IMG/VR virus record: IMGVR_UViG_3300028392_000050
Coordinates: 23,294 to 87,293 of that record
Length of the DNA: 64,000 bases
Direction: 5' to 3' (one strand)
From: a virus
Part shown: one piece after another, positions 1 to 64,000 of the stretch
How positions within the stretch are numbered: the stretch's first letter is position 1
How the letters are laid out: the number at the start of each line of letters is the position of its first letter
The notes under the pieces: generated by a model
What the model saw: only the letters and a program-made list of their open reading frames with translations
Databases searched by the model: none
What the model was told of the DNA's origin: nothing
Program-made: the position numbers and the translations under genes

Positions 1-1
1 A

Positions 2-364
2 GATAAATTGCCTAATACCCCAAATGGTAAATATGGATTTAGGGCGTGGGATAAGCCAGTAGGCGTACCTCCACAGGCCGCCATGCCTCCGCAGGAATAT
101 ATTGGCCCATTTGCTAGCAATAACGAACGTATGCTTAGCCAGGCCCTAAAAGTAGGTAACTTGACATCTGCTGAAATCCAAGAGTATGTTCGTCCGCCAA
201 TGCCTCAAATCCAGTTATTCCCTAATAAATTTGGTTACGAAACCTCAGAATATGGCATTAAAGATATAGTAGAACTATCTGGTCGCGTTCAACAGCGCAC
301 CGATTACTCACAGCAGCCTACTACAACAGAATCAACTAGCAGAAATGCGTTAGGAAATACCTAA
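2..364 (+). CDS. Hypothetical protein, 5' end cut by window
   Basis: The frame is open to the left edge of the window and the first in-window start candidate is a TTG at 8, so the true start is probably outside. At least 118 residues, rich in Pro, Gln and Asn, with no membrane segment or known motif that I recognise. It ends two bases before the next start, so it belongs to the same + strand operon of small proteins. Function unknown. Confidence 0.7.
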   Translation, partial: DKLPNTPNGKYGFRAWDKPVGVPPQAAMPPQEYIGPFASNNERMLSQALKVGNLTSAEIQEYVRPPMPQIQLFPNKFGYETSEYGIKDIVELSGRVQQRTDYSQQPTTTESTSRNALGNT

Positions 365-365
365 T

Positions 366-575
366 ATGGATTTAAGAATGATTGACCCAAATGGTGAGGG
401 TACAGCATTTCCTGCACCATACCCAGCAGACATGGGTCGTACACAGTATAATGGGGATAAAGGTTGTACAAGCTGCGGCCTGATTTTAAACCCAGTTCAA
501 GCCCTTAATTCGGATATCTGCCCGTCCTGTTCAAGACGTGAAGCAGTAAAACGTTTTAAAAATAAGATGGTCTAA
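366..575 (+). CDS. Small zinc-ribbon protein
   Basis: 69 residues. Two CxxC knuckles (GCTSCG and ICPSC) separated by about 18 residues in the second half are the normal layout of a treble-clef or zinc-ribbon fold, followed by a basic tail (KRFKNKMV). The first half is acidic and proline-rich. It starts directly after the stop of the previous gene. Zinc binding is inferred from the cysteine spacing; a nucleic-acid or protein-binding role is possible but not shown. Confidence 0.75.
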   Translation: MDLRMIDPNGEGTAFPAPYPADMGRTQYNGDKGCTSCGLILNPVQALNSDICPSCSRREAVKRFKNKMV

Positions 576-586
576 GGAGACACATT

Positions 587-853
587 ATGGCAAACACGCC
601 AAAACCTACTCGTAAAGTAATAAAGTCGGTTGTAGCTAGAAACGCTGATAAGCCGCGTAGTAGCAAAGGTAAGCCGTTGTTGAACCCATCTGATAACATG
701 AAGACGCCTAAAGCAACATCAGAGTATGGTAAAGTTTGGGCCGATGATAAGGCCTGGAAAAAGACCTTTTCTGCTTTAGACAAAAAACAACCGGGAAACC
801 CTAAAAGAACCGGCCCAGTTTCTTCAAAAGTACGCTCAAATAAAGGTAAATAA
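587..853 (+). CDS. Small basic hypothetical protein
   Basis: 88 residues, very rich in Lys, Arg, Ser and Pro, with no hydrophobic core typical of an enzyme. A good ribosome site (AAGGAGA) lies just upstream. It is the first of a run of short basic proteins reaching to 1.9 kb. The composition suggests a nucleic-acid-binding or virion-internal protein, but nothing identifies it. Confidence 0.7.
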   Translation: MANTPKPTRKVIKSVVARNADKPRSSKGKPLLNPSDNMKTPKATSEYGKVWADDKAWKKTFSALDKKQPGNPKRTGPVSSKVRSNKGK

Positions 854-855
854 TC

Positions 856-1191
856 ATGGCAGTAAAGAAAAACTTAAATAATCCGATGGGTAAAAAATCT
901 AATGCAGATGGTATTAAAAAAACAACTTCTACTAAAGAACCCGCTAAACTTGGTGGTCGTTCCTATAGAGTGGACCAACATGATGAATCATTGCGCAATA
1001 AGACTACTGTTGGCCCTAACACAAAGCGTTTTGAAGTAGGTACCGTAGCGCCTGCAAATAAGTCCGTCCGTTCCGTAAAAACAGACATTAGAAAAAATGG
1101 TGCACCTAGCTCGCCAACTAGTATAGGAAATAAAAAAGGTACAAAATTAGCACAAAATAAATTTAAAAGAAATCTTAAGAAAGGCAAATAA
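856..1191 (+). CDS. Small basic hypothetical protein
   Basis: 111 residues, Lys/Asn/Thr-rich, starting MAVKKNLNNPMGKKS and ending in a KRNLKKGK tail. It starts two bases after the stop of the previous gene. It is low in hydrophobic residues and probably disordered. Same class as its neighbours; function unknown. Confidence 0.7.
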   Translation: MAVKKNLNNPMGKKSNADGIKKTTSTKEPAKLGGRSYRVDQHDESLRNKTTVGPNTKRFEVGTVAPANKSVRSVKTDIRKNGAPSSPTSIGNKKGTKLAQNKFKRNLKKGK

Positions 1192-1193
1192 CC

Positions 1194-1400
1194 ATGGCAG
1201 TTAACGAATCACGTTCATTGAACCAGAGCCTAGAGAACGGCGCAACTGACGGTAAATACCGTAAGCGTCGCCCAAACACCGAAGTTATCCCTGGCCAAGG
1301 TGACCAGACTGTAGTAAAGAACCGTGCGGGTTTACACCCATACATGAACTACGGTTTCATTAACAGCGAAGACCCAAACAAAGTAAATCCAGGAAAGTAA
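1194..1400 (+). CDS. Small hypothetical protein
   Basis: 68 residues, polar, with a basic patch (YRKRRPNTE) and a Gly/Asn-rich end. It starts two bases after the previous stop. No family recognised. Confidence 0.65.
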   Translation: MAVNESRSLNQSLENGATDGKYRKRRPNTEVIPGQGDQTVVKNRAGLHPYMNYGFINSEDPNKVNPGK

Positions 1401-1405
1401 GTAAA

Positions 1406-1702
1406 ATGGCATTATTTAAAAATAGAAAAACAAATAAGCTAGAAGACCTAAACGGTTCATACGGAGCATACAAGGCCGCAGACGCTAGCCCTGGTCATCG
1501 CTTAAACCCAAACCTATCAGGCAAAGAGCAGATGAACAATGGTACTCGTGTTCCTGGCCGCCCAAACACTGCGGCTGACAATGGTACTCTTGTTCCTGGA
1601 GTAAACCGCCCAAACACTTCGGCTGATTATAAAGCTAAGCAAGGCACCCTTGCTAGAGTGCAAAGCGCTAAAGTCCCGGGAGTAAAGAAGCCAGGAATGT
1701 AA
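1406..1702 (+). CDS. Small hypothetical protein with internal repeat
   Basis: 98 residues. The middle has a tandem duplication: NGTRVPGRPNTAAD is followed at once by NGTLVPGVNRPNTSAD, and VPG occurs again near the C-terminus. The rest is basic and polar. The repeat suggests a structural or binding role rather than an enzyme. Part of the same operon of short proteins. Confidence 0.7.
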   Translation: MALFKNRKTNKLEDLNGSYGAYKAADASPGHRLNPNLSGKEQMNNGTRVPGRPNTAADNGTLVPGVNRPNTSADYKAKQGTLARVQSAKVPGVKKPGM

Positions 1703-1704
1703 TC

Positions 1705-1893
1705 ATGGGTCTATTTAGAGACCGCAGGAGTAAAGGTAAAGTAGTAGAAATAGCCGATACACAAAAACCAGCTTCGAGTGATACGCCTGCGCCTCCGTAC
1801 AGTTCAAAGCATCCAGTACGTTCTCACAAACAAAATTTAGAAGTATCAAGAAGACCTAGAGAATTAAGAACATCTAACATAAATAAAGAATAA
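1705..1893 (+). CDS. Small basic hypothetical protein
   Basis: 62 residues, Arg/Lys-rich (LFRDRRSKGK at the start, SRRPRELR near the end), starting two bases after the previous stop. The 37 bases that follow contain a short hairpin, GATAGG-N7-CCTATC at 1898-1916, and then the ribosome site of the next gene. Function unknown. Confidence 0.65.
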   Translation: MGLFRDRRSKGKVVEIADTQKPASSDTPAPPYSSKHPVRSHKQNLEVSRRPRELRTSNINKE

Positions 1894-1930
1894 TATGATA
1901 GGCTAATCACCTATCTACTAGGAGCACTAC

Positions 1931-2419
1931 ATGGCTAAAGAAGAACAAGAACCGTATTTCCGTTTACTTGTATGTAAGACCTGTCGTACCATTGACGAGC
2001 TTCCTCCTGCCGAGGAAGACCCAGGCGATACCCTTTTAACTATCACAGCAGAACGCCACGGCGAACTGCACTATGGCCGTTTGTGGAACGTTCCAAAGGC
2101 TATTTGGATGACCCCAGCCCTTAAAGAAGATGTTGTAAAGCAACTATCTGGTGGCGAGGGCGAAGGACTAGGTCTGCCTTTCTACAATACCCGTATGCAG
2201 TTTGCGGAAGACGCTATGTCGTGTTATAGTTTACACCTACGCCCAAAGGGTCAATGCGCTGATTACAAGTCAGACAAAAAGAAACTTTCGGCGGGTACCG
2301 AGCAAATGCGTAGAGCCGAAAAACTAGACGCATACTCAGGTCCAACTATTTACCTGTGCGATTTCTGCCCAGTTAAATCGTTTAATATGGTTAAACATCA
2401 CGACAAGACTATTAAGTAA
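1931..2419 (+). CDS. Zinc-finger-like hypothetical protein
   Basis: 162 residues. One CxxC pair (CKTCR) lies near residue 15 and another (CDFCP) near residue 143, so one bipartite zinc site built from both ends of the chain is likely. Between them is a mixed alpha/beta region with Trp and His residues. The ribosome site CTAGGAG is strong. It begins a subcluster (1.9-5.8 kb) of larger, more enzyme-like proteins than the preceding basic ones. Function not known. Confidence 0.75.
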   Translation: MAKEEQEPYFRLLVCKTCRTIDELPPAEEDPGDTLLTITAERHGELHYGRLWNVPKAIWMTPALKEDVVKQLSGGEGEGLGLPFYNTRMQFAEDAMSCYSLHLRPKGQCADYKSDKKKLSAGTEQMRRAEKLDAYSGPTIYLCDFCPVKSFNMVKHHDKTIK

Positions 2420-2430
2420 AGGAATAACAG

Positions 2431-2727
2431 ATGGCACTCGGAGAACAAAACGAAACCACTACACCAGAGGACGAGAAGACCCCTAGATTTGAGACTGGGT
2501 TTATTGTCTTAAAAGGCGAAAGCGGAGCTTGGCACGTACTGACAGACCTATCAGCCAAGATTGACATTGACCGTGAAGTCAGCGTTAATGAGGTAAGAGC
2601 CGCTACTACCGAAATTACCTATTCAATTGGTCAGCAGCAGCTAGCCGCCTTGGTAATTTCAGCCCTTTCACCACAACCTTCGGATATCAACCTAGAAGGC
2701 CAAACTGAGGGTACAATAAAAGAGTAA
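2431..2727 (+). CDS. Hypothetical protein
   Basis: 98 residues, acidic N-terminus followed by a compact region (residues about 24-80) with alternating hydrophobic positions. A ribosome site (AAAGGAAT) lies upstream. No recognised motif. It sits between two zinc-binding small proteins in the same operon. Confidence 0.7.
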   Translation: MALGEQNETTTPEDEKTPRFETGFIVLKGESGAWHVLTDLSAKIDIDREVSVNEVRAATTEITYSIGQQQLAALVISALSPQPSDINLEGQTEGTIKE

Positions 2728-2749
2728 ACCCCTTGGTTAGGAGCCCATC

Positions 2750-2959
2750 ATGTTCGCAGAAATGTCCTGTAAGTGCGGTTCAACCCTGCAACTTGATGGG
2801 CTCAATGACACCTTCACTGAGTTTACAACTATTAGATTTCTAGAGGCCCATGTTGGCTGTGGATTTGTAACCCCAGTTAAAAAAGATGAGCCAGATAAGA
2901 CCACTAAACGAGATGTTGATTTTAAGCGCATCGTGTTTAAGGATGACGACGAGGATTAA
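2750..2959 (+). CDS. Small Cys-containing hypothetical protein
   Basis: 69 residues with three cysteines (CKCG near residue 8 and one in HVGCGF near residue 38) and a strongly charged, Asp/Lys-rich C-terminus. A partial zinc site with the His is possible. The ribosome site TTAGGAG precedes it. The following gene starts directly after its stop. Confidence 0.65.
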   Translation: MFAEMSCKCGSTLQLDGLNDTFTEFTTIRFLEAHVGCGFVTPVKKDEPDKTTKRDVDFKRIVFKDDDED

Positions 2960-3853
2960 ATGTTAGAACCAGCAGAGACATCATACTTTAGTAAGCCTTC
3001 TGTTGGACTAGACCCACGGTTATTCAGAGATGGAAACCTACAAGGTTCGGTTCGTTCAGCTATTCTGCAATTACTATTTAATCATTTAAACGGCCTTTAC
3101 ACAGGAGCAGAGTCCTGGTCCCACGTTTGGCTAGCCGGATCGGGTGTTTCGTATCAGTGGGCCGCACACCGCGACCCAGGCGATTTAGATTGCTTAATCG
3201 GAATTGATTACCCTAAATTTAGGCAATCAAATCTTAGATTTATGGGGTTAAGCGACCAAGAAATAGCCTCAATGCTTAACGAAGAGTTCCGCGAGAAGCT
3301 GCACCCTATTACTGATAGGTTCCTCGGCTCGTTTGAACTAACCTTTTATGTAAATGTTCGTAGCAACATTGTAGATATTAAACCTTACGCCGCCTATTCA
3401 GTTACCGATGATAACTGGACTGTTACCCCAAGTATGGAAACCGTTGAGGCTAACCCAGCTTGGCTAAATGCTATTGAGAACGACAGACTAATGGCAATTG
3501 ATATATTGTCAAAATACGTATCCGCTAAGAACAAGTACGAGCAGGCTAGCAACGAAGCAGTTAAAGCAAACGCCCGTTCAGAAATGCGTATGGCTATGTC
3601 ACAGGGTATAGCATTATATGAGAGCGTACATTCAGAGCGCTCAAACGCCTTTAGCCCATCAGGTGAAGGTTATTCAGATTTTGCTAACTACCGTTGGCAA
3701 GCAGGTAAGCAATCAGGAGTTATCCAGTCCCTTCGTAGTCTAAAAGAAGAGATGGACGCCGAAGACGAAGCACTAAATAAATCAAAATACGGAGTAGATT
3801 TGCCAGACGCGAATACCCTAATTCGCCGCGCTGCAACTCGTCACCAATACTAG
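2960..3853 (+). CDS. Nucleotidyltransferase-fold protein
   Basis: 297 residues. Near residues 53-75 it carries AGSGVSYQ followed by GDLDCLIGID. This fits the DNA polymerase-beta type nucleotidyltransferase signature: G-S, then about ten residues, then Asp-x-Asp in a beta strand. Members transfer nucleotides to RNA, proteins or small molecules; the substrate cannot be told from sequence. The C-terminal half is helical and may bind the substrate. It starts directly at the stop of the previous gene and is followed by a HAD-like gene. A tRNA or RNA modifying or toxin-like role would be speculation. Confidence 0.7.
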   Translation: MLEPAETSYFSKPSVGLDPRLFRDGNLQGSVRSAILQLLFNHLNGLYTGAESWSHVWLAGSGVSYQWAAHRDPGDLDCLIGIDYPKFRQSNLRFMGLSDQEIASMLNEEFREKLHPITDRFLGSFELTFYVNVRSNIVDIKPYAAYSVTDDNWTVTPSMETVEANPAWLNAIENDRLMAIDILSKYVSAKNKYEQASNEAVKANARSEMRMAMSQGIALYESVHSERSNAFSPSGEGYSDFANYRWQAGKQSGVIQSLRSLKEEMDAEDEALNKSKYGVDLPDANTLIRRAATRHQY

Positions 3854-3865
3854 AAAGACTTAATC

Positions 3866-4321
3866 GTGGCAATTGTAATGTTCCTTGACGGAGTATTGCG
3901 TTCTGATACTAAGACGCCAATATATGAGGGTGTTTCCCTATATAAAGCCCTAAATGTTAATGGGCTAGTTACCCTTGCCTGCGAAGACCAGGAAGAAGCC
4001 CAGCGTTGGTGCAAAGAGCACAAACTAAATGACGTTGATGGGTTTATTTCTAATAAAAGCGTTGGCGAATACCCAGATAAAGACTTCCTCAAAATACAGC
4101 ACCAGCAGGCTTCAGGGCCCTTGCACATGGTTGTCACAGCAGATATGGATTTGGCTGTTAAATGCCTTGAGCACGGCATTAAAACCCTTTTATGGCTACA
4201 TCCTGTCTATTTAAATGCTAAATTCAGACCAGACGGCAGAGATGGGCGCAAGAGTTGGGATGCTGTAGTTAGTGAACTAGACAGACAAGTACAACTTAAG
4301 TTAGAGGATGACCGTCTATGA
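3866..4321 (+). CDS. HAD-like protein with degenerate motif I
   Basis: 151 residues, GTG start at 3866 with AGAAAG upstream. The N-terminus (MFLDGVLRS) looks like motif I of HAD phosphatases, where DxDG is normal, but the nucleophile Asp is replaced by Phe. If the resemblance is real, phosphatase activity is unlikely. A later segment (VTADMDLA, then LEHGIKTLLWLHP) resembles the Rossmann-like second half of small HAD proteins. The gene overlaps the next by four bases (ATGA). Binding or regulatory use of a dead HAD fold is inference. Confidence 0.5.
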   Translation: MAIVMFLDGVLRSDTKTPIYEGVSLYKALNVNGLVTLACEDQEEAQRWCKEHKLNDVDGFISNKSVGEYPDKDFLKIQHQQASGPLHMVVTADMDLAVKCLEHGIKTLLWLHPVYLNAKFRPDGRDGRKSWDAVVSELDRQVQLKLEDDRL

Positions 4322-5760
4322 GAATAGTATATTTGGGTGGCGAAGTACCTAGTAATAGGACTATCCTAGACCACGGCGGAGCTAAGCGAGTTGGCGTTAG
4401 TTACTGGGGCATTGTAAAGCGTGGATTGCCAAAGACTAAAGAGTATTTGCTAGAAAACTACTTTAAAGATGATGTTGAGATATATGTACATCCAGGCATC
4501 CCAGCTGTAGCAGAGCTAACTGAGCAGGAGTTATTTGATTTTTGCGCCGATTATGAAGAGTTTATTCATAATAACCTAAAAAGAATTACCCTTTTTACAG
4601 AGGTAGTCCATCCATCGCTTCCAGATGACTTTATAGCCCAGCAGAGGGCCTCTGCGTGGCACGAAATAGATGAGGCCAAGTTTGGTGTCATCTACCGGTC
4701 AGGGAACCTTGAGAGCCTTGCTACAAGGTATTTAAATATATTTATACACGGAGATATTGCCGAACCACTATTACCTATGCTTCGTAAGTTTACCTCGCAG
4801 CACGGGACCAGCTTCCACTTGCTTAACTCTATCAAGCCTGATATGTTCCGTAATTCACCGTTTGAGACAACCAGCACTTTGGCGTGGCTATCTCCTATGA
4901 TGAGGGGCGAAACTATTGTCTGGTATGGTAACCAACTACACCGTTACCCAAAGCGTATGAAAGAGCAGGCTAGGTCTAGATACAAGGCTGCCTACGAAGC
5001 CGCTAACCTAAACTTTGATAAGATACTGGCAGATGACGCTGTGGAAATATCTAAATTAGCAATTTGGTCATACAATCAATTAGAAGAATGGGCACTAAAA
5101 ACAGGTGCAGGGCTAGTAACTAGCGCCAGTGCTTCGTCACCCGGTGATTTATCGGAAACACCCTCCTCTGATGTTACTGGTGGGGGGTCTGAACAAGGGA
5201 AACTTGTGACAAGAAATCCCGCTGAAATTCGTACTTTACCTGTGCTTGGTGTTGAAGTTTCACGAGTAATTGAGCAAGACGAAACTGGGCGCGATATCAT
5301 TAAAGAAGTGCCTGTGCTTCGCTCTAACAGCACTAGCCTACGTCAGTGTAATACCTGTTTCGTTAAAGACAATTGCCCAGCGTTTAAGGTTGATAACCCT
5401 TGTGCGTTTAACCTACCAGTTGAGGTAAAGACCAAGGAACAACTTAAGGGCTTAATTAACTCACTCCTGGAAATACAAGGGCAACGAGTGGCATTTGCTA
5501 AATTTGCCGAGGATTTAAATGGCGGATATCCTGACCCAAACACAGGTTTAGAGATGGATAGGTTCTTTAAAATGCTTAAAACAATTAAAGAATTAGACGA
5601 GTCAAAAGAGGTTATGCGGGTCACGATGGAACGCGGAAGCTCGGCTGGAGTGCTGTCTAGTTTATTCGGTGAGAGGGCTCAAAAACTAACCGAATTACCT
5701 AATAATGGGCTTAATGAAGAACAGACAAACGAAGTAATTAAGAAAATTACAGACGTTTAG
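4318..5760 (+). CDS. Conserved phage-type protein of unknown function, with Cys cluster
   Basis: 480 residues in two parts. Residues 1-265 look like a single alpha/beta, possibly barrel-like, domain beginning RIVYLGGEVPSNR and containing TLAWLSPMMRGETIVW. I recall similar sequences in actinobacterial phages but know no assigned function. After a Ser/Gly/Pro linker, residues about 338-360 hold four Cys (CNTC, C after five residues, then C) that could bind zinc or an iron-sulfur cluster. A helical C-terminus follows. A distant relation to tRNA-guanine transglycosylase-like barrels is possible but not claimed. Confidence 0.65.
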   Translation: MRIVYLGGEVPSNRTILDHGGAKRVGVSYWGIVKRGLPKTKEYLLENYFKDDVEIYVHPGIPAVAELTEQELFDFCADYEEFIHNNLKRITLFTEVVHPSLPDDFIAQQRASAWHEIDEAKFGVIYRSGNLESLATRYLNIFIHGDIAEPLLPMLRKFTSQHGTSFHLLNSIKPDMFRNSPFETTSTLAWLSPMMRGETIVWYGNQLHRYPKRMKEQARSRYKAAYEAANLNFDKILADDAVEISKLAIWSYNQLEEWALKTGAGLVTSASASSPGDLSETPSSDVTGGGSEQGKLVTRNPAEIRTLPVLGVEVSRVIEQDETGRDIIKEVPVLRSNSTSLRQCNTCFVKDNCPAFKVDNPCAFNLPVEVKTKEQLKGLINSLLEIQGQRVAFAKFAEDLNGGYPDPNTGLEMDRFFKMLKTIKELDESKEVMRVTMERGSSAGVLSSLFGERAQKLTELPNNGLNEEQTNEVIKKITDV

Positions 5761-5911
5761 GCTAGTTACTAGCCCACCCTATTTTGGCTGATTTAGGCAT
5801 AGTCTGAAATCTGCTCAAAATAACACACCCAATCTCAAATTTCTACTCAATCCCGATGAGAGATAATCTATACTAGAACATCTAACCCCCCATAAAAGAA
5901 TAGGAAATGCT
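5761..5911 (+). promoter_or_regulatory. Leader region of nrdJ
   Basis: 151 bases without a gene. A short hairpin GGCTAG-TTA-CTAGCC follows the upstream stop without a T run. A TATACT at 5869-5874 (or GATAAT at 5862-5867) is a candidate -10, but no good -35 stands 16-18 bases upstream. I looked for a cobalamin riboswitch, which would suit a B12 enzyme, and found no convincing one. Confidence 0.35.
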
Positions 5912-7945
5912 ATGCCATTATCATTTAAATTAACATCCGACTTTGTAGAAAGTTACAAGACCAAACCAGTTCCTTGGGGGTTTAAAGATGTCGCTGGTAA
6001 CTCTGTCGGAGAGATTACCTTTCTAAGAACTTACTCCCGCCTAAAGGCTGACGGAACTAAGGAAACTTGGCTAGATGTATGTGAGCGTGTTATTAACGGT
6101 ATGTACTCACTACAGAAAGACCACTGTAAGACTAACCGACTACCTTGGAACGACGCTAAGGCACAGGCTTCTGCTAAGGAAGCATTTGACCGCTTGTTTA
6201 ACCTGAAGTGGACTCCGCCTGGCCGAGGCCTGTGGGTAATGGGTACCCCGTTGGTAAATGAGCAAAAGAATAGCGCGGCTTTACAGAATTGCGCATTTGT
6301 TTCTACTAATGAAATGTCTAAAAACAATCCTGCTAAGCCATTTGCGTTCCTTATGGAAGCCTCGATGCTGGGTGTAGGTGTAGGTTTTGACGACAAGGGC
6401 GCTGATAAAGGTTTTGATATTTATGAGCCAAAAGGCGAACAAGTGTACGAAATCCCTGACACACGCGAAGGATGGATGGAAAGTACATCTATGCTAATAA
6501 ATGCTTATTTAAAGCCAGACCAGACAAACTGGGTATTTAATTACGATAATATCCGTCCATATGGCGCACCTATCTCTACCTTCGGAGGAACTGCGGCGGG
6601 CCCTGCGCCACTTGTGAAGCTCCACGAACAAATTAAAAAACTCTTTAATGGCAGGGCTGGAAATAAGGTAACCCGAATTGATATTGCCGATATAGGAAAT
6701 ATGATTGGTGTCTGCGTCGTTTCCGGAAACGTACGCCGTTCTGCTGAGCTGTTGCTTGGGCGTATTGATGACGATAACTTCTTAAATCTCAAGAACGCTG
6801 AGCGTTTCCCTGAGCGTAACTCTTACGACCCAGAAAATCCAGGTTGGGCTTGGATGTCTAATAACTCTGTAGAAACCTCTGTGGGTACTGACCTCTCACC
6901 TATCGTGGATGGTATTGCTCTCAACGGTGAGCCTGGAGTTATCTGGATGGACGTAACTCGTAAGTATGGACGTTTGGCTGACCAACCTAACAATAAAGAC
7001 TGGCGTGCTGCGGGATATAACCCTTGTGCTGAACAATCTCTAGAAAGTTTTGAGTGCTGTACTCTTGTAGAAACCTACCTGAACAGACACGATAGCCTAG
7101 AGGACTACAAGCGTACTCTTAAGTTTGCTTATCTCTACGCCAAAACCGTTACTCTACTTCCTACTCACTGGGAAGAAACAAATGCCATAATGCAAAGAAA
7201 CAGACGCATTGGTACTTCTATGTCTGGTGTTGCTAATTTTGCGGATCTAAATGGGCTTCCAGAGCTACGTGAGTGGATGGACAAGGGCTACAACACTATC
7301 GTTAATTACGATAAAGCATATTCCGAGTGGCTTGGAATACGAGAAAGTATTAAAACCACTACTGTAAAGCCTTCTGGTACTGTATCTATTCTCTCTGGCG
7401 AAAGCCCTGGCGTTCACTGGACACCAGGTGGAGAGTACTTCTTGCGTGCCATCCGCTTTGGTAATGATGACCCTATGCTCTCTCTCTTTAAAATGGCTAA
7501 TTACCGAGTAGAACCTGCTAGCGAAAACCCTACCAAAACCTCTGTGGTGTTCTTCCCTATCAAATCTCTCGCCAAGCGCTCCGAGAAAGATGTTTCTATC
7601 TTTGAGAAAGTATCTCTCGCTGCGACTGCTCAACGCTACTGGTCAGACAACTCTGTATCTGTAACTATCTCTTTTGATGTTGAGAAAGAAATTAAAGATG
7701 TAGGTACTGTACTACATATGTACGACGGCCAACTCAAGACAATCTCTTTCTTGCCTATGGGTAACCACGTCTATCCACAAATGCCTTACTCTCAAATCTC
7801 TCAAGAAGAATACGAACAGTACGCTATGGAACTCTTCCCTATTGACTTTAAGGGTATCTATGAGGGTCTGGCTATTGACGCTATCGGTGAGGCTTACTGT
7901 ACTACTGACGCTTGTGAAATCAAACTCATCAAGGACAACCAGTAA
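5912..7945 (+). CDS. nrdJ: Ribonucleoside-triphosphate reductase, adenosylcobalamin-dependent (class II)
   Basis: 677 residues; reduces ribonucleotides to deoxyribonucleotides with an adenosylcobalamin radical. The five cysteines known from the Lactobacillus leichmannii enzyme can be placed: C127 in LQNCAFVST, C372 in NPCAEQ (thiyl radical site), C383 eleven residues later in FECC, and the C-terminal pair C663/C668 with the expected CxxxxC spacing. The length is close to the monomeric class II family, with no sign of an intein. It does not need oxygen or a second subunit, so the phage supplies dNTPs with one gene, although the host must supply B12. It ends in a TC tract and a terminator. Confidence 0.95.
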   Translation: MPLSFKLTSDFVESYKTKPVPWGFKDVAGNSVGEITFLRTYSRLKADGTKETWLDVCERVINGMYSLQKDHCKTNRLPWNDAKAQASAKEAFDRLFNLKWTPPGRGLWVMGTPLVNEQKNSAALQNCAFVSTNEMSKNNPAKPFAFLMEASMLGVGVGFDDKGADKGFDIYEPKGEQVYEIPDTREGWMESTSMLINAYLKPDQTNWVFNYDNIRPYGAPISTFGGTAAGPAPLVKLHEQIKKLFNGRAGNKVTRIDIADIGNMIGVCVVSGNVRRSAELLLGRIDDDNFLNLKNAERFPERNSYDPENPGWAWMSNNSVETSVGTDLSPIVDGIALNGEPGVIWMDVTRKYGRLADQPNNKDWRAAGYNPCAEQSLESFECCTLVETYLNRHDSLEDYKRTLKFAYLYAKTVTLLPTHWEETNAIMQRNRRIGTSMSGVANFADLNGLPELREWMDKGYNTIVNYDKAYSEWLGIRESIKTTTVKPSGTVSILSGESPGVHWTPGGEYFLRAIRFGNDDPMLSLFKMANYRVEPASENPTKTSVVFFPIKSLAKRSEKDVSIFEKVSLAATAQRYWSDNSVSVTISFDVEKEIKDVGTVLHMYDGQLKTISFLPMGNHVYPQMPYSQISQEEYEQYAMELFPIDFKGIYEGLAIDAIGEAYCTTDACEIKLIKDNQ

Positions 7946-7946
7946 A

Positions 7947-7967
7947 TCTCTCTCTCTCTCTCTCTCT
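7947..7967. repeat. TC dinucleotide microsatellite
   Basis: Ten and a half TC units directly after the nrdJ stop codon. TCTCTC strings are also over-used inside the end of nrdJ and just beyond (8020-8045). It could vary in length by slippage, but it lies outside any reading frame. Confidence 0.9.
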
Positions 7968-7977
7968 AAATAGCATT

Positions 7978-8012
7978 AAAGCCAATAGTTAAATACGACT
8001 ATGGGCTTTTTG
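7978..8012 (+). terminator. Terminator of the left + strand operon
   Basis: Stem AAAGCCAATAGT / ACTATGGGCTTT (one mismatch) with an eight-base loop, followed by TTT. It closes transcription from nrdJ. Confidence 0.8.
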
Positions 8013-8086
8013 CTATTTTATCTCTCTCACAATTTATCTCTCCCGCAGCGTACCTGAGCTAAGGTCCAGGGGCTTTGGGAAATAAA

Positions 8087-8110
8087 AAAGCCCCTATTGC
8101 TAGGGGCTTT
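8087..8110. terminator. Bidirectional terminator at the convergence point
   Basis: Perfect stem AAAGCCCCTA / TAGGGGCTTT around TTGC. Runs of A on the left and T on the right let it act in both directions. It lies just past the stop of the prepilin peptidase gene and so ends the - strand block. Confidence 0.85.
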
Positions 8111-8127
8111 AATATTTAAATCGCTGT

Positions 8128-8604
8128 TTAATAGTGAAACGCTATTGCCAATGCGAAACCGAAGGTTAATAGCGTCAATGGAGAAAGCCTTATCACTGTC
8201 GCACGAGAGAACTTTATAGTAAAAATTGCTACAAAGACAGACAGCACTGCCAGAATTGGCAAGAACGATAGGGCTACTCCCCAAGAGAACCAGCCGAGTA
8301 TCATCATTAAAGTTGATAGCAATTTAATATCGCCCATACCTAATAGGTCATACTTCACATTTAAGAATAAGCCTAATACAGTAACTCCGATAAAGAATAG
8401 AACAGAGATACCAAACCTAGCCCACTCACCCTGCCATATGGCTAGGGTCAGCCAACTCAATAAAGTCAGAGCCATTAGGGGCAGAACTATTTTATTAGGA
8501 ACTCTGCCGTCTTTCACATCTGATAGCAGGATAGGGATTACAGCACCACCTACATACGCTAGTGGTAATAGGGTTATTAGTAATTGTATTTCGTGTATAG
8601 TCAT
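8128..8604 (-). CDS. Prepilin peptidase, A24 family (CpaA/TadV-like)
   Basis: 158 residues with about five or six hydrophobic membrane segments. Both catalytic aspartate motifs of A24 aspartyl peptidases are present: SDVKDGRVPN near residue 28 and LGMGDIKLL (the GxGD motif) near residue 92. It lacks the cysteine-rich N-methylase domain of long PilD enzymes and matches the short CpaA/TadV type that processes Tad/Flp prepilins. A start at 8604 is supported by GGAAAT just upstream. This is unexpected in a phage, because no pilin or pilus gene is seen in the window. It may act on host pilins or on a phage protein. Last gene of the - strand operon. Confidence 0.85.
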   Translation of the reverse strand: MTIHEIQLLITLLPLAYVGGAVIPILLSDVKDGRVPNKIVLPLMALTLLSWLTLAIWQGEWARFGISVLFFIGVTVLGLFLNVKYDLLGMGDIKLLSTLMMILGWFSWGVALSFLPILAVLSVFVAIFTIKFSRATVIRLSPLTLLTFGFALAIAFHY

Positions 8605-8631
8605 TTGATTTCCTTATTTATCATCTGGGGT

Positions 8632-8838
8632 TTAGTTACCCTCGTAGTAATCTTTGTGTTCATACTTGCTCTGTGGGTCAAAGATACCACCCTCGCCATT
8701 ACACTCTGGGCAGGATACTTCATCAACAGCACCCTCTCCCTCGCAAGCCTCACACTCGTTCCAGCATACAGGGCAACTCTCATCACAGCCACTCTCACTT
8801 GTGTAAGGGCTTTCTAGCCAGCCGTCATAGTCAAACAT
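8632..8838 (-). CDS. DnaJ-type cysteine-rich zinc protein
   Basis: 68 residues. Contains CEACEGEG and CPECNGEGG, two CxxCxGxG repeats as in the zinc domain of DnaJ, plus CPVC before them. Such minimal domains occur in phages as free-standing zinc proteins. Acidic ends. Its ATG overlaps the stop of the gene upstream in TAATG, indicating coupled translation. Molecular role unknown. Confidence 0.8.
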   Translation of the reverse strand: MFDYDGWLESPYTSESGCDESCPVCWNECEACEGEGAVDEVSCPECNGEGGIFDPQSKYEHKDYYEGN

Positions 8839-8978
8839 TAGTTATCTCCTTTATCAAAGTCTAGTAGCACCTCGTAGCACTCTTGGCACTCAACAGCAAC
8901 ATTAGTATCGGCATAGGATACAACTTCTATATCGTGTCCTATGTGTCGGCTTAGGTCTTTGTAATCGGTAGCACTCAT
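8838..8978 (-). CDS. Small hypothetical protein with CxxC
   Basis: 46 residues read from the reverse strand, starting MSATDYKDLSRHIG. A CQEC pair lies near residue 31. It joins its neighbours tightly: its stop shares bases with the start of the DnaJ-like gene, and its start follows the upstream stop directly. Confidence 0.7.
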   Translation of the reverse strand: MSATDYKDLSRHIGHDIEVVSYADTNVAVECQECYEVLLDFDKGDN

Positions 8979-9158
8979 TTATTCCTCTCCCTCAATTTCT
9001 ATAACCTCTGTGTTAGCACTTAGTAAAGTAACTGCGTCTATCTCTACTCCGTCTTGCCACCATCTCTTTTGAGAGAGGTCTAGCAGGTTGCCCCAGTCCT
9101 CTCCCTCTTTAGTATCTATCTCCCAGATTTGGCGTACCTCTACTGTGTATTTAGGCAT
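8979..9158 (-). CDS. Small hypothetical protein
   Basis: 59 residues, starting MPKYTVEVRQIWEID and ending acidic. The alternating pattern suggests a short beta sheet. Stop TAA is directly followed by the next ATG; its own ATG overlaps the upstream stop (TAATG). Confidence 0.7.
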   Translation of the reverse strand: MPKYTVEVRQIWEIDTKEGEDWGNLLDLSQKRWWQDGVEIDAVTLLSANTEVIEIEGEE

Positions 9159-9322
9159 TAGTTACTCTCCTTTAATTTCTTTAGCATAACTTCGTAGGCA
9201 TTGTAAGCACCTTCGGCATAAGCATAATCATAATCTAGGTTATGTTTATCGGCTACTTTCATATCCTTTTTAAACTCTCGCATAGCCTTTTTAATAAACT
9301 TGGTTAGTTCTTTAATTTCCAT
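9158..9322 (-). CDS. Small helical hypothetical protein
   Basis: 54 residues, Lys- and Tyr-rich and predicted mostly helical (MEIKELTKFIKKAMREFKK, later an AYAEGAYNAYE stretch). Both ends are joined to neighbours by TAATG overlaps. Function unknown. Confidence 0.7.
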   Translation of the reverse strand: MEIKELTKFIKKAMREFKKDMKVADKHNLDYDYAYAEGAYNAYEVMLKKLKESN

Positions 9323-9564
9323 TAGTTTCGCCAGTCCTCTCCGATAACTCTCATCAAAGCATTAGGGCTAACTTTTAGAACAGAACATAGGGCAGACATA
9401 GTTCCACTCGGTATCTCTCGCTGTAAATGAAAGTACCTAGACAGACTAGATTTCTGGAAACCTGTTGCTATTGCGAACTGGTTGAGTGATTTGTAGCCGA
9501 GTTTCTTGTATCTGGCTACGAACCATACCCAAGCGATTTCCTTTTGCTTATTAGTTTTTAACAT
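9322..9564 (-). CDS. XRE-type helix-turn-helix protein
   Basis: 80 residues. Residues 28-70 fit a Cro/CI helix-turn-helix: SLNQFAIATGFQKSSLSRYF followed by a helix (TMSALCSVLKVSPNALMRVIG). A basic N-terminal extension with RYKKLGYKSL is also found in the HTH protein at 14393-14731, so the two are paralogues. Probably a DNA-binding regulator; the 11-bp repeats at the promoters of this block are candidate targets, which is inference. Confidence 0.8.
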   Translation of the reverse strand: MLKTNKQKEIAWVWFVARYKKLGYKSLNQFAIATGFQKSSLSRYFHLQREIPSGTMSALCSVLKVSPNALMRVIGEDWRN

Positions 9565-9934
9565 TTGTTTCCTCTACTTCCTGATTTAAATATTCGCTAA
9601 ACTGTTTAACGAAATCTTCCTGTGTGTAATGCGTATTTTCATATTGTACCTCGCCTGTATCGGCATTAACAACGATAGGTGGGTTGTCCTCTGTGTAATC
9701 CACAGAACTAGCAGAGCCAATACCAAAGCCAGTAGAGCCTTTGTAATTACCCTCTACTATTGCGAACTCATAGAACGCCTGTGCCGTTAGGTAGGTGAAA
9801 TCACCTACTCGTTCTGTCTTGTTTAGCAGGTTGGCTACGGCAACAGCGTTATCTGTGCCTGACCAATGACCATATATCCTAATTATGCTGTCGTCAATTT
9901 CGCTAACGAGGTAGATAGAACTCCTATCGCCCAT
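9551..9934 (-). CDS. Hypothetical protein of a common phage family
   Basis: 127 residues starting MGDRSSIYLVSEIDD with IYGHWSG near residue 24. A start such as MGxRAxI...Y.HW.G recurs in small phage proteins of unknown function. It overlaps the membrane-protein gene upstream and the HTH gene downstream by a few bases. Confidence 0.75.
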   Translation of the reverse strand: MGDRSSIYLVSEIDDSIIRIYGHWSGTDNAVAVANLLNKTERVGDFTYLTAQAFYEFAIVEGNYKGSTGFGIGSASSVDYTEDNPPIVVNADTGEVQYENTHYTQEDFVKQFSEYLNQEVEETNVKN

Positions 9935-10055
9935 TTGATTTGCCTTTCTTTCCTGATTTATTTGGCTCTGATGTGTAATGTAGCCAGACCATTAGGGCTA
10001 GTGTTTCTAGCCCGAATAGTCCAACTGGCAACAGAACTGCGTAGGTAACTAGCAT
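9924..10055 (-). CDS. Small membrane protein
   Basis: 43 residues read from the reverse strand, with one hydrophobic helix (about residues 3-27) and a basic end (KSGKKGKSNGR). A Shine-Dalgarno-like AGGGG lies upstream of the ATG. Its stop (TAG) lies inside the start of the next gene, so translation is coupled. Topology N-out/C-in is likely by the positive-inside rule. Confidence 0.6.
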   Translation of the reverse strand: MLVTYAVLLPVGLFGLETLALMVWLHYTSEPNKSGKKGKSNGR

Positions 10056-10060
10056 AGTGT

Positions 10061-12130
10061 CTAGCCCCTAACTTTTCTACTCTTGATTTGATGTTTTACA
10101 ACATCTCTAGCAACCTTTACCAATTCGTTAGGATTTTGGATAGTTCTAAAATCGCTAGCGTTGTGTGTGTATTGAGCAAGGCTCTTAGGGTTGGATAAGA
10201 TTTGCTTAGCGTAGTCCTCGTCACCGAGCCAGACCACACTTACATAACAGCCTTGCTGTACTAGGTTAGCGATTTTCTGGTCACACACAGCAGAGTTAGA
10301 CCACTCGCCGTCTGTAAGAATAAATACTAATTTAGTTTTAGCAGTTGTATTATCCATTATTCGCTTGGTTTCGTTTAGGCTGTCTATCGGGTCAGTACCA
10401 CCACCAGCCTCAACTACACGAACGACAGAGGCATTAGCAGGGGTATCTCTGTCGTAGATTTCCTTAGCCCCATAACTAAAGGCAGATACAGACACCTTGC
10501 CGTTAATGCGTTCTATGCCACGCTTGATAACCCAAGCCGAACGGCAAGCCGAGCCGATAAGTGACCACATAGAGCCAGACTTATCTATCAAGATACTAGC
10601 CTCAATGTCGTACTCGTCGTTGCCCTCTGACCACCTATCAAACAGTCTATCTATCTGGTTGATGTCTGCGTTCATAGCCCTACGAACATTTAACTTGCCA
10701 CTAGGCTTTTCTCTATCCCACGCTGGGTCACTTTCTATGCGTAGCAGTTCTAGTTCCTGTGCGAACAGCCTACTAGCAGTCACTTCCGACATCTCTGGGG
10801 TAAAGTTTCTAGCCCTACCTTTCTCTAGGGTAGATTTGCTACTCCTATCCTTTTGGATAGCCTTGAGTGTGTCTATGACCTTACGCTGTAAAGACTTATC
10901 TGCCTTAGCACGATTAACAGCCTCGTTTAATTGCTCAACTACCTCTGACTGTTCGTTGATGAAACCAGCAGTATCAGGATTAACCTCGCCTGTTTCCTTT
11001 CCAGCCTCGTTGCCAGCAGACAGCCCACCGAATAGGTTGTCTGTCTTATCGCCGTCTAGGTCTAGCAAGCCCTCTTGTTCTTTCTCGCCAACTGGTCTGC
11101 CGTTTCGCATAGGGGCTCGGTAGGTACAGCCATTAGGGTTATCAGGTAGGTCTGGCTTGCCGTTCTCGTCTTGAGGCAACAGAGCAATTAGAACTGTGAT
11201 TAGGTCTTTGGCTCGGTCATACTGGCGAGGGAATACAAGCGTACGATATTCATTTATGATTTCGTAAATAGCCTGTGCCTTATCAAACCCATATTTAGAA
11301 ATAAACATCTGGGCAGATATCTTGCGTAGTTCCTGTGAGAAATACTTACGCCCAGCCAGCAGGATAAACTGTTCGCCTAATTTCTCGGTCTTGTTCTCTA
11401 GCAGGTAATCACCCAGCAGGGCTACCATAAATGGTCTTACGCTTGGATACTTGAGTGTTAAGAAATACTCGGCTCGGCAGTCCTCAAGGATATTAAAGAC
11501 CGAGTTTCGTCTAGGGTCTGCCAATTCCTCTGTGGTATAGGTGTGGGTTAAATCGTTTCCGTCACTATCCTTACCATACACATAAGACTTGGTTTTAGTA
11601 ACTTTCTCGCCTACCCACTTACCCAACGCTGTACCAATGCGAGGTGTAAATAGCAGGTGACCGAGTTCGTGATAGTTAAGACCCTGTAAAGATAGGACTG
11701 TGTTTTCGTCAAGTTCCTTAATCAACTTGCCAGAGAACACGATATCTTTGCCGTCATTGTAGGCAGGGGCTACCTCTGTTTCGCTAACAGACACTAGAAC
11801 ATTTAGACCAGTTAAAATCCTGTCGGCTCGTTGATAGACAGACACCACGCTATCTAGCGTGTTGTTGCGAGAGGTGATACCACCACTAGCCCTGTCTTTC
11901 TCGCCGTCTAGGTAGAGGTCATACTCCTCTTGGATTTCCATAGATAAATGTAAGCGTTCGTTATAGATTTCGTTTTCTGTTCTACCAGTTTCTTTGGCAA
12001 CTCGCTTAACAGTATCGTCATCTCTAGCCCAGTCTTGGGCTTTGTAGCCGTTTTCATTGAGCCACTCATAGAAACCCTTGCCAACGCTAATGCTTTCTAC
12101 GGACTGTCTTGTAATCTTTGGCTTAGGCAT
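10061..12130 (-). CDS. Metallopeptidase-like/VWA-domain protein
   Basis: 689 residues. H154-E-L-G-H158 is a zinc-metallopeptidase motif, followed by NILEDCRAE near residue 213-222, whose Glu fits the third zinc ligand. The C-terminal part is a von Willebrand A domain with the metal-site motif D516-K-S-G-S and later AGGGTDP and LTDGEW. This architecture resembles the DUF2201-type metallopeptidase plus VWA-like proteins and CobT-like partners of MoxR ATPases. The ATG shares its base with the stop of the MoxR gene, so the two are made together. Likely a MoxR-VWA remodelling machine acting on a host or phage complex; the target is unknown. Confidence 0.85.
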   Translation of the reverse strand: MPKPKITRQSVESISVGKGFYEWLNENGYKAQDWARDDDTVKRVAKETGRTENEIYNERLHLSMEIQEEYDLYLDGEKDRASGGITSRNNTLDSVVSVYQRADRILTGLNVLVSVSETEVAPAYNDGKDIVFSGKLIKELDENTVLSLQGLNYHELGHLLFTPRIGTALGKWVGEKVTKTKSYVYGKDSDGNDLTHTYTTEELADPRRNSVFNILEDCRAEYFLTLKYPSVRPFMVALLGDYLLENKTEKLGEQFILLAGRKYFSQELRKISAQMFISKYGFDKAQAIYEIINEYRTLVFPRQYDRAKDLITVLIALLPQDENGKPDLPDNPNGCTYRAPMRNGRPVGEKEQEGLLDLDGDKTDNLFGGLSAGNEAGKETGEVNPDTAGFINEQSEVVEQLNEAVNRAKADKSLQRKVIDTLKAIQKDRSSKSTLEKGRARNFTPEMSEVTASRLFAQELELLRIESDPAWDREKPSGKLNVRRAMNADINQIDRLFDRWSEGNDEYDIEASILIDKSGSMWSLIGSACRSAWVIKRGIERINGKVSVSAFSYGAKEIYDRDTPANASVVRVVEAGGGTDPIDSLNETKRIMDNTTAKTKLVFILTDGEWSNSAVCDQKIANLVQQGCYVSVVWLGDEDYAKQILSNPKSLAQYTHNASDFRTIQNPNELVKVARDVVKHQIKSRKVRG

Positions 12131-13515
12131 TAGTTAGCCACCTCGTCTGCCTCAAGTGAAACATCAACAGCGATACCAAAGCCACTAGCAATACCAGCCT
12201 TAGCAGTATCAAAGACCAATTTAACAGCCTCTCGTTCATCATCAGAGAACGAGTTTAAATAGGTTTCTGTCGCATACTCAAGGTCTATGTTCTTTACATT
12301 TTTAACAAAAGCCTCAAGACCTCTGGTAGAGATAGGGGTATCTATCTCGCCTCGTTCGTGCTGTTCTCGCAACTGATTAGCAACCTCTAGCAAGGTAGCG
12401 TTTCCGATAAGTTTTTTCTCAATAGCCTTATCGTAACCAAACTCCCACTTGTGGGCAAACCTATCTTTCCACGCTTGGTTCATTGGGCGAGAGCCACGAT
12501 AGTTAGGGTTGTGGTCACCGATAACAACTAGGTCTGGGTGAGCCTTGATTACCTCACCACCATTTTCTAGCAGTTGGATTTCTCGTCTATCGTCTAGCAG
12601 ACCGAACAGAACTGTTGTAACTCGCTCTGGCATAAAATCTATTTCGTTTAATAGCAATACGCCACCATTACGAACTAGGTCTGTAACAGGTCCGTCTTGC
12701 CACTTAAACACGCCAGCCTGTTCTGTCGGTATCCACATACCGAATAGGTGGCTCGGCTCTAGTCCAATGTTGCTAGAGATGTTGTAGTAGCGATAGCCCC
12801 TAGAACTTGCCCAAGCGATAACACACATAGTCTTACCTGACCCAGCGTGACCTCTGATTAGTAGGTTCTGGTTATTTGCCTTGATGATGTCCAACATCTC
12901 AAAGTCCGTTCTGGTCTTGGTAATTTTGCGATTTAGGTAACGCTTAGCCCAAGAAATATCTGGCACGCTTGCCATTTCCATTTGTGCCTGTGGTCTTGCC
13001 ATAGTTGGTACTGGGGCTGGTGTTGTCGGGGCAGTCATTACAGGAACGAAAGCGACAGCCAACTCCTCGTCTGCCTCAACCTCAACTGGGGTAATCGGGT
13101 TAATGGTTACAGGGTTGGTTCTGCGATTATCAGACACATAGTTAGATAGGCTCTGGTCACCAGCGATTAGTCTGTCGGTTAGTTCTGTAATCCAAACCTG
13201 ATGTGCTTTGGCATTTTTTTCTGGGTTATACACATAGTCACCAGTAAGGTTGGTAAGCCTACTTGATAGGGCTGTTACATTTCCGTATTTGGCATTAAAT
13301 ACATCTGTGCTGTTGATAGCAACTGCGACAGGTAGGTTCTGTGCGACAGTCTGGGGCAAGGTAGTTACATCTGTGACCTTGTGCCAAGCCTGACCTCTGC
13401 CACGCTGTCCGTTAGATACTCGGTGAAATACTAAGACCTCACTCTCGGTTGGAACAATTAGGGTCTGTTCCTTTCCGTCTGTTACTGGGGTAGATACCAT
13501 AAGGGCAATACTCAT
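12130..13515 (-). CDS. MoxR-like AAA+ ATPase
   Basis: 461 residues. Residues 1-190 are a poorly conserved N-terminal region with a Pro/Ala/Thr-rich linker. The AAA+ core starts near residue 200, with Walker A GHAGSGKT at 222-229, Walker B GGVLLLNEID near 284-293, and a sensor region VVIGDHNPNY. The NEID Walker B and the following MPERV are typical of the MoxR/dynein-related (AAA_5) class, which remodels proteins together with VWA partners. The partner is the next gene. First gene of the distal - strand operon. Confidence 0.9.
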   Translation of the reverse strand: MSIALMVSTPVTDGKEQTLIVPTESEVLVFHRVSNGQRGRGQAWHKVTDVTTLPQTVAQNLPVAVAINSTDVFNAKYGNVTALSSRLTNLTGDYVYNPEKNAKAHQVWITELTDRLIAGDQSLSNYVSDNRRTNPVTINPITPVEVEADEELAVAFVPVMTAPTTPAPVPTMARPQAQMEMASVPDISWAKRYLNRKITKTRTDFEMLDIIKANNQNLLIRGHAGSGKTMCVIAWASSRGYRYYNISSNIGLEPSHLFGMWIPTEQAGVFKWQDGPVTDLVRNGGVLLLNEIDFMPERVTTVLFGLLDDRREIQLLENGGEVIKAHPDLVVIGDHNPNYRGSRPMNQAWKDRFAHKWEFGYDKAIEKKLIGNATLLEVANQLREQHERGEIDTPISTRGLEAFVKNVKNIDLEYATETYLNSFSDDEREAVKLVFDTAKAGIASGFGIAVDVSLEADEVAN

Positions 13516-13762
13516 AAGATTTGATACTTTCTGTTAGTTGTGGGGCAGACCTCTTGCCTGACCTCTCTCTCCGAGTTTATGCGATAGGCACGACATTTCC
13601 TAGAGCCATAAACCTAAATAAGCATTTATTAACCTATTGTTCATCTTTGCCTATAAAGTATCGGCAGCCGATAGAAATTACGGGGCTTTGCTTATTTCTT
13701 TGTTTCTACCTCATAGAGAGAGAACTAATAGAGAGTAAGGGATAGGTGTAGCCCTAGTGACT

Positions 13763-13800
13763 AACAGGCTAGTAACTAACCAACAGGCTAGTAACTAACC
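13763..13800. repeat. Perfect 19-bp tandem duplication
   Basis: AACAGGCTAGTAACTAACC occurs twice with no spacer (13763-13781 and 13782-13800). Non-coding; could be a binding-site pair or a recent slippage duplication. Confidence 0.95.
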
Positions 13801-13855
13801 AAGTTCGCAAGGTAGCCCACATCTGGGCTTACCCCTGCCTCTCTTTCTGTATTGC

Positions 13856-13869
13856 TAGGCAGTAGCCTA
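13856..13869. repeat. Palindrome TAGGCAGTAGCCTA, left copy
   Basis: A 14-base near-palindrome, extended by one pair to GCTAGGC-AGTA-GCCTAGC. The same 14 bases occur once more at 23819-23832, so copies flank the small-gene array in the same orientation. Confidence 0.85.
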
Positions 13870-13900
13870 GCCATTACCACAGTTTCGGCTATTTAGCAAG

Positions 13901-13998
13901 GATTATAACGAAATCGTTATAATCTCTCTATTCGGCTCATAGCATACTCTCTCTCTATAGTCAATAGGGTATCTCTCTCTGTTATGAAATCGTTATAA
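13901..13998. repeat. AAATCGTTATAA motif pair, left copy
   Basis: At 13901-13924 two perfect 11-base arms (GATTATAACGA / TCGTTATAATC) flank AA. The half AAATCGTTATAA (13911-13922) recurs at 13987-13998 and again at 23898-23909. It could be an operator, or a -10-containing promoter, because TATAAT appears on both strands. Confidence 0.7.
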
Positions 13999-14060
13999 CC
14001 AAGATTAACCGGCCGTTCTCTCTCTGTTAACCAGCTGTTTACTTTGGTGTGGTAAGCGTT

Positions 14061-14154
14061 TTGTTGCGTTGGTAGCCTTTTAGCCTTAACTATGCGATTG
14101 AGCGTAGCGAGCACGCACGGCACGGCTAAGGCTAAAAGGCTACCAACTCAACAA
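14061..14154. repeat. Long palindrome E1 (flipped outer block)
   Basis: 28-base arms with one mismatch (14061-14088 and 14127-14154) around a 38-base loop. The conserved 12-mer CCAACTCAACAA is present, but it lies on the right arm with its AACAA end outward, the reverse of E2-E11. Inner arm is TAGCCTTTTAGCCTTA. Confidence 0.9.
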
Positions 14155-14167
14155 TTTCGGGTATGCG

Positions 14168-14203
14168 AAAGCCCCCAAGCCAGAGAGGGGGCTTGGGGGC
14201 TTT
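14168..14203 (-). terminator. Terminator downstream of the 14.3-15.9 kb operon
   Basis: Perfect 14-base stem AAAGCCCCCAAGCC / GGCTTGGGGGCTTT with an eight-base loop. A second hairpin (GGCTGGTC...GACCAGCC, 14205-14237) lies between it and the stop of the last gene. Confidence 0.75.
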
Positions 14204-14262
14204 GGGCTGGTCACAGAAAGGGGAAAAAGACCAGCCTATAGCGAGGTGGGACAAATCACCTG

Positions 14263-14400
14263 CTAATTCTTATGTTTTCCTTGTCTATACCACTTTAGAA
14301 AGTCGGTGGCACAGGTAATACATAGAGCAGTTGGGGCTACAGTTGGGTCTGTAAGTTGTGTTTTACAGACAAAACACTTCTTACCAGTATAACTACCCAT
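14263..14400 (-). CDS. Small zinc-ribbon protein
   Basis: 45 residues read from the reverse strand. CFVC near residue 9 and CITC near residue 28 form a classic zinc knuckle pair; the end is basic (WYRQGKHKN). Its ATG overlaps the stop of the HTH gene (ATGGGTAG), which argues for coupled expression. Role unknown. Confidence 0.75.
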   Translation of the reverse strand: MGSYTGKKCFVCKTQLTDPTVAPTALCITCATDFLKWYRQGKHKN

Positions 14401-14731
14401 TGTTATCTAGTTTCATCTTACTAGGGTCATAGATACCTAGCAAGGCGAGTAATTCATTAGGGGTCATTAGTAGAGCATAACACAGTTTAGGCAAGAAATA
14501 CAAAGGCATTGTGCCGTTTCCCTTGAGGTAATTGCCTACAGTTCCAGCAGTTACGCCAAAGTTATTACGCCTACAAAAGTCGGCTAGGGACTTATACCCT
14601 AGGCTCTTGTATCTAGCCTCTATTAGTTGTTGCTTACGCTTGCGTTCTTGGGTGTTCCAGTCGTAATAGGCTTGTATTTTCTCATAACGAGTTTCGGCTG
14701 GCTCATTTGGGTCATACTTCGGGTATTCCAT
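14393..14731 (-). CDS. XRE-type helix-turn-helix protein
   Basis: 112 residues. The first 40 are charged and helical; then RYKSLGYKSLADFCRRNNFG, VTAGTVGNYL and a further helix give a Cro/CI-like DNA-binding fold. The RYKxLGYKSLxxF stretch is shared with the HTH protein at 9322-9564. Candidate regulator of the repeated promoters in this block (inference). Confidence 0.8.
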   Translation of the reverse strand: MEYPKYDPNEPAETRYEKIQAYYDWNTQERKRKQQLIEARYKSLGYKSLADFCRRNNFGVTAGTVGNYLKGNGTMPLYFLPKLCYALLMTPNELLALLGIYDPSKMKLDNNG

Positions 14732-14847
14732 TATTTACTCCTCATTGTAATTAGTCGTGCTTGTAGTCGGGATAGGGCAATAATGGCTTTACTTAGTAGC
14801 CTTATTGCTATGTGGCGTGGGCTTGGGTTGTATCTGTGCTTACTCAT
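14731..14847 (-). CDS. Short basic hypothetical peptide
   Basis: 38 residues read from the reverse strand, starting MSKHRYNPSPRHIAIRLL, Arg/Lys-rich and probably one amphipathic helix. The start overlaps the upstream stop (ATGAGTAA) and its stop overlaps the next ATG (TAATG), so the spacing supports real translation. Function unknown. Confidence 0.6.
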   Translation of the reverse strand: MSKHRYNPSPRHIAIRLLSKAIIALSRLQARLITMRSK

Positions 14848-15559
14848 TACAGCACTCCAAGTTACAGTAACCACGCAAATCCATACCTAAAGCGTGGGTG
14901 ATTTCAGGCTCGTTCTCATAGAACTTATCGCCGTCTAGCCATTGAGCCTCATAAGCAAAGCAGTCGCTTTCGTCAATACTGGACAGGTTTATAGTGATGT
15001 CGGGGTATTGGCTAGCCAAGTGGTCTAATGCCTCTACTGGTGGTGACCACGCACTTTCTAGGTGATAGGTAATCTCTAGAGAAACTGGCATAGTATCTGG
15101 GTCAGTATCGCCCATCTCACCTGCGAGAATAGTAGGCATTTCATAGACAATAGAGGCTTCGTCTGTTATCTCCCACTTAGTTCCCCAGTTACGGCAGTTC
15201 CAGTTATACCAGTCGTCGCTGGTCTTGCGTTCCTCTAGTATCTTGACGAGAGCCTGATTAGCGTCAAAAGGCGTGCTGGTCTTATCAGCCTTGTCTATCT
15301 CTACCAAGTCAGGGTCAGCCTTTACAATGCTGTCAAAGGCTTTCTTACCCCTCTCTAGGTAGGTATCAAGGTTACTAGGCTTTACTATGTTCCATAGCAA
15401 GAATACTCCCTCAACCTGCTCGGCTGGGGTAGGTTCGCCTTTCCAGTTAGTTTCTCCAGCCCAAGGTGTAGTATAAGGCTTAGCAAGCCTATCCTTTATT
15501 GCCATTACTGTATCGTAGTCACCAACGATAGTGACTTTACTGCTAGCCCAATTCGGCAT
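14840..15559 (-). CDS. YubB/Api92-like ferredoxin-fold protein
   Basis: 239 residues. It starts MPNWASSKVTIVGD and carries NWGTKWEI near residue 127, both hallmarks of the Api92/YubB (DUF1281-like) family found in phages and plasmids, whose biochemical role is not established. An insertion around residues 70-110 is Lys/Asp-rich. The order in the operon is 15917, 15666, this gene, short peptide, HTH, zinc protein, all joined by overlaps. Confidence 0.8.
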   Translation of the reverse strand: MPNWASSKVTIVGDYDTVMAIKDRLAKPYTTPWAGETNWKGEPTPAEQVEGVFLLWNIVKPSNLDTYLERGKKAFDSIVKADPDLVEIDKADKTSTPFDANQALVKILEERKTSDDWYNWNCRNWGTKWEITDEASIVYEMPTILAGEMGDTDPDTMPVSLEITYHLESAWSPPVEALDHLASQYPDITINLSSIDESDCFAYEAQWLDGDKFYENEPEITHALGMDLRGYCNLECCNE

Positions 15560-15666
15560 TAGTCGTTCTCCTCAATACAAGTGTGGTTATTCCAGTCTTG
15601 TTCGGCTGTGTCAGAATAGTTATCCACTATAAATCCACAATGGTTACATTTAGTCCAGCGTGCCAT
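15559..15666 (-). CDS. Short zinc-binding-like peptide
   Basis: 35 residues read from the reverse strand: CNHC near residue 7, then HTC near residue 29, so a four-ligand CxxC...HxC site is possible. Joined to both neighbours by TAATG overlaps. Confidence 0.65.
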   Translation of the reverse strand: MARWTKCNHCGFIVDNYSDTAEQDWNNHTCIEEND

Positions 15667-15917
15667 TAGTCGTTCTCCTCTTTCTGTTTGATAAGGAACT
15701 CTAGGTCATCAGCAAGTTCATACCCAGTCTGGGTGAACTCAATGTGACCTGATAGTGTTTGCTGTGCCTCTCCAATGAACTCTGACCATACTCTCTCTAC
15801 ATCTGCTCTATCTAAGCCTGTATCTACAAAGTAGGTCTTGTCCCAATACTCCACAATGATTTCATCATCTAGAGCATTGTCTTTTAGTATCTGTGCGATT
15901 AGGTCTTTTACCTTCAT
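15666..15917 (-). CDS. Hypothetical protein
   Basis: 83 residues, acidic and predicted helical at both ends, starting MKVKDLIAQILKDNALDDEI. First gene of its operon, behind a promoter with a TATAAA box. No family recognised. Confidence 0.7.
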   Translation of the reverse strand: MKVKDLIAQILKDNALDDEIIVEYWDKTYFVDTGLDRADVERVWSEFIGEAQQTLSGHIEFTQTGYELADDLEFLIKQKEEND

Positions 15918-16029
15918 CTCTCAATTCCTTTCTGTGAATTGTAATACGAGTTTATACCTATCTCTCTCTAAATAGCAACTCTCCTGCGTGTATTCCAGGT
16001 AAACATTAGATGAACAACAGGTGAACAGC
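15918..16029 (-). promoter_or_regulatory. Promoter and repeats for the 15917 operon
   Basis: On the - strand: three tandem 11-mers (15997-16029; AGGTAAACATT, AGATGAACAAC, AGGTGAACAGC on +), then TATAAA (- strand; + 15951-15956), then leader hairpin CAATTC-N8-GAATTG (15922-15941), then the start codon. Confidence 0.65.
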
Positions 16030-16033
16030 CCTG

Positions 16034-16108
16034 CCAACTCAACAATTTAGCCATTTAGCCATCCGACGATCCGGAGAAGATGGCTAAATGGCTAAATTGT
16101 TGAGTTGG
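16034..16108. repeat. Long palindrome E2
   Basis: Perfect 30-base arms (16034-16063 / 16079-16108) with a 15-base loop. Outer arm CCAACTCAACAA, inner arm TTTAGCCATTTAGCCATC. Directly left of the terminator at 16110. Confidence 0.97.
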
Positions 16109-16109
16109 G

Positions 16110-16149
16110 AAAGCCCCCTAGCGTGATGAATGAAACGCTAGGGGGCTTT
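16110..16149. terminator. Terminator after the 16220-16780 gene
   Basis: Stem AAAGCCCCCTAGCG / CGCTAGGGGGCTTT, 12-base loop. A second stem (GAGGGGCTGG / CCAGCCCCTC, 16177-16208) lies closer to the stop codon. Confidence 0.8.
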
Positions 16150-16219
16150 TATGCCAGAGAACCAGTCTGGCTTGGGTTGAGGGGCTGGGCTGGGAGAACC
16201 AGCCCCTCAAGTCTGTTGG

Positions 16220-16780
16220 TTAGTCTACCTCTACCTCTGTGTCGGAAATGTCAAATCCGTAACCAGCCTCGTCAAGGTCGCTGTTGGTAACGGTAGCTTC
16301 GGCTGTAATGTTTAGGTCGCTCTCAATGTCGTCCCAGTCATAACCTCTAGGGGCTGTTACCTCTAGTGAGCCAGTAATGGTAATGTTTACTGTCTTAGTG
16401 ACTTCTGCCTCAATGTCAAAGATTTCGCATAGTTCGTCACGAACTTCCTCGTCAATGTCGTTCCAGTTGTCGTCAAGAAATGTCTCAAGTTTGGTGACTT
16501 TCCTGATTAGTTCCTGCCACTTCACATACCACTCTTGCTTTTCGGTTTCTAAGCTTTTTAGGTTTTTGTGTAGGTGAGTGAGTTCGTGGCGAATAGTTAC
16601 CTTGTCGCCCCCAGTTACCCAGCCGTTATCTATGTAGCCATAGAACTTTACTTCTAGGTCTAAGACATCTGCTAGTGGCTTTACTGGTGTTGTTGCTAGT
16701 TCGGTCAGACCTGCCTCTGCGAGTTTTTCCTCAACAGTTAGTTCTGGCTTTGGTTCTTGGTTCTCTTGGTTCTCATACAT
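16220..16780 (-). CDS. Acidic hypothetical protein
   Basis: 186 residues from the ATG at 16780 (MYENQENQEPKPEL), chosen because AGAGAG stands just upstream; a longer frame reaches 16978 but would run through the E3 palindrome and the promoter. Residues about 60-100 are predicted helical or coiled coil; the C-terminal third has beta-like VTKTVNITITGSLEVTAP followed by an acidic tail. No family recognised; similar acidic proteins with a beta end occur in actinophage accessory regions. Confidence 0.7.
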   Translation of the reverse strand: MYENQENQEPKPELTVEEKLAEAGLTELATTPVKPLADVLDLEVKFYGYIDNGWVTGGDKVTIRHELTHLHKNLKSLETEKQEWYVKWQELIRKVTKLETFLDDNWNDIDEEVRDELCEIFDIEAEVTKTVNITITGSLEVTAPRGYDWDDIESDLNITAEATVTNSDLDEAGYGFDISDTEVEVD

Positions 16781-16904
16781 AGTAATCTCTCTTTCTGTAG
16801 GTTGTGTATTGCTATGTATTACTATTATGGCAGTTGGGGGTGGCAAAACCCAAATCCTAGAGGCAAACTCTAAGTAAAGCTTTTGTGAACAACAGGTAAA
16901 CGGA
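16781..16904 (-). promoter_or_regulatory. Promoter and repeats for the 16780 gene
   Basis: Three tandem 11-mers at 16872-16904 (AAGTAAAGCTT, TTGTGAACAAC, AGGTAAACGGA on +), more degenerate than elsewhere. On the - strand, CATAATAGTAATAC downstream of them holds -10-like sequences. No clear leader hairpin here, unlike most units. Confidence 0.55.
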
Positions 16905-16908
16905 TCTC

Positions 16909-16975
16909 CCAACTCAACAAAGCCCAAAGCCCGATCTTTATTAGGGGCTTCGGGCTTTGGGCTTTGTTGAGTTGG
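16909..16975. repeat. Long palindrome E3
   Basis: Perfect 26-base arms (16909-16934 / 16950-16975), 15-base loop. Inner arm AGCCCAAAGCCCGA. Confidence 0.97.
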
Positions 16976-16986
16976 CACGAAAAAAC

Positions 16987-17021
16987 CCCCCAGCGAGAAC
17001 CTTGGGAGTTCGCTGGGGGGC
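16987..17021 (-). terminator. Terminator after the 17060-17410 gene
   Basis: Stem CCCCCCAGCGA / TCGCTGGGGGG, 13-base loop. On the - strand it is followed by a run of T. Confidence 0.88.
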
Positions 17022-17059
17022 TGGTATTATCGGGCTAGACACCAACACACCCGATAAGT

Positions 17060-17410
17060 CTAACTAGGCTGGTGAGCCTCTGGCTCTACCTCTACCCACT
17101 CGCCGTCTATGAACTGTTTTTCGTTCACTAACTCACTAATAGCCCCTGAGTATAGGTCATAGTAAAAGGCGTATAAATCAACCTTTTGTAAATCCTCTAT
17201 TGTTTCGGCACTGTCATAGCCAAACTCTTTCCACCTGTTTTGATACTCAAAGTCTAGGCTAGCCCAGTCTAATTGAATGTTAGCCGTATAAACTGGAACT
17301 GCTCCGTCGGCGTATTCGTGAGCGATGTCCTCGGGATAAGGTCGCCCTAAAATCCACTCTCGGTTATCCCAGATTTCTTGGTTGATTTCTGTTTCTGTCC
17401 AAAGTGCCAT
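17060..17410 (-). CDS. Hypothetical protein, paralogue of 19389-19757
   Basis: 116 residues starting MALWTETEINQEIWDNREW. It shares with the 19389-19757 protein the pattern YPxDxAxEYADxxVPV, then W.SL..EY.NR, then a Tyr-rich helical end, so one arose from the other by duplication. Single gene with its own promoter, repeats and terminator. Function unknown. Confidence 0.8.
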   Translation of the reverse strand: MALWTETEINQEIWDNREWILGRPYPEDIAHEYADGAVPVYTANIQLDWASLDFEYQNRWKEFGYDSAETIEDLQKVDLYAFYYDLYSGAISELVNEKQFIDGEWVEVEPEAHQPS

Positions 17411-17529
17411 TTGCTGGTTCTCTCTTTCTGTTTGGTGTAGCCCCTTTGGCTACTCTCTTATACTAATGCCACCTAATGACTTATTAGGTAGCGAGCTGAT
17501 GAATGTCAGGTTAATATTAGGTAAACGGA
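17411..17529 (-). promoter_or_regulatory. Promoter, leader hairpin and repeats for the 17410 gene
   Basis: Leader hairpin GTAGCC...GGCTAC at 17437-17453; - strand -10 TATAAG at 17457-17462; four contiguous 11-mers at 17486-17529 (AGGTAGCGAGC, TGATGAATGTC, AGGTTAATATT, AGGTAAACGGA on +). The array abuts the place where a -35 would be, and no TTGACA is present, which suggests activation by a repeat-binding protein. Confidence 0.75.
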
Positions 17530-17533
17530 TCAA

Positions 17534-17610
17534 GCCAACTCAACAAAAGCCATTTAGCCAACCCTCTTATCTAGTGGGTGTTATGGCTAAATGGCTTTTG
17601 TTGAGTTGGC
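17534..17610. repeat. Long palindrome E4
   Basis: Perfect 27-base arms (17534-17560 / 17584-17610), 23-base loop. Outer GCCAACTCAACAA, inner AAGCCATTTAGCCA. Confidence 0.97.
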
Positions 17611-17615
17611 AAAAA

Positions 17616-17643
17616 CCCCCTAGCAAGTCAGGTTGCTAGGGGG
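17616..17643 (-). terminator. Terminator after the 17659-18131 operon
   Basis: Stem CCCCCTAGCAA / TTGCTAGGGGG, 6-base loop, followed by TTTTT on the - strand. Confidence 0.92.
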
Positions 17644-17658
17644 CTGGTCTTTGCCGGT

Positions 17659-18024
17659 TTATCCGTAAGTCAGTTCACCGAAAATCGCATACTGGATAAC
17701 CATATCGCCAAAGCAAGCGTCAGCGTCCTCAATGTCTAGGGAGTAAGTGCCACAGTGCTTCTGCCCTGCGTTTAGAGCCAACTGGTATCCCTTTGCTAGT
17801 TGCGCTAGCGTAACGGTGTGCCACTTGTCTTCTTCCTCGTCATACAACTTAAAGTCCTGTGGGTTAGGCTCGTAGTCTGGCAAGTGCCAAAGGCTAATCT
17901 TGCTACCATCAGGCTTACGGATTTTACTCGCCCAGTAGGTAATACCTGCGCCATCACAGCCCCAGATACCTTCCCACAAATCATCAAGCGAAACCTCTAC
18001 GCTTACAGTGATTACCTCGCTCAT
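17659..18024 (-). CDS. Hypothetical protein
   Basis: 121 residues. It starts with a beta-like stretch, ITVSVEVSLDDLWEGIWGCDG, and has a Trp-rich middle (DKWHTVTLAQLAKGYQLAL) and CFGD near the end. I recall similar sequences in actinobacterial phages but no assigned function. Its ATG overlaps the stop of the short gene upstream. Confidence 0.75.
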   Translation of the reverse strand: MSEVITVSVEVSLDDLWEGIWGCDGAGITYWASKIRKPDGSKISLWHLPDYEPNPQDFKLYDEEEDKWHTVTLAQLAKGYQLALNAGQKHCGTYSLDIEDADACFGDMVIQYAIFGELTYG

Positions 18025-18131
18025 TAGTATCCTGCCTTTTCTAGAATAGCAAGCACAGTATCTACCTGCTCGTCGGTTAGTTTCTCTATTGCTTCGGTGT
18101 TGATTACACTCTCGCCGAATAGATTTTCCAT
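18024..18131 (-). CDS. Short acidic peptide
   Basis: 35 residues read from the reverse strand, starting MENLFGESVINTEA. It has the standard GAGAACCA leader before its ATG, and its stop overlaps the next ATG (TAATG). Probably a helix pair; function unknown. Confidence 0.65.
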   Translation of the reverse strand: MENLFGESVINTEAIEKLTDEQVDTVLAILEKAGY

Positions 18132-18243
18132 TGGTTCTCTCTTTCTTTTAGGTAGCCCTTTTGGCTACATACTCACTCTATACCACAGGCGACCAGACAA
18201 GGTAGCCGGTGAGTAAATGGCAAATGAACGTTAGGTGAACAAA
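18132..18243 (-). promoter_or_regulatory. Promoter, leader hairpin and repeats for the 18131 operon
   Basis: Leader hairpin GTAGCC...GGCTAC at 18152-18168; - strand -10 TATAGA at 18177-18182; four contiguous 11-mers at 18200-18243 (AGGTAGCCGGT, GAGTAAATGGC, AAATGAACGTT, AGGTGAACAAA on +). Confidence 0.75.
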
Positions 18244-18246
18244 GCA

Positions 18247-18321
18247 GCCAACTCAACAAATAGCCAACAGCCATACATCCGATCAGGATTAGTATGGCTG
18301 TTGGCTATTTGTTGAGTTGGC
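18247..18321. repeat. Long palindrome E5
   Basis: Perfect 29-base arms (18247-18275 / 18293-18321), 17-base loop. Inner arm ATAGCCAACAGCCATA. Confidence 0.97.
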
Positions 18322-18329
18322 ATAAAAAA

Positions 18330-18361
18330 GCCCCAGAGCGAAAGGGGGGTCGCTCTGGGGC
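18330..18361 (-). terminator. Terminator after the 18390-19116 operon
   Basis: Stem GCCCCAGAGCG / CGCTCTGGGGC, 10-base loop, with a T run on the - strand. Confidence 0.92.
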
Positions 18362-18389
18362 TGTGGTTAGAGTAGGGAAATGAGAGAAC

Positions 18390-18644
18390 CTACTCTAAGT
18401 TTGTTTCGTTGTTTAGTATGTAAAGCACATACAAAGTTTCTGTTTTTTCTGTATGAACAAAAGTATACTTAGGAAACTTTCTGCGTAAATAAGTTATTTC
18501 GGTTCGCTTTACAGGGTTATTGTAAATAGCCCATTGGTTCGGGTGTTTTGTAAGTTCTGTTAGAAACGGCTCAATGTTTCTAATAGTGCTTCCTGCTCTG
18601 CCTTTTTTTGGAACTAGGCTTTCGTCAATAAACTTGATTTCCAT
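18390..18644 (-). CDS. Hypothetical protein
   Basis: 84 residues, basic, with beta-strand-like stretches (WAIYNNP, YTFVHTEKTETLYVLYIL). The start overlaps the upstream stop (TAATG). Last gene of a three-gene operon. No family recognised. Confidence 0.7.
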   Translation of the reverse strand: MEIKFIDESLVPKKGRAGSTIRNIEPFLTELTKHPNQWAIYNNPVKRTEITYLRRKFPKYTFVHTEKTETLYVLYILNNETNLE

Positions 18645-18838
18645 TAGTTTTCCTCCTCATTTTCGCCAAAGGCTTCTCTGGCTTCTTCCATTAGACCCAT
18701 AGCATCTCGTAACGCTTGGTCTAGGCTGGTGAAACCCTGTATCCTAATCGGCTCAATAGGTTCTAAGCCTTTGTAGTCGTTACAGGTTGGGCATACTGCT
18801 TGCTCGGTGTGTGTTCCGTCAAATACACAAACGCTCAT
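18644..18838 (-). CDS. Small hypothetical protein with CxxC
   Basis: 64 residues: an N-terminal Cys-containing part (VCVFDGTHTEQ, then CPTC) that could hold one zinc ion, then an acidic helical end. Overlaps both neighbours by TAATG. Confidence 0.7.
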   Translation of the reverse strand: MSVCVFDGTHTEQAVCPTCNDYKGLEPIEPIRIQGFTSLDQALRDAMGLMEEAREAFGENEEEN

Positions 18839-19116
18839 TAGTTCTCCTCATCCTCGATAATGGTGTTATTGGTGTTGTCTGGCTCGTCGTGAGGTTCGCC
18901 ACACTCATCACATTTTTCTTCACGACACTCAAAGCAAGAGCCGTCTAGGTCTAGTTCTCGTTCGCAACCTCCACAGACCTCTTCGAAGTCGATAGACTCG
19001 GTGCCAGAGTAGTAAGAGTTCAGGTCAGACAAAAACGCCTTCTCTGCCTCTTCTTGTGTGTTGCCTTCTACTACACCCTCGTATTCATAGAGGGCTTTGA
19101 TTTTGTAAAATGCCAT
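18838..19116 (-). CDS. Zinc-binding hypothetical protein
   Basis: 92 residues from ATG 19116 (MAFYKIKALYEY), chosen because GAGAACCAA directly precedes it as in the sister genes; a longer frame to 19140 lacks this. The N-terminal half is a small alpha/beta unit. The second half has CGGC, CFEC and CDEC, enough for one or two zinc sites, followed by an Asp/Asn/Glu tail. Confidence 0.75.
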   Translation of the reverse strand: MAFYKIKALYEYEGVVEGNTQEEAEKAFLSDLNSYYSGTESIDFEEVCGGCERELDLDGSCFECREEKCDECGEPHDEPDNTNNTIIEDEEN

Positions 19117-19235
19117 TTGGTTCTCTCTTTCGTTTCTCATTTATGTAGCCTTTTGACTACTCTCTAATACTAGGGTATAGGGCACGCCCACAGGTAGCCG
19201 TCAGGTAAAAGCCAGATGAACAACAGATGAACAGA
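19117..19235 (-). promoter_or_regulatory. Promoter, leader hairpin and repeats for the 19116 operon
   Basis: Leader hairpin GTAGCC...GACTAC at 19145-19160; - strand -10 TATTAG at 19164-19169; four contiguous 11-mers at 19192-19235 (AGGTAGCCGTC, AGGTAAAAGCC, AGATGAACAAC, AGATGAACAGA on +). Confidence 0.75.
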
Positions 19236-19240
19236 TCGCC

Positions 19241-19307
19241 CCAACTCAACAAACAACAGCCAGCCAGCTTTTATATAGCTTTGGCTGGCTGTTGTTTGTT
19301 GAGTTGG
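19241..19307. repeat. Long palindrome E6
   Basis: Perfect 26-base arms (19241-19266 / 19282-19307), 15-base loop. Inner arm ACAACAGCCAGCCA. Confidence 0.97.
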
Positions 19308-19317
19308 CAAGAAAAAG

Positions 19318-19346
19318 CCCCCCTGCTCCTAGATTTAGCAGGGGGG
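19318..19346 (-). terminator. Terminator after the 19389-19757 gene
   Basis: Stem CCCCCCTGCT / AGCAGGGGGG, followed by CTTTTTC on the - strand. Confidence 0.9.
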
Positions 19347-19388
19347 CGGTGTTGGCGAGGGGATGAATGGAAACCTCACCAAGTCTAT

Positions 19389-19757
19389 TTAGTCCTCGCC
19401 GAAGAACTCCTCGGCTGTGAGGGTGTGAGAGCGTTGAGTTTCTTTGATACGCTCCTGCTCATCACGCTCCTTAACTAACGCCTCAATTTCGGTGTAATAG
19501 TGTTCTTGGTAATAAATCCAGAGGTCAAGGTGCATTAGGGTATAAATGCTGTCTGGCAGAGTGTCGGTCATTTCATTAAACCTATTTAGATACTCAGTAG
19601 GTAATGAGCGCCACTCGTCTAGGATTTCACTGTGCCACACTGGCACGCCACTATCGGCGTATTCACCTGCCAAGTCTTGTGGATAAGTCTGCTCCAATAG
19701 GTATTCTTTATCAGCTAAGATTTCTGCCTTAAACTGCTCTGGTGTATAAAGTGCCAT
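19389..19757 (-). CDS. Hypothetical protein, paralogue of 17060-17410
   Basis: 122 residues starting MALYTPEQFKAEILADKEYL. Conserved blocks with its paralogue: TYPQDLAGEYADSGVPVW, then DEWRSLPTEYLNRF, then a Tyr/Trp-rich helix. The C-terminus is longer and highly charged. One-gene transcription unit. Function unknown. Confidence 0.8.
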   Translation of the reverse strand: MALYTPEQFKAEILADKEYLLEQTYPQDLAGEYADSGVPVWHSEILDEWRSLPTEYLNRFNEMTDTLPDSIYTLMHLDLWIYYQEHYYTEIEALVKERDEQERIKETQRSHTLTAEEFFGED

Positions 19758-19875
19758 TTTGTAGTTCTCTTTCTCTCAATTTGTAGCCCCTTTGACTACT
19801 CTCTAACTCTACACCCCTAGGGGGACTTACTAGGTAGCGACGAGGTGAATGTCAAATGAACAGCAAGTGAACAGA
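19758..19875 (-). promoter_or_regulatory. Promoter, leader hairpin and repeats for the 19757 gene
   Basis: Leader hairpin GTAGCC...GACTAC at 19783-19799; - strand -10 TAGAGT at about 19806-19811; four contiguous 11-mers at 19832-19875 (AGGTAGCGACG, AGGTGAATGTC, AAATGAACAGC, AAGTGAACAGA on +). Confidence 0.72.
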
Positions 19876-19880
19876 TCGCT

Positions 19881-19950
19881 CCAACTCAACAAAGCCACAA
19901 AGCCATACACCGATCTAGGTAAGTATGGCTTTGTGGCTTTGTTGAGTTGG
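19881..19950. repeat. Long palindrome E7
   Basis: Perfect 28-base arms (19881-19908 / 19923-19950), 14-base loop. Inner arm AGCCACAAAGCCATAC. Confidence 0.97.
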
Positions 19951-19959
19951 CATAAGAAA

Positions 19960-19987
19960 ACTCCCCTGCCAGTTTCGGCAGGGGAGT
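19960..19987 (-). terminator. Terminator after the 20008-20586 gene
   Basis: Stem ACTCCCCTGCC / GGCAGGGGAGT around AGTTTC. On the - strand it is followed by TTCTT. Confidence 0.88.
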
Positions 19988-20007
19988 CCTTTTCTTGAGA
20001 GAGAAAC

Positions 20008-20586
20008 TTATCCCTCGACCTCGAGCAATACCTCGAAGCCGTATGCGTCTTTTATCCAATCAGCGTTTAGCGTGAATAACTTTTCTACAACCTCAGAATA
20101 ACCGAAATCTTCATCAGTAATCCACTCAGTTCTAGTTTCGCCGTCATTGGCAGTAAATACCTTAGCGTATTCTACGCTAACCCGATAAACCTCACCAGCG
20201 AACCTAGCGTCAAAATCCTCAGCGACAGACTCTAATCCCTTAGCATTCCATTCCTTTCTCAAGTCATAGATAACCATTGTGTGCCATTCGCCTTGACTAA
20301 ATCCCTTTAGTCCATAGATAAGGAACGGAATACCCTCGCCTGTGAAGTAATCGCTAACGGCGTCCTCAATTAGAGTGCCGTCCGAAACAATTTCCTCAAT
20401 TTCAGTCTTGGCGTCATCATCAGTGGAATAACGGGTGAAGTTGTTTGGAGCGTGGAGTGTCTGAACGCCTAAGCCAATATTGCGAGCAACCTGATCGATA
20501 GTGTCATAGTCCTCTTCATAATCAGCAACAACTCTCACGCTTGGGCTAATTTGGAATACTTGTTCTCTTTTTGTTTCTACTAACAT
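20008..20586 (-). CDS. Hypothetical protein
   Basis: 192 residues, acidic, with alternating beta-like stretches and no cysteine pairs. Starts MLVETKREQVFQISPSVRVV. One-gene transcription unit in the array. I recognise no family. Confidence 0.7.
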   Translation of the reverse strand: MLVETKREQVFQISPSVRVVADYEEDYDTIDQVARNIGLGVQTLHAPNNFTRYSTDDDAKTEIEEIVSDGTLIEDAVSDYFTGEGIPFLIYGLKGFSQGEWHTMVIYDLRKEWNAKGLESVAEDFDARFAGEVYRVSVEYAKVFTANDGETRTEWITDEDFGYSEVVEKLFTLNADWIKDAYGFEVLLEVEG

Positions 20587-20705
20587 AATTACTACTCTCT
20601 CTTGTGAGCAAGTCCTCTGTGCCTTGCTTCACTTACTACAATACACCACGCCAAGCGTGTTAGCTAAACGCTAGGTTGATGTTAGGTGAACACTAGGTGA
20701 ATAAG
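20587..20705 (-). promoter_or_regulatory. Promoter, leader hairpin and repeats for the 20586 gene
   Basis: Leader hairpin GTGAGCAAG...CTTGCTTCAC (one bulge) at 20604-20632; - strand -10 TATTGT at 20638-20643; four contiguous 11-mers at 20662-20705 (AGCTAAACGCT, AGGTTGATGTT, AGGTGAACACT, AGGTGAATAAG on +). Confidence 0.72.
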
Positions 20706-20708
20706 CCT

Positions 20709-20783
20709 GCCAACTCAACAAATTAGCTAATTAGCCGATCTAAGGTTACACCGGCGGCTAATTAGCTAATTTGTTGAGTTGGC
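20709..20783. repeat. Long palindrome E8
   Basis: Perfect 28-base arms (20709-20736 / 20756-20783), 19-base loop. Inner arm ATTAGCTAATTAGCC. Confidence 0.97.
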
Positions 20784-20787
20784 GCAA

Positions 20788-20825
20788 AGTTCACCCACTG
20801 TTCATCTCTGAACAGCAGGTGAACT
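20788..20825 (-). terminator. Hairpin after the 20837-21130 gene, built from inverted 11-mers
   Basis: Arms AGTTCACCCACTGTTCA / TGAACAGCAGGTGAACT pair with two mismatches. The arms are themselves inverted copies of the AGGTGAAC repeat, so it may be a binding site as well as a terminator. It has no clear T run. Confidence 0.55.
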
Positions 20826-20836
20826 CTGGCTGAACT

Positions 20837-21130
20837 TTAGTCCTCTGCTGGCACGCCGTTCTGGTAGTCCTCAATGCTGTCGTAAGATACGCCCTCAACT
20901 CTAATTGCCCCGTGGCTGTGGATGAGGTAATCAGTTTCACTTGACATCATAAGAACTTGCTGGAGGTTAGCAATTAGAGTTCTAGCCGCTTCACGGGTAA
21001 TCTCAACCTGAACTGCTGACGGCTGAACTAGCCCGTCCTCTAGGTGATAGAGGTTGCGAATGGTTAGGCTAATGTCAGCGTTTCCAGTGTGTCTGCTATC
21101 ATTTAGCAGGATGTTAGTTTCTACTCTCAC
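20837..21130 (-). CDS. Hypothetical protein, GTG start
   Basis: 97 residues starting from a GTG at 21130, chosen because the same GAGAACCAA leader that precedes the ATGs of sister genes stands directly before it. Central region beta-like (ADISLTIRNLYHL, then VQVEITREAARTLIANLQQVL). Function unknown. Confidence 0.7.
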   Translation of the reverse strand: MRVETNILLNDSRHTGNADISLTIRNLYHLEDGLVQPSAVQVEITREAARTLIANLQQVLMMSSETDYLIHSHGAIRVEGVSYDSIEDYQNGVPAED

Positions 21131-21239
21131 TTGGTTCTCTTTCTATTTTGGGCAAACTCTCTTGGTTTGCCTCACTTACTAACTTACAGGATTACACCTA
21201 AACAATAGGTATTAGTTTGATGAACGGCAGATGAATTAA
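21131..21239 (-). promoter_or_regulatory. Promoter, leader hairpin and repeats for the 21130 gene
   Basis: Leader hairpin GGCAAAC...GTTTGCC at 21151-21171; - strand -10 TAAGTT at 21181-21186; three 11-mers at 21207-21239 (AGGTATTAGTT, TGATGAACGGC, AGATGAATTAA on +). Inverted copies (GTTAACC, GTTCACC) follow at 21252-21270. Confidence 0.68.
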
Positions 21240-21277
21240 GAATTAACCTGCTGTTAACCTAGGGTTCACCCCCCGTT

Positions 21278-21338
21278 CAACTCAACAAAATAGCTGGCAA
21301 CAAACAACGTTGCCTAGCTATTTTAAATTGTTGAGTTG
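21278..21338. repeat. Long palindrome E9, imperfect
   Basis: Outer CAACTCAACAA and TTGTTGAGTTG are kept, but the inner arms (AATAGCTGGCAAC / GTTGCCTAGCTATT) differ by one base deletion, and five extra bases sit beside the right outer arm. It looks decayed, or a separate subtype with GGCAAC/GTTGCC. Confidence 0.88.
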
Positions 21339-21385
21339 GCGGCTGTTCACCAAAAGTTCATCTAATGTTAACTTTCCCCGAAGGG

Positions 21386-21411
21386 AGGAGGGCTGGTTTC
21401 CCAGCCCTCCT
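21386..21411 (-). terminator. Hairpin after the 21417-22103 operon
   Basis: Perfect stem AGGAGGGCTGG / CCAGCCCTCCT with a four-base loop, just past the stop codon. Weak T run on the - strand. Confidence 0.75.
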
Positions 21412-21416
21412 GTTTG

Positions 21417-21776
21417 CTAAGCTTCTAGCCCTGCGATTACCTGTTCTTTGGTATCTGTTGGTTCTACCCCTGGCTTGCTGTAATCAGCAAGTAGGCAATC
21501 CTCATCACAGATAACTCTAACCTGTGCCCTGCTCCACAGCCCTTGGTGAGTATTACACCACCAATCAAATCCGTCTGCCTTGTCGCCTGTAAAGTAATCG
21601 CTTAGGTTTCTGTCCAAGGCTGGTATCCAAATTTCTGGGAATTTCCAAGGCTTTTCCAAGGCATAAGTATCAAACTTTAAACCTCGTGCCTTGTAAGCGT
21701 TTAGAATTGAGCCGATTAGGTTGAGTAGTTCTAATGAACCTAGTTCATCAATTCTTTCTAGATAACTTTTTTCCAT
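21417..21776 (-). CDS. Hypothetical protein
   Basis: 119 residues; N-terminal helices (LERIDELGSLELLNLIGSIL), then an aromatic middle (PWKFPEIWIPALDRNLSDYF, DGFDWWCNTHQGLW). Strong AGAAGGAC ribosome site. Second gene of a two-gene operon, separated from the first by a G-rich hairpin. No family recognised. Confidence 0.7.
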   Translation of the reverse strand: MEKSYLERIDELGSLELLNLIGSILNAYKARGLKFDTYALEKPWKFPEIWIPALDRNLSDYFTGDKADGFDWWCNTHQGLWSRAQVRVICDEDCLLADYSKPGVEPTDTKEQVIAGLEA

Positions 21777-21803
21777 TTGTTTGTCCTTCTTGTTTGGAGG
21801 TTT

Positions 21804-21823
21804 GGGGGAGGTTGCCCTCCCCC
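21804..21823 (-). other. Intra-operon G/C hairpin
   Basis: GGGGGAGG-TTGC-CCTCCCCC between two genes of one operon, without a T run. It is flanked by GTCGCCTGTTT, which also flanks a similar hairpin at 23383-23402. It could attenuate or stabilise the message between the genes. Confidence 0.65.
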
Positions 21824-21836
21824 GTCGCCTGTTTGA

Positions 21837-22103
21837 TTAGTTAGTTCTAGTGGTTAGGGAAATTGGAAATTGTGAGTAAGTTCCCTCAGTACAATAGGTT
21901 AGTTTTCCCCAAGGTGTGTGGATAGAGTAGTTGTATCCCTCGCAGTTAGGCTCGTGGTTCTTGTCGCAGTTTGTCTCCAAGTCAATTTTTACGGGTTCTA
22001 CAAACTCAATGTGGTTATTTTCCCAAATTGCCATTACATAGCCATACCATAGTTCATTTTCTGGTCCAGAGGTAATGTGTTGTTCGGTAATTCTAATTTC
22101 CAT
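21837..22103 (-). CDS. Hypothetical protein
   Basis: 88 residues starting MEIRITEQHITSGPENELWY; mostly beta by pattern, with CDKNHEPNCEGY in the middle (two Cys and a His that might bind metal). Follows the GAGAACCAAA leader. Function unknown. Confidence 0.7.
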   Translation of the reverse strand: MEIRITEQHITSGPENELWYGYVMAIWENNHIEFVEPVKIDLETNCDKNHEPNCEGYNYSIHTPWGKLTYCTEGTYSQFPISLTTRTN

Positions 22104-22234
22104 TTTGGTTCTCTCTCTAATCTGGAGAGGTTCTCTTGCCCTCTCTCAATTACTACATTACAGGATACTTATTTGGATCTATACCAATTCAGATGAACGT
22201 CAGGTAAATTAATTGTTCACCTAATGTTCACCTA
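22104..22234 (-). promoter_or_regulatory. Promoter, leader hairpin and repeats for the 22103 operon
   Basis: Leader hairpin GAGAGG...CCTCTC at 22125-22145; - strand -10 candidate TAATGT near 22155; then four contiguous 11-mers at 22191-22234 of which two are direct (AGATGAACGTC, AGGTAAATTAA) and two inverted (TTGTTCACCTA, ATGTTCACCTA). Confidence 0.65.
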
Positions 22235-22241
22235 ACCCCCC

Positions 22242-22330
22242 GCCAACTCAACAATTTATGGCAACGAAGTTGCCTATAAATTGTCAAAAAAGCCTGTTAG
22301 CTATGCTACAGGCTTTTTTGTTGAGTTGGC
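22242..22330. repeat. Long palindrome E10, composite
   Basis: Outer GCCAACTCAACAA / TTGTTGAGTTGGC enclose two separate hairpins: CAATTTATGGCAAC...GTTGCCTATAAATTG (one gap), then AAAAAAGCCTGT...ACAGGCTTTTTT. So it would fold as a three-way junction (cruciform-like). Confidence 0.9.
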
Positions 22331-22337
22331 AAGGCTT

Positions 22338-22362
22338 AGCCAGCCGGGGTCTCCGGCTGGCT
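22338..22362 (-). terminator. Hairpin after the 22376-22705 gene
   Basis: Stem AGCCAGCCGG / CCGGCTGGCT, 5-base loop; T run weak. Confidence 0.7.
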
Positions 22363-22375
22363 TGCCTAATCCCTC

Positions 22376-22705
22376 CTAGTGTCCTGACTTGTAGAGTTCT
22401 AGATACTGCTCAATGGCTTGGAGCAAAGCGTTGTGGTTGCCCTCGTAGCGTTCCACTAGATACGCAAAACGCTTAGCCCAAAGTTTGCGGCGTTCGTCTT
22501 GGATGTAGTAAACGGCAGCTGAATAGCCCTGCTCCTCTAGAGTGTGGTAGCCGACATCTTCGCAAGTCCAGCAAGCGTTTTCCATGTCGTAGCCAGCAGT
22601 GAACTTGCCGTGGCAGCAAGAGCCTTGGGCGATACGCTCACGCAAGTATGCGATTTGAGCGTTCTTGACGGCAATGGCTTCACGGGCGATTTGTGCGTTT
22701 AGCAT
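22376..22705 (-). CDS. Zinc-binding-like hypothetical protein
   Basis: 109 residues. A helical N-terminus (VKNAQIAYLRERIAQG) is followed by CCHGKF and CWTC, a possible zinc site, and then a long helical part (DERRKLWAKRFAYLVERYEG). Follows the GAGAACCAA leader. Function unknown. Confidence 0.72.
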   Translation of the reverse strand: MLNAQIAREAIAVKNAQIAYLRERIAQGSCCHGKFTAGYDMENACWTCEDVGYHTLEEQGYSAAVYYIQDERRKLWAKRFAYLVERYEGNHNALLQAIEQYLELYKSGH

Positions 22706-22845
22706 TTGGTTCTCTCTACACCCACGCCCCTTGCGTGGTGTGTCCTCTCAGTCTAGCAACCTAGAAATAGATCACCCTCTCTCTAAGATGAACACTTGGC
22801 AAACAACTTAGATCATTTTTATTCATCTAATGTTCACCTAGGGGC
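22706..22845 (-). promoter_or_regulatory. Promoter, leader hairpin and repeats for the 22705 gene
   Basis: Leader hairpin ACACCCACGC...GCGTGGTGTGT at 22718-22743; - strand -10 TAGACT at 22750-22755; 11-mers AGATGAACACT at 22786-22796 and inverted copies TTATTCATCTA / ATGTTCACCTA at 22819-22840. Confidence 0.62.
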
Positions 22846-22939
22846 CCAACTCAACAAAGGCTATTGACAGCAAAGCTGCCTAATAGCCTTATAATACCTA
22901 GGCTATGTATATCATAGCCAGGTATTATTGTTGAGTTGG
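22846..22939. repeat. Long palindrome E11, composite
   Basis: Outer CCAACTCAACAA / TTGTTGAGTTGG enclose two imperfect hairpins: AGGCTATTGACAGC...GCTGCCTAATAGCCT and AATACCTAGGCTATG...CATAGCCAGGTATT, as in E10. Confidence 0.9.
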
Positions 22940-22973
22940 CGAGGGTCTCCTCTGCTCCCCGAGAACGCCAAGA

Positions 22974-22997
22974 CCAGCCCCCATCGCTGGGGGCTGG
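22974..22997 (-). terminator. Hairpin after the 23010-23610 operon
   Basis: Perfect stem CCAGCCCCC / GGGGGCTGG with loop ATCGCT. No strong T run on the - strand. Confidence 0.72.
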
Positions 22998-23009
22998 CTG
23001 GCTGATTAC

Positions 23010-23255
23010 TTACATAACTTTGTGTCCGCAATCACACTTTTCATCGTGGTCGCCACCCAGTGAGCCTTCTGGCAAGCCTAGACTACGCTCCAACAAGTCT
23101 AGCCCAGTCCAGAAGGACTCACGCCATCCTGGGCTGTCATCCCAGTCCTGTTGGTGATAGTAGTCTAGAGCATACTCTATCTCGTTCACTAACTGATTAG
23201 CGGTTTTTGTAATTGGCTGGTCGGATAGGGTTGCCCAGATTTGTTCTTTTATCAT
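23010..23255 (-). CDS. Hypothetical protein with C-terminal zinc-like end
   Basis: 81 residues, helical, aromatic (DYYHQQDWDDSPGW), ending HDEKCDCGHKVM where CDCGH could bind metal. Its ATG overlaps the stop of the small membrane protein (ATGA). Confidence 0.7.
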   Translation of the reverse strand: MIKEQIWATLSDQPITKTANQLVNEIEYALDYYHQQDWDDSPGWRESFWTGLDLLERSLGLPEGSLGGDHDEKCDCGHKVM

Positions 23256-23356
23256 TTTGTGTCCTTATCTATTAGGTGATCTTGTGTGTATTGGTAAAGC
23301 CTGCCTAGTAAAAATGATACTACTAAGCCTAGTACTACAAGCCAGTGTGTTGGCAT
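23252..23356 (-). CDS. Very small membrane protein
   Basis: 34 residues read from the reverse strand: a single hydrophobic helix (WLVVLGLVVSFLLG) and a polar C-terminus. Clear ribosome site (AAAGGAC). Middle gene of a three-gene operon, after a G/C hairpin. Confidence 0.65.
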   Translation of the reverse strand: MPTHWLVVLGLVVSFLLGRLYQYTQDHLIDKDTK

Positions 23357-23382
23357 TTGTTTGTCCTTTGTTTAGGGGTTCA

Positions 23383-23402
23383 GGGGGGGATTGCTCCCCC
23401 CC
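23383..23402 (-). other. Intra-operon G/C hairpin
   Basis: Seven G, ATTGCT, seven C, followed by GTCGCCTGTTT as at 21824. Placed between the first and second gene of the operon, like the 21804 hairpin. Confidence 0.7.
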
Positions 23403-23415
23403 GTCGCCTGTTTGT

Positions 23416-23610
23416 TTATTCTGCTGGTTCTACTTTAGCCAAGGTGATTAGTACTGTGATTAGTTCTTGGCGTTCTGCTGGTGTTAGTTCCAATGCGATT
23501 TCCACAACTGTACCAGAGCCGTTAGCCCCGAGAGTGTGAACTAGCAGGTTGAACATTCCCTTGTCGCCGAAGGTGAAACCCCCGAAGGTATAACGCTTTA
23601 CATTTTCCAT
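23416..23610 (-). CDS. Small hypothetical protein
   Basis: 64 residues from ATG 23610 (MENVKRYTFGGFTFG), chosen because a start at 23649 would run through the leader hairpin. The core has GTVVEIALELTPAERQELITVLITLAK: one strand and one helix. First gene of the - strand block. Function unknown. Confidence 0.7.
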   Translation of the reverse strand: MENVKRYTFGGFTFGDKGMFNLLVHTLGANGSGTVVEIALELTPAERQELITVLITLAKVEPAE

Positions 23611-23778
23611 TTTGTTGCCCCTTTGTTTTGTGTGAGCCTTGTTGCTCACAAATACAGACTAAGGCTCTTAGGTAAACAAACAATGCTAGTTAGGTGAACG
23701 TCAGGTGAACAATTCCAAGATCGTTAGGTTAACAGCAGGTGAACAGGGGGGGTAGGTTAGGTGAACGCCAGGTAAACA
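23611..23778 (-). promoter_or_regulatory. First promoter of the - strand block with the largest repeat set
   Basis: Leader hairpin GTGAGC...GCTCAC at 23632-23649; - strand -10 TGTATT at 23650-23655; then seven recognisable 11-mers: 23669, 23691, 23702, 23725, 23736, 23757 and 23768, with consensus AGGTGAACRYC on +. The first two are exactly 22 bases apart. Probably the main control site of the block. Confidence 0.75.
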
Positions 23779-23818
23779 GGCCGGCAGGACGCAGATACGA
23801 TTGACGACCCAAAAAAGT

Positions 23819-23832
23819 TAGGCAGTAGCCTA
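23819..23832. repeat. Palindrome TAGGCAGTAGCCTA, right copy
   Basis: Same 14 bases and orientation as at 13856-13869; extended here by T/A and G/C pairs. Confidence 0.85.
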
Positions 23833-23868
23833 ACTTCGTGCCCAAAGGGCGGGGGGAGGCGGCGCAGC

Positions 23869-23912
23869 CGTTACGGCTTCGTTACCAAATCGTTACTAAA
23901 TCGTTATAATTC
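23869..23912. repeat. Four tandem 11-bp CGTTA iterons
   Basis: CGTTACGGCTT, CGTTACCAAAT, CGTTACTAAAT, CGTTATAATTC follow each other without gaps. The last two contain AAATCGTTATAA, which also occurs twice near 13.9-14.0 kb. Confidence 0.9.
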
Positions 23913-24079
23913 AAATCACCACGTGCTATGCAAACTGTATTAAATATTTGATTATCTCTTTGTTTTAATAGGAATACCTATTTAGCAGTGCTAGCTGCGC
24001 CGCCCTATGCAAAAATTACCCTCTGGATATTCTCAGCAATTAATGCTATAATCACCCACTTATCATTTATACTAAAGTA

Positions 24080-24442
24080 ATGGCAAACATTTCTAATAAG
24101 CAAAGACGTAAGATAGCTAAATCACAAACTATTATGACTCAGCGGGGTTTTAAAGCTGATAAAGAGGCTATCCTAGGCAATCCTGACGGCCCTGTTAACC
24201 AAAAATACAATAAAATGTGGTCTAAAAAAACTAGGGCAACAGAAAATGAGTTTAACAACGCTGAGACTACTATGGGTAGAACCGGGCATTTTAGAGAAGG
24301 TCTAAACTTATTTAAAACTGCTCAAGCAAAATCAAACATTAGAACCGATGCGATGTTTAACCCTAAGTTTGAAAAAATGGCAGACAAGGCTTATAACCCT
24401 GGTCCTAAGTCAGGATTCCTAAGTAAGGCGAAGAATAAGTAA
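24080..24442 (+). CDS. Basic hypothetical protein, first gene of the virion block
   Basis: 120 residues, Lys/Asn-rich, starting MANISNKQRRKIAKSQ. It has no hydrophobic core and may be disordered. It lies 28 bases after the extended -10 box. Stop and next start overlap (TAATG). Function unknown. Confidence 0.72.
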   Translation: MANISNKQRRKIAKSQTIMTQRGFKADKEAILGNPDGPVNQKYNKMWSKKTRATENEFNNAETTMGRTGHFREGLNLFKTAQAKSNIRTDAMFNPKFEKMADKAYNPGPKSGFLSKAKNK

Positions 24443-24744
24443 TGAGACCTAAGAAAACGCAATTGAAAAAAAGCGGTGCTGATACCTCACGCAACGCAGC
24501 CGGTAAGAACACCTACAGTTTTGGAAATGGTGTAACAGCTCACCTAAGTGATTCTGACCTAAAGCACATGGCCCGTACCGATATGCCGGGCCATGAGTGG
24601 CATCCAGCTGACCCTAACGCGGCTAGGGACTGGGATAAGAGTAACCCTCACCACACTTACCTGGATTATGTAAATGGCTGTAAGAAGTGTGAAGACCTGG
24701 AAAGCAAGCGGATGCACCCTAACGGCTCTAAGCCTTGGGAGTAA
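24442..24744 (+). CDS. Hypothetical protein
   Basis: 100 residues. Basic start (MRPKKTQLKKSG); the second half has several His and a CKKC pair near residue 80 (MPGHEWHP, NPHHTYLDYVNG), a possible metal site. Overlaps the previous gene by one base. Confidence 0.7.
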   Translation: MRPKKTQLKKSGADTSRNAAGKNTYSFGNGVTAHLSDSDLKHMARTDMPGHEWHPADPNAARDWDKSNPHHTYLDYVNGCKKCEDLESKRMHPNGSKPWE

Positions 24745-24745
24745 A

Positions 24746-24973
24746 GTGAAACCACGCGGGCTATACGAGGAGTTTGCACACGGCCGTGCGCCCGAACTGC
24801 ATCAAGTGCTAGGTGTATTCACCCAAAATAATGCCGTTTTAGGACTAAATGTCATGGATGCACGTAGAATTAATGATGGTATCTTTACTGGTCCAAAAGG
24901 TGCCTACCAACGCTATAATGTTTCTGGACAAGCAACAAACGTTGCACAAATACCTTACGGGAGCTCACAATGA
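24746..24973 (+). CDS. Hypothetical protein, GTG start
   Basis: 75 residues from GTG 24746 (encoding MKPRGLYEEFAHGRAPEL), two bases after the previous stop; a longer frame from 24674 would overlap the previous gene by 70 bases. Its end overlaps the next start. Confidence 0.62.
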   Translation: MKPRGLYEEFAHGRAPELHQVLGVFTQNNAVLGLNVMDARRINDGIFTGPKGAYQRYNVSGQATNVAQIPYGSSQ

Positions 24974-25272
24974 AACCAACTGATGGTCAATTTGATAAAG
25001 TACATAGTGAAACTATGGGACACCTTAGTAACGCCATTAAATTAACTAGGGGCCTTGCCGATATCTACAGCAACCCTAATATGTCTTCTTCTCAGAAAGA
25101 AGCCGCTGTAAACGCTCTAAACTCCTCTATGAGAAGCCCTGAGCAGCCTACAAGCACAGAACATGAATATAATGACGCAATGGCTAATGACCCTCGCTAC
25201 GAGACTCCTGAAGCCTCTGAGGAAAAGGGAAATGCGATGTTCAAAGCAGAACAGGAAAAGAACAATGGCTGA
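24970..25272 (+). CDS. Hypothetical helical protein
   Basis: 100 residues, polar and predicted helical, ending Lys/Glu/Asn-rich. Overlaps both neighbours by a few bases. No known family. Confidence 0.7.
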   Translation: MKPTDGQFDKVHSETMGHLSNAIKLTRGLADIYSNPNMSSSQKEAAVNALNSSMRSPEQPTSTEHEYNDAMANDPRYETPEASEEKGNAMFKAEQEKNNG

Positions 25273-25603
25273 AAAGAAAAAGGCAACTGGTAAGAAGACC
25301 AAGACCCTGGCTGGTAAAACAGCTGACGGTAAAAAGGTTTATGGCCCATTTAAGGGTTCAAAGTCTAATGGCGGACGCCCTATGATGTCTGTTGTGAATA
25401 AGGATGGCTCACGCACATCTATTTCGGCCGCTAAATATAAATATGAAAAAACACACGGCAAGTTGCCTAAAGGCGTGGATGTTGACCACAAGGACAACAA
25501 TCACTCTAACGACAACTCTGGAAACCTACGCGCTCTAAAGCACGGTAAGAACACCGCTAAAGAAAACAAGCGTCGCGTTGGTAAGAAAGAAAACGACAAG
25601 TAA
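25265..25603 (+). CDS. HNH endonuclease
   Basis: 112 residues from ATG 25265 (MAEKKKATGKKT), which overlaps the previous stop. A Lys-rich start is followed by VDHKDNNHSNDNSGNLRAL near residues 75-94, the Asp-His...Asn...(Asn-Leu-Arg) pattern of HNH nucleases, and then a basic tail. Phage HNH proteins near terminase genes often help DNA packaging; a homing role is the alternative. It is five kb from the terminase. Confidence 0.85.
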   Translation: MAEKKKATGKKTKTLAGKTADGKKVYGPFKGSKSNGGRPMMSVVNKDGSRTSISAAKYKYEKTHGKLPKGVDVDHKDNNHSNDNSGNLRALKHGKNTAKENKRRVGKKENDK

Positions 25604-25911
25604 TGCACCCAAAAGACGAGCAGATGCCCCGTAAATATAAAGGCCAAGGCGGAATGAGCCCTTATGATGCTTTTATTGATTACTACAATGAAGAAAACCA
25701 GCGTGAAGAAGACACCGCTAACGCTGTTAAATCAAAGCGTTCTATCAAAGATATTGATAAAGAATACAAAAAGACCGGCAAGACTCTAGAAGTAAGCGGT
25801 GATGCTATTAATAGGGCTAAACGTGGCAAGCCTTCTAAAAAAGGCTGGGATATTGCAAAAGATGTCTGGGACTCAATGTCTGAGGCAGAAGCAGCAAAGC
25901 ACAAAAAATAA
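25603..25911 (+). CDS. Hypothetical protein
   Basis: 102 residues, charged, predicted helical (KSKRSIKDIDKEYKKTGK), starting at the last base of the HNH gene. The 100 bases after it hold two small hairpins (TTCGG...CCGAA and CGCCATA...TATGGCG) and no gene. Confidence 0.7.
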   Translation: MHPKDEQMPRKYKGQGGMSPYDAFIDYYNEENQREEDTANAVKSKRSIKDIDKEYKKTGKTLEVSGDAINRAKRGKPSKKGWDIAKDVWDSMSEAEAAKHKK

Positions 25912-26012
25912 TTCGGTTTAGATAAGAAATCCGAAACAACTCCCGCCATACTTAATAATATGGCGTTCCGATCAAACGTCTTTAAATCTATCTCTAGAGA
26001 AAGTACAAATTA

Positions 26013-28085
26013 ATGTCAAATAACCTAGGTGACGTGCAGGATAGCGGTACGCTATACCCTGTTACCACACAAAAAATCTCTGGTGCAGTAACTAACAGCA
26101 CTAGCGTAACTCTTTCAGCGTCTAACTCAGCTATCGTAGTTGGTCAGGTAGTTACTGGTCCTGGTGTACCAAACGCTAACGGTATCACTGCTGCTACTAC
26201 TGTAACTGCAATTAACAGCACTTCATTGACCCTAAGCAACCCTGCTACTCTTGTAGATGGTGTTGTTCTAAACTTTGCTGCTGCGTCTAACTTAAACATC
26301 CAGACTGACTTCGTATGGAAGAACATCGCTATTCAGTCAAACGACGACCGCGCAACTACTGCTGCAAACGCTATTGGTGGTGCAGGTGTTCAGTCTGTAA
26401 CTATCTCAGGTGCAAGCAGCGATGGTAAGGTTACTACCTTCACAACTTCAGCCGCTCACGGTCTAACCGTAGGTGCAACAGTAAACACTGGTATTTATGC
26501 TATCGGTGGAACTGTAGCTGCTCCAACAGCTGGTACTACCGTTCTAGCGACCACAGGTTCATCTTCATCAGTAACTCTTGCTGCAACTACCGTTACAGCT
26601 GACACTACTCAGAAGACTGTTACCCTAACCACTTCTGCTGCTCACAACATCAGCGTTGGTGAAACCGTTATCATTTCTGGTGGTCTAACCACTGCTGCTG
26701 TTTACAACGGTACTTTCACAGCTTTGGCTGGTACAACTGGAAGCACACTAGTAGTTGCTAACGCTGCTGCTGCTGTAGCATCTCCTGCTAACACAACCAC
26801 TGCTTGTACTATCGCTGTTTACCACTTCGATGTTAACCAGGCTGTAATCCTATCAGTACCTTCAACAACTACCTTCACTATTGCTCAGGCCCTTTCAAAC
26901 ATTAACTCAGTTGCCGCTTCTAATAAGACTGCATCACTAGAGGTTGTAGGAGACTCTTCATGGGGTTACACCACTCCAGTACAGAGCGCTCGTCTAGCAG
27001 TTGATTCAATCACTAAGACCATCAACGGAAACTCATACGCAACTCCTGTATATGACGGAAACCTAGTTGATTCAGCGTACTACGGCTTCCCAGCATACAA
27101 TACTGGTAAGTACAAGGCAACAGCTGCTGCTGTTGGTTCAAAGTCTGGTTCTGCTTACATTTATGTAACTGCTCCAAACAACTTGTCTGACTTTGTAACT
27201 CTAGGAACAACTACAGTAAGCATCACTGGTTTCACTGTTGCTGGCCTAAACGTAACTGGCGCTACTGTTGTTGCCGCTAACCTAGATGGTTTTGTGGTTG
27301 CTGGTACTAACGCACTTCTAGGAACTTCTGTTACTGGTCAGAACGCACTTGTACAGGTTGTCGGTTGGGGCGTTGCTAACTACAACGTTACTGCCGCTGC
27401 TGTTGACGCTACTACAAACACCAAGTACATCTACACCGCACAGAACAACCTACAGGTCGGTGACGTCGTAACCGTTACAGGTCTAACTAACAGCGTATTC
27501 AACGTTGCTTCTCAGACCGTAGCTGCTGCAACTGCAACTAGCTTCACTCTAACCAGCCAGACTGCATCAACTGCAGGTCTAACCATCACTGGTCAGGTCG
27601 GTAAGGTTGAGTACTCAGCTGCTATTACTAACGTAGATGGCGGTTACTCAAGCGGTACTTTCGGTTACCTAGTTCCTAACGTAATTGGTAAGACTGCTAC
27701 TTCTGCTGTAGATGCATTTGCTGACCGTGGTATTACCCTTACCGCAGGAAGCACTACTTCAAAGGCTAGCAAGACCGCTGATGGTGTATGGAGAACTGCT
27801 GGAAGCGCTTTGACTCAAATTGCTACTAGCGCTACTCACGGCCTTGTTGCAGGTGACACCTTCACCGCTGCTAGCATCACTGGCGTGACTGACGGTGATT
27901 ACACTGTGCTATATGTGATTGACACATCAAACTTTGTGTTTGTGTCAGGTTCAACCGCAGTTCAGACAACCGCTTCTGGTGGAACTGGAACTGTTATTGG
28001 TAAGGTAGGAACTGTACACTCTACCACCCCTGCAGGTAACGCCCGCACTACAACTGCTACTGCTACTTACAGCCTCTGGGCTTAA
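26013..28085 (+). CDS. Large repetitive beta-structured virion protein
   Basis: 690 residues, extremely rich in Thr, Ala, Val and Ser with almost no Lys or Arg. Two kinds of beta module alternate. One has the form HGL.VG..V...G...Y.G.F.......T.F (similar to E1 FCCH-like domains annotated in phage proteins), near residues 150 and 210. The other has VG..V.G.G....GT.VTAI...T.TLS, near residues 45-85. The same modules occur in the sheath, baseplate J and gpI-like proteins here. Probably a decoration, fibre or adhesion protein. A strong terminator follows, so it forms the end of a transcription unit. Confidence 0.75.
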   Translation: MSNNLGDVQDSGTLYPVTTQKISGAVTNSTSVTLSASNSAIVVGQVVTGPGVPNANGITAATTVTAINSTSLTLSNPATLVDGVVLNFAAASNLNIQTDFVWKNIAIQSNDDRATTAANAIGGAGVQSVTISGASSDGKVTTFTTSAAHGLTVGATVNTGIYAIGGTVAAPTAGTTVLATTGSSSSVTLAATTVTADTTQKTVTLTTSAAHNISVGETVIISGGLTTAAVYNGTFTALAGTTGSTLVVANAAAAVASPANTTTACTIAVYHFDVNQAVILSVPSTTTFTIAQALSNINSVAASNKTASLEVVGDSSWGYTTPVQSARLAVDSITKTINGNSYATPVYDGNLVDSAYYGFPAYNTGKYKATAAAVGSKSGSAYIYVTAPNNLSDFVTLGTTTVSITGFTVAGLNVTGATVVAANLDGFVVAGTNALLGTSVTGQNALVQVVGWGVANYNVTAAAVDATTNTKYIYTAQNNLQVGDVVTVTGLTNSVFNVASQTVAAATATSFTLTSQTASTAGLTITGQVGKVEYSAAITNVDGGYSSGTFGYLVPNVIGKTATSAVDAFADRGITLTAGSTTSKASKTADGVWRTAGSALTQIATSATHGLVAGDTFTAASITGVTDGDYTVLYVIDTSNFVFVSGSTAVQTTASGGTGTVIGKVGTVHSTTPAGNARTTTATATYSLWA

Positions 28086-28090
28086 TCACT

Positions 28091-28132
28091 AAATAATAAA
28101 ACCCCGGTCGTTTGGCCGGGGTTTTATTATTT
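28091..28132. terminator. Strong bidirectional terminator
   Basis: 17-base arms AAATAATAAAACCCCGG / CCGGGGTTTTATTATTT with an eight-base loop. Confidence 0.97.
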
Positions 28133-28168
28133 AAACTGCTAAAATTACTAAAAAGATAGGATTTAATA

Positions 28169-28822
28169 ATGGCTGATAATATTGAAAAATCTGCTGCTGA
28201 TAGCATGGCAAGTTCCGAAAAATACGGCGGCTTTGCAAAAATGAGGAACCTTACAAACATTCTCATGGGAAGAACTAGATCAACTACTGATTCAGATGGC
28301 GGTAGCTCAACTGGAGGTAGCTCAACTGGCGGCGGAGGAAGAACCGGTAACGGCTGGACTGCAGAAGATTACAAGAACTACGGTGATTGGCAAGAGCGCC
28401 ACTATGGTCTTCACAATGACGCAGAAGATAAAAAAGTTTACCGTGAGGCTAAGGGACTTGAAGCTAGAAATGATATAGAAGATATTGCTAAAAATAGAGA
28501 CCTTGGCAGAGAGATACAAAGAAGACGACTTGATTCAGTGGGTTATGGCCCTGGTTTTCAAGGTACAAGCCAGCAACAGGCTAAACCGGGCGGTAGAAGG
28601 TCTACAACAACCGCTGCACCTGGAACAACTGCAGTAAAAACCACAACCACTCCTGTTAAAAAAACACGTGGCAAAGCTGTTGCACAAGTGGACTATAGGT
28701 CTAATCCTACATTAGATGCAAAAAACAGAGAACCAAACTTTGGTAAAGTTACCCCTAAAGATTTAACTACAACCACTGTTAAACCGGCAACTACTCGTAA
28801 AACACGTGGAAAACGAGCTTAA
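28169..28822 (+). CDS. Hypothetical protein with Thr/Ala/Pro tail
   Basis: 217 residues. Gly/Ser linker near residues 45-60, a helical middle (WQERHYGLHNDAEDKKVYREA), and a Thr/Lys/Pro-rich low-complexity tail with KKTRGKA repeats. The repeat KTRGK may bind DNA. No family recognised. Confidence 0.7.
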   Translation: MADNIEKSAADSMASSEKYGGFAKMRNLTNILMGRTRSTTDSDGGSSTGGSSTGGGGRTGNGWTAEDYKNYGDWQERHYGLHNDAEDKKVYREAKGLEARNDIEDIAKNRDLGREIQRRRLDSVGYGPGFQGTSQQQAKPGGRRSTTTAAPGTTAVKTTTTPVKKTRGKAVAQVDYRSNPTLDAKNREPNFGKVTPKDLTTTTVKPATTRKTRGKRA

Positions 28823-29012
28823 AGTAGATATACGCCGTAAAGGGCCTCTAGCGGCCCGTACAGGCGCTATTACATCTACTGATGTATATGAACGCTTAGA
28901 GAGGCCTGTAGGCCGCTCTAAAGAGTTTTTTGATGCCCTTATGCGAGTGTATGCCCCTGTAGTTTCCGGAATACCTACTCATATGAAAGAGCAAGGTCGA
29001 TGGGACAGCTAA
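28806..29012 (+). CDS. Small hypothetical protein, GTG start
   Basis: 68 residues from GTG 28806, overlapping the previous gene by 17 bases. Arg-rich, starting MENELKVDIRRKGPLAA. The overlap makes the exact start uncertain. Confidence 0.55.
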   Translation: MENELKVDIRRKGPLAARTGAITSTDVYERLERPVGRSKEFFDALMRVYAPVVSGIPTHMKEQGRWDS

Positions 29013-29176
29013 AAAAACACAAAGTTAAAAAAGAGTTTCAAAAAGAAGCTCTATTTAAACCTGCACAAGTAAAAGATACGCGATTCGGTATTCGTAGAAT
29101 ATATTTGGGACAAACGGAAAAGCCAACCACTTTTTCATACATGGACCCTAACACCAACTGGTGGGGCACTAGATAA
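29000..29176 (+). CDS. Small basic hypothetical protein
   Basis: 58 residues, starting MGQLKKHKVKKEFQKEAL and ending NTNWWGTR. It overlaps the stop of the previous gene by 13 bases. Basic N-terminus, aromatic C-terminus. Function unknown. Confidence 0.62.
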   Translation: MGQLKKHKVKKEFQKEALFKPAQVKDTRFGIRRIYLGQTEKPTTFSYMDPNTNWWGTR

Positions 29177-29185
29177 TAGGATTTT

Positions 29186-29455
29186 ATGGATACCAGTCAA
29201 ATTATTGCGTCAATCTCTGGCCTCTGTGCGGCTCTTAGCCTAATTGGCTTTATAGTTGCCCGATTAATTAAAGGCCACACTAGCGAAATAGTAAATACTC
29301 TTGTAAGAGACTATTTGTCAGAACTTAAGCCAAATCACGGCTCATCTCTTAAAGATGACGTTTTATCTATTAAAAAAGACATCACAGACCTTAAAGTAGA
29401 CATTGCTACTCTAGAAGGAAAGTTTGACCAGCATATCACGGAGAACTTTAACTAA
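29186..29455 (+). CDS. Membrane protein with coiled coil (possible lysis or holin-like)
   Basis: 89 residues: one membrane helix at residues 5-28 (IASISGLCAALSLIGFIVA), then a charged region and a heptad-like coiled coil (SIKKDITDLKVDIATLEGKF). Such single-span coiled-coil proteins are common next to phage lysis genes, but no endolysin gene is seen nearby, so a lysis role is only a possibility. Confidence 0.72.
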   Translation: MDTSQIIASISGLCAALSLIGFIVARLIKGHTSEIVNTLVRDYLSELKPNHGSSLKDDVLSIKKDITDLKVDIATLEGKFDQHITENFN

Positions 29456-29505
29456 ATCTGTTATTATTAATTAATACACTATAAGAAGAAACTTATTACG
29501 GTCAA

Positions 29506-29721
29506 ATGAAGATAATTAAAACACAGGCTTATCAAGCCCACCCAGTACCTAGTCATGTGTACTATCCTCCGGAAGACCCACTAGAGCCAGACATTACAGC
29601 TCAACCTGAACAGGCGATGGATGATGAAGAGCCGGACTATGAAGAGCGCATATTTAGATGCAAGCATTGCCTTGACCTTGTTCTTGAATTTGATATAGAA
29701 GACCACGAGTGTGATAACTAA
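29506..29721 (+). CDS. Small zinc-finger protein
   Basis: 71 residues, acidic, ending FRCKHCLDLVLEF then DIEDHECDN: CxxC followed by HxC about 16 residues later, a C2HC zinc finger. Sits behind ATACACTATAAG (29474-29485), a -10-like box also found at 33230. Overlaps the next gene by one base. Confidence 0.78.
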   Translation: MKIIKTQAYQAHPVPSHVYYPPEDPLEPDITAQPEQAMDDEEPDYEERIFRCKHCLDLVLEFDIEDHECDN

Positions 29722-30143
29722 TGGGTGACCGCGAAAATACTAGCTATTGGTTAGACGTTTTACTGCAAGGCTCTCAAGACGGGGCGTCTGCTCCAGAAGA
29801 TGAAAACTTTGAAATCGATGAGCCTGCGGCATCCATGCCCAATATGCTTCCTACTATTTCCACAAATCCTAAAAGACCCAGAACAGTAAAAGCTGGTTTT
29901 GACTACACTACATTTAAAATGATAGTAGTATTTAGAGACGGAACTTGGTGGCAATATAATGGAGTTCCAGTTCAGATTTGGGAAGGTTTTAAAGCAGCAG
30001 CGTCTAAGGGAAAGTACTTGACTTCTTCTGGCCTAGACTCTTGGCCAGACATGGGTCCCGCTGACATGGCTGCATTATCCAAGGCCCAAAGAACACAGAT
30101 AAACGATATGAAGGGTTATTTAGATAACATCTATAAAGGATAA
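29721..30143 (+). CDS. KTSC-domain-like protein
   Basis: 140 residues. Residues 54-105 read AGFDYTTFKMIVVFRDGTWW, then QYNGVPVQIWEGFKAAASKG. This resembles the KTSC domain, a short beta-rich fold found at the end of some lysyl-tRNA synthetases and alone in phages (typical: L.V.F..G..Y.Y..VP...Y..F..A.S.G.Y). Role in phages unknown. Acidic N-terminal extension. Confidence 0.7.
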   Translation: MGDRENTSYWLDVLLQGSQDGASAPEDENFEIDEPAASMPNMLPTISTNPKRPRTVKAGFDYTTFKMIVVFRDGTWWQYNGVPVQIWEGFKAAASKGKYLTSSGLDSWPDMGPADMAALSKAQRTQINDMKGYLDNIYKG

Positions 30144-30148
30144 ATAAT

Positions 30149-30403
30149 ATGAAATCAGTTGGTCCACTATACATTGACACTATTAAACTAAAACACCCAG
30201 TATTCCCAATGTTTGAATGGGGCTGGAGCCAGGAAACTGAACACCCATTTAGAGCTAGCAAGGTTTGCCTAGTATTCTGGGTTCCTTTTGCCCCTAGGGG
30301 ATATGCCATCGGCCTTTGGGGTAACCCAATCGATGAAGACGAAGCCCTTAATAAAGTCTTTAAAGTTAGGAAAACCGAAGCTAAGGAGATTAGAGAATGG
30401 TAA
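30149..30403 (+). CDS. Hypothetical protein
   Basis: 84 residues, rich in aromatic residues and Pro (MFEWGWSQETEHPF, VFWVPFAPRGYAIGLWG), predicted beta. Overlaps the next gene by seven bases. Confidence 0.7.
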   Translation: MKSVGPLYIDTIKLKHPVFPMFEWGWSQETEHPFRASKVCLVFWVPFAPRGYAIGLWGNPIDEDEALNKVFKVRKTEAKEIREW

Positions 30404-30642
30404 AGCTTTTTAAAAAGAAGCGTTGGGACAAGCCTTTTTCTGAAAAGATATCCCGCAGAGTTAAGCGCATATCTACCCCTGACCTGAGTGTGTGGGCAGA
30501 CCAATCTATTTATGAATTAGGTAGGTTGCTTAACATTTACCAGCGCATTCGTACTCCAGAGGCGCTTAGAGAAGTGCTTTTAGGTGCTGAGGCACTTCAT
30601 GCTGTAATTGATGAATTAGATAAAAGAACAAACGAAAACTAA
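30397..30642 (+). CDS. Hypothetical basic helical protein
   Basis: 81 residues, starting MVKLFKKKRWDKPFSEK, mostly helical after residue 25. It precedes the terminase gene and might be a small terminase-associated protein, but it has no sign of the usual small-terminase fold. Confidence 0.65.
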   Translation: MVKLFKKKRWDKPFSEKISRRVKRISTPDLSVWADQSIYELGRLLNIYQRIRTPEALREVLLGAEALHAVIDELDKRTNEN

Positions 30643-30708
30643 CCTAGTTAATTATTTTTTTATGTTATCATTAATAAGCCAACCTTCCTTCTCTCCCGTG
30701 TGGCACTT

Positions 30709-30741
30709 AGTAACCCTGAGTCTTATCGGCTCAGGGTTACT
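30709..30741 (+). terminator. Hairpin just upstream of the terminase gene
   Basis: Perfect 12-base stem AGTAACCCTGAG / CTCAGGGTTACT, loop TCTTATCGG, then TTACTATT. Either a weak terminator or an mRNA processing site. It shows that the terminase reading frame does not begin at the GTG at 30700. Confidence 0.72.
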
Positions 30742-30759
30742 TTACTATTAAGGCATAAT

Positions 30760-32337
30760 ATGAGTGAATATGACGATTTTGAAGAAGTAGATGAAGAACT
30801 CGAAGAACAACTAGAGGTCTACGAAGAGCTGTATGATGACGGCCTGGATGAACTGTCGCGTGAGTTTGTTGACCAACTAATTGATAAGATTATGATATTT
30901 ATGACTGCCTTAGTCGGTCACCCACTACGCGTTTATCAAGAGCCTTTAGCCAGACGTATTATCGAGTCTGTTGTAATTAACGAAGGTGAAGAAATTACCG
31001 CTCTGGCTTCTCGTCAGTCAGGTAAGTCTGAGACCGTGGCGGATACCGTAGCGGCGTTGATGGTTATCTTGCCACGACTTGCCAAGATGTACCCTGACCT
31101 ACTAGGTCGCTTTAAAGACGGCCTGTGGGTAGGTTTGTTTGCCCCTGTTGAAGGCCAGGCTGAAACCCTGTTCTCCCGTGTTATTTCACGACTTACCAGT
31201 GAGCACGCGTTGGCAGTCCTTGAAGACCCAGAGATTGATGATGAGGCTAAGAAAGTCGCTGGTGTGACTAAGCAAGTTAAACTTCTTAAGTCTAACTCCT
31301 CAGTTATGATGATGACAGCTAACCCTAGAGCAAAGATTGAGTCTAAGACCTTCCACCTTATCGTTATTGATGAGTGCCAAGAGGCAGATGACTTTATTGT
31401 GGCTAAGTCAATTGGTCCTATGCTAGCGTCTACTAACGGTACTATGGTAAAAACTGGTACCCCTACCACTCACAAAAACAATTTCTATCGCGCTATTCAA
31501 CTTAACAAACGCCGCGCTACTGGCCGTGGTGGTAAGCAAAATCACTTCCAATGGGACTGGCGTGACGTAGCCAGAGCTAGCGAGGACTATGGAAAGTTTG
31601 TCCGTAAAGAGATGCTTCGTATTGGCGAGGACTCTGATGAGTTCCAGATGGCTTACAACTGTAAGTGGCTTCTAGAACGCGGTATGTTCGTTACTTCAGG
31701 CGTTATGGATGAGCTTGGTGATACTTCTCAGAAGACCGTAGAAGCTTGGCACCGTACCCCTGTAGTTGTAGGTATTGACCCTGCCCGTAAAATGGACTCC
31801 ACAGTAGTCACCGTGGTTTGGGTAGACTGGGATAGACCTGATGAATTTGGGTATTTTGACCATCGCGTGCTTAACTGGCTAGAGATTCAGGGAGATGACT
31901 GGGAAGACCAGTATTTCCAAATCGTTAACTTCCTTGAGAATTACGACATTTTGTATGTAGGTGTAGACGCCAATGGTGTAGGAGATGCTGTAGCCCAGCG
32001 TCTTCGTCTTTTGCTTCCTAGAGCAGAAGTTATCTCTGTCGGAAGTAGCCAGCAAGAACAGTCTAAGCGTTGGAAGCACTTAAAGACATTGATTGAACGC
32101 CGTCTTATTGGTTGGCCAGCGCACGCTAAGACTCGCGGACTTCGTAGATGGAAGCGTTTTTACCAGCAAATGACTGACCTTGAGGTTAAGTTCCAAGGCC
32201 CTAACTTCCTTGCCCATGCCCCTGAAGAAGCCCATGCCCATGATGACTTTGCCGACAGTCTAGCCATTGCTTGTAGTTTAACTATGGATTTGACTATGCC
32301 GAACGTAGAAGTAAGTTCTTCGCCTTTTTACAGATAA
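30760..32337 (+). CDS. terL: Terminase large subunit
   Basis: 525 residues from ATG 30760 (MSEYDDFEEVDEE), preceded by AAGG; the GTG at 30700 would lie before the hairpin. The packaging ATPase has Walker A ASRQSGKS (residues 83-90) and Walker B LIVIDECQEA (about 200-209). The nuclease part has VVGIDPARKMDST, GVDANGVGDAV and the final HDDFADSLAIA, giving the conserved acidic residues of the RNase H-like fold. It cuts and packages DNA at the portal. The highly acidic N-terminus is unusual. Confidence 0.95.
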   Translation: MSEYDDFEEVDEELEEQLEVYEELYDDGLDELSREFVDQLIDKIMIFMTALVGHPLRVYQEPLARRIIESVVINEGEEITALASRQSGKSETVADTVAALMVILPRLAKMYPDLLGRFKDGLWVGLFAPVEGQAETLFSRVISRLTSEHALAVLEDPEIDDEAKKVAGVTKQVKLLKSNSSVMMMTANPRAKIESKTFHLIVIDECQEADDFIVAKSIGPMLASTNGTMVKTGTPTTHKNNFYRAIQLNKRRATGRGGKQNHFQWDWRDVARASEDYGKFVRKEMLRIGEDSDEFQMAYNCKWLLERGMFVTSGVMDELGDTSQKTVEAWHRTPVVVGIDPARKMDSTVVTVVWVDWDRPDEFGYFDHRVLNWLEIQGDDWEDQYFQIVNFLENYDILYVGVDANGVGDAVAQRLRLLLPRAEVISVGSSQQEQSKRWKHLKTLIERRLIGWPAHAKTRGLRRWKRFYQQMTDLEVKFQGPNFLAHAPEEAHAHDDFADSLAIACSLTMDLTMPNVEVSSSPFYR

Positions 32338-32415
32338 TTTGTGTTTATCCTGCAAAAATACTGTTTTAGTATAAAACTTGTATAGAGGCCTCAACCTTTT
32401 TATTAGGAGATATTA

Positions 32416-32814
32416 ATGTCACTTGCACCAGACCCACAGTTCCCAGAGCGTGCCCCACTAACTTACGACCGTAAGATGGCTGCAGCAGCTCCTGGCCAGC
32501 GCGGACCACTTCGTTTTGAAGAAGGTATCGCAACCGATACAGACGTTCCAGACCAGTTCATTCTTGGTGCACAGCAGGGTTACACCCCAGCTGCTGGTCG
32601 TCCAAACCGCAACGCCCCTGTCCACACCAAGACTGCTGAAGAAACCATGAGCGAACGCGCTCACGTTGGTTCAGCTGCATGGGTGGAGTCACAGGACTAC
32701 CTAAGCGAGTTCTCAGGCGCAGCCTTTGAGGACCACGGTTCAAACGTATACGAAGAGGTTATTCGTAACGGTTCACGCCAGCAGCACCCGAACCCAGCTC
32801 AGGTTCAGGACTAG
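32416..32814 (+). CDS. Hypothetical protein, likely virion-associated
   Basis: 132 residues, Ala/Pro/Gln-rich, no Cys, mostly polar. Placed between terminase and portal and followed by a terminator-like hairpin. Codon use is that of the highly expressed virion genes. Function unknown. Confidence 0.7.
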   Translation: MSLAPDPQFPERAPLTYDRKMAAAAPGQRGPLRFEEGIATDTDVPDQFILGAQQGYTPAAGRPNRNAPVHTKTAEETMSERAHVGSAAWVESQDYLSEFSGAAFEDHGSNVYEEVIRNGSRQQHPNPAQVQD

Positions 32815-32824
32815 GTTCTAGCGT

Positions 32825-32860
32825 TTAACCCCGTCTGCCCTAATAGGTGGGCGGGGTTAA
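32825..32860 (+). terminator. Hairpin between 32814 and 32883
   Basis: Outer stem TTAACCCCG / CGGGGTTAA with a partly paired 18-base interior. Followed by GCTTCTTAT; possible weak terminator. Confidence 0.65.
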
Positions 32861-32882
32861 GCTTCTTATAAGGCGGTGAATT

Positions 32883-33200
32883 ATGGCTCTCGTTAAGGGT
32901 CAAGAAGTAAAAGAGACGCCCCAACAATACCCTGCAAACCCGCGTCTTTGGAACCTGATTACTACCCAGGCAAAAACTCGTTTTGCTAAATATCCTTCTC
33001 CAGCTGCTGCTCACTGGGTGCACACCAAGTACATACAACTTGGCGGACAATTTGTGGATACCCAAAAAGAAGTAGACCCACGTATGCGTGACCGCGCTCA
33101 AGAAGCTATGGATAAAAAAGAAGAGCAACAGAAAAACTCTATCCAAAAAGACGTAAATAAGAAAGTAACTAAAAAAGTTACTAAACCAATTGCTAAATAG
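32883..33200 (+). CDS. Hypothetical basic protein
   Basis: 105 residues. The first 70 are compact and aromatic (LWNLITTQAKTRFAKYPSPAAAHWVHTKYI). The last 30 are a Lys-rich tail (KKVTKKVTKPIAK). Virion-associated by position. Confidence 0.7.
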   Translation: MALVKGQEVKETPQQYPANPRLWNLITTQAKTRFAKYPSPAAAHWVHTKYIQLGGQFVDTQKEVDPRMRDRAQEAMDKKEEQQKNSIQKDVNKKVTKKVTKPIAK

Positions 33201-33273
33201 TAAAGCCTAAAAAACACACGAACTTTGCGATACACTATAATTACTATTAAACTTACTGAAGGCGCTTTGTAGC

Positions 33274-34995
33274 ATGTCGATTGATTTTTCCCCACCGTCA
33301 TATAGAGCCGCATCGTCTGACCTTACCATCAGCATTTCCCCTCTGGGCCTTGTAGAACTTGCTGATGAAGAATTTGAGGTTCACGGTCCTCGCCTAAACC
33401 GTTACAGCCTTAACTGGGCTATGTACCTAGGTCACCACACATCTTTCCGCCGCCAAGCTGGTGAACCTTCTATTATCCTGAACTATTACCGCGCTTTTAC
33501 TGATTTTATTATTAACTTCACATTTAGCAAGGGTGTCCAGTTCCGTAGCGTTAAGGCCACAGAAGCTATCGTTCCTTCACTTCTAGAGCGTGTTTGGGAA
33601 GTAGACAATAATAAGGCTACTGTGCTTTGGGAAATTGGTCAGCAAGGCGGTGTATCTGGTGACTGCTTTATCAAGGTGGCTTATGAAGAAGCTTACACAG
33701 ATTCTGTAGGCGGTATCCACCCAGGCCGTGTTCGTATCCTACCTCTTAACTCTTCTTTTGCTTTCCCAGAGTTTCACCCTCACGACCGTGAGCGACTAGT
33801 CAGATTTAAGCTAAAGTACCGTTTCTGGGGAACATCTCTAGAAGGTACTCGTCAGGTATACACTTACACTGAGATTCTTACCGAAGACACTATTGAAGAG
33901 TACATCAACGATGAAATGATTGACTCTCGCCCAAACCCTCTAGGTATTATTCCAGTTATTCACATTGCTAACGTTCGCGTATCAGGTTCTCCTTGGGGTC
34001 TATCTGACTGTAATGAAATGATTAGCATTAACCGTGTCTATAACGAAACTGCTACAGACATTGCAGATATCATTAACTATCACGCTGCTCCTGTTACCGT
34101 AATTATTGGTGCTAAGGCTAGCCAGCTAGAAAAGGGTGCTAACAAGGTTTGGGGTGGTCTGCCAAAGGACGCTCGTGTTGAAAACCTTGAAGGTGGAGGC
34201 CAGGGTCTAAAGGGCGCTATGGACTTTATGGCACAGCTAAAGAAGTCAATGCACGAAATGACCGGTGTGCCTGAGTCTGCTCTAGGTCAGGCTATGCCTG
34301 TTTCTAACACTTCCGGTGTTGCACTTTCTATCATGTTCCAGCCTTTGATGAACCGCTACCACCAGAAGATTGTGCAGTACGCGCATGGTATTGAGCGTGT
34401 AAATGAACTAGTACTTCGCACCCTTGCACTAAAAGAACCAGAGACATTTACTCTTAACCTAGACGTAGACACCATGCCAAAGCCTGAGCAGTTGGTTCAA
34501 CTTGACCCTAACGACCCAGAGACTTACAGAACATACGCACACTTCCCTCCACCACTTCCTCTAGACAAGCTAATTATTTTGAACGAAGTTCAATCATTGC
34601 TATCACTTGGTCTACAGTCTAAAGCTGGTGCTTTGCGTGACCTTGGTGAAGAGTTCCCTGAGTCTAAGCTTCAGGAAATTCGTAAAGAACTTATTGACGA
34701 TGCAGTTGCTGATGGTGCCCTACGCCTTGTTCAAACTGAAGTTGACCAAGAAATCGCATCACTTACAGGCCAGATGGCTCCGGCTGACGGCACAACTGCT
34801 GGTGGCGGGGCTACTCCAGGTGCTGCTGCTCCTGGCCCTATGGCAGGTGGACCAGCGGCTGCTGGACCAGCCCTTGACCCAGAAACTCTTGATAATTTGA
34901 GCATGGGTGAGTCTGAACTTAGAACTCGCCTAGTGACAGAAGCTTATGGAAGTCGTCTTCCACAAAGACAAGTTCCACAAGATTATACAAAATAA
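33274..34995 (+). CDS. Portal protein
   Basis: 573 residues. It lies between terminase and scaffold/capsid, the usual order. The sequence has features of SPP1 gp6-type portals: a long N-terminal alpha/beta part, a DWLNYYHAAPVTVIIGAK-like crown/stem region (here around residues 258-290), a long helix, and GVPESALGQAMPVSNTSGVAL. The C-terminus is Gly/Ala/Pro-rich, as often in portals. A -10-like box (ATACACTATAAT, 33230-33241) lies upstream. Dodecameric channel for DNA and docking site for the terminase. Confidence 0.88.
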   Translation: MSIDFSPPSYRAASSDLTISISPLGLVELADEEFEVHGPRLNRYSLNWAMYLGHHTSFRRQAGEPSIILNYYRAFTDFIINFTFSKGVQFRSVKATEAIVPSLLERVWEVDNNKATVLWEIGQQGGVSGDCFIKVAYEEAYTDSVGGIHPGRVRILPLNSSFAFPEFHPHDRERLVRFKLKYRFWGTSLEGTRQVYTYTEILTEDTIEEYINDEMIDSRPNPLGIIPVIHIANVRVSGSPWGLSDCNEMISINRVYNETATDIADIINYHAAPVTVIIGAKASQLEKGANKVWGGLPKDARVENLEGGGQGLKGAMDFMAQLKKSMHEMTGVPESALGQAMPVSNTSGVALSIMFQPLMNRYHQKIVQYAHGIERVNELVLRTLALKEPETFTLNLDVDTMPKPEQLVQLDPNDPETYRTYAHFPPPLPLDKLIILNEVQSLLSLGLQSKAGALRDLGEEFPESKLQEIRKELIDDAVADGALRLVQTEVDQEIASLTGQMAPADGTTAGGGATPGAAAPGPMAGGPAAAGPALDPETLDNLSMGESELRTRLVTEAYGSRLPQRQVPQDYTK

Positions 34996-35122
34996 TTTAT
35001 ATTTAGCAACAAAAACGCTGTAGAAAGCGTAAAACTTAATATTGAAAACATAACGTGCGGCTATATGTGCTACGTGTCGAAAGACACATTCGGAAAACGC
35101 CCTAGAGAAATTAAGGATATAC

Positions 35123-35926
35123 ATGAGTACAACAGATTCACAACCAAATGCCGAAGCTTTTGAAGCTGAAGCAGGAGTAGTTCCAACAGTAGCAACGCCT
35201 GACGCTGATGCGTCAATTGCTACATCGGTATCTTCAACTGATGCGCCAGCTACAAACACCAAGTTCTATACGGACGAGGATTTGTCTAAGGTACGCACCC
35301 AGGAAAAAGATAAGCTTTACCCACAGATTGACGCACTAAAGTCTGAACTTGCAGAGATTAAACGTCAACGTGAAGAAGAACTTGCAGCAAAACGTGCGGA
35401 AGAAGACGCCAGAGCCGCTGAAGAGCGAGCAAAGGCAGAAGCTGATATGGACGTTCGTGACCTTCTAAAGCAGAAGGAAAACGAATGGCAGGAGCAATTG
35501 GAGCGTGAGCGTCAAGAACGCGAACGCGCATTTGCTGAGTTGGACCGTGAAAGGCAGTACTCAGAACTTACCAGTTACAGGCAGCAATTGCTTGAATCTG
35601 AGCGGGACAATATTATTCCCGAACTATTGGACCTTGTATCGGGTAACACCCCGGAAGAGGTTAGTGCGAGTATCGAAGGCTTGAAAGAGCGTTCCGCTCG
35701 TATCCTTGATTCGGCACAGGCAGCGATGCAGAATGCCCGCAAGGAAATGACGGGTAGTCGGGTAACCGCGCCACCCACCGGACCATTGGATATCAATTCG
35801 GAACAACGTACGCTTACGGCTCAAGAAATTGCAGCCATGCCGATGAACGAATATGCACAATATCGTCAGCGTCTATTGAGTGATAAAGCTCGTGGACGAG
35901 GACAGGGTTTGTTCGGGAACCCATAA
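35123..35926 (+). CDS. Scaffold-like protein
   Basis: 267 residues between portal and major capsid genes. Residues about 45-160 are a long charged coiled coil (EKDKLYPQIDALKSELAEIKR onward), typical of phage scaffolding proteins that guide capsid assembly. The C-terminus (MNEYAQYRQRLLSDKARGRGQGLF) is basic, as in capsid-binding ends. No protease gene is seen near, so the scaffold may leave without cleavage. Confidence 0.8.
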   Translation: MSTTDSQPNAEAFEAEAGVVPTVATPDADASIATSVSSTDAPATNTKFYTDEDLSKVRTQEKDKLYPQIDALKSELAEIKRQREEELAAKRAEEDARAAEERAKAEADMDVRDLLKQKENEWQEQLERERQERERAFAELDRERQYSELTSYRQQLLESERDNIIPELLDLVSGNTPEEVSASIEGLKERSARILDSAQAAMQNARKEMTGSRVTAPPTGPLDINSEQRTLTAQEIAAMPMNEYAQYRQRLLSDKARGRGQGLFGNP

Positions 35927-35963
35927 AACTAATAACGTCAATTTAATTTAGGAGCCCACACAA

Positions 35964-37052
35964 ATGGCATCAGGTATTACGGGAACCGGCAATCTAGCTG
36001 CCGCCCCAACCTCGTACTCAGGTACAAACACCCAGCTAACTCAGGCGATTCAGCAAATCTGGTCAAAGGAAATCCTTTTCCAGGCTATGCCAATCCTTCG
36101 CTTTGAGCAGTTCGCAGTTAAGAAGACAGAACTTGGTGTTGCACCGGGTCTTCAGATTAACTTCTTGCGTTACAACAACCTAGGCTTCGCTTCAGCGCTA
36201 GTCGAAGGTGTACGTATGCAGACCAACGCTCTGACTGCACAGCAGTTCTCAATCACCGTTTCAGAGCACGGATACGCACTTGCAGTTTCAGAGCTATTGC
36301 TAAACGCATCTTTCGATGACGTTATGGCTTCAGCTTCTCGTCTGCTAGGCCGTAACATGGCTCTTTACCTAGACAAGCTAAGCCGCGACACCCTATACGG
36401 TGCGACTTCTCAAATCTGGGGTGAAGACCGTACCAACCTAACCGCTATCACTAACGGAACTGGTAACTTCAACCAGTACGGATACGGTACAAATGGTACA
36501 AGCAACGCCTCAATGACTGGTAACTACTTCTTGAGCCCACGTACTGTTAAGGACGCGGTAGAGAACCTAGCGACTAAGAACATTCCAAGGCTTGGCGAGA
36601 CCTATGTTGCATTCGTTCACCCTCACCAGTCACGTCGTCTACGCGACACTGCTGAGTTCATCGAAGTAACTAAGTACGCTGCTCCAGGTAACTTCATGCT
36701 AGGTGAAATCGGTCGTCTATACGACACCGTATTCATCGAGACCACTCAGGTCCGTAAGGTTACTAACGGTGCAGGTACCGGTTGGTCTGCAGACACTGCA
36801 GTATCTAACCCAACCCCAGCTGCTGGTGGAGGCTACGTAAGCCCTGCTGAGTGGACTGGTAACGGTAACGCAGACCGCTACGACGCTATCTTCATCGGAG
36901 ATAACGCATTCGGTCACGCTATTTCACTTCCAGTTGAGCTACGTGATGGTGGTATTCTAGACTTCGGTCGTGAACACGCACTAGCATGGTACTCAATCTT
37001 TGGTCTAGGTCTAATCACTGACCAGGCTGTGATTGTAGCTTCAACCAACTAA
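35964..37052 (+). CDS. Major capsid protein (HK97-fold, N4 gp56-like family)
   Basis: 362 residues. Starts MASGITGTGNLAAAP, preceded by TTTAGGAG. The pattern fits the N4-gp56-type family: KEILFQAMPILRFEQFAVKK near 37, LYLDKLSRDTLYG near 132, and YVAFVHPHQSRRLRD near 213. Rich Gly/Asn loops. Codon use is highly biased (strong expression), and a strong terminator follows directly. Forms the icosahedral shell. Confidence 0.88.
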   Translation: MASGITGTGNLAAAPTSYSGTNTQLTQAIQQIWSKEILFQAMPILRFEQFAVKKTELGVAPGLQINFLRYNNLGFASALVEGVRMQTNALTAQQFSITVSEHGYALAVSELLLNASFDDVMASASRLLGRNMALYLDKLSRDTLYGATSQIWGEDRTNLTAITNGTGNFNQYGYGTNGTSNASMTGNYFLSPRTVKDAVENLATKNIPRLGETYVAFVHPHQSRRLRDTAEFIEVTKYAAPGNFMLGEIGRLYDTVFIETTQVRKVTNGAGTGWSADTAVSNPTPAAGGGYVSPAEWTGNGNADRYDAIFIGDNAFGHAISLPVELRDGGILDFGREHALAWYSIFGLGLITDQAVIVASTN

Positions 37053-37060
37053 TTGTGTTA

Positions 37061-37086
37061 GGGGGGTCAGAAATGGCCCCCCTTTT
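37061..37086 (+). terminator. Terminator after the major capsid gene
   Basis: Six G and six C arms around TCAGAAATGG, then TTTT. Confidence 0.88.
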
Positions 37087-37128
37087 ACAACCCCTGCAAT
37101 ACCGAGATACTAATTAGGAGAATACCCC

Positions 37129-37497
37129 GTGGCAACACAAAAGAAACCAAGCGACTTTACAGGTCGCCAACGAGATGCCCTCGTCGCACAGCAGTTAGAT
37201 GACCAGGCAGCACGCACAAGCGAGCTTGCAATGGCTACTGCTGAAGCTGCTATTAAAGCAGAAACAGAAGTAATCGACGCTACAGAGCCAAATCGTGCTC
37301 AGCCAATCGTAGTTGATGAAGTTGTTAAGAGCAAAGAACAGAACGCCACAGTAACTATCCGCGTGTCGGATACTATTGAGGGTATGACTTTCGGTGCTGG
37401 CAACTACTACAGCTTCAAGGCTGGTCAGAAGTACGAAGTTACTCCAGAAGTAGCTGCTCACCTTGAGCTAAAAGGTTATGTATCACAGAGATTCTAA
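37129..37497 (+). CDS. Hypothetical protein, probably head or neck
   Basis: 122 residues, GTG start with AGGAG upstream. N-terminal helix rich in Ala/Gln, C-terminal compact domain (about 65-122) with VTIRVSDTIEGMTFGAGNYY. Location just after the capsid gene suggests a head or connector accessory protein. Confidence 0.65.
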   Translation: MATQKKPSDFTGRQRDALVAQQLDDQAARTSELAMATAEAAIKAETEVIDATEPNRAQPIVVDEVVKSKEQNATVTIRVSDTIEGMTFGAGNYYSFKAGQKYEVTPEVAAHLELKGYVSQRF

Positions 37498-37509
37498 ACT
37501 TCTCTTTAG

Positions 37510-37542
37510 ACGGGGCAGCGGGCTTAGTGCCCGCTGTTTCGT
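37510..37542 (+). terminator. Terminator after the 37129-37497 gene
   Basis: Stem ACGGGGCAGCGGGC / GCCCGCTGTTTCGT with G-T pairs, 5-base loop, then TTT. Confidence 0.78.
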
Positions 37543-37609
37543 TTATCCAGACTTTTTGCACGTTATAAGTCATCATATAAATGACGGATTTTTCTTAGGT
37601 TAGGTTAAT

Positions 37610-38668
37610 ATGGCGACTGTTTCAGACCTTGTATCTAAGGTCCGTGTTGAGCTAAACGACCAAGCTCGTCAGTTCACCAAAGTTTTTATTGGTGATGGAG
37701 TTACTAAAGACTTTACTACTGGCTATAAGCCACTAGATACAACCACTTTGATGGTTAAAGACAACAACACCGCCCTGGCTAATCCAACTACTTATACAGT
37801 TGAGCCTATTTATGGCGTTATCCACACAGCCACTGCCCCAGCAGTTGGGCACACCCTGACTATTACCGGTAACGTATACAGATACTTTACTGATGACCAA
37901 TTAACTTACTACGTTAACACCGCAGTCTTACAGCACACAAATAACCGCACAGACGGCTATAACAGGGCTATAACTATTGACACCCTACCTGAGATTGAAT
38001 CTTATCCAGTAGTCCTCCTAGCGTCCATAGAAGCCCTCTGGGCCCTAGCTACGGATGCAGCATTCGATATTGATATTCAAGCCCCTGACGGTGTCAGCAT
38101 TCCTCGTTCTGAGCGCTTCCGTCAGCTTAGTGCAATCATTGAATCTCGCAAGGAACAGTACCGCAATCTATGTTCTGCTCTTAACATTGGTGTTTGGCGC
38201 ATTGAGATGGGAACTCTACGCAGAGTGAGCCGCACTACTAATAAGCTTGTTCCAATCTACGTTGCTCAAGAGATTGATGACTCTACTAGCCCAGAGCGCG
38301 TTTACATGCAAAACGACCTTAATGGCCGCTCAGTTATACCTAGCACAGTGCCTATCTACGATATGGTAATGCAGCAGGGTGACACTTTCTCAGTTATTCT
38401 TGATTTCCCTGACACTATGAACTTTAGCACTAATACGTTTAAGGCCCAGATTAGAACCTACCCTGGCTCACCTACACTATGGGCTACATTTACCATTGCC
38501 GTTTATGACGCTAACCTTAAGAAGCTAAAGCTAAGCCTTGATGGACCTACTACCGCTATTCTGCCAGTTCGTTGCTTCTGGGATATTCAGGCTACCTCAT
38601 CTGTTGATAACAGCGTTACTACCTATCTTCGCGGACAGGTATTTACTTACCCACAGGTGACCCAGTAA
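37610..38668 (+). CDS. Neck/adaptor-like structural protein
   Basis: 352 residues. The N-terminal 210 residues mix helices and strands (VSDLVSKVRVELNDQ, then YYVNTAVLQHTNNR, IEALWALATDAAFD) as in head-to-tail adaptors. The C-terminal 130 residues are beta-rich (DTFSVILDFPDTMNFSTN) as in some appendage proteins. Start near GGTTAGGTT. The adaptor assignment is inference from position. Confidence 0.6.
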   Translation: MATVSDLVSKVRVELNDQARQFTKVFIGDGVTKDFTTGYKPLDTTTLMVKDNNTALANPTTYTVEPIYGVIHTATAPAVGHTLTITGNVYRYFTDDQLTYYVNTAVLQHTNNRTDGYNRAITIDTLPEIESYPVVLLASIEALWALATDAAFDIDIQAPDGVSIPRSERFRQLSAIIESRKEQYRNLCSALNIGVWRIEMGTLRRVSRTTNKLVPIYVAQEIDDSTSPERVYMQNDLNGRSVIPSTVPIYDMVMQQGDTFSVILDFPDTMNFSTNTFKAQIRTYPGSPTLWATFTIAVYDANLKKLKLSLDGPTTAILPVRCFWDIQATSSVDNSVTTYLRGQVFTYPQVTQ

Positions 38669-39027
38669 TGACTGATACAATTATTGTTACCCCCTCACCA
38701 GTCGTAGAAGTTACCGTAACTCCTTCAGTCACTACATCTACTAATCCAGGCACTGTTAGCGTTTTTACAGGAACTCCGGGACCTACTGGACCAGTTGGAC
38801 CAACTGGACCTACAGGGCCACAAGGAACTTCTGGCGGTTCTCTAACTTTTACACAAAACTCAGTTACTACTACATGGACTATAACTCACGCTCTTGGGTA
38901 TTACCCAGCAGTTACAACAACTGATTCATCAGGAACAGTAATTGAAGGAACAATCTCTTATCCATCCATCACTTCGGTAGTAGTAACTTTTGGAATTGCT
39001 ACCAGCGGCTTTGCTTATCTATCTTAG
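38668..39027 (+). CDS. Collagen-like tail appendage protein
   Basis: 119 residues. Residues 32-51 are Gly-x-y repeats (TPGPTGPVGPTGPTGPQG), able to form a short triple helix. The C-terminal 60 residues form a beta domain ending VVVTFGIATSGFAYL, similar to the end domains of trimeric fibres. It starts at the last base of the previous gene. Confidence 0.8.
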   Translation: MTDTIIVTPSPVVEVTVTPSVTTSTNPGTVSVFTGTPGPTGPVGPTGPTGPQGTSGGSLTFTQNSVTTTWTITHALGYYPAVTTTDSSGTVIEGTISYPSITSVVVTFGIATSGFAYLS

Positions 39028-39035
39028 GAAAATAA

Positions 39036-40802
39036 ATGGCTAGATTATTTTTAACCCCAATTGACTTAAACGGTCTTGAACTACGAGGTGCTGTAATTGG
39101 CAACCTTCCAACTGCTTCTATCGACGCTATTACTTCTGGTGCTGGTCGTATTCAATATGACTCTTCACTAAATGTGCTAAAGTATCGTGACAATGCTGGT
39201 TGGAAAACAATTAGCACTTCTGCTGGAACCGTAACTTCCGTAGCCGGCACCTCCGGAAGAATTACTGCTTCTGGTACTACTTCGGTAACCCTAGATTTAG
39301 CGGCTAATTATGGTGATAATCTAAACCCATATGCTTCAAAAAGCGCTAATACTATCCTTGCTGCTCCTAACGGCTCTACTGGTGTTCCAACATTTCGTGC
39401 TCTTGCTGCTGCTGATATTCCTAGCACTCTAAATGCAACTATTTTTAGTGGCGCTGTTGCTATGGGTACCTACAGAATTACTGGCGTTGGTGACCCGTCA
39501 GCTGCTCAAGACGCTGCTACTAAGGCATATGTAGATACTATTGCTACTGGCATTAATGCTCACGAAGCCGTGTCTTATGCTTCAACCGCTGAAATTACAG
39601 GAACTTACTCAAACGGTGTTTCTGGTGTAGGAGCAACTCTTACTGGAACTGGCTCACTGGTAATTGACGGTTACACTGTTGTTTCTGGTGATGCAGGTAC
39701 CAACGTTCAAGGCGGAACTGGACTTAGAGTTCTACTAAAAAACCAGACTACAAACACTGACCAAAACGGTATTTATACTGTAACTGCCTGTGTTTCTACA
39801 ACTAGCTGGACTCTTACTCGTGCATATGATTATGACGCTCTTGGTGAAGTGGCTGCTGGTGACTTTACCTATGTACTTCTTGGAAGCGCAAACGCTAAAT
39901 TTACTTTTGTTCAAACTAGCAAACCTGCCGCTATTAGCGGTGTTGGTACTACAGCAAACGCTATTACTTTTGGTGTCTTTGCTAACGGTAATATTAGCGG
40001 TACTGTAGCAGTTAACCAAGGTGGTACAGGGCAGACTACATTTACCTCTAACGGTGTTCTTTTGGGTAACGCTGGTAGTGCGCTTAACGTGACTGCTGCC
40101 GGAACTGCAGACCAGGTATTGCGTATTCCAGGTGCTGGAGGTGCGCCTGCGTTTGGTGCCATTGACCTAAGCAAGTCTGCCGCTGTAACTGGTTTGCTAT
40201 CCCCTACAAATGGCGGAACTGGTGTAAACAACGGTTCTAAAACTATTACCCTTAGCGGTAGCGCGACTATTGGTTCTAACACAGATACTGTTCAATTCAC
40301 TACTGCAGGTAACACTAACGTAACTTTGCCTACTACTGGTACTTTGCTTACCGCAGCAGGCGCTGTTACTTCTGTAAACGGCTCTGTAGGAGCAGTAAGT
40401 AACATAGCAGTAACTAACGCTGCTAACACCTTTACTGGAACTCAAACTGTTCAAGCCGCTGCTACACAGGATTCTGTAAAGGTTGCTGGACGTGCGGGCG
40501 GTACCTCAAGCTATGCAGTTACTTTGACTCCAGCAACACTAAACGGTAGCGTCACGCTCACCCTACCTAGCTCACAAGCTGCTCAGGGGTTCACCTTAGC
40601 GCGTACTTTGACCGGAACTGTTACAGTAGCCTCGGGTACTGGTACAATTACACATAATATGAATAACCAATATGTTCTTGTTCAGATTTTTGATAACAGT
40701 ACTAACGCTCTTGTAGATATGGACGTCACATTAGCTACCGCAAATACAGTTACCGTTGCAGCTACCACAGATGCAACATACCGTTACGTAATTATTGGAT
40801 AA
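39036..40802 (+). CDS. Tail fibre protein
   Basis: 588 residues, Thr/Gly/Ala/Asn-rich. It has hallmarks of phage tail fibres: DAATKAYVDTI near residue 160, the AVNQGGTGQTTF motif near 328 and a second NGGTGVNN near 395. Its C-terminus (THNMNNQYVLVQIFDNSTN) fits the tip domain. Trimeric attachment fibre; the target receptor cannot be told. Confidence 0.88.
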   Translation: MARLFLTPIDLNGLELRGAVIGNLPTASIDAITSGAGRIQYDSSLNVLKYRDNAGWKTISTSAGTVTSVAGTSGRITASGTTSVTLDLAANYGDNLNPYASKSANTILAAPNGSTGVPTFRALAAADIPSTLNATIFSGAVAMGTYRITGVGDPSAAQDAATKAYVDTIATGINAHEAVSYASTAEITGTYSNGVSGVGATLTGTGSLVIDGYTVVSGDAGTNVQGGTGLRVLLKNQTTNTDQNGIYTVTACVSTTSWTLTRAYDYDALGEVAAGDFTYVLLGSANAKFTFVQTSKPAAISGVGTTANAITFGVFANGNISGTVAVNQGGTGQTTFTSNGVLLGNAGSALNVTAAGTADQVLRIPGAGGAPAFGAIDLSKSAAVTGLLSPTNGGTGVNNGSKTITLSGSATIGSNTDTVQFTTAGNTNVTLPTTGTLLTAAGAVTSVNGSVGAVSNIAVTNAANTFTGTQTVQAAATQDSVKVAGRAGGTSSYAVTLTPATLNGSVTLTLPSSQAAQGFTLARTLTGTVTVASGTGTITHNMNNQYVLVQIFDNSTNALVDMDVTLATANTVTVAATTDATYRYVIIG

Positions 40803-40805
40803 TAA

Positions 40806-41447
40806 ATGACTAAAAACATATATACTGATTTAAACGCTACTGGTCGTACAATAACTGCTGGTGGATTAAGCCTTCCTAGTACAACTTCAACCATTACTTT
40901 AAACTCTTCAGTTGGAGCATCGGGTCAAGTTCTTACTTCTGCTGGTTCTGGTTCTACCCCTACTTGGACTAACGTTGGATACACGGCTCTTGTAGGAACC
41001 CCGTATGCCATTGTTGGAACACAACCATCATTCACAAGCATACCCGCAACCTACAAAAAACTTGTTGTTCAAATAAAGTTTGATAACATAGGAAGTCTTT
41101 CTGGAACTTTTTATATGAGCGTAAATTCTAACTCCTCTGTTTCTTACACAACATACACTACTGGCTCATCTAGTGCATCAGTTTCTACAAGCAATACTTC
41201 TGGAATTCCTTTAACTACAACGTCAGCTTCACCAACAACAACTAATATATATACAGTTGAAATACCAAACTATACTTCACCAAACCCAACCATGTGGCTT
41301 TCTGGTGGAGTTGGAGGTACAACAAATGCGTCAAGATTTGGAGCAGCAAGCACTACATCAGCGATAACTCAAATATCTTTTCAAGCAGCAACTTCCAACA
41401 GTTGGACAGGTGCGACAGGAACTATTTGGATTTACGGAGTAAACTAA
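40806..41447 (+). CDS. Tail fibre-like protein
   Basis: 213 residues. N-terminus NATGRTITAGGLSLPSTT resembles fibre shafts. The C-terminal 150 residues form a beta domain (KKLVVQIKFDNIG, then SAITQISFQAATS) likely to be a receptor-binding head. Starts six bases after the previous stop. A separate fibre or a second subunit of the same one. Confidence 0.75.
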   Translation: MTKNIYTDLNATGRTITAGGLSLPSTTSTITLNSSVGASGQVLTSAGSGSTPTWTNVGYTALVGTPYAIVGTQPSFTSIPATYKKLVVQIKFDNIGSLSGTFYMSVNSNSSVSYTTYTTGSSSASVSTSNTSGIPLTTTSASPTTTNIYTVEIPNYTSPNPTMWLSGGVGGTTNASRFGAASTTSAITQISFQAATSNSWTGATGTIWIYGVN

Positions 41448-41638
41448 TGAACAGAATAACTGAAGTAAATTGTGAAACTGGAGAAGTAACCGAAAGAGAT
41501 GAAACTCCAGAAGAAATTGCGGCAAGAGAGCAAGCCGCTCAACAAGAAGCAGAAGCATTAGCCACTAGACAATCTGCTTTAGCAAAACTTCAAGCCCTAG
41601 GACTAACAGAAGAAGAAGTTAAGGCTCTACTGGGCTAA
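41447..41638 (+). CDS. Small tail-fibre-associated protein
   Basis: 63 residues from ATG 41447, whose A is the last base of the previous stop (TAATG). Charged N-terminus, then a long Ala/Gln/Glu helix and the ending LGLTEEEVKALLG, as found in small proteins coded after phage fibre genes (assembly-chaperone-like). Confidence 0.68.
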   Translation: MNRITEVNCETGEVTERDETPEEIAAREQAAQQEAEALATRQSALAKLQALGLTEEEVKALLG

Positions 41639-41659
41639 ATAAACATTTAGAATAGGATT

Positions 41660-42190
41660 ATGCGTTCATATACTCCAGGCGGTCGGTTTGACGCTGACTT
41701 TGAATCAGATGCCATCAGCGATGGTATAACCGCCGACCGCACCAACCCTGTGGGTGTTTTGGCTCAATGGTGGACATTTAACTCTAGTTATGTAAATGAC
41801 CCTATTTATGACGTTGAGCCAATTGGTGTAGGCCGCGTTTGGGATGGGCCTAAGATGGTTCCTGTTGTAGCCGTATCTATCGGTGAAGGTGCTTCGGTAC
41901 TTAATGAGCGCGGTTTCTACAACGTAGACACCCTACATTTGACCTTTAATATTGATGACGCTTTTGCTGTTGCGCCTGAAATTTTTGATGATAGAGGTTT
42001 GGTTAAGTCAAGTATTGACCTAGTGGATAAGTATAGAATTGTATTTAAGAACGAAGTTTACAGGCCAAATAAGACCCAGCCTGCTGGATTAGTAGCTAAC
42101 CGCCACACCATGATTGTCATGGACTGCACACAGCTGGCACCAGATGAGCTTGTAAACGACGTTCAATTCCTTGCCTACGCACAACCATAG
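41660..42190 (+). CDS. Neck or tail-completion protein
   Basis: 176 residues, beta-rich by pattern (VVAVSIGEGASVLN, VDTLHLTFNID), aromatic N-terminus. Set between tail fibre and basic small proteins; in this arrangement head-tail connector proteins are expected, but no clear signature is visible. Confidence 0.6.
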   Translation: MRSYTPGGRFDADFESDAISDGITADRTNPVGVLAQWWTFNSSYVNDPIYDVEPIGVGRVWDGPKMVPVVAVSIGEGASVLNERGFYNVDTLHLTFNIDDAFAVAPEIFDDRGLVKSSIDLVDKYRIVFKNEVYRPNKTQPAGLVANRHTMIVMDCTQLAPDELVNDVQFLAYAQP

Positions 42191-42199
42191 GAGATATAA

Positions 42200-42517
42200 A
42201 TGCCAGATATTGGCTCAAAAGTAACACACGTAATCCAGAACCAAACTAAAGACGGTGACTGGAAGAACATGACTAAGCATGAAGGTCTTGCTGAGGCTAA
42301 GGCTCACATGGAAAACTACATCCCAAAGAAAAAGCAAGACAGTTACCGTATTAGAACTATTGGTCAAGCTGGCCTTACTAGAGATGTAGACAAAGCACCT
42401 GCTGCTAAGAAGGCTGCACCAGTCGCAAAGAAGGCTGCTCCAGTAAAGAAGGCTGCTCCTGCACCTAAGAAGGCTGCCCCAGTTGCTAAGAAAGCTGCTC
42501 CTAAGAAGGCTAAGTAA
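42200..42517 (+). CDS. Histone H1-like basic protein
   Basis: 105 residues. N-terminal 60 form a small domain (TKDGDWKNMTKHEGLAEAKAH); the end is a run of AAPVAKKAAP-type repeats, the composition of bacterial and eukaryotic linker-histone tails. Probably binds phage DNA or other acidic partners. It begins a cluster of Lys-rich small proteins. Confidence 0.78.
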   Translation: MPDIGSKVTHVIQNQTKDGDWKNMTKHEGLAEAKAHMENYIPKKKQDSYRIRTIGQAGLTRDVDKAPAAKKAAPVAKKAAPVKKAAPAPKKAAPVAKKAAPKKAK

Positions 42518-42648
42518 TGCCTTTTAAATCTAAGCAACAAGAAAAATGGATGTTTGCTACTAAGCCAGAGATGGCTAAGCAGTGGGCAAAAGAAACCCCT
42601 AACCAAAAAACACTACCTAAAAAAGTAAAGAAGAAAAAGAAAAAATGA
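42517..42648 (+). CDS. Small basic protein of a widespread phage family
   Basis: 43 residues: MPFKSKQQEKWMFATKPEMA, then KQWAKETPN and a Lys tail. Phages of many hosts code a short protein with the same MPFKSKxQxRxMFA...WAKETP pattern; function unknown. Its start overlaps the previous stop, and the next start lies in its own end (ATGA). Confidence 0.8.
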   Translation: MPFKSKQQEKWMFATKPEMAKQWAKETPNQKTLPKKVKKKKKK

Positions 42649-42791
42649 CTATCGACCTACCTTATTACACCGGCTTAATTTTGGCTTTTGGTGCTGTTAT
42701 TATCCCTGTTGTAGCTATTTTGGCTACCGCATGGTTGAATCTGTGTCGCAAGGGTTCTGATTGCTCTTGCTCTAACGAATCTGAGTGGTAA
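42645..42791 (+). CDS. Small membrane protein
   Basis: 48 residues: one hydrophobic helix (YTGLILAFGAVIIPVVAILA), then CRKGSDCSC. No signal peptide cleavage site is clear. The ATG overlaps the previous stop (ATGA). Possible holin-like or unknown function. Confidence 0.7.
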   Translation: MTIDLPYYTGLILAFGAVIIPVVAILATAWLNLCRKGSDCSCSNESEW

Positions 42792-42793
42792 AC

Positions 42794-42970
42794 ATGGCTA
42801 AAGAAAAGAAAGTCTGGGACACCCCAGACCCTACTAAAAAAGACAAAAAGCTGTCATCGGCTAAGAAGTCTGCTGCTAAGGCTCGCGCTAAGGCTGCTGG
42901 TAGACCTTACCCTAACCTAGTAGACAACATGGCTGCTGCTAAAAAGAAAAAGAAGAAGAAAAATGGCTAA
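42794..42970 (+). CDS. Lys-rich small protein
   Basis: 58 residues from ATG 42794 (MAKEKKVWDTPDPTKKDKK), chosen over the GTG at 42785. Lys/Ala-rich middle and a run of Lys at the end, overlapping the next start. Confidence 0.7.
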   Translation: MAKEKKVWDTPDPTKKDKKLSSAKKSAAKARAKAAGRPYPNLVDNMAAAKKKKKKKNG

Positions 42971-43274
42971 AACACCTGCTTGGGAGCGTAAAGAAGGTAA
43001 AAATCCTAATGGCGGCTTAAACGCCAAGGGCCGTGCTTCGGCTAAGGCTCAGGGTCACGACCTTAAGGCCCCTGTTAAATCTGGCGATAACCCTCGCCGT
43101 GCATCTTTCCTAGCGCGTATGGCTGGTAACCCAGGACCTGAGCGTAAGCCAAACGGTGAGCCTACACGTCTGCTATTATCATTACAGGCATGGGGAGCAT
43201 CCTCAAAGGCTGATGCAAAGAAAAAAGCAGCCGCTATGTCAAAGCGTCTTGAATCTAAAAAAGGAAAAAAGTAA
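42963..43274 (+). CDS. DUF6321-like small protein
   Basis: 103 residues. MAKTPAWERKEGKNPNGGLN, AKGRASAKAQG and VKSGDNPRRASFLARMAGN match a widely distributed phage family that I recall as DUF6321. The basic, Gly-rich surface fits nucleic-acid binding; the function is not known. Confidence 0.82.
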   Translation: MAKTPAWERKEGKNPNGGLNAKGRASAKAQGHDLKAPVKSGDNPRRASFLARMAGNPGPERKPNGEPTRLLLSLQAWGASSKADAKKKAAAMSKRLESKKGKK

Positions 43275-43592
43275 ATGGCCTTATCTCAAACTTTAAACAC
43301 TGTCGGTGGAACCGCAGTAAAGCTTAGCCCTACTGTAGATGGTACTTGGGTTGCTGCTACTCTAATTGTGCAAAACAACAGCACTGCTGACACTATTTAT
43401 TTAGGTACTTCTGCAGTAACTAGCAGCGCTTATGGCTATGTTTTGCCTCCAGGCACTACTAACGTAAAAAACTCAGTTACTATCAGCCTTAATACTTCTG
43501 ATGTACTTTACGCTGTATCTAGCTCAACTTCTACCCCAGTACCTGTTATAACCTTAAAAAACACATTTACTGCGCAGGTTCCTGCTAGCTAA
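43275..43592 (+). CDS. Beta-rich structural protein
   Basis: 105 residues with no Cys, a beta-sandwich pattern (AATLIVQNNSTADTIYLGTS) and Thr/Val/Ser-rich. Similar small proteins decorate phage heads or tails. It starts directly after the previous stop. Confidence 0.7.
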   Translation: MALSQTLNTVGGTAVKLSPTVDGTWVAATLIVQNNSTADTIYLGTSAVTSSAYGYVLPPGTTNVKNSVTISLNTSDVLYAVSSSTSTPVPVITLKNTFTAQVPAS

Positions 43593-43594
43593 AA

Positions 43595-43777
43595 GTGAAA
43601 CCTAAAAAGCCACAAGCCCTAAATAAAGCCGCTAAAGTGATGCGTAATATAGCATCGGCTGAATTAAATAAGAATATGGGCAAGTTTAAAACCGGACCTA
43701 ATGCCAATCCTGCCACTAAACGAAGTAAGACAAGATCGGCGGCTAAAGCTAAAGCCGTTGAAGATTTTAAGGAGTAA
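43595..43777 (+). CDS. Lys-rich small protein
   Basis: 60 residues, GTG start (MKPKKPQALNKAAKVMR), Lys/Ala-rich, no Cys. Starts two bases after the previous stop. Function unknown. Confidence 0.65.
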   Translation: MKPKKPQALNKAAKVMRNIASAELNKNMGKFKTGPNANPATKRSKTRSAAKAKAVEDFKE

Positions 43778-43785
43778 AAGCAATA

Positions 43786-43842
43786 ATGCCTGAATGTAAG
43801 TGCGATAATTGTAAATGTCGAAAGGACCAGCCTAATGGCTAA
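43786..43842 (+). CDS. Cys-rich micropeptide
   Basis: 18 residues: MPECKCDNCKCRKDQPNG. Four Cys in CKCDNCKC could hold one zinc. AAGGAG lies about 12 bases before the ATG, and the end overlaps the next gene by eight bases. Very short, so it may be a chance frame. Confidence 0.4.
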   Translation: MPECKCDNCKCRKDQPNG

Positions 43843-44029
43843 GAAAACAGCAAAAAAACCTCCTCTAGGTCAGGGTGGCCGCTTTAAGGCCATTGAAAAA
43901 AAGGCTGAGAAGTCTGGTGCAAGTAATCCCGCTGCGGTCGCCGCTGCTGCCGGTATCAAAAAGTACGGCGAAAAGAAAATGGTAAAGCTTGAGCAAAAAG
44001 GCAAGCGCGACGCTAAGAAAGGCAAATAA
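43835..44029 (+). CDS. Lys-rich small protein
   Basis: 64 residues: MAKKTAKKPPLGQGGRFKAI, then KKAEKSGASNPAAVAA and a Lys-rich end. The GxGGRFKA...GA.NP.A.AA pattern recurs in small phage proteins. Function unknown. Confidence 0.72.
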   Translation: MAKKTAKKPPLGQGGRFKAIEKKAEKSGASNPAAVAAAAGIKKYGEKKMVKLEQKGKRDAKKGK

Positions 44030-44031
44030 CC

Positions 44032-44295
44032 ATGGCTAAGAAGATGGAAAAGTGCGGCAAGTGTGCCGGATGTAAAAAGGGCACTATGTGCACTAAGGAG
44101 TGGACCAATTCTAAGGCAGATAAAATTGCCGATAAGAAGATGGAAAAGGGTATGACCTCTGCTCAGAAGAAGGCCTTTGAAAAGGGCGACAAGAAGATGG
44201 ATGCTAAGAAGCCATCTAAGGCTGCTGACATGAAGATGGACAAGGCTCTAGCCGCTAAGGTTAAGAAGACTGTCCCAGCTAAGAAAAAGAAGTAA
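44032..44295 (+). CDS. Lys/Met-rich protein with Cys cluster
   Basis: 87 residues. N-terminus has CGKCAGCKKGTMC, four Cys able to bind zinc; the rest is a repeated KKM/DKKMEKG pattern rich in Lys and Met, ending KKTVPAKKKK. Last gene before a terminator. Confidence 0.72.
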   Translation: MAKKMEKCGKCAGCKKGTMCTKEWTNSKADKIADKKMEKGMTSAQKKAFEKGDKKMDAKKPSKAADMKMDKALAAKVKKTVPAKKKK

Positions 44296-44309
44296 ATAAA
44301 AAAGTTTAG

Positions 44310-44336
44310 CCCCCCGCAAGGGGGGTTTTCTTTTAT
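44310..44336 (+). terminator. Terminator after the Lys-rich cluster
   Basis: CCCCCC-GCAA-GGGGGG followed by TTTTCTTTT. Confidence 0.95.
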
Positions 44337-44403
44337 CCTAGAAGTAGCCCTATGCTGGGGCTGATGTAAATTTGCGCTGTATATTGCTACTCCAATGGAG
44401 ACT

Positions 44404-44553
44404 ATGATGTCAGGTATTGACAAGGACCCTAAGTCCAAGGTATCTAAGCCTTCGGACAAGAAGTTTTTTCTAGGTTTTACAGACGCATACCCAATTCATA
44501 CTGTCCCAATGTTTATAGCAATATTAAGTAACGCGGTGCGGCGCAAAAAATGA
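44404..44553 (+). CDS. Small hypothetical protein
   Basis: 49 residues, starting MMSGIDKDPKSK and ending in a hydrophobic segment (IHTVPMFIAILSNAVRRKK) that may be membrane-associated. Its stop overlaps the next ATG (ATGA). A second ATG at 44407 is equally possible. Confidence 0.62.
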   Translation: MMSGIDKDPKSKVSKPSDKKFFLGFTDAYPIHTVPMFIAILSNAVRRKK

Positions 44554-44876
44554 ATATAGAATTTAAAGCTTCCGCAGCTAAATCATTAAAAAATGTTAGC
44601 TCTGAGTTAACCGTGCTTCTAAAAGAGGACGCTGTTCGCGCTAACTGGCCTACCTACATAGTTAATAAGCTAAAAGTAGCAATTCAAGATTTAAATATAG
44701 TCATCTATTACCCTATAAAGTTTGCCGATGAGGTTGAAAACCTGGAATATGGCACACAAAGTGACTCTCCTCAATCTATATTTAGGATGTTTATCACTAA
44801 ACACGGTGACGCTATCTCTGAAAATATGGCTGAATGGTCTGTTGACTACTTAGTAGGGCAGGACTTAATACCATGA
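44550..44876 (+). CDS. Neck-like hypothetical protein
   Basis: 108 residues, helical, located just before the tail terminator candidate. The order neck, tail terminator, sheath, tube is usual in myoviruses, which suggests a connector role. Overlaps the next gene by four bases (ATGA). Confidence 0.6.
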   Translation: MNIEFKASAAKSLKNVSSELTVLLKEDAVRANWPTYIVNKLKVAIQDLNIVIYYPIKFADEVENLEYGTQSDSPQSIFRMFITKHGDAISENMAEWSVDYLVGQDLIP

Positions 44877-45490
44877 GTTTTATATTAAGTGAAGATTTGG
44901 CCCTTAAAACCCTACTTACGGGCATTGTAGTTGCTGATGAAAAGAACACCAATCGCCCTGTAGGCGTATGGTTTGCTAACCCAGACCTAGAGTCTAGAGA
45001 CCAAAGCTACCCTTATATTACTATTGAGCTACTGGATTTTGACCCAGCTACTTACCGCCAACAGTCTGGGTTATTCCAGGATAACGACGTTCAGGGAACC
45101 ATTGCCCCCAGTGGAAATACCTCTTATACGTACGAAATACCTATTGCTTGGGACTTGGTATATCAAATTACCACCTATTCTCGCCACCCTAGGCATGATA
45201 GGACTATTATTGCTTATCTTTTAAACAAGGTTTTTATATCAAAACGCGGTTATTTGGCTGTTCCTAATGATTTAGGCACCGAGACATCTTATCGCCATTT
45301 GATATTAGAAGAGTTCACAAAACGTGATACCATAGAAAATAACCGTAGGTTATTTAGAAATGTATTCACCGTGACAGTAAGCAGCGAAGGTACTGTGGCT
45401 TCATACACATCTACACCAAGCATAGTATCTACCGTAAATATTAATAAAAAAACAACATCCGATATCCCACCTGGACAACAACCTATTTAA
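44873..45490 (+). CDS. Tail terminator / completion protein candidate
   Basis: 205 residues directly upstream of the sheath gene. A mixed alpha/beta domain with ITIELLDFDP, AWDLVYQITTYSRHPRH and DRTIIAYLLNKVF, as in proteins that cap the sheathed tail. Assignment rests on position and general fold pattern. Confidence 0.68.
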   Translation: MSFILSEDLALKTLLTGIVVADEKNTNRPVGVWFANPDLESRDQSYPYITIELLDFDPATYRQQSGLFQDNDVQGTIAPSGNTSYTYEIPIAWDLVYQITTYSRHPRHDRTIIAYLLNKVFISKRGYLAVPNDLGTETSYRHLILEEFTKRDTIENNRRLFRNVFTVTVSSEGTVASYTSTPSIVSTVNINKKTTSDIPPGQQPI

Positions 45491-45529
45491 TATTTGTTTA
45501 ACCTCAACTAAACCCAAGGAGAAAATCTT

Positions 45530-47575
45530 ATGGCGACATACAACCGCCCTGGAGTATACCTAGAAGAAGTACCGTCTTCCGCAGCGCTATCCTCTACCCC
45601 TACTGCTACAGTAGCCACTTTCATTGGCGCTTTTGCAAAGGGACCCACTACCACTACTCTAATAACCTCATGGAATCAATTTGTTTCTTTGTACGGTGAC
45701 ATTGTATACAACACTGCAGATACTGACGGCGCTATTGCTGTTTATCTATTTTTCTCAAACGGAGGAAGCCAGTGTTACGTAAAGCGCGTAGCAGCTTCGG
45801 ATGCAGTCGCTTCTACTGTCGCTATTAAGGGAAACGCTACAGTTGCTATTGCTACTGGCTCTACTGTTGCGCAAAGCGGAACCTCAACTACCTACACCAG
45901 TGCCGCTCACGGTCTAAAGGTTGGTCAGACTGTAGTGGTTTCAGGAGTTATAGCTTCTACTGCAACCCCTACTAACGTTTATCAGGGTACTTTCGTAGTA
46001 ACTGCTGTCCCTAGTACAACTACCTTTACCGTCACAAATGCTTCTGCTCCTGCTACTGCTGTTGCAATTACAACTGCTGGTACAGTTACATCTCAAAGCA
46101 GCACCACAGAGCTTACTCTTACTGCTAAAAACCCTGGTGCTTGGAGCAACGGACTTTACTACGAAATCTCAAGCTCAACATCAAGCACCACATACCCAGG
46201 TAAGTACTTTAACTTGGCTATCTACTCTGGCGGTACCACTTCTGGTTACATTGTAGAGCGTTTTAGCGACCTTACTTTACTGTCTTCAGAGCCGTCTTAT
46301 GCACCTACTATTATTAACGCCTCATCTAATTATGTAGTTGCTACTGATTCAAACGCAGCAAACCACACTCCAGCTAACTTTGCTAACACAAACACTCCTG
46401 TAACAACTGCTCTTGTTGCTGTAAGCGCCGTGGGTGGAAATGGTGGTACATCAGGTACAACCGTTACCCTCACCGGAACTATCCCAACAGTTAGCGTTGG
46501 AATGGCTGTAATTGGTAAGGGTATTACAAGTGGAACTACTGTAACTGCGTTCAGCAGCCCTACAGTAACTCTAAGCTCTGCTATGGCTGTAGCTGATGGA
46601 ACCTCAATTACATTTGTAAACTCAGCGCTTACTGGCGGAACTGATGGCGCATCACCTGTAAGTGATACTAACGTTGCTAGTGCTGTTTCAAGTTTGGACG
46701 CAATTGCGCAGCCTATTTTGCTAAATGCTCCTGGTATTACAGATGCTACTAACGTTAACACACTTCTTTCATACGCTTATAACCGCGGAGATGTGTTTGT
46801 AATTATTGACCCTACAAAGTCTACTTCTGACGTTACAAGCCAGCTTACTTTAACTAACTCATACACTGGTGGCTCATCCGGTTCTGCGGCACAAGGATTT
46901 GGTGCGGTTTACTTCCCTAACCTAACTATTCCAAACCCTACATCTAGCGCACCTGGTTCAACTATTACTGCTTACCCAGGTGGAGCAATTGCGGCTAAGT
47001 ACGCGACTACTGATGCATCTCGTGGCGTATTTAAGTCACCTGCTGGCCTAGAAGCTCGCCTATCTGGAGTTGTGTCAGTTACTTCTCTAACTAACACAGA
47101 GCTAGATTACCTAAACAATGGAACATCAAGCCCTGATACATTTGCTAAGGCTACTCCAGTAAACGCTATTCGCTACATCCCAGGTTCTGGAATTGTGGTA
47201 ATGGGTGCGCGTACATTGAGCAGCACTTACAACAACCGTTATATCTCAGTACGTAGAAGCCTTATTTACTTACGTAAGGTTCTTACTGATTCAACTGCAT
47301 TTGCTCTATTTGAGTCAAACGACGAACGTCTATGGAACCGTCTACAGACTACTTGTGAAGCAATCCTTATTAACTTCTGGCAATCTGGAGGTCTAAAGGG
47401 AACTACAGCGTTGGACGCTTTCTATGTTAAAGCAGACAGCTCTATCAACACCGTATCCAGCGTTGCTGCTGGTGAGGTTCACCTAGAAATCGGTGTAGCC
47501 CTTCAGCGCCCTGCTGAATTTGTGGTAATCCGTATTAGCCAGTACGACAGTGGTTCTGTTGTAACAATCCTGTAG
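45530..47575 (+). CDS. Tail sheath protein
   Basis: 681 residues. N-terminus MATYNRPGVYLEEVPSS and LYGDIVYNTADTDGAIAVYLFFSNGGSQCYVKRV are typical of contractile sheaths. The C-terminal domain has VNAIRYIPGSGIVVMGARTLS, YISVRRSLIYLRKVLTDSTA, FALFESNDERLW and LEIGVALQRPAEFVVIRISQ, all conserved sheath elements. Residues about 100-185 and 300-370 are inserted beta modules (HGLKVGQTVVVSG..., VGMAVIGKGITSGTTVTA...) that lengthen it relative to typical 450-500-residue sheaths. Confidence 0.96.
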   Translation: MATYNRPGVYLEEVPSSAALSSTPTATVATFIGAFAKGPTTTTLITSWNQFVSLYGDIVYNTADTDGAIAVYLFFSNGGSQCYVKRVAASDAVASTVAIKGNATVAIATGSTVAQSGTSTTYTSAAHGLKVGQTVVVSGVIASTATPTNVYQGTFVVTAVPSTTTFTVTNASAPATAVAITTAGTVTSQSSTTELTLTAKNPGAWSNGLYYEISSSTSSTTYPGKYFNLAIYSGGTTSGYIVERFSDLTLLSSEPSYAPTIINASSNYVVATDSNAANHTPANFANTNTPVTTALVAVSAVGGNGGTSGTTVTLTGTIPTVSVGMAVIGKGITSGTTVTAFSSPTVTLSSAMAVADGTSITFVNSALTGGTDGASPVSDTNVASAVSSLDAIAQPILLNAPGITDATNVNTLLSYAYNRGDVFVIIDPTKSTSDVTSQLTLTNSYTGGSSGSAAQGFGAVYFPNLTIPNPTSSAPGSTITAYPGGAIAAKYATTDASRGVFKSPAGLEARLSGVVSVTSLTNTELDYLNNGTSSPDTFAKATPVNAIRYIPGSGIVVMGARTLSSTYNNRYISVRRSLIYLRKVLTDSTAFALFESNDERLWNRLQTTCEAILINFWQSGGLKGTTALDAFYVKADSSINTVSSVAAGEVHLEIGVALQRPAEFVVIRISQYDSGSVVTIL

Positions 47576-47587
47576 GAGGAAATATAA

Positions 47588-48217
47588 ATGGCAACTAGCG
47601 CAATTTCACGCTTTTCAAAACTAGCTACTGACCCTTTAAGAAATTTTAGGTTCCTGGTTGATTTCCGCGTAACCGGGGATACTGGTGTTCCTGGGTCAGC
47701 TGCTCCTGGTAAAGACAGCTTCTTGAAGTTTAAGGGCGGATTTACATCTGTATCAGGACTTAGCATGACTGTAGACGCAATCAGCTATCGTGAAGGCGGC
47801 ATGAACACCTCCCTGCACATGTTGCCTGGTCGCGTAACTTTTCAGCCAATTACTTTAAGTCGCGGTGTAGTGCTTGGTCAAAAAGAAGGCATTAACTGGT
47901 TTAAGCAGCTATTTGCTGCTGCTTCTGGTGAAGGTATTGCGGGAATTGATGGCTCGTCTTTCCGCTGTGACCTAGACATTTATGTCTTAGACCACCCAGT
48001 TACCGGTGCTCCAGCTATTAGCGCATCAGACATTATTAGCAAGTCTGCGTACAAGATGAAGTTTACTGTGCACAATGCTTGGATTACTGGACTACAGTAT
48101 TCAGATTTGAGCGCATCTGATAACTCATTGATGTACGAAACCATGACACTAGTACATGAAGGACTGTCAATTCAGCTAGCTGACTTTGGTTCAAACGTAT
48201 CTACTACACTTACATAA
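47588..48217 (+). CDS. Tail tube protein
   Basis: 209 residues directly after the sheath gene. FRFLVDFRVTGDTGV at the start, LSMTVDAISYREGG in the middle and YKMKFTVHNAWITGLQYSDLSASDNSLM match the gp19-type tube family, which stacks in hexamer rings inside the sheath. AGGAGG ribosome site. Confidence 0.92.
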   Translation: MATSAISRFSKLATDPLRNFRFLVDFRVTGDTGVPGSAAPGKDSFLKFKGGFTSVSGLSMTVDAISYREGGMNTSLHMLPGRVTFQPITLSRGVVLGQKEGINWFKQLFAAASGEGIAGIDGSSFRCDLDIYVLDHPVTGAPAISASDIISKSAYKMKFTVHNAWITGLQYSDLSASDNSLMYETMTLVHEGLSIQLADFGSNVSTTLT

Positions 48218-48268
48218 TTTAATAATTAAAATCTGATAAAATATTTATAACTAACTAGGAGTATAAAA

Positions 48269-49069
48269 ATGACAAATAATATGTCTACTGACCCGGCTTT
48301 GATTGCACAGTATACGCAAGACTTGGAAAAAGAGCCACCGGTCGAAATTAAAACCGTTGCACCGTCAAACTCAAACGTAATTCTTCCTGGCGGCTTTCTA
48401 GCTAAGGACGGTTCTTTGATTAAATATGGTGAAGTCCGTGAACTAAACGGCATAGACGAAGAAGCCATTTCAAAGGCCGGCTCTGCTGGTAAAGCTCTTG
48501 CTGCAATGTTGCAGCGAGGTGTTATTTCTATTGGGTCTAACCCAGTAGATAAAGCAGACCTTGACGATTTACTAAGCGGTGACCGAGACGCATTGTTAAT
48601 TGGAATTCGTCGAGTTACTTTTGGCGATACAGTTGACTTTGAATTTGCCTGCCCTCATTGTAAAACAGAATTAGAAGTAGCTGTTGATTTGATTAAAGAT
48701 GTTCCTGTAAAGGAGCTTGATGACCCAATCAATGACAGAACATTTACTTATATCTCTAAAAAGCATGGGGCAATTGTTGTAAGCCTACCTACAGGCGCTG
48801 TGCAAAAGAAACTTGTTGAAAACGCCGATAAGACAACTTCGGAGCTCAACACTGTTTTGCTTGCAGGATGTCTTAAGTCTATCAATGGTGAACCATCTCT
48901 AGGTGTTAGCACTGCGCTTACTTTGGGTATGGCTGACCGTGATGGAGTAATTAACGAGATTATTCAGCGCAACCCGGGTCCACGCCTCGGGGAGGTGAAG
49001 ACGACTTGCGAGGCTTGTGGTGAGGATATTCCTCTACCACTGTCGTTAGCCGACTTGTTTCGTCTATAA
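48269..49069 (+). CDS. Tail assembly chaperone / gp26-like baseplate protein (short product)
   Basis: 266 residues. The middle is a zinc-type domain: FACPHCKTELE near residue 128 and TTCEACGEDI near 247, with a helical segment between. This recalls the T4 gp26-type baseplate family and the tail-assembly chaperones that precede tape measure genes. The frame ends at TAA 49067; 49062-49205 continues in the +1 frame (separate entry), as expected for a G/GT-type programmed frameshift. Expression upstream through AACTAGGAG. Confidence 0.82.
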   Translation: MTNNMSTDPALIAQYTQDLEKEPPVEIKTVAPSNSNVILPGGFLAKDGSLIKYGEVRELNGIDEEAISKAGSAGKALAAMLQRGVISIGSNPVDKADLDDLLSGDRDALLIGIRRVTFGDTVDFEFACPHCKTELEVAVDLIKDVPVKELDDPINDRTFTYISKKHGAIVVSLPTGAVQKKLVENADKTTSELNTVLLAGCLKSINGEPSLGVSTALTLGMADRDGVINEIIQRNPGPRLGEVKTTCEACGEDIPLPLSLADLFRL

Positions 49070-49205
49070 AGAAAAAGATTACGAACAACTACTCGACGAA
49101 TATGAAGCACTATCTCGAACATTTGTTGGCTGGACGCTGTCTGACATCAGAAGCCTGTCTGTAAGAGAACGTAGAAATTGGCTCTATAGGGCCAATAGGA
49201 AATAA
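49062..49205 (+). CDS. Frameshift extension of the tail assembly chaperone
   Basis: 47 residues in the +1 frame, beginning VYKEKDYEQLLDEYEALSR and ending RSLSVRERRNWLYRANRK. The frame is open from 49050, has no ATG/GTG/TTG before the conserved part, and matches the WxLxDIRxLxxRER..WL pattern of second-frame chaperone pieces. A ribosome slipping at TTT_CGT_C (49058-49064) from TTT to TTC would give a 311-residue product. The tape measure gene follows 12 bases after. Confidence 0.85.
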   Translation, partial: VYKEKDYEQLLDEYEALSRTFVGWTLSDIRSLSVRERRNWLYRANRK

Positions 49206-49217
49206 AGGTAGAGTAAG

Positions 49218-51353
49218 TTGGCTGTAAAAGACTCATTTGGTTTAGGCGGAGGTTCATCAAAATCTCGCCTAGTCGCTAACCTTACCGAAGAATACCGCAA
49301 ACTTAATAACGTTCTTAAAGATACTGAAAAACTATCTAAGAGCATTGCTAATAACTTAAAAAATTCTTCTGGTGGCAGAGGGTCAAGTGGCGGCGGAGCT
49401 AGCGCCATGAGCAGCATGACGCCTCCTCCGGGCCCAGTAGGCCCGTCAGGACCAGCAGGACCGGCAGGACCGGGAGCTCCAGGAGCTCCTGGAGGACCTG
49501 GTATGGGAGGAACAGGCGGCAGCGGCGGTTTTAGCTTTAGTTCTGCTTTAAGATCAATGGCAGGTGCCGCAGTTGACGCTCTTACGCAAGGTGTAGATGC
49601 GTCTAATTACATTACAAATGATATAGCTCGTCGCAGGTTTGGATTTTTCTCCGGAGTTTATAGCAGGCAAAACGATAACATCGGTACTATAGCTGGTGCT
49701 AAAGCGTTTGCTACTATGTCCAGTCGAGGAACTCCAATTAGTCCTATGGATGCAGCTAATGCGGCTATGTCGGGTACGTCAAGCGGTCTTATGCCCGGAC
49801 TTAAAAACTATAACACCATTATGAACAGCGCAGCTGGTATCTCTAACGTAATGCCTGGAGTAGGTCTTGAAGGCGGTATGGGTGCTGTAGCGGCACTTAA
49901 CCAAGGTTCAAGCGTTAATAAACTTCGTATGATTGGTATTCAAGTACGAGACCAAAACGGATTTATGCGTGGGGTTGAGGATATTGCTCGTGACCTCTGG
50001 AATTCTTTAAACAGAAGTAAGTCTGGAATGGGTAAGATATCAGAGTCTGACCTTTCTTACTCACTGCAGCCTGGTAACTCGGTAGCTATGCTATTAGACC
50101 AATATTTTGGTACGGATGCTGTACTTAAACAGTCTATTATTTCTTATTTATTTCAATTTGCTAAAAATAATGGTGTAAAAGTTGGTGGTGGTTATCAAAC
50201 TACTGAAGGTAAAAAAGAACTATTAACTACTGGAGCAAACCCAGGAATTACTCAAAGCATCGGTACTAGAAATCAACTTGGCCAGGCAAATATAAATGCA
50301 TATACTACTGGTGGTATTTTAGGTATTCAATCAGCAAACGACACAATTAATAACTTTACCAAAATGGCTACTGCGTTAGCGCCTGTTCTTCAAGCATTTG
50401 TTACAGCCACTACTTTTACTCAAACCCTTACAAGTGCTGGTAATGGTGCCGGCGGTATTATTACTAAAGACCTTCTTGAGGGAGCTAAAGGAGCTGCTCA
50501 AGGCACAATTGATGCCGTAAAGCCCTTTTTAAAAAATCCAACTGTATTAACTATTTTTGGAGCTATGTGGGCTACACTCAGCGGAATTTCTGCTACGCAG
50601 CAAATGCAAGATGAGTATTTAGCTGATTTAATTGCTAGTGGAAAAGCTGACCCTAACACTAAAGGGACTAATAGTTTTGGTACTAAACAGGACCAGGTAC
50701 TTAAAGACCACCCAGATTTAGCGGCGTTTTTGGGTAACCCTACTTCTTACGATTTACCTGGCACTGGTGGAAATGGCGGGTCTCCTAACCCAACCCCTAC
50801 TCCAACCCCGATGGTAACCCATAACTCTAGCGATTTGCTAAACCAAACTGTGCATCCTAAAGGATTTAAACAATCTAACGATACTATCCTAGGATGGGCG
50901 GGTTCAGTATTGAAGCAAATTGGTGCTCCAGTTACTGCTACTAACTTAGCTGCAATGGTTTCATGGGTTAATAGTGAAAGTTCTTCTGCCAATAATTATC
51001 AAACTTGGAACAACCCACTAAATACTACTCGTAAAGATGCTAACTCAGTTTCTAAAAACTATGCCGGTGTGCAAGAATTTGCAAATGAAGACGCCAGTAT
51101 TGCAGCAACTGTGGCAACTTTAAAACAAAGTAATTTTAAAGATATTTTATCTGTTTTGCAAAAAGACCAAGGATTTAGCGCTTTAAATATGGCTGTACAG
51201 GGCGATAAATGGGGAACTAATAATATTTCCCCAGCTAAAAGCGTTGTAATTAATATTAATGGTGCTCAGGATACTGTAAGTATTGTAGAGGCTATTAAAC
51301 AATATCTAGCGGATGAAGCAATTAGGGCTCACGCTTCTGGTGGAGGTCACTAA
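49218..51353 (+). CDS. Tape measure protein with lysozyme-like domain
   Basis: 711 residues, TTG start at 49218 after AAAGGTAGAG. Its place after the chaperone defines it as tape measure. N-terminal coiled coil (NLTEEYRKLNNVLKDTEKL), then a collagen-like Pro/Gly stretch near residues 74-95 (GPSGPAGPAGPGAPGAP), a helical and Gly-rich middle with a possible membrane helix (VLTIFGAMWATLSG), and a C-terminal lysozyme-like domain (about 560-660) beginning GAPVTATNLAAMVSWVNSES with NNPLNTT. Typical tape measures in contractile phages are of similar length; the domain probably cuts peptidoglycan during injection. Confidence 0.85.
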   Translation: MAVKDSFGLGGGSSKSRLVANLTEEYRKLNNVLKDTEKLSKSIANNLKNSSGGRGSSGGGASAMSSMTPPPGPVGPSGPAGPAGPGAPGAPGGPGMGGTGGSGGFSFSSALRSMAGAAVDALTQGVDASNYITNDIARRRFGFFSGVYSRQNDNIGTIAGAKAFATMSSRGTPISPMDAANAAMSGTSSGLMPGLKNYNTIMNSAAGISNVMPGVGLEGGMGAVAALNQGSSVNKLRMIGIQVRDQNGFMRGVEDIARDLWNSLNRSKSGMGKISESDLSYSLQPGNSVAMLLDQYFGTDAVLKQSIISYLFQFAKNNGVKVGGGYQTTEGKKELLTTGANPGITQSIGTRNQLGQANINAYTTGGILGIQSANDTINNFTKMATALAPVLQAFVTATTFTQTLTSAGNGAGGIITKDLLEGAKGAAQGTIDAVKPFLKNPTVLTIFGAMWATLSGISATQQMQDEYLADLIASGKADPNTKGTNSFGTKQDQVLKDHPDLAAFLGNPTSYDLPGTGGNGGSPNPTPTPTPMVTHNSSDLLNQTVHPKGFKQSNDTILGWAGSVLKQIGAPVTATNLAAMVSWVNSESSSANNYQTWNNPLNTTRKDANSVSKNYAGVQEFANEDASIAATVATLKQSNFKDILSVLQKDQGFSALNMAVQGDKWGTNNISPAKSVVININGAQDTVSIVEAIKQYLADEAIRAHASGGGH

Positions 51354-52726
51354 TGAGCGGAAATACAAGCAGTTCAGCAAGCGCACGCTCTATGGGATAT
51401 GTGTCTAGTACTAGCGCTGACAATACCATCGTTAATATCTATGTGGATAGTTCCGCGTACAGCATTGGTGACACATCTACTACCCAACCAGCTGCGGTTA
51501 ATTATGAAGTTAGTCCGGGCATAACTACTTCAATAAAAAAGAACTATAACTACATTTCTACAATCCCAAATGCTTCGGGAAAATTCTTCTTTGATTCAAT
51601 TACGCCTACTTTATCTACTAAAACAAACGCTTCATATCAGGTAATTGGTTCGCCAGTCAAACTTACTAGAGGCAACGGTGCTATCACTCCAGCTATAAAG
51701 TATGGCGATATTGCAAAAACTATTACTAAATTTGCTCAAAACCCTAGCGTTACTGCGGATAATAAATTCAATCTTAAGGTACCAGTAGCTCCGGCAAACC
51801 CTGGAGAGTACCAATGGAACCTTCCGCCTCACAAGTGGAGTATGCCTAGATTTGCCGCGTCAGACCCTAATAACATGCCATCAGGGCACAATAAGCCTTC
51901 GTCTGATGATAGATACCGCAGAGGACGTATTTGGTGGAAAGCCAGCGATACTTCGCTATCTACCGTAGACGGTAATGGAAACACTACAAAAATTGATAAC
52001 TCTGACCGAAAATACGGATTTCAATTCTTATGGAACCCTACTAGTTTTAGCACATCGGTGGCTGTTCAAATGGACGCTACCCCTAACGTTAATGACCGTT
52101 TCTTAGGCCAAGTAGGCGCTTTTCCGTCCACTGAATCTATTTCTTTTAACATTGAAATTAACCGCATAAACGACTTTGCATGTGCTAATGCCATATTTAA
52201 AAGGCCTACTAACATCAGTAGTGCACTAGGAAACCCGGGTAATAATAATTTTATTACTCCAGCTGATGTAGCCTCATTTGTTCCTTACTATTCAAACAAC
52301 GGTAGCTTTACTGCGTCTTTGCTTAGAAACGGCCGTTTAGCAAGCGTAGAAGAAAAATTAATTGATTTATTTCAAAGAGGCACTTTGGCCGATATTGAAT
52401 TTTTATACAAAGCTATCAACGGCCCTGGCCCTGGAAGCACTGCTTCTGGAGGCGATTACTGGAAGAACGGTCGTGGTATAATTACTGCTGACATTGGATT
52501 CCTTATGCCTACGCTGCTTAACATAGACATCGGGCCTTTATCCTATTTAGGGTATGTCACTAATATGGCGGTTACTCACACAATGTTTACACAGGATATG
52601 ATTCCTATCCAAAGCACTGTTCAAGTATCGTTCAACCTATTGGCAACTGCCGGCCTTAGCACCCAGTCAGCTCCGGCTAACCCTGCAGATGCCCCTGCCG
52701 GAACTTCTGTGTGGGGACCGGTCTAA
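51353..52726 (+). CDS. Tail tube initiator / CIS-tube-like baseplate protein
   Basis: 457 residues. GFQFLWNPTSFSTSVAVQ, then GQVGAFPSTESISFNIEIN matches the contractile-injection-system tube-like family (XkdP/Afp7-like), proteins that connect the tube to the hub. The N-terminal 150 residues are Ser/Thr-rich with no recognised fold. It is followed by a LysM/gpX-like gene. Confidence 0.78.
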   Translation: MSGNTSSSASARSMGYVSSTSADNTIVNIYVDSSAYSIGDTSTTQPAAVNYEVSPGITTSIKKNYNYISTIPNASGKFFFDSITPTLSTKTNASYQVIGSPVKLTRGNGAITPAIKYGDIAKTITKFAQNPSVTADNKFNLKVPVAPANPGEYQWNLPPHKWSMPRFAASDPNNMPSGHNKPSSDDRYRRGRIWWKASDTSLSTVDGNGNTTKIDNSDRKYGFQFLWNPTSFSTSVAVQMDATPNVNDRFLGQVGAFPSTESISFNIEINRINDFACANAIFKRPTNISSALGNPGNNNFITPADVASFVPYYSNNGSFTASLLRNGRLASVEEKLIDLFQRGTLADIEFLYKAINGPGPGSTASGGDYWKNGRGIITADIGFLMPTLLNIDIGPLSYLGYVTNMAVTHTMFTQDMIPIQSTVQVSFNLLATAGLSTQSAPANPADAPAGTSVWGPV

Positions 52727-52744
52727 TAATTATGGAGGTAAATA

Positions 52745-53029
52745 ATGGCTGCGCCATCTAATGATTCTAGGTATTATGCCTCAGATGTACAGTACTTTTC
52801 TCCTACTGCTGACGGGGAAAACGTACCTGTAATGTTTTATGATTTTAGCGAATTAGGTAATTTAAACTACGTAGATTATTTATGGAAAGACGGCGACCGC
52901 ATAGACACTTTGGCCGCTAAGTTTTTTCTCTACCCTACACGTTGGTGGATTATTGCTGAATTTAATCCTAAGATTTTAGACTGGCTTAACATAAAGCCTG
53001 GAACAATTATTAGGATACCTCGTGTCTAA
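52745..53029 (+). CDS. LysM/gpX-like baseplate protein
   Basis: 94 residues: GDRIDTLAAKFFLYPTRWWI, then IAEFNPKILDWLNIKPGTII and RIPRV. This is the P2 gpX type (phage tail X) with a LysM-like fold. It binds the tail hub. The stop overlaps the next start by eight bases. Confidence 0.88.
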   Translation: MAAPSNDSRYYASDVQYFSPTADGENVPVMFYDFSELGNLNYVDYLWKDGDRIDTLAAKFFLYPTRWWIIAEFNPKILDWLNIKPGTIIRIPRV

Positions 53030-54332
53030 CTACGTTACCGTTAACTTTCCCACTAGCTCACAGCAGCCTAAGCGCGTGTATAGCGTTAGTCTTGTGCAAG
53101 AAATATTTGCCCATGATTATGCAACTGTAGAGTTTAGGGATTGGAACTTAGACCCGCTTAATATAAAGCCGGGGTCTTTGATGACTATTACAATCAAAAA
53201 CAAGACTTACCATGGGTACGTCCATGACCTTAAAAACTATCAGGCTTCAAATAAAAACTTTACAAAAGTTGGCTTTATTGGCGCATCTTATGTAATGAAG
53301 CAGGCTAGCCAAAGCATTTATCGCAATATGTCTGCTGACCAGATAGTTGCAGAAATTGCTAAAAAGTATAAATTTGCCTATAAAGTTACCCCGCATCCTC
53401 GTATTTATCCACAGGTGGCCCAGGCCGGTTTAACTGATTGGCAGCTTATGGTAAAGCTAGCTAAAGAATCTGGCTACTTTTTACGGGCAGAAAATACAGA
53501 AATTTACTTTCAGCCTATTACCGAAGACTTTAATAATTTAATTACTGAGGCTAATACTTTTCAAAAAGCTGATGGCGGATTTAAGCCAGTAAATCCTATC
53601 TATTCATTTAAGCCTATTATTAGTGAAACTTTAGAGCACTTTGGTTTTAAAAAAGCTGCTGTTTCTATAGCCGGTGTGAACCCTGTTAGCAGCCAAGAGT
53701 TTAAGATAACTAAGCAAGACACCTTTACGCCTAGCCGTCAATTTTCAAATCAAGAGTTTTTTGATTATCACGACACGGATAAAGTAGCAAATGACTATCA
53801 AACAGCTAAACATTTAGCTAAATCTGCAGATGAGTACAGCAGATTTCCCTATGCTGCTGATGTTCAAACAATTGGTATATCTTCTGTTAGACCATGCTTA
53901 CCAGTGTACTTAAAAAATGTAGGCAATGAGTATTCGGGTTATTGGACAGTTTTAAAGATTACTCATAAAGTAACCGAAGAAAATTTAAATCAGCAGCTTT
54001 ATACCTGTGACATCACTGTTGCTTCAGACTCTTTAGGTAAGAACTCAGACAAAAGATTGCCAACTGCTCCGGCTCTCAACCCAACAAGGCGGATTAGCCC
54101 TGACCAAAGAAACACAAATGTTAAGCCTAAAACTATTATAAATATTCCTGCTATTACCTCTAAACGCTATCAGCAAATAAAACTTATAGATAAAATAAAT
54201 AGAACTAGTGAATCCAGCCCTTTTGATGCAACCTCTCGTTGGGGCTCTACTCACAGTGATTTAAATTATGTATTGCCGGATGAACGTATGCCAGAAAGTG
54301 TTTGGGCAAAAGTGAGGTCAAATGCCGTCTAA
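53022..54332 (+). CDS. Baseplate hub protein (gpD/VgrG-like)
   Basis: 436 residues. VYSVSLVQEIFAHDYATVEF and MTITIKNKTYHGYVHDL begin the first hub beta domain; GASYVMKQASQSIYRNMSAD and WQLMVKLAKESGYFLRAENT belong to the second, as in late control protein D. It forms a trimer between tube and spike. Confidence 0.9.
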   Translation: MSNYVTVNFPTSSQQPKRVYSVSLVQEIFAHDYATVEFRDWNLDPLNIKPGSLMTITIKNKTYHGYVHDLKNYQASNKNFTKVGFIGASYVMKQASQSIYRNMSADQIVAEIAKKYKFAYKVTPHPRIYPQVAQAGLTDWQLMVKLAKESGYFLRAENTEIYFQPITEDFNNLITEANTFQKADGGFKPVNPIYSFKPIISETLEHFGFKKAAVSIAGVNPVSSQEFKITKQDTFTPSRQFSNQEFFDYHDTDKVANDYQTAKHLAKSADEYSRFPYAADVQTIGISSVRPCLPVYLKNVGNEYSGYWTVLKITHKVTEENLNQQLYTCDITVASDSLGKNSDKRLPTAPALNPTRRISPDQRNTNVKPKTIINIPAITSKRYQQIKLIDKINRTSESSPFDATSRWGSTHSDLNYVLPDERMPESVWAKVRSNAV

Positions 54333-55014
54333 TAATCAATATTTTGGTATTTACCGCGGTACCGTAGTTGCTAATAATGACCCTGAAGGGCTTGGTAGGG
54401 TTACTCTTACAGTCCCCCAAGTTTTAGGTAATCAAGTAACTAACTGGGCTTACCCTATTGTTGGGGGGCCTAAAAATAATAAAGTACCTTATGGTTCTTT
54501 TTATGACACTACTACTCAAACTTTAACAGGGGCTAATACGCCCAAAGCAATTACTCTTAATACAACAGATGAAAGTAACGGAGTTACTATTGGGGCACCA
54601 ACCTCTAAAATTATATTTAAATATGCTGGAACATATAATGTTCAATTTTCTGCGCAAGTAGCGAATAATGGAACTGGTATTGCAAATTTTTGGTTACGTA
54701 AAAATGGTACAGATGTGCCTTGGACCAATGGTGAAATAACGACCTCAAATCAAAACCATCACGTCCTTCCTGCTTGGAATTATGTATTAACTTTGGCTGC
54801 TAACGACTATCTTGAACTTGTTTGGATGAGCAATGATGCGGCTAATACCCTAGAGGCACAGGCGGCAACTACTTCTCCCGCATCTCCGGGGGTACCTTCA
54901 ATGATAGTTACCGCCACGCTTGTTGGTAATTTCTTACCTTCCTCCGAAGACCCATGCTGGGTCATGTTTGAAGGCGGAGACCCCAATTTCCCATTATGGT
55001 TAGGAACATTCTAA
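54322..55014 (+). CDS. Baseplate spike OB-fold protein with inserted jelly-roll domain
   Basis: 230 residues. The N-terminal 40 (FGIYRGTVVANNDPEGLGRV, TLTVPQVLG) and the last 20 (SSEDPCWVMFEGGDPNFPLW) form the two halves of a gp5-type OB fold. Between them, residues about 60-205 are a beta domain (FKYAGTYNVQFSAQVAN, then FWLRKNGTDVPWTNG and LAANDYLELVWMSNDA) resembling C1q/TNF-like jelly rolls used as receptor-binding heads. No lysozyme domain as in T4 gp5. Confidence 0.82.
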   Translation: MPSNNQYFGIYRGTVVANNDPEGLGRVTLTVPQVLGNQVTNWAYPIVGGPKNNKVPYGSFYDTTTQTLTGANTPKAITLNTTDESNGVTIGAPTSKIIFKYAGTYNVQFSAQVANNGTGIANFWLRKNGTDVPWTNGEITTSNQNHHVLPAWNYVLTLAANDYLELVWMSNDAANTLEAQAATTSPASPGVPSMIVTATLVGNFLPSSEDPCWVMFEGGDPNFPLWLGTF

Positions 55015-55439
55015 TGGCAGTTAAAATATTAAATTACCCTTTTTCTTTTGGCAGAAACTTACCTGGAACATACATTACAGACTTATCTGCTACTACTGAC
55101 TTTAAAAAGATATGGCAGCAGCGAGTGCTACTAGTATTAGGAACTAGGCCGGGAGAACGCCTAATGCGCCCTGATTTTGGGTCTAATCTTCATACTGTAG
55201 TATTTGAGCCGGAAAGCACCGCTGGTCAGATAGCCAAAGACAGCATTACTCAAGCTTTTACAACCTGGCTTCCTAGCCTAGAGTTACGTCAAATAACCCC
55301 CTCTTTTGACCGTAGTACTGGTACTTTATCAGTAAGTATTACTTACGGACTGCCCAATGGAGAGGTAGATAGTGTTACAATTAATACTGGAATATTCAAC
55401 CGTTCTGGTGATCTAATTCAGGAGATAAACAATGGCTGA
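55014..55439 (+). CDS. gp25-like baseplate wedge protein
   Basis: 141 residues from ATG 55014, whose A is the last base of the previous stop (TAATG); 54996 is an alternative. WQQRVLLVLGTRPGERLMRP and DFGSNLHTVVFEPES match the GPW/gp25 family, which nucleates the sheath on the baseplate. Overlaps the next start by eight bases. Confidence 0.93.
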   Translation: MAVKILNYPFSFGRNLPGTYITDLSATTDFKKIWQQRVLLVLGTRPGERLMRPDFGSNLHTVVFEPESTAGQIAKDSITQAFTTWLPSLELRQITPSFDRSTGTLSVSITYGLPNGEVDSVTINTGIFNRSGDLIQEINNG

Positions 55440-57675
55440 TACAGTTAATGTTACTAAAAGGTATATTCCGCAAATTGACTATGTCTCACGCGACTATACG
55501 GCAATTTTAGCGGATTTAACCGCTATTGCTAAGCAATTCAACCCTACCTGGTCTGTTAGCGACCCTACTGATATTGGTGTTGCGCTACTAGAAACTTTTG
55601 CCTATTTGGGAGACATCCTAAGTTTTTACACCGACCGTATGGCTTCAGAGGGTTTTCTAGGAACTGCTAGCCAACGTTCTAGCGTTTTGCAAATTGCATC
55701 TATGCTGGGATACACGCCTACCCCAAGCAGCGCGGCTAAGGTATCTTTGTCTATTACAAACAACAACACTAGCGGTACATTAACTATCCCAGCTGGTACT
55801 CAAGTTGCTTCTACCACAACTGTAGATGGGCAAAATACTCAAGTAATATTTGAGCTTGACTCTGATGTCTCAGTGGGCTTTGGCTCATCCGTTACTACGA
55901 CTGCTACTCAAGGAGTTACTACAACTGATGAATCTTTAGGCACATCTGATGGTACTCCAAGTCAGGTATTTAAGATTGCGCAAACTAACGTTGTAATCAA
56001 CAGTACCGGTAGTAATATCCTTGTTAAAGTCGGCGGTGTTCAATATACCTATAGTTCTTCTCTCGTAGACAACAACCTATATGATTCAGTGTTTACTACC
56101 ACTATGGATGCTGAAGGTTACACTTACATTGTATTTGGAGATGGAGTCGGTGGTCGTATTCCACCTGCAACTTATTCAATCACTGTTACTTATCGTGTAG
56201 GCGTGGGCTCTGCTGGAAATATTGCAGATAAATCACTATCTCCTAATACCCTTACCGGAAACTATAACGTCACTATAGCCCAGGTTGGCGCAGGCAGTGG
56301 AGGAGCTGACGCCGAATCTACGGACTCTATTAGAATTAACGCGCCTAGAGCACTTCGTACATTGCGTAGAGCAGTTTCACTTAAAGACTATGCTTACCTA
56401 GCTTTACAGGTATCTGGAGTATCAAAGGCTAACTCTGACGCTTCAGTATGGTCAAATGTTAACCTTTACATTGCTCCATTTGGAAGCAGTGCTGTAAATA
56501 CCTATGGGCCGTTTACAAACATTACTGCTATAAATGAGACAGCAATTGATAGCACAGCAGGTACTGGATATTTAACTTACACTATTGCAACTACCGGACT
56601 GGTAGCTAATCAAAGCTACGTTACTGTTTCTGGTTGCACCTTTGCTACCTATGATATAAATACCCCTACATTAGTTACTTACGCTAGCAACTCAAAGTTT
56701 ACTGTAGCTAAACCTTCTGGACTAACTACCCTTCCTGGAGTCGTTGGTTTAGTAAGTCCTGGAACAAATGCTACGGTTAAAGTTACTGGCGGCAATACTG
56801 ATGCGTTTAACACACTGCAGTCTAACGTTGTTAATTACTTCGTAGATAAAGTTGCACCAAACGTATCTTTGAACGTTCAGCCGCCTGTCTATGTTCCTGT
56901 AGACCTAAATCTTACTTTGCACGTACTACCGCAATACAACCAGACTGCTGTAGTTACTCAAGTACAAAATGCCTTATCAAATCTAGTCTCTTACAGTAAC
57001 TCTTTCTTTGCAGATAGAATCCCGCCTCATTTTATTTTAAATTCTATAACTAACATTGATGGCGTTGATTACGCAACAGTTGACCACTTACGCAGATTAT
57101 CTAATGAACAGCGGTACTGGGTTTATTACTACACTAGAACTGCCGGAACTGCTACTCTTACTTTTCCTAATGTTCACAATATTAATGCCGGACAGTCTGT
57201 AACAATTTATAAAGTAGCGGGATTTGATGGAACATACGCAGTAAACTCTGTGACAAGTAACTCAATTACTATCACTGTTCCTACAGGAACTGCTACTCCT
57301 ACTGGAGTGACTACTAACGCTAGCTCGCCTTCTGGAGCAGCTGTAATAAATATAGCTACCCCTGCTTCTAAAAATATTGCTGTAGGCATGTACGTTACCG
57401 GAACCAACGTCCCTAGCGAAACATATAACCCTGCAGTAGTTACTGCTGTAAACGCTAGCTCTATAACTATTTCCGTAAATATTGGTACCACCATCACTAG
57501 CGGAACTGCTCTTTCATTTAGCTGGCCTCCGACTACGTATGCTAACCTAGCATCAGTTACTGCCGTAGATTCAACTACCTCTAACGGAGTCACTACCTAT
57601 GGAATCATTTGTGCTGCTAATGAGATTCCTGTTAAAAATACTTTTACTATCACCGCTATTGGCGGACTTCAATAA
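55432..57675 (+). CDS. Baseplate wedge protein J (gp6-like)
   Basis: 747 residues. Conserved elements include YVSRDYTAILADLTAIAKQF near the start, DPTDIGVALLETFAYLGDIL, then SFYTDRMASEG, GVGSAGNIADKSLSPNTL, and INAPRALRTLRRAVSLKDYA, as in the Baseplate_J family. The C-terminal 160 residues (from about residue 570) are added beta modules (NINAGQSVTIYKVAGFDGTY; NIAVGMYVTGTNVP) of the kind repeated in other virion proteins here. Forms the wedge ring of the baseplate. Confidence 0.93.
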   Translation: MADTVNVTKRYIPQIDYVSRDYTAILADLTAIAKQFNPTWSVSDPTDIGVALLETFAYLGDILSFYTDRMASEGFLGTASQRSSVLQIASMLGYTPTPSSAAKVSLSITNNNTSGTLTIPAGTQVASTTTVDGQNTQVIFELDSDVSVGFGSSVTTTATQGVTTTDESLGTSDGTPSQVFKIAQTNVVINSTGSNILVKVGGVQYTYSSSLVDNNLYDSVFTTTMDAEGYTYIVFGDGVGGRIPPATYSITVTYRVGVGSAGNIADKSLSPNTLTGNYNVTIAQVGAGSGGADAESTDSIRINAPRALRTLRRAVSLKDYAYLALQVSGVSKANSDASVWSNVNLYIAPFGSSAVNTYGPFTNITAINETAIDSTAGTGYLTYTIATTGLVANQSYVTVSGCTFATYDINTPTLVTYASNSKFTVAKPSGLTTLPGVVGLVSPGTNATVKVTGGNTDAFNTLQSNVVNYFVDKVAPNVSLNVQPPVYVPVDLNLTLHVLPQYNQTAVVTQVQNALSNLVSYSNSFFADRIPPHFILNSITNIDGVDYATVDHLRRLSNEQRYWVYYYTRTAGTATLTFPNVHNINAGQSVTIYKVAGFDGTYAVNSVTSNSITITVPTGTATPTGVTTNASSPSGAAVINIATPASKNIAVGMYVTGTNVPSETYNPAVVTAVNASSITISVNIGTTITSGTALSFSWPPTTYANLASVTAVDSTTSNGVTTYGIICAANEIPVKNTFTITAIGGLQ

Positions 57676-57689
57676 AGGAGAATAAATAA

Positions 57690-58403
57690 ATGGCAACTTA
57701 TCCAACTGGAACAAAAACTTACACCGATAAAACAGATGGTGTGGATACGGTATTAGCTGCTGATATTAACAGCGTTCAGGCTGAAATAACAGCAATTGAA
57801 ACTGAATTAGGTACTAACCCTAGAACTACAGCGCTTCCATCAGGTGCGGGTACGTACAACGGCTCTCCGACATTTACAACAGTAGCAGATAGAATTAAAA
57901 ACCTTGAAGCTGCAGTGTCTGGTGATGATACAGTCGGTACTCGTGTTGGTTATACTTTGCTATACAGCGGTAACTTTACATCAGCCCCGGGAGCTTTGTC
58001 GGTAAATGGGGTAGGATACTTTAAATTTGTAGTTGTTGTAAGAGTAACTACCCCTGGAAGTTCCGGTTCTATAACTGTAAACGTAAACAGCGCTACAACA
58101 GTTAAATATGGCTACTTTACTTACACTACTGGAGTTCCTACAGCTGGTGGCGGAAGTTTAGCTGGTGGAGCTTTTCCTATTAGTAATGGAGTTGCCCCAG
58201 CTGCAAATGACACTATAACTGCTGAAATTTTTAACGTAAATGGTACTGGAGCTAAAACAGCTACTTGGGTAAATGGTACCGGTTTTGGTTCAGGAATTGC
58301 TACGGCCGGTGGAACAGTTACTAACTCGATAAGCAGTATTACATTAGCAGCAGTTACAGCGTATCCTACATCAGCTACTTATTCAATCTATGGTGTTAAG
58401 TAA
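57690..58403 (+). CDS. Tail fibre-like or baseplate appendage protein
   Basis: 237 residues. N-terminus YPTGTKTYTDKTDGVDTVLA, then ADINSVQAEITAIETELGT is a common attachment segment of phage fibres with a short coiled coil. C-terminal 140 residues form a beta domain, LLYSGNFTSAPGALSVNGVG onward, likely a head of a short fibre. AAAGGAG ribosome site. Confidence 0.78.
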   Translation: MATYPTGTKTYTDKTDGVDTVLAADINSVQAEITAIETELGTNPRTTALPSGAGTYNGSPTFTTVADRIKNLEAAVSGDDTVGTRVGYTLLYSGNFTSAPGALSVNGVGYFKFVVVVRVTTPGSSGSITVNVNSATTVKYGYFTYTTGVPTAGGGSLAGGAFPISNGVAPAANDTITAEIFNVNGTGAKTATWVNGTGFGSGIATAGGTVTNSISSITLAAVTAYPTSATYSIYGVK

Positions 58404-58414
58404 TAGGTAAATAA

Positions 58415-61039
58415 ATGACAGTATATGGTTCCAAGCCCTATGGAAGCTTTAAATACGGTGTAGCTTCTACCACTGATATAAGCATATACCCGTTTACTGC
58501 TCAGTCTTTAGACTATGGAACTATTAAGTTATCTTGGGTATATCCTACCGCAACTGCCGTTTTTACTAACTTTATAATAGTAAGAAATCCTTTAGGTTTT
58601 CCTATTACACCTGATGGCGGAGATTTAATCTATAAATCAGATAAGACTACTCTTACAACAGCCGGTCCCGGTAGCACAAGTTTATTAGGAACTACCGCGA
58701 CTTTAACTGACATTGGTTCTTTTTATGACCCAATTACTGGTGCTGCTACCCCTACTTATACTGCCACAACCACTTCCGGTACGAATGGAAGTAATTTTAT
58801 AACCCTTATATCTCTTAACTCAAATATAAAAGTTGGGCAGTCAGTAACCTATACTCCTTCGGGATACCTGACTGGAGCTAACTCTGGTAGCGGTATTGTC
58901 GGAGGAACTACCGTAACTGCTATTAATAATACTACTAAAACTTTGACGTTAAGTAATGCCGCAGCTATTCCAGAAAATACGGTTTTAAAGTTTACTCCTA
59001 CCCGGTTAACTCCTGGAAAAGTTTACTACTATTCTGCATTTGTATTGTCTAATAGCTTCTGGGTTCGTGTAGGAACCGCCTTGGGCACAGCTGTTAAAAA
59101 CTATAACACGGCTGATGTTATGTATAACTCATTGCCTCAAATCTATAAGAATGCATCATCTGTATACGATAACAATAGAAATAATGATTTATATAATTTC
59201 TTGAGAATTATCGGTATTGAGTATGATCTATTAAAAACAAAAATTGAAAATGCTAAAAATAGATACGATGTCTTAAACCTTAATGGAAAGCTACTTCCTG
59301 CACTTATGGACCAGATGGGGTTGTCTTATGAAAGCGGTCTTGGAGTTCAGCAAGGTAAAAGGTTAGTAAATAACGCTGACTACATCTACTTAAATAAAGG
59401 AACAAACCAGGGCTTAAAGCAATTTGTAAAATCTTTTACTGGGTATCCAGCAACAATTGCCCCTTTTACAAATCTTTTTCTAACTCTTGATTGTTCATCT
59501 TTTGAGGTATCAACTGGTTTTTGGGCGGCTAGAGGTACTGCAATTTTTATTGAAAAAACCACTGCGGCTATTGAGGGGGGAGCACCAACTCCTTACGCAG
59601 AAAGCAACTCCCCTACGAGCTACCCTAATAGTCAATTAGGTTATTTAAAAGCATCTGCAACCTCAGTAGCCACTGGGTCTAACTATATATTTAGATATGG
59701 CGTATCACCGGATACTCTGACTATTTCTACTTTTAGCTCAAATGATTCTACAGCAGGTTACTCTTACATCACACTAACTACCGATAAAGACCATGGATTA
59801 ATTGTAGGAGATACCGTAGTAGTTCAAGGAATGACCCCTATTTACATAAATGGTGTTTGGGATATTATTGCTACCCCTGATTCTAGGTCTTTTACTTTTT
59901 ATAACCCTTCTGCTACTACTAGTTTAACTATTTATGGCCCTGGTTCGGTAAATGCATATAACCCAGTACTTTATGGGATACCAGTTACTCCCGGAACAGC
60001 CTACACTTTTAGTATATATAGTAGCGCAAAAACTACTCTTAGAAGCATATCTGTTGGTGTCCTTTGGCATGACAAGTTGGGTAATTCAGTAGCAGGGACT
60101 ACCGTATCTTCCGCTAATAACGCAGTAGCTGCTTGGACTAGAATAATTGATGCTAATAGAATTGCACCGGATTACGCTGTATATGCTGTTCCTTATGTAA
60201 GAATAAACTCCCCTGCAAATAGCGAGGTTCATTATTTTGATGCTGCGCAATTTGAAGCCTCGGCAACAGCAACTACTTATAAAGATTCTAGACGAGTGGA
60301 CGTTTACTTAAACGCCCCTAGAGTTAATGAAATTATTAATCCTGGGTTTGAATTAGATACCGCTAACTGGTCAACTACAGGTACTAGCGCATTTGCCACA
60401 GATAGCACTGCTGGTAATGTGTACCCTACTATCGCGGTTGGTTTAGGCACAGCAGTTAGTGCAAATTCAGCTAAACTTACAGCTAATTCTACTTCTACAA
60501 CGCTTACGCCAAGCAGTACAATTGCAGTTACTGCGGGTATTCCGTATGCAATTAGCGCTTATATTAAAGCTGCGGGAACTAACACCGCCACTATAACTGT
60601 TGTTTGGAAAAATGCTGGCGGAACCACTTTACAAACAGACACTAGTTCAACAGTTACACTATCTACGTCATTTACTAGGGTTTCACTTACCCCAGTGACA
60701 GGCAGTGCTACTCAAATGTATGCCCCGGCAACTGCGGCTACTGCAACTATTACGTTTACAATTACTGGTGCAAATGGCAATGTCTATTATGTCGATTCTA
60801 TTTTGTTTGAGGCATCAGCATCTGTAAACCCTTATTTTGATGGCGGAACAGGCTACAACGTAACTGATGATTTAATTTGGGAGCAAAATGCGGCTGGAAC
60901 TAAGGGAACAGCTAGTACAGGAAGAAGCCTTTACTATCCTAACAGACTAGTTACTCAAAGCCGTTTAAAGACCGTATTATCGGAATATTTACCAATTGGT
61001 ACAAACTATGCGGCAGTTATTGGTAAAACTATTGCTTGA
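58415..61039 (+). CDS. gpI-like tail protein with carbohydrate-binding-like modules
   Basis: 874 residues. Residues 1-220 are beta with a fibronectin-like start and one shared module. Residues 230-350 (YNSLPQIYKNASSVYDNNRN, LYNFLRIIGIEYDLLKTKIE, DQMGLSYESG) match the P2 gpI-like tail protein. The rest has two beta sandwiches resembling CBM4/9 or similar sugar-binding domains (the first around residues 360-620; the second starts INPGFELDTANWSTTG and ends YYVDSILFEAS). It may link baseplate and fibres and bind cell-wall sugars. Last gene of the virion block. Confidence 0.82.
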   Translation: MTVYGSKPYGSFKYGVASTTDISIYPFTAQSLDYGTIKLSWVYPTATAVFTNFIIVRNPLGFPITPDGGDLIYKSDKTTLTTAGPGSTSLLGTTATLTDIGSFYDPITGAATPTYTATTTSGTNGSNFITLISLNSNIKVGQSVTYTPSGYLTGANSGSGIVGGTTVTAINNTTKTLTLSNAAAIPENTVLKFTPTRLTPGKVYYYSAFVLSNSFWVRVGTALGTAVKNYNTADVMYNSLPQIYKNASSVYDNNRNNDLYNFLRIIGIEYDLLKTKIENAKNRYDVLNLNGKLLPALMDQMGLSYESGLGVQQGKRLVNNADYIYLNKGTNQGLKQFVKSFTGYPATIAPFTNLFLTLDCSSFEVSTGFWAARGTAIFIEKTTAAIEGGAPTPYAESNSPTSYPNSQLGYLKASATSVATGSNYIFRYGVSPDTLTISTFSSNDSTAGYSYITLTTDKDHGLIVGDTVVVQGMTPIYINGVWDIIATPDSRSFTFYNPSATTSLTIYGPGSVNAYNPVLYGIPVTPGTAYTFSIYSSAKTTLRSISVGVLWHDKLGNSVAGTTVSSANNAVAAWTRIIDANRIAPDYAVYAVPYVRINSPANSEVHYFDAAQFEASATATTYKDSRRVDVYLNAPRVNEIINPGFELDTANWSTTGTSAFATDSTAGNVYPTIAVGLGTAVSANSAKLTANSTSTTLTPSSTIAVTAGIPYAISAYIKAAGTNTATITVVWKNAGGTTLQTDTSSTVTLSTSFTRVSLTPVTGSATQMYAPATAATATITFTITGANGNVYYVDSILFEASASVNPYFDGGTGYNVTDDLIWEQNAAGTKGTASTGRSLYYPNRLVTQSRLKTVLSEYLPIGTNYAAVIGKTIA

Positions 61040-61063
61040 CGCCATTTAGTTTTTGTGTATACT
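61036..61063 (+). promoter_or_regulatory. Sigma70-type promoter of the replication operon
   Basis: TTGACG and TATACT separated by 16 bases. The clearest consensus promoter in the window. The start codon of the next gene is at 61090 after AGGAGG. Confidence 0.88.
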
Positions 61064-61089
61064 AATACTTCCGTCACTAGGAGGTAAAC

Positions 61090-61695
61090 ATGAGACGAGT
61101 AACCATAGCGGTTATAGGTAACGCAAAAACAACACGAGCCAATGTAGAGGCTCTGATTAGCGATGTAGTAGATTCAGTTGATGAAGCTATCATCGCCACA
61201 GTATACGACCAGACCCAATCTGATGGGATTATCTGGGCTGAACAATGGGCTGCCGACAAAGGCATTCCAGTACTCCAATACTCTGATAATAACTATGATG
61301 CGCTATTTGCAGAAAATGCAAAAGAAGACATTAAGTTCTTTATGCTTTGGAGCGACGAAGACACGGAATGTCAATTAGCGGCATCTAAGGCACAAGAGGC
61401 TAAGGTTTTAGCATACGACCTTACTGATGGTCTAATCCTTATCCCACTAAACTCCGAACCAATAGTACGCCCAGTAGCCGCCGTAATACCTGAAGCGGAA
61501 ACAGTACCGCCTACTATCATTGCCCCTACGATTGAAGTGCAGACTGATGTCGAGGACTTTGAAGAAGTAGAAGACACTATCGACTATGATAGCGAGTACG
61601 ACCTAGAAGAAAATCTAGTTGTACTAGTATCTGAGATGGGTAAGATTTTTGCCCGCTCATTTGCTAAAGAATTTAAGCGCATCATTAAGGAGTAG
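61090..61695 (+). CDS. Rossmann-like (possibly SLOG) hypothetical protein
   Basis: 201 residues. Strand-helix pattern at the start (RRVTIAVIGNAKTTRANVEA, then WAEQWAADKGIPVLQYSDNN) fits a Rossmann fold of the DprA/DUF2493 (SLOG) type. The middle is Pro/Glu/Asp-rich and probably disordered; the end is a helix (EMGKIFARSFAKEFKRIIKE). First gene after the promoter, so probably early; function unknown. Confidence 0.6.
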   Translation: MRRVTIAVIGNAKTTRANVEALISDVVDSVDEAIIATVYDQTQSDGIIWAEQWAADKGIPVLQYSDNNYDALFAENAKEDIKFFMLWSDEDTECQLAASKAQEAKVLAYDLTDGLILIPLNSEPIVRPVAAVIPEAETVPPTIIAPTIEVQTDVEDFEEVEDTIDYDSEYDLEENLVVLVSEMGKIFARSFAKEFKRIIKE

Positions 61696-61696
61696 C

Positions 61697-62569
61697 ATGT
61701 CTATAAACCTTAGTAGGCAGGCACAGGACTGCTTGGCTTTCCTATACCTAAATCCTACAATTACAATAAATCACCGTACCCTAATGGAATACAAAAGCTT
61801 AAGCAGACGTAAAAGCTTATCTGTACTGCAGGAACTACGAGACGCAAATTGCATCAAAATGACCCGCCTAGTTGGTGGCGGAACTAAAACTAAAGTGGTA
61901 ATGTCAGACGTGACCAAAATGGTATTGTCTGGATACAACCATATAGCAGTACAGCTAGTAAGCAGTATTTCTAATAGCAGTACAGCTAGTACTACTAATA
62001 TAGCTACAAATAAATTCCTCGACGAGGTCGAGGGGAAGGAAAAACAAGTGGGTTATGAGTTCTTTGAAAAGACTTCGTCTCCGGATAACGATGAGCTGGC
62101 TGACCGCGCAAAGCACGCGGCTAAAAAGAAAGCTGAGTACGCTGATGTTAGGGAAGCAAAGGCGCAGCGTCGTAAAGACCTGCACCGCTCAAAGATTGCT
62201 CCGTCAGATTGGACGTGCAAAGACGTTGCATACGAATTTGGAGACCGCATGGCCGACATCTGGTCCATCAAACCATTCAGTGTTACTCAGTCCCGGTTTG
62301 TACAGGCACTCTCGGTATTCCGGAAACAACATGATACGAACGGTGAAGTTGAGCTCAAACTTATCGAGTTATTCTTCAATACCCTCAAATCCGAGAAATA
62401 CACAGATGGAAACCACCTTTGGCGAGCTTTCCTCTACAGAGCCCCCAGTTTGCTAACCCAGGCTCGTGAGAGTATTATCACGGTAGAGCAGATGGAAACT
62501 AACATCATTCGTGACCAAGAACTAACCAGCCGTAAGCTTGCTCTGCTAGACGAGGATGAAAATGTATAA
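61697..62569 (+). CDS. Winged-helix replication protein (helicase-loader partner)
   Basis: 290 residues from ATG 61697, one base after the previous stop. N-terminal region about residues 5-60 (CLAFLYLNPTITINHRTLME, then LSRRKSLSVLQELRDANCIK) is a winged helix. Ser/Thr/Asn linker follows, then a helical C-terminal part (DWTCKDVAYEFGDRMADIWS, AFLYRAPSLLTQARE). In this position before a DnaC-like gene it is likely the replication initiator or primosome protein, but the sequence alone does not prove it. Confidence 0.68.
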   Translation: MSINLSRQAQDCLAFLYLNPTITINHRTLMEYKSLSRRKSLSVLQELRDANCIKMTRLVGGGTKTKVVMSDVTKMVLSGYNHIAVQLVSSISNSSTASTTNIATNKFLDEVEGKEKQVGYEFFEKTSSPDNDELADRAKHAAKKKAEYADVREAKAQRRKDLHRSKIAPSDWTCKDVAYEFGDRMADIWSIKPFSVTQSRFVQALSVFRKQHDTNGEVELKLIELFFNTLKSEKYTDGNHLWRAFLYRAPSLLTQARESIITVEQMETNIIRDQELTSRKLALLDEDENV

Positions 62570-63248
62570 ACCAAACGATTTGCCGGCCCGTAGACGGACT
62601 TGGGTAAAGATTGCTAGTATTCCCCCAGCCAAGCTTGGATGGACCCTTGAGGACTGTTCTGACGTCTCTGCGGATGTAATGACGGCTGTCACTAAGTGGG
62701 TTTCTGCAGTCAATTCCGATAGGGTCATCAGAGCCGAGGGAAAGCAGACTTGCGGGCTTGGCCTAATGTTGTACGGTCTTCCAGGTCGCGGCAAGACTAC
62801 TATGGCTAATACCCTGATTCAGGAAATCTTGCGTAAAGCCGGTCCTGAGACTCTAGGTATGACCCCAGGTAAAACAGTTTCTCGCCCAGCCTATTTCATC
62901 ACTTACAACGCATTGCTTGACCTTAAGGGAGCAATCATAGATGAGCATGACAATGATGACGAGTTGCTTTACAACGGTATTCTTGGCGAGGCTTATGATG
63001 ACGCTTACAACGTTCGAGTTCTAGTCCTAGATGACGTAGGAAAAGAACACGCAAGCGCATCTGGTTGGCAGAAGAATATGCTTCATCACGTTCTTCGCAC
63101 CAGATTTAACAATGGGTTGCCTACAATAGTAACTACTAACATCAAGATGGACGACTGGGAGGCTCACTACGGGTCTGCTACGCAGTCATTTGTTCACGAA
63201 GCTTTTATCTACGTGAACATGGATTCATCGTCTGATTTGAGGAAATAA
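62556..63248 (+). CDS. DnaC/IstB-like helicase loader ATPase
   Basis: 230 residues. Walker A GLPGRGKT (residues 74-81); Walker B VRVLVLDDVGKE; sensor 1 TIVTTNIK. Matches the DnaC/IstB/DnaI class of AAA+ helicase loaders. ATG 62556 or 62562 may be used. Overlaps the previous gene by 14 bases and ends with the last base shared with the next start. Confidence 0.88.
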   Translation: MKMYKPNDLPARRRTWVKIASIPPAKLGWTLEDCSDVSADVMTAVTKWVSAVNSDRVIRAEGKQTCGLGLMLYGLPGRGKTTMANTLIQEILRKAGPETLGMTPGKTVSRPAYFITYNALLDLKGAIIDEHDNDDELLYNGILGEAYDDAYNVRVLVLDDVGKEHASASGWQKNMLHHVLRTRFNNGLPTIVTTNIKMDDWEAHYGSATQSFVHEAFIYVNMDSSSDLRK

Positions 63249-63556
63249 TGACTGATAAAAGACTATTGCAGGTTTTTTTAACAAATCTTTCAGACCGAGC
63301 AGATAGCCCTGGTCCAGGAATATTTGAGGTAAGCAGCGATAAGAATAAAAACTTAATTTGCACTTGCCCTGGGTTTGCATCAAAAAATAGTTGTAAGCAT
63401 ACTGCGTTAATTGAAAGTAGAATCGAAAGAAATAACGGCGTTTATCAGTTTGACTTTTCCAGTAAAGTAACTAAAGAAGAATTAGCTACCGCCATGCTTT
63501 CAGAACAAACTTTTAGAGAGCTTGTTCTAAAGCACGGCAAGGTTGAGGTTTACTAA
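63248..63556 (+). CDS. SWIM zinc-finger protein
   Basis: 102 residues. CTCPGFASKNSCKH near residues 37-50 is the CxCx(n)CxH SWIM signature, a zinc site for DNA or protein binding. Charged C-terminus. The start overlaps the previous stop; the end overlaps the next start (TAATG). Confidence 0.85.
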   Translation: MTDKRLLQVFLTNLSDRADSPGPGIFEVSSDKNKNLICTCPGFASKNSCKHTALIESRIERNNGVYQFDFSSKVTKEELATAMLSEQTFRELVLKHGKVEVY

Positions 63557-63963
63557 TGCAGGGTAATGATATTAGCAATTCTTTGCCACAGCGGGTTATA
63601 GTAACTGCTGATGTTATTACCGATGTTTACGAAGACAATAAAAAAGTTCTAGGATTTATACCAGTTAAAAATAAACGTAAGGAATACAACAGAATGGTCC
63701 TTAGCCATCTGTATATGACTTCACTTAAACGCGGTATTACAATGGAGCTTATTAGCTTTACCCACTCTGAAGATGAGATGGTAGAGTTAATGCTTCATTT
63801 AGACAAAGTTGGAACGAACCCGTTTCGCTACGGCTCGTCTTACAAATCGGTTGAGAAGTTAGTTAAAGAACTACCTTATCGACCAGAGGTTATCGGTGTA
63901 ATTGATATCCCATCGCGACTACTTCGGTATGGTCGATGGGGGATGGACTTTCCTTCATTATGA
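63556..63963 (+). CDS. Hypothetical replication-operon protein
   Basis: 135 residues, alpha/beta (QRVIVTADVITDVYEDNKKV; MELISFTHSEDEMVELML; VIGVIDIPSRLLRYGRWGMD). I recognise no family; its place between SWIM and the next gene suggests a replication or recombination role. ATGA overlap with the next gene. Confidence 0.7.
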   Translation: MQGNDISNSLPQRVIVTADVITDVYEDNKKVLGFIPVKNKRKEYNRMVLSHLYMTSLKRGITMELISFTHSEDEMVELMLHLDKVGTNPFRYGSSYKSVEKLVKELPYRPEVIGVIDIPSRLLRYGRWGMDFPSL

Positions 63964-64000
63964 GTACAGAAACAAAACTAATTGGTGCGGCCATTCGTGT
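63960..64000 (+). CDS. Start of a further gene, cut by the window end
   Basis: Begins MSTETKLIGAAIRV. The start overlaps the previous stop (ATGA). By position and the short N-terminus it may be a DnaB-type helicase, but 13 codons are too few to decide. Confidence 0.45.
   Translation, partial: MSTETKLIGAAIR

Follow-up and report, generated by a model that had tools for sequence, protein, structure and literature searches.

The tail genes and the overlapping frame

The window considered here, a stretch of 64,000 nucleotides, is taken from a virus contig of 87,293 bp. On its plus strand the genes for a tail sheath protein (45530..47575; PHROG 17610 and 23, PF17482) and a gp19-type tail tube protein (47588..48217; PF06841, E=7.8e-24) are followed by an ORF encoding 266 amino acids (48269..49069), a gene in the tape-measure position (49218..51353; 711 amino acids from a TTG start) and then baseplate genes of the GPD and gp25 types. 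The gene at 49218..51353 had no family match in the same Pfam and PHROG searches and is assigned as the tape measure by its position and length; its counterparts in SP-15 and LIS04 carry that annotation. Near its N-terminus it encodes a collagen-like GPxGPxG stretch (49424-49505; GPVGPSGPAGPAGPGAPGAPGGPG).

The ORF 48269-49069, which lies between tube and tape-measure-position genes as frameshifted chaperone genes do, matches PHROG 150 and PF12322 (T4_baseplate; E=2.9e-13, 50.4 bits against a Pfam gathering cut-off of 24.5), the family of the T4 gp26-type ‘baseplate hub’ proteins. Its product was modelled alone with AlphaFold (pLDDT 92.6, alignment of 59 rows). When this model was compared with the PDB using Foldseek, 2ob9, the tail assembly chaperone of HK97, gave the two best matches (probability 0.90 and 0.94, with E of around 0.4), every other listed match having a probability of 0.08 or less; viral models matching the fold include those of T4-like hub assembly proteins, gp26 and SP-15. 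The profile of the short form found no match among PDB sequences. With moderate confidence, the predicted fold is that of a chaperone, closest to 2ob9. Family, predicted fold and gene order together support what the initial annotation had proposed, a tail assembly chaperone encoded just before the tape measure, here in a phage with a contractile tail.

At its 3' end the 0 frame reads GCC GAC TTG TTT CGT CTA TAA, with the stop codon at 49067-49069. Directly after a TAG at 49047-49049 the +1 frame opens at 49050 and runs to a stop at 49203-49205 without any ATG, GTG or TTG; the sole near-cognates, CTG and ATC, are both inside the conserved domain described below. The sequence TTTCGTC is found at 49058-49064. 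The coordinates given in the initial annotation are all correct. The putative shift site, TTG_TTT_C (49055..49061), would allow tRNA-Phe to slip from TTT (49058-49060) to TTC (49059-49061), with CGT as the 0-frame A-site codon, followed by the sense codon CTA and the stop (49061..49069). The predicted long form, 48269..49205 or join(48269..49060,49062..49205), would have 311 amino acids, the +1-frame extension (49059..49205) contributing 48 codons and a stop. The fused product reads ...SLADLF-VYKEKDYEQ... across the junction and, examined from residue 44, is stop-free. Five other genes of the window likewise have, beyond their stop, an alternative frame that lacks a start and stays open for 40 codons or more. 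An open frame by itself is thus not significant, and the case rests on the relatives of this gene.

Conservation of the putative slip site and the extension

Relatives were found by scanning with peptide patterns that leave out the shift site and, with named phages added, amounted to 343 loci, many of them redundant. In 326 of these an HMM of the extension matches the +1 frame near the 0-frame stop, and reduction at 90% identity left 140 non-redundant sequences. Most relatives come from IMG/VR contigs; those with names are phages of Streptomyces and, for the most part, genomes of actinobacteria. One close relative (L011, around 1987-2772; 90% identity) carries a premature stop in the upstream part of its chaperone frame and is either misassembled there or a broken copy.

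In 325 of the 326 loci the base after TTT is C or TTT runs into the stop codon; the exception (L146) has a broken upstream frame. All 140 non-redundant relatives have TTT at the slip position; the next base is C in 135, and in the other five TTT stands directly before the stop (TTT TAA or TTT TGA), a variant that occurs at two places of the tree. The information content at the wobble position of the slip codon is 2.0 bits, compared to 0.04-0.42 at most neighbouring wobble positions and 1.34 bits at that of the preceding codon. Furthermore, UUU is kept even in GC-rich, Streptomyces-type loci that otherwise favour UUC: among 36 loci with a GC content of 50% or more, the remaining Phe codons are TTT 32 times and TTC 218 times, whereas the site is TTT in every case. 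The initial annotation had offered TTT CGT C as the motif to be sought in relatives. Its UUU_C part is indeed conserved, whereas the A-site codon varies (CGN in 106 of the 140, CAR in 17, CTN in 10, CCG in 2 and a stop in 5). The preceding codon is YTG in 120/140, so ending in G in 120 of the 133 cases where it encodes leucine, while YTG makes up around 28% of upstream Leu codons. The 0-frame stop lies 0-3 codons past TTT in 138/140. What is conserved at the core is thus YUG_UUU_C and not UUU_CGU_C.

The end that had looked conserved in the window sequence is part of a domain of about 50 amino acids (GW.L.DIR.LS.RER..W) that the +1 frame continues in all 326 loci. The conserved +1 peptide starts at the slip Phe, and upstream of this residue the +1 frame is unconserved. 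Variation by codon position (0.31/0.15/0.47) and dN/dS, mostly about 0.1-0.5, indicate that the extension is under purifying selection. Comparison of profiles by hhalign aligned it with P2 E' (Prob 90, E 1.6e-6) and with its counterpart in the homologues from proteobacterial prophages (Prob 92); none of 100 column-shuffled profiles reached the real score in either alignment. PF06528 (Phage_P2_GpE) is matched weakly by 10 of 25 extension members, and the window extension scores 15.1 bits against it, below the Pfam gathering cut-off of 23. These profile alignments support a relationship to P2 E', which the window extension resembles while not being a member of that Pfam family.

Records of the named phages were also inspected. 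Those of BRock, LuckySocke, Alone3, GiJojo and pSt2308 contain no joined (frameshift) gene at the chaperone locus. In BRock (L002, 4963-8040) ‘endolysin’ is the name given to the gene in the tape-measure position, and just before this gene the frameshift extension, truncated at its 5' end, is recorded as the small ORF gp135. Genes of the family with a +1 site are also present in bacterial contigs of Streptomyces, Saccharothrix, Actinomadura, Nonomuraea and Terracoccus (L326-L329, L331-L337), and genes with a -1 site in those of Lysobacter and Ramlibacter relatives (L338-L342); these are probably prophages or phage-tail-like elements.

The proposed slip and its alternatives

The best explanation, to which we would give a probability of about 0.9, is that ORF 48269-49069 encodes a tail assembly chaperone in which a +1 slip of tRNA-Phe from UUU to UUC yields a 266-amino acid short form and a 311-amino acid long form. 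It is supported by the conserved site and extension, purifying selection, gene context and the predicted chaperone fold, and the Phe-tRNA shift put forward in the initial annotation is strengthened by the occurrence of UUU_C in essentially every actinophage-type relative, close or distant. From this evidence we infer translation of the long form, its efficiency, P-site slippage of a single tRNA, the ratio of products and how these contact the tape measure and the tube.

Most ribosomes would terminate at 49067 and produce the short form. In a minority, tRNA-Phe in the P site on UUU, with the A site waiting on CGU, would re-pair one base forward on UUC; in the simplest reading this exchanges a wobble pair for a perfect one. 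Reading would then go on with GUC UAU AAA..., adding a C-terminal helical domain that would correspond to P2 E' or lambda T. If lambda G/GT is taken as the model, the tape measure protein would be coated by many copies of the short form and few of the long, and the extension would recruit tail tube subunits. The variant with UUU directly before the stop, seen at two places of the tree, fits a slow A site, and the YUG codon in the E site may help the shift.

No conserved stimulator was found. Over the 60 nt downstream of the site, RNA structure is on average no better than in shuffled sequences (mean z -0.32; 21% below -2), SD-like tetramers 3-7 nt upstream are scattered among the relatives with none conserved, and Rfam gave no match over 48200-49400. 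The efficiency of the shift could therefore be low. Pausing at rare codons is unlikely to drive the shift in general: among Arg codons, CGT is the one used most in the window, and CGC or CAG occupies the A site in GC-rich relatives. In-frame TTT_C is depleted genome-wide (odds ratio 0.19, p 9e-11); many NNY codons are also depleted before C, less strongly, and avoidance of in-frame TTT_C is only suggestive. GATC is strongly depleted across the whole window (23 sites against around 130 expected, 15 of the 23 between 16 and 26 kb), and within its coding sequence a C hardly ever comes after GAT. A restriction or modification site may be avoided here, the stretch at 16-26 kb differing in composition.

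Four other readings were weighed. The frameshift could be real and the protein a structural part of the baseplate hub rather than a chaperone. The names of the family and of its records say baseplate hub, and the presence of gp26 in the T4 hub is debated (PMC3004832). Against this are the match to the HK97 chaperone fold, the P2 E'-like extension, the place before the tape measure gene and the two-product design; furthermore, T4 gp26 and gp51 are themselves listed as hub assembly chaperones (PMC3004832). This reading is improbable, if the least so of the four.

Alternatively, the same frame could be entered by a -2 shift, as in phage Mu, which would add one residue at the junction; the direction of the shift is not visible from sequence alone. 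However, a -2 shift would force the Phe anticodon GAA to pair in most relatives with UGU, and with CGU, CCU or UCU in those that have GCG, ACC or ATC before the slip codon, whereas after a +1 shift it re-pairs perfectly with UUC, and the conserved feature is the T or C that follows TTT. A -2 shift is on these grounds very unlikely. Equally hard to sustain is a separate small protein with its own start or made by re-initiation after the stop, even though in the records of BRock, LuckySocke and GiJojo the downstream part stands as a small ORF by itself: the window has no ATG, GTG or TTG in this frame, such codons in relatives occur at varying places, often inside the conserved domain, with none conserved as a start, and an independent gene would have no need of an invariant UUU_C in the upstream frame. 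Finally, a sequencing error or decaying gene, in which one indel splits a single frame, would be in keeping with the start-less frames after five other window genes and can be dismissed in view of the purifying selection and of the same offset in 326 loci from different assemblies and isolated Streptomyces phages, two other metagenome assemblies (L008, L009) having the same sequence across the site. Sequencing error and an internal start were the two outcomes against which the initial annotation had itself warned.

Homologues and known frameshifting systems

The +1 slip at UUU_C is not the only arrangement found in this gene family. In the proteobacterial prophage homologues the same extension lies in the -1 frame at GCT TTT TTT TTG. 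All 80 cyanophage-type loci have a gene ending TTT TTC NNN stop, with the extension in the -1 frame in the loci displayed; a simple motif filter recognised -1 in 38 of them and +1 in none. Homologues in cyanophages and proteobacterial prophages thus appear, from these motifs, to use -1 shifting at U_UUU_UUY. In two cyanophage records (L347, L348) the extension is annotated as a separate small ‘baseplate hub assembly catalyst’ ORF; in S-SCSM1, one of the two, the reading is +1 and an indel may be present. Firmicutes phages have a +1 extension adjoining TTT TTT CAC (SP-15), TTT TTT AGT (LIS04) or TTC TTT CGT (GXN1).

T4 is a stated exception to the chaperone frameshift rule (PMC5009743). Its gp26 and gp51 (L343, 3303-4729) both belong to PF12322 and form sister clades in the tree (98/91), a placement that long branches make provisional. 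The last 50 or so amino acids of gp51 align at Prob 96 and E 1e-9 with the extension of the cyanophages, and less well with that of the actinophages (Prob 31, 0/100 shuffles). It seems from these alignments that T4 has split the two forms into paralogues, gp26 as the short and gp51 as the long; gp51, which is essential and of unknown function according to a review (PMC3004832), would thereby gain a testable role. We consider it probable, with distinctly less confidence than for the window gene itself, that the UUU_C +1 shift is the standard route to the long chaperone in Actinobacteria myophages and, probably separately, in some Firmicutes phages, with -1 shifting in homologues and gp51 as the long chaperone of T4. 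As +1 shifting, -1 shifting and apparent gene duplication reach the same two-product outcome within one gene family, selection is suggested to act on the making of two forms and not on the direction of the slip.

This phage and hundreds of relatives appear, then, to make two versions of a chaperone by skipping one base at UUU-C just before the stop, a deeply conserved +1 shift whose signal is minimal, consisting of YUG_UUU_C with a stop close by. The finding corrects annotations that miss the extension or treat it as a separate small gene. In P2 (E/E+E') and lambda (G/GT), as proposed for the window gene, two products come from one gene just before the tape measure by a shift near the 3' end, and P2 E', a documented -1 frameshift product, is likewise a short C-terminal helical domain. 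P2 and lambda, however, shift -1, while the window phage would shift +1 on one tRNA and has an upstream protein of the T4 gp26 type. T4 gp26 and gp51 share the Pfam family of the window protein, and the C-terminal domain of gp51 resembles the extension, but they are two separate genes with no frameshift.

The RF2 gene, prfB, also uses a +1 P-site slip, at CUU_UGA, as part of its autoregulation, and the phage sub-variant with UUU_UAA or UUU_UGA is similar to it; the phage sites differ in having no conserved Shine-Dalgarno sequence 3 nt upstream, and lie in a different gene with no autoregulation logic.

Frameshifting in tail chaperones is general and mostly -1 (PMC5009743); nearly all phages slip backward, and here the slip would be forward. 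The initial annotation was justified in calling this unusual, since homologues elsewhere use -1 and the published +1 case is archaeal. The typical -1 heptamer X_XXY_YYZ is absent from the window, where the site is TTG_TTT_C; this is the only departure from frameshifted chaperones among the criteria assessed, and the gene is therefore regarded as a widely conserved bacterial-phage +1 variant. In the literature searched, outside which most subscription papers lay, no report of a +1 shift in these phages was found. A +1 chaperone shift as such has a precedent in the archaeal myovirus HSTV-2, where it is described as very likely (PMC5009743) and the overlap contains TCC TTT CGC; there the upstream protein has no PF12322 match, the host is archaeal and the precise shift site is putative. 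What would be new is its wide conservation in bacterial phages.

For eukaryotic viruses, UUU_CGN sites have been put forward as a class of +1 frameshifting (PMC3498833, PMC5052127), among which influenza PA-X shifts at about 1% (PMC3498833). The likeness to PA-X drawn in the initial annotation stands for UUU_C, here in the 0 frame within the overlap, and for CGN as the commonest A-site codon (CGT in the window); like PA-X and the plant amalgaviruses, the phage site would use a P-site UUU_C slip with no strong RNA structure required. It does not extend to the preceding codon, which is YUG in the phages and UCC in the eukaryotic viruses, and the phages also have other A-site codons and a stop nearby. 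The slip core would nevertheless be the same as in influenza PA-X and the plant amalgaviruses, but on bacterial ribosomes, where genetic dissection is possible.
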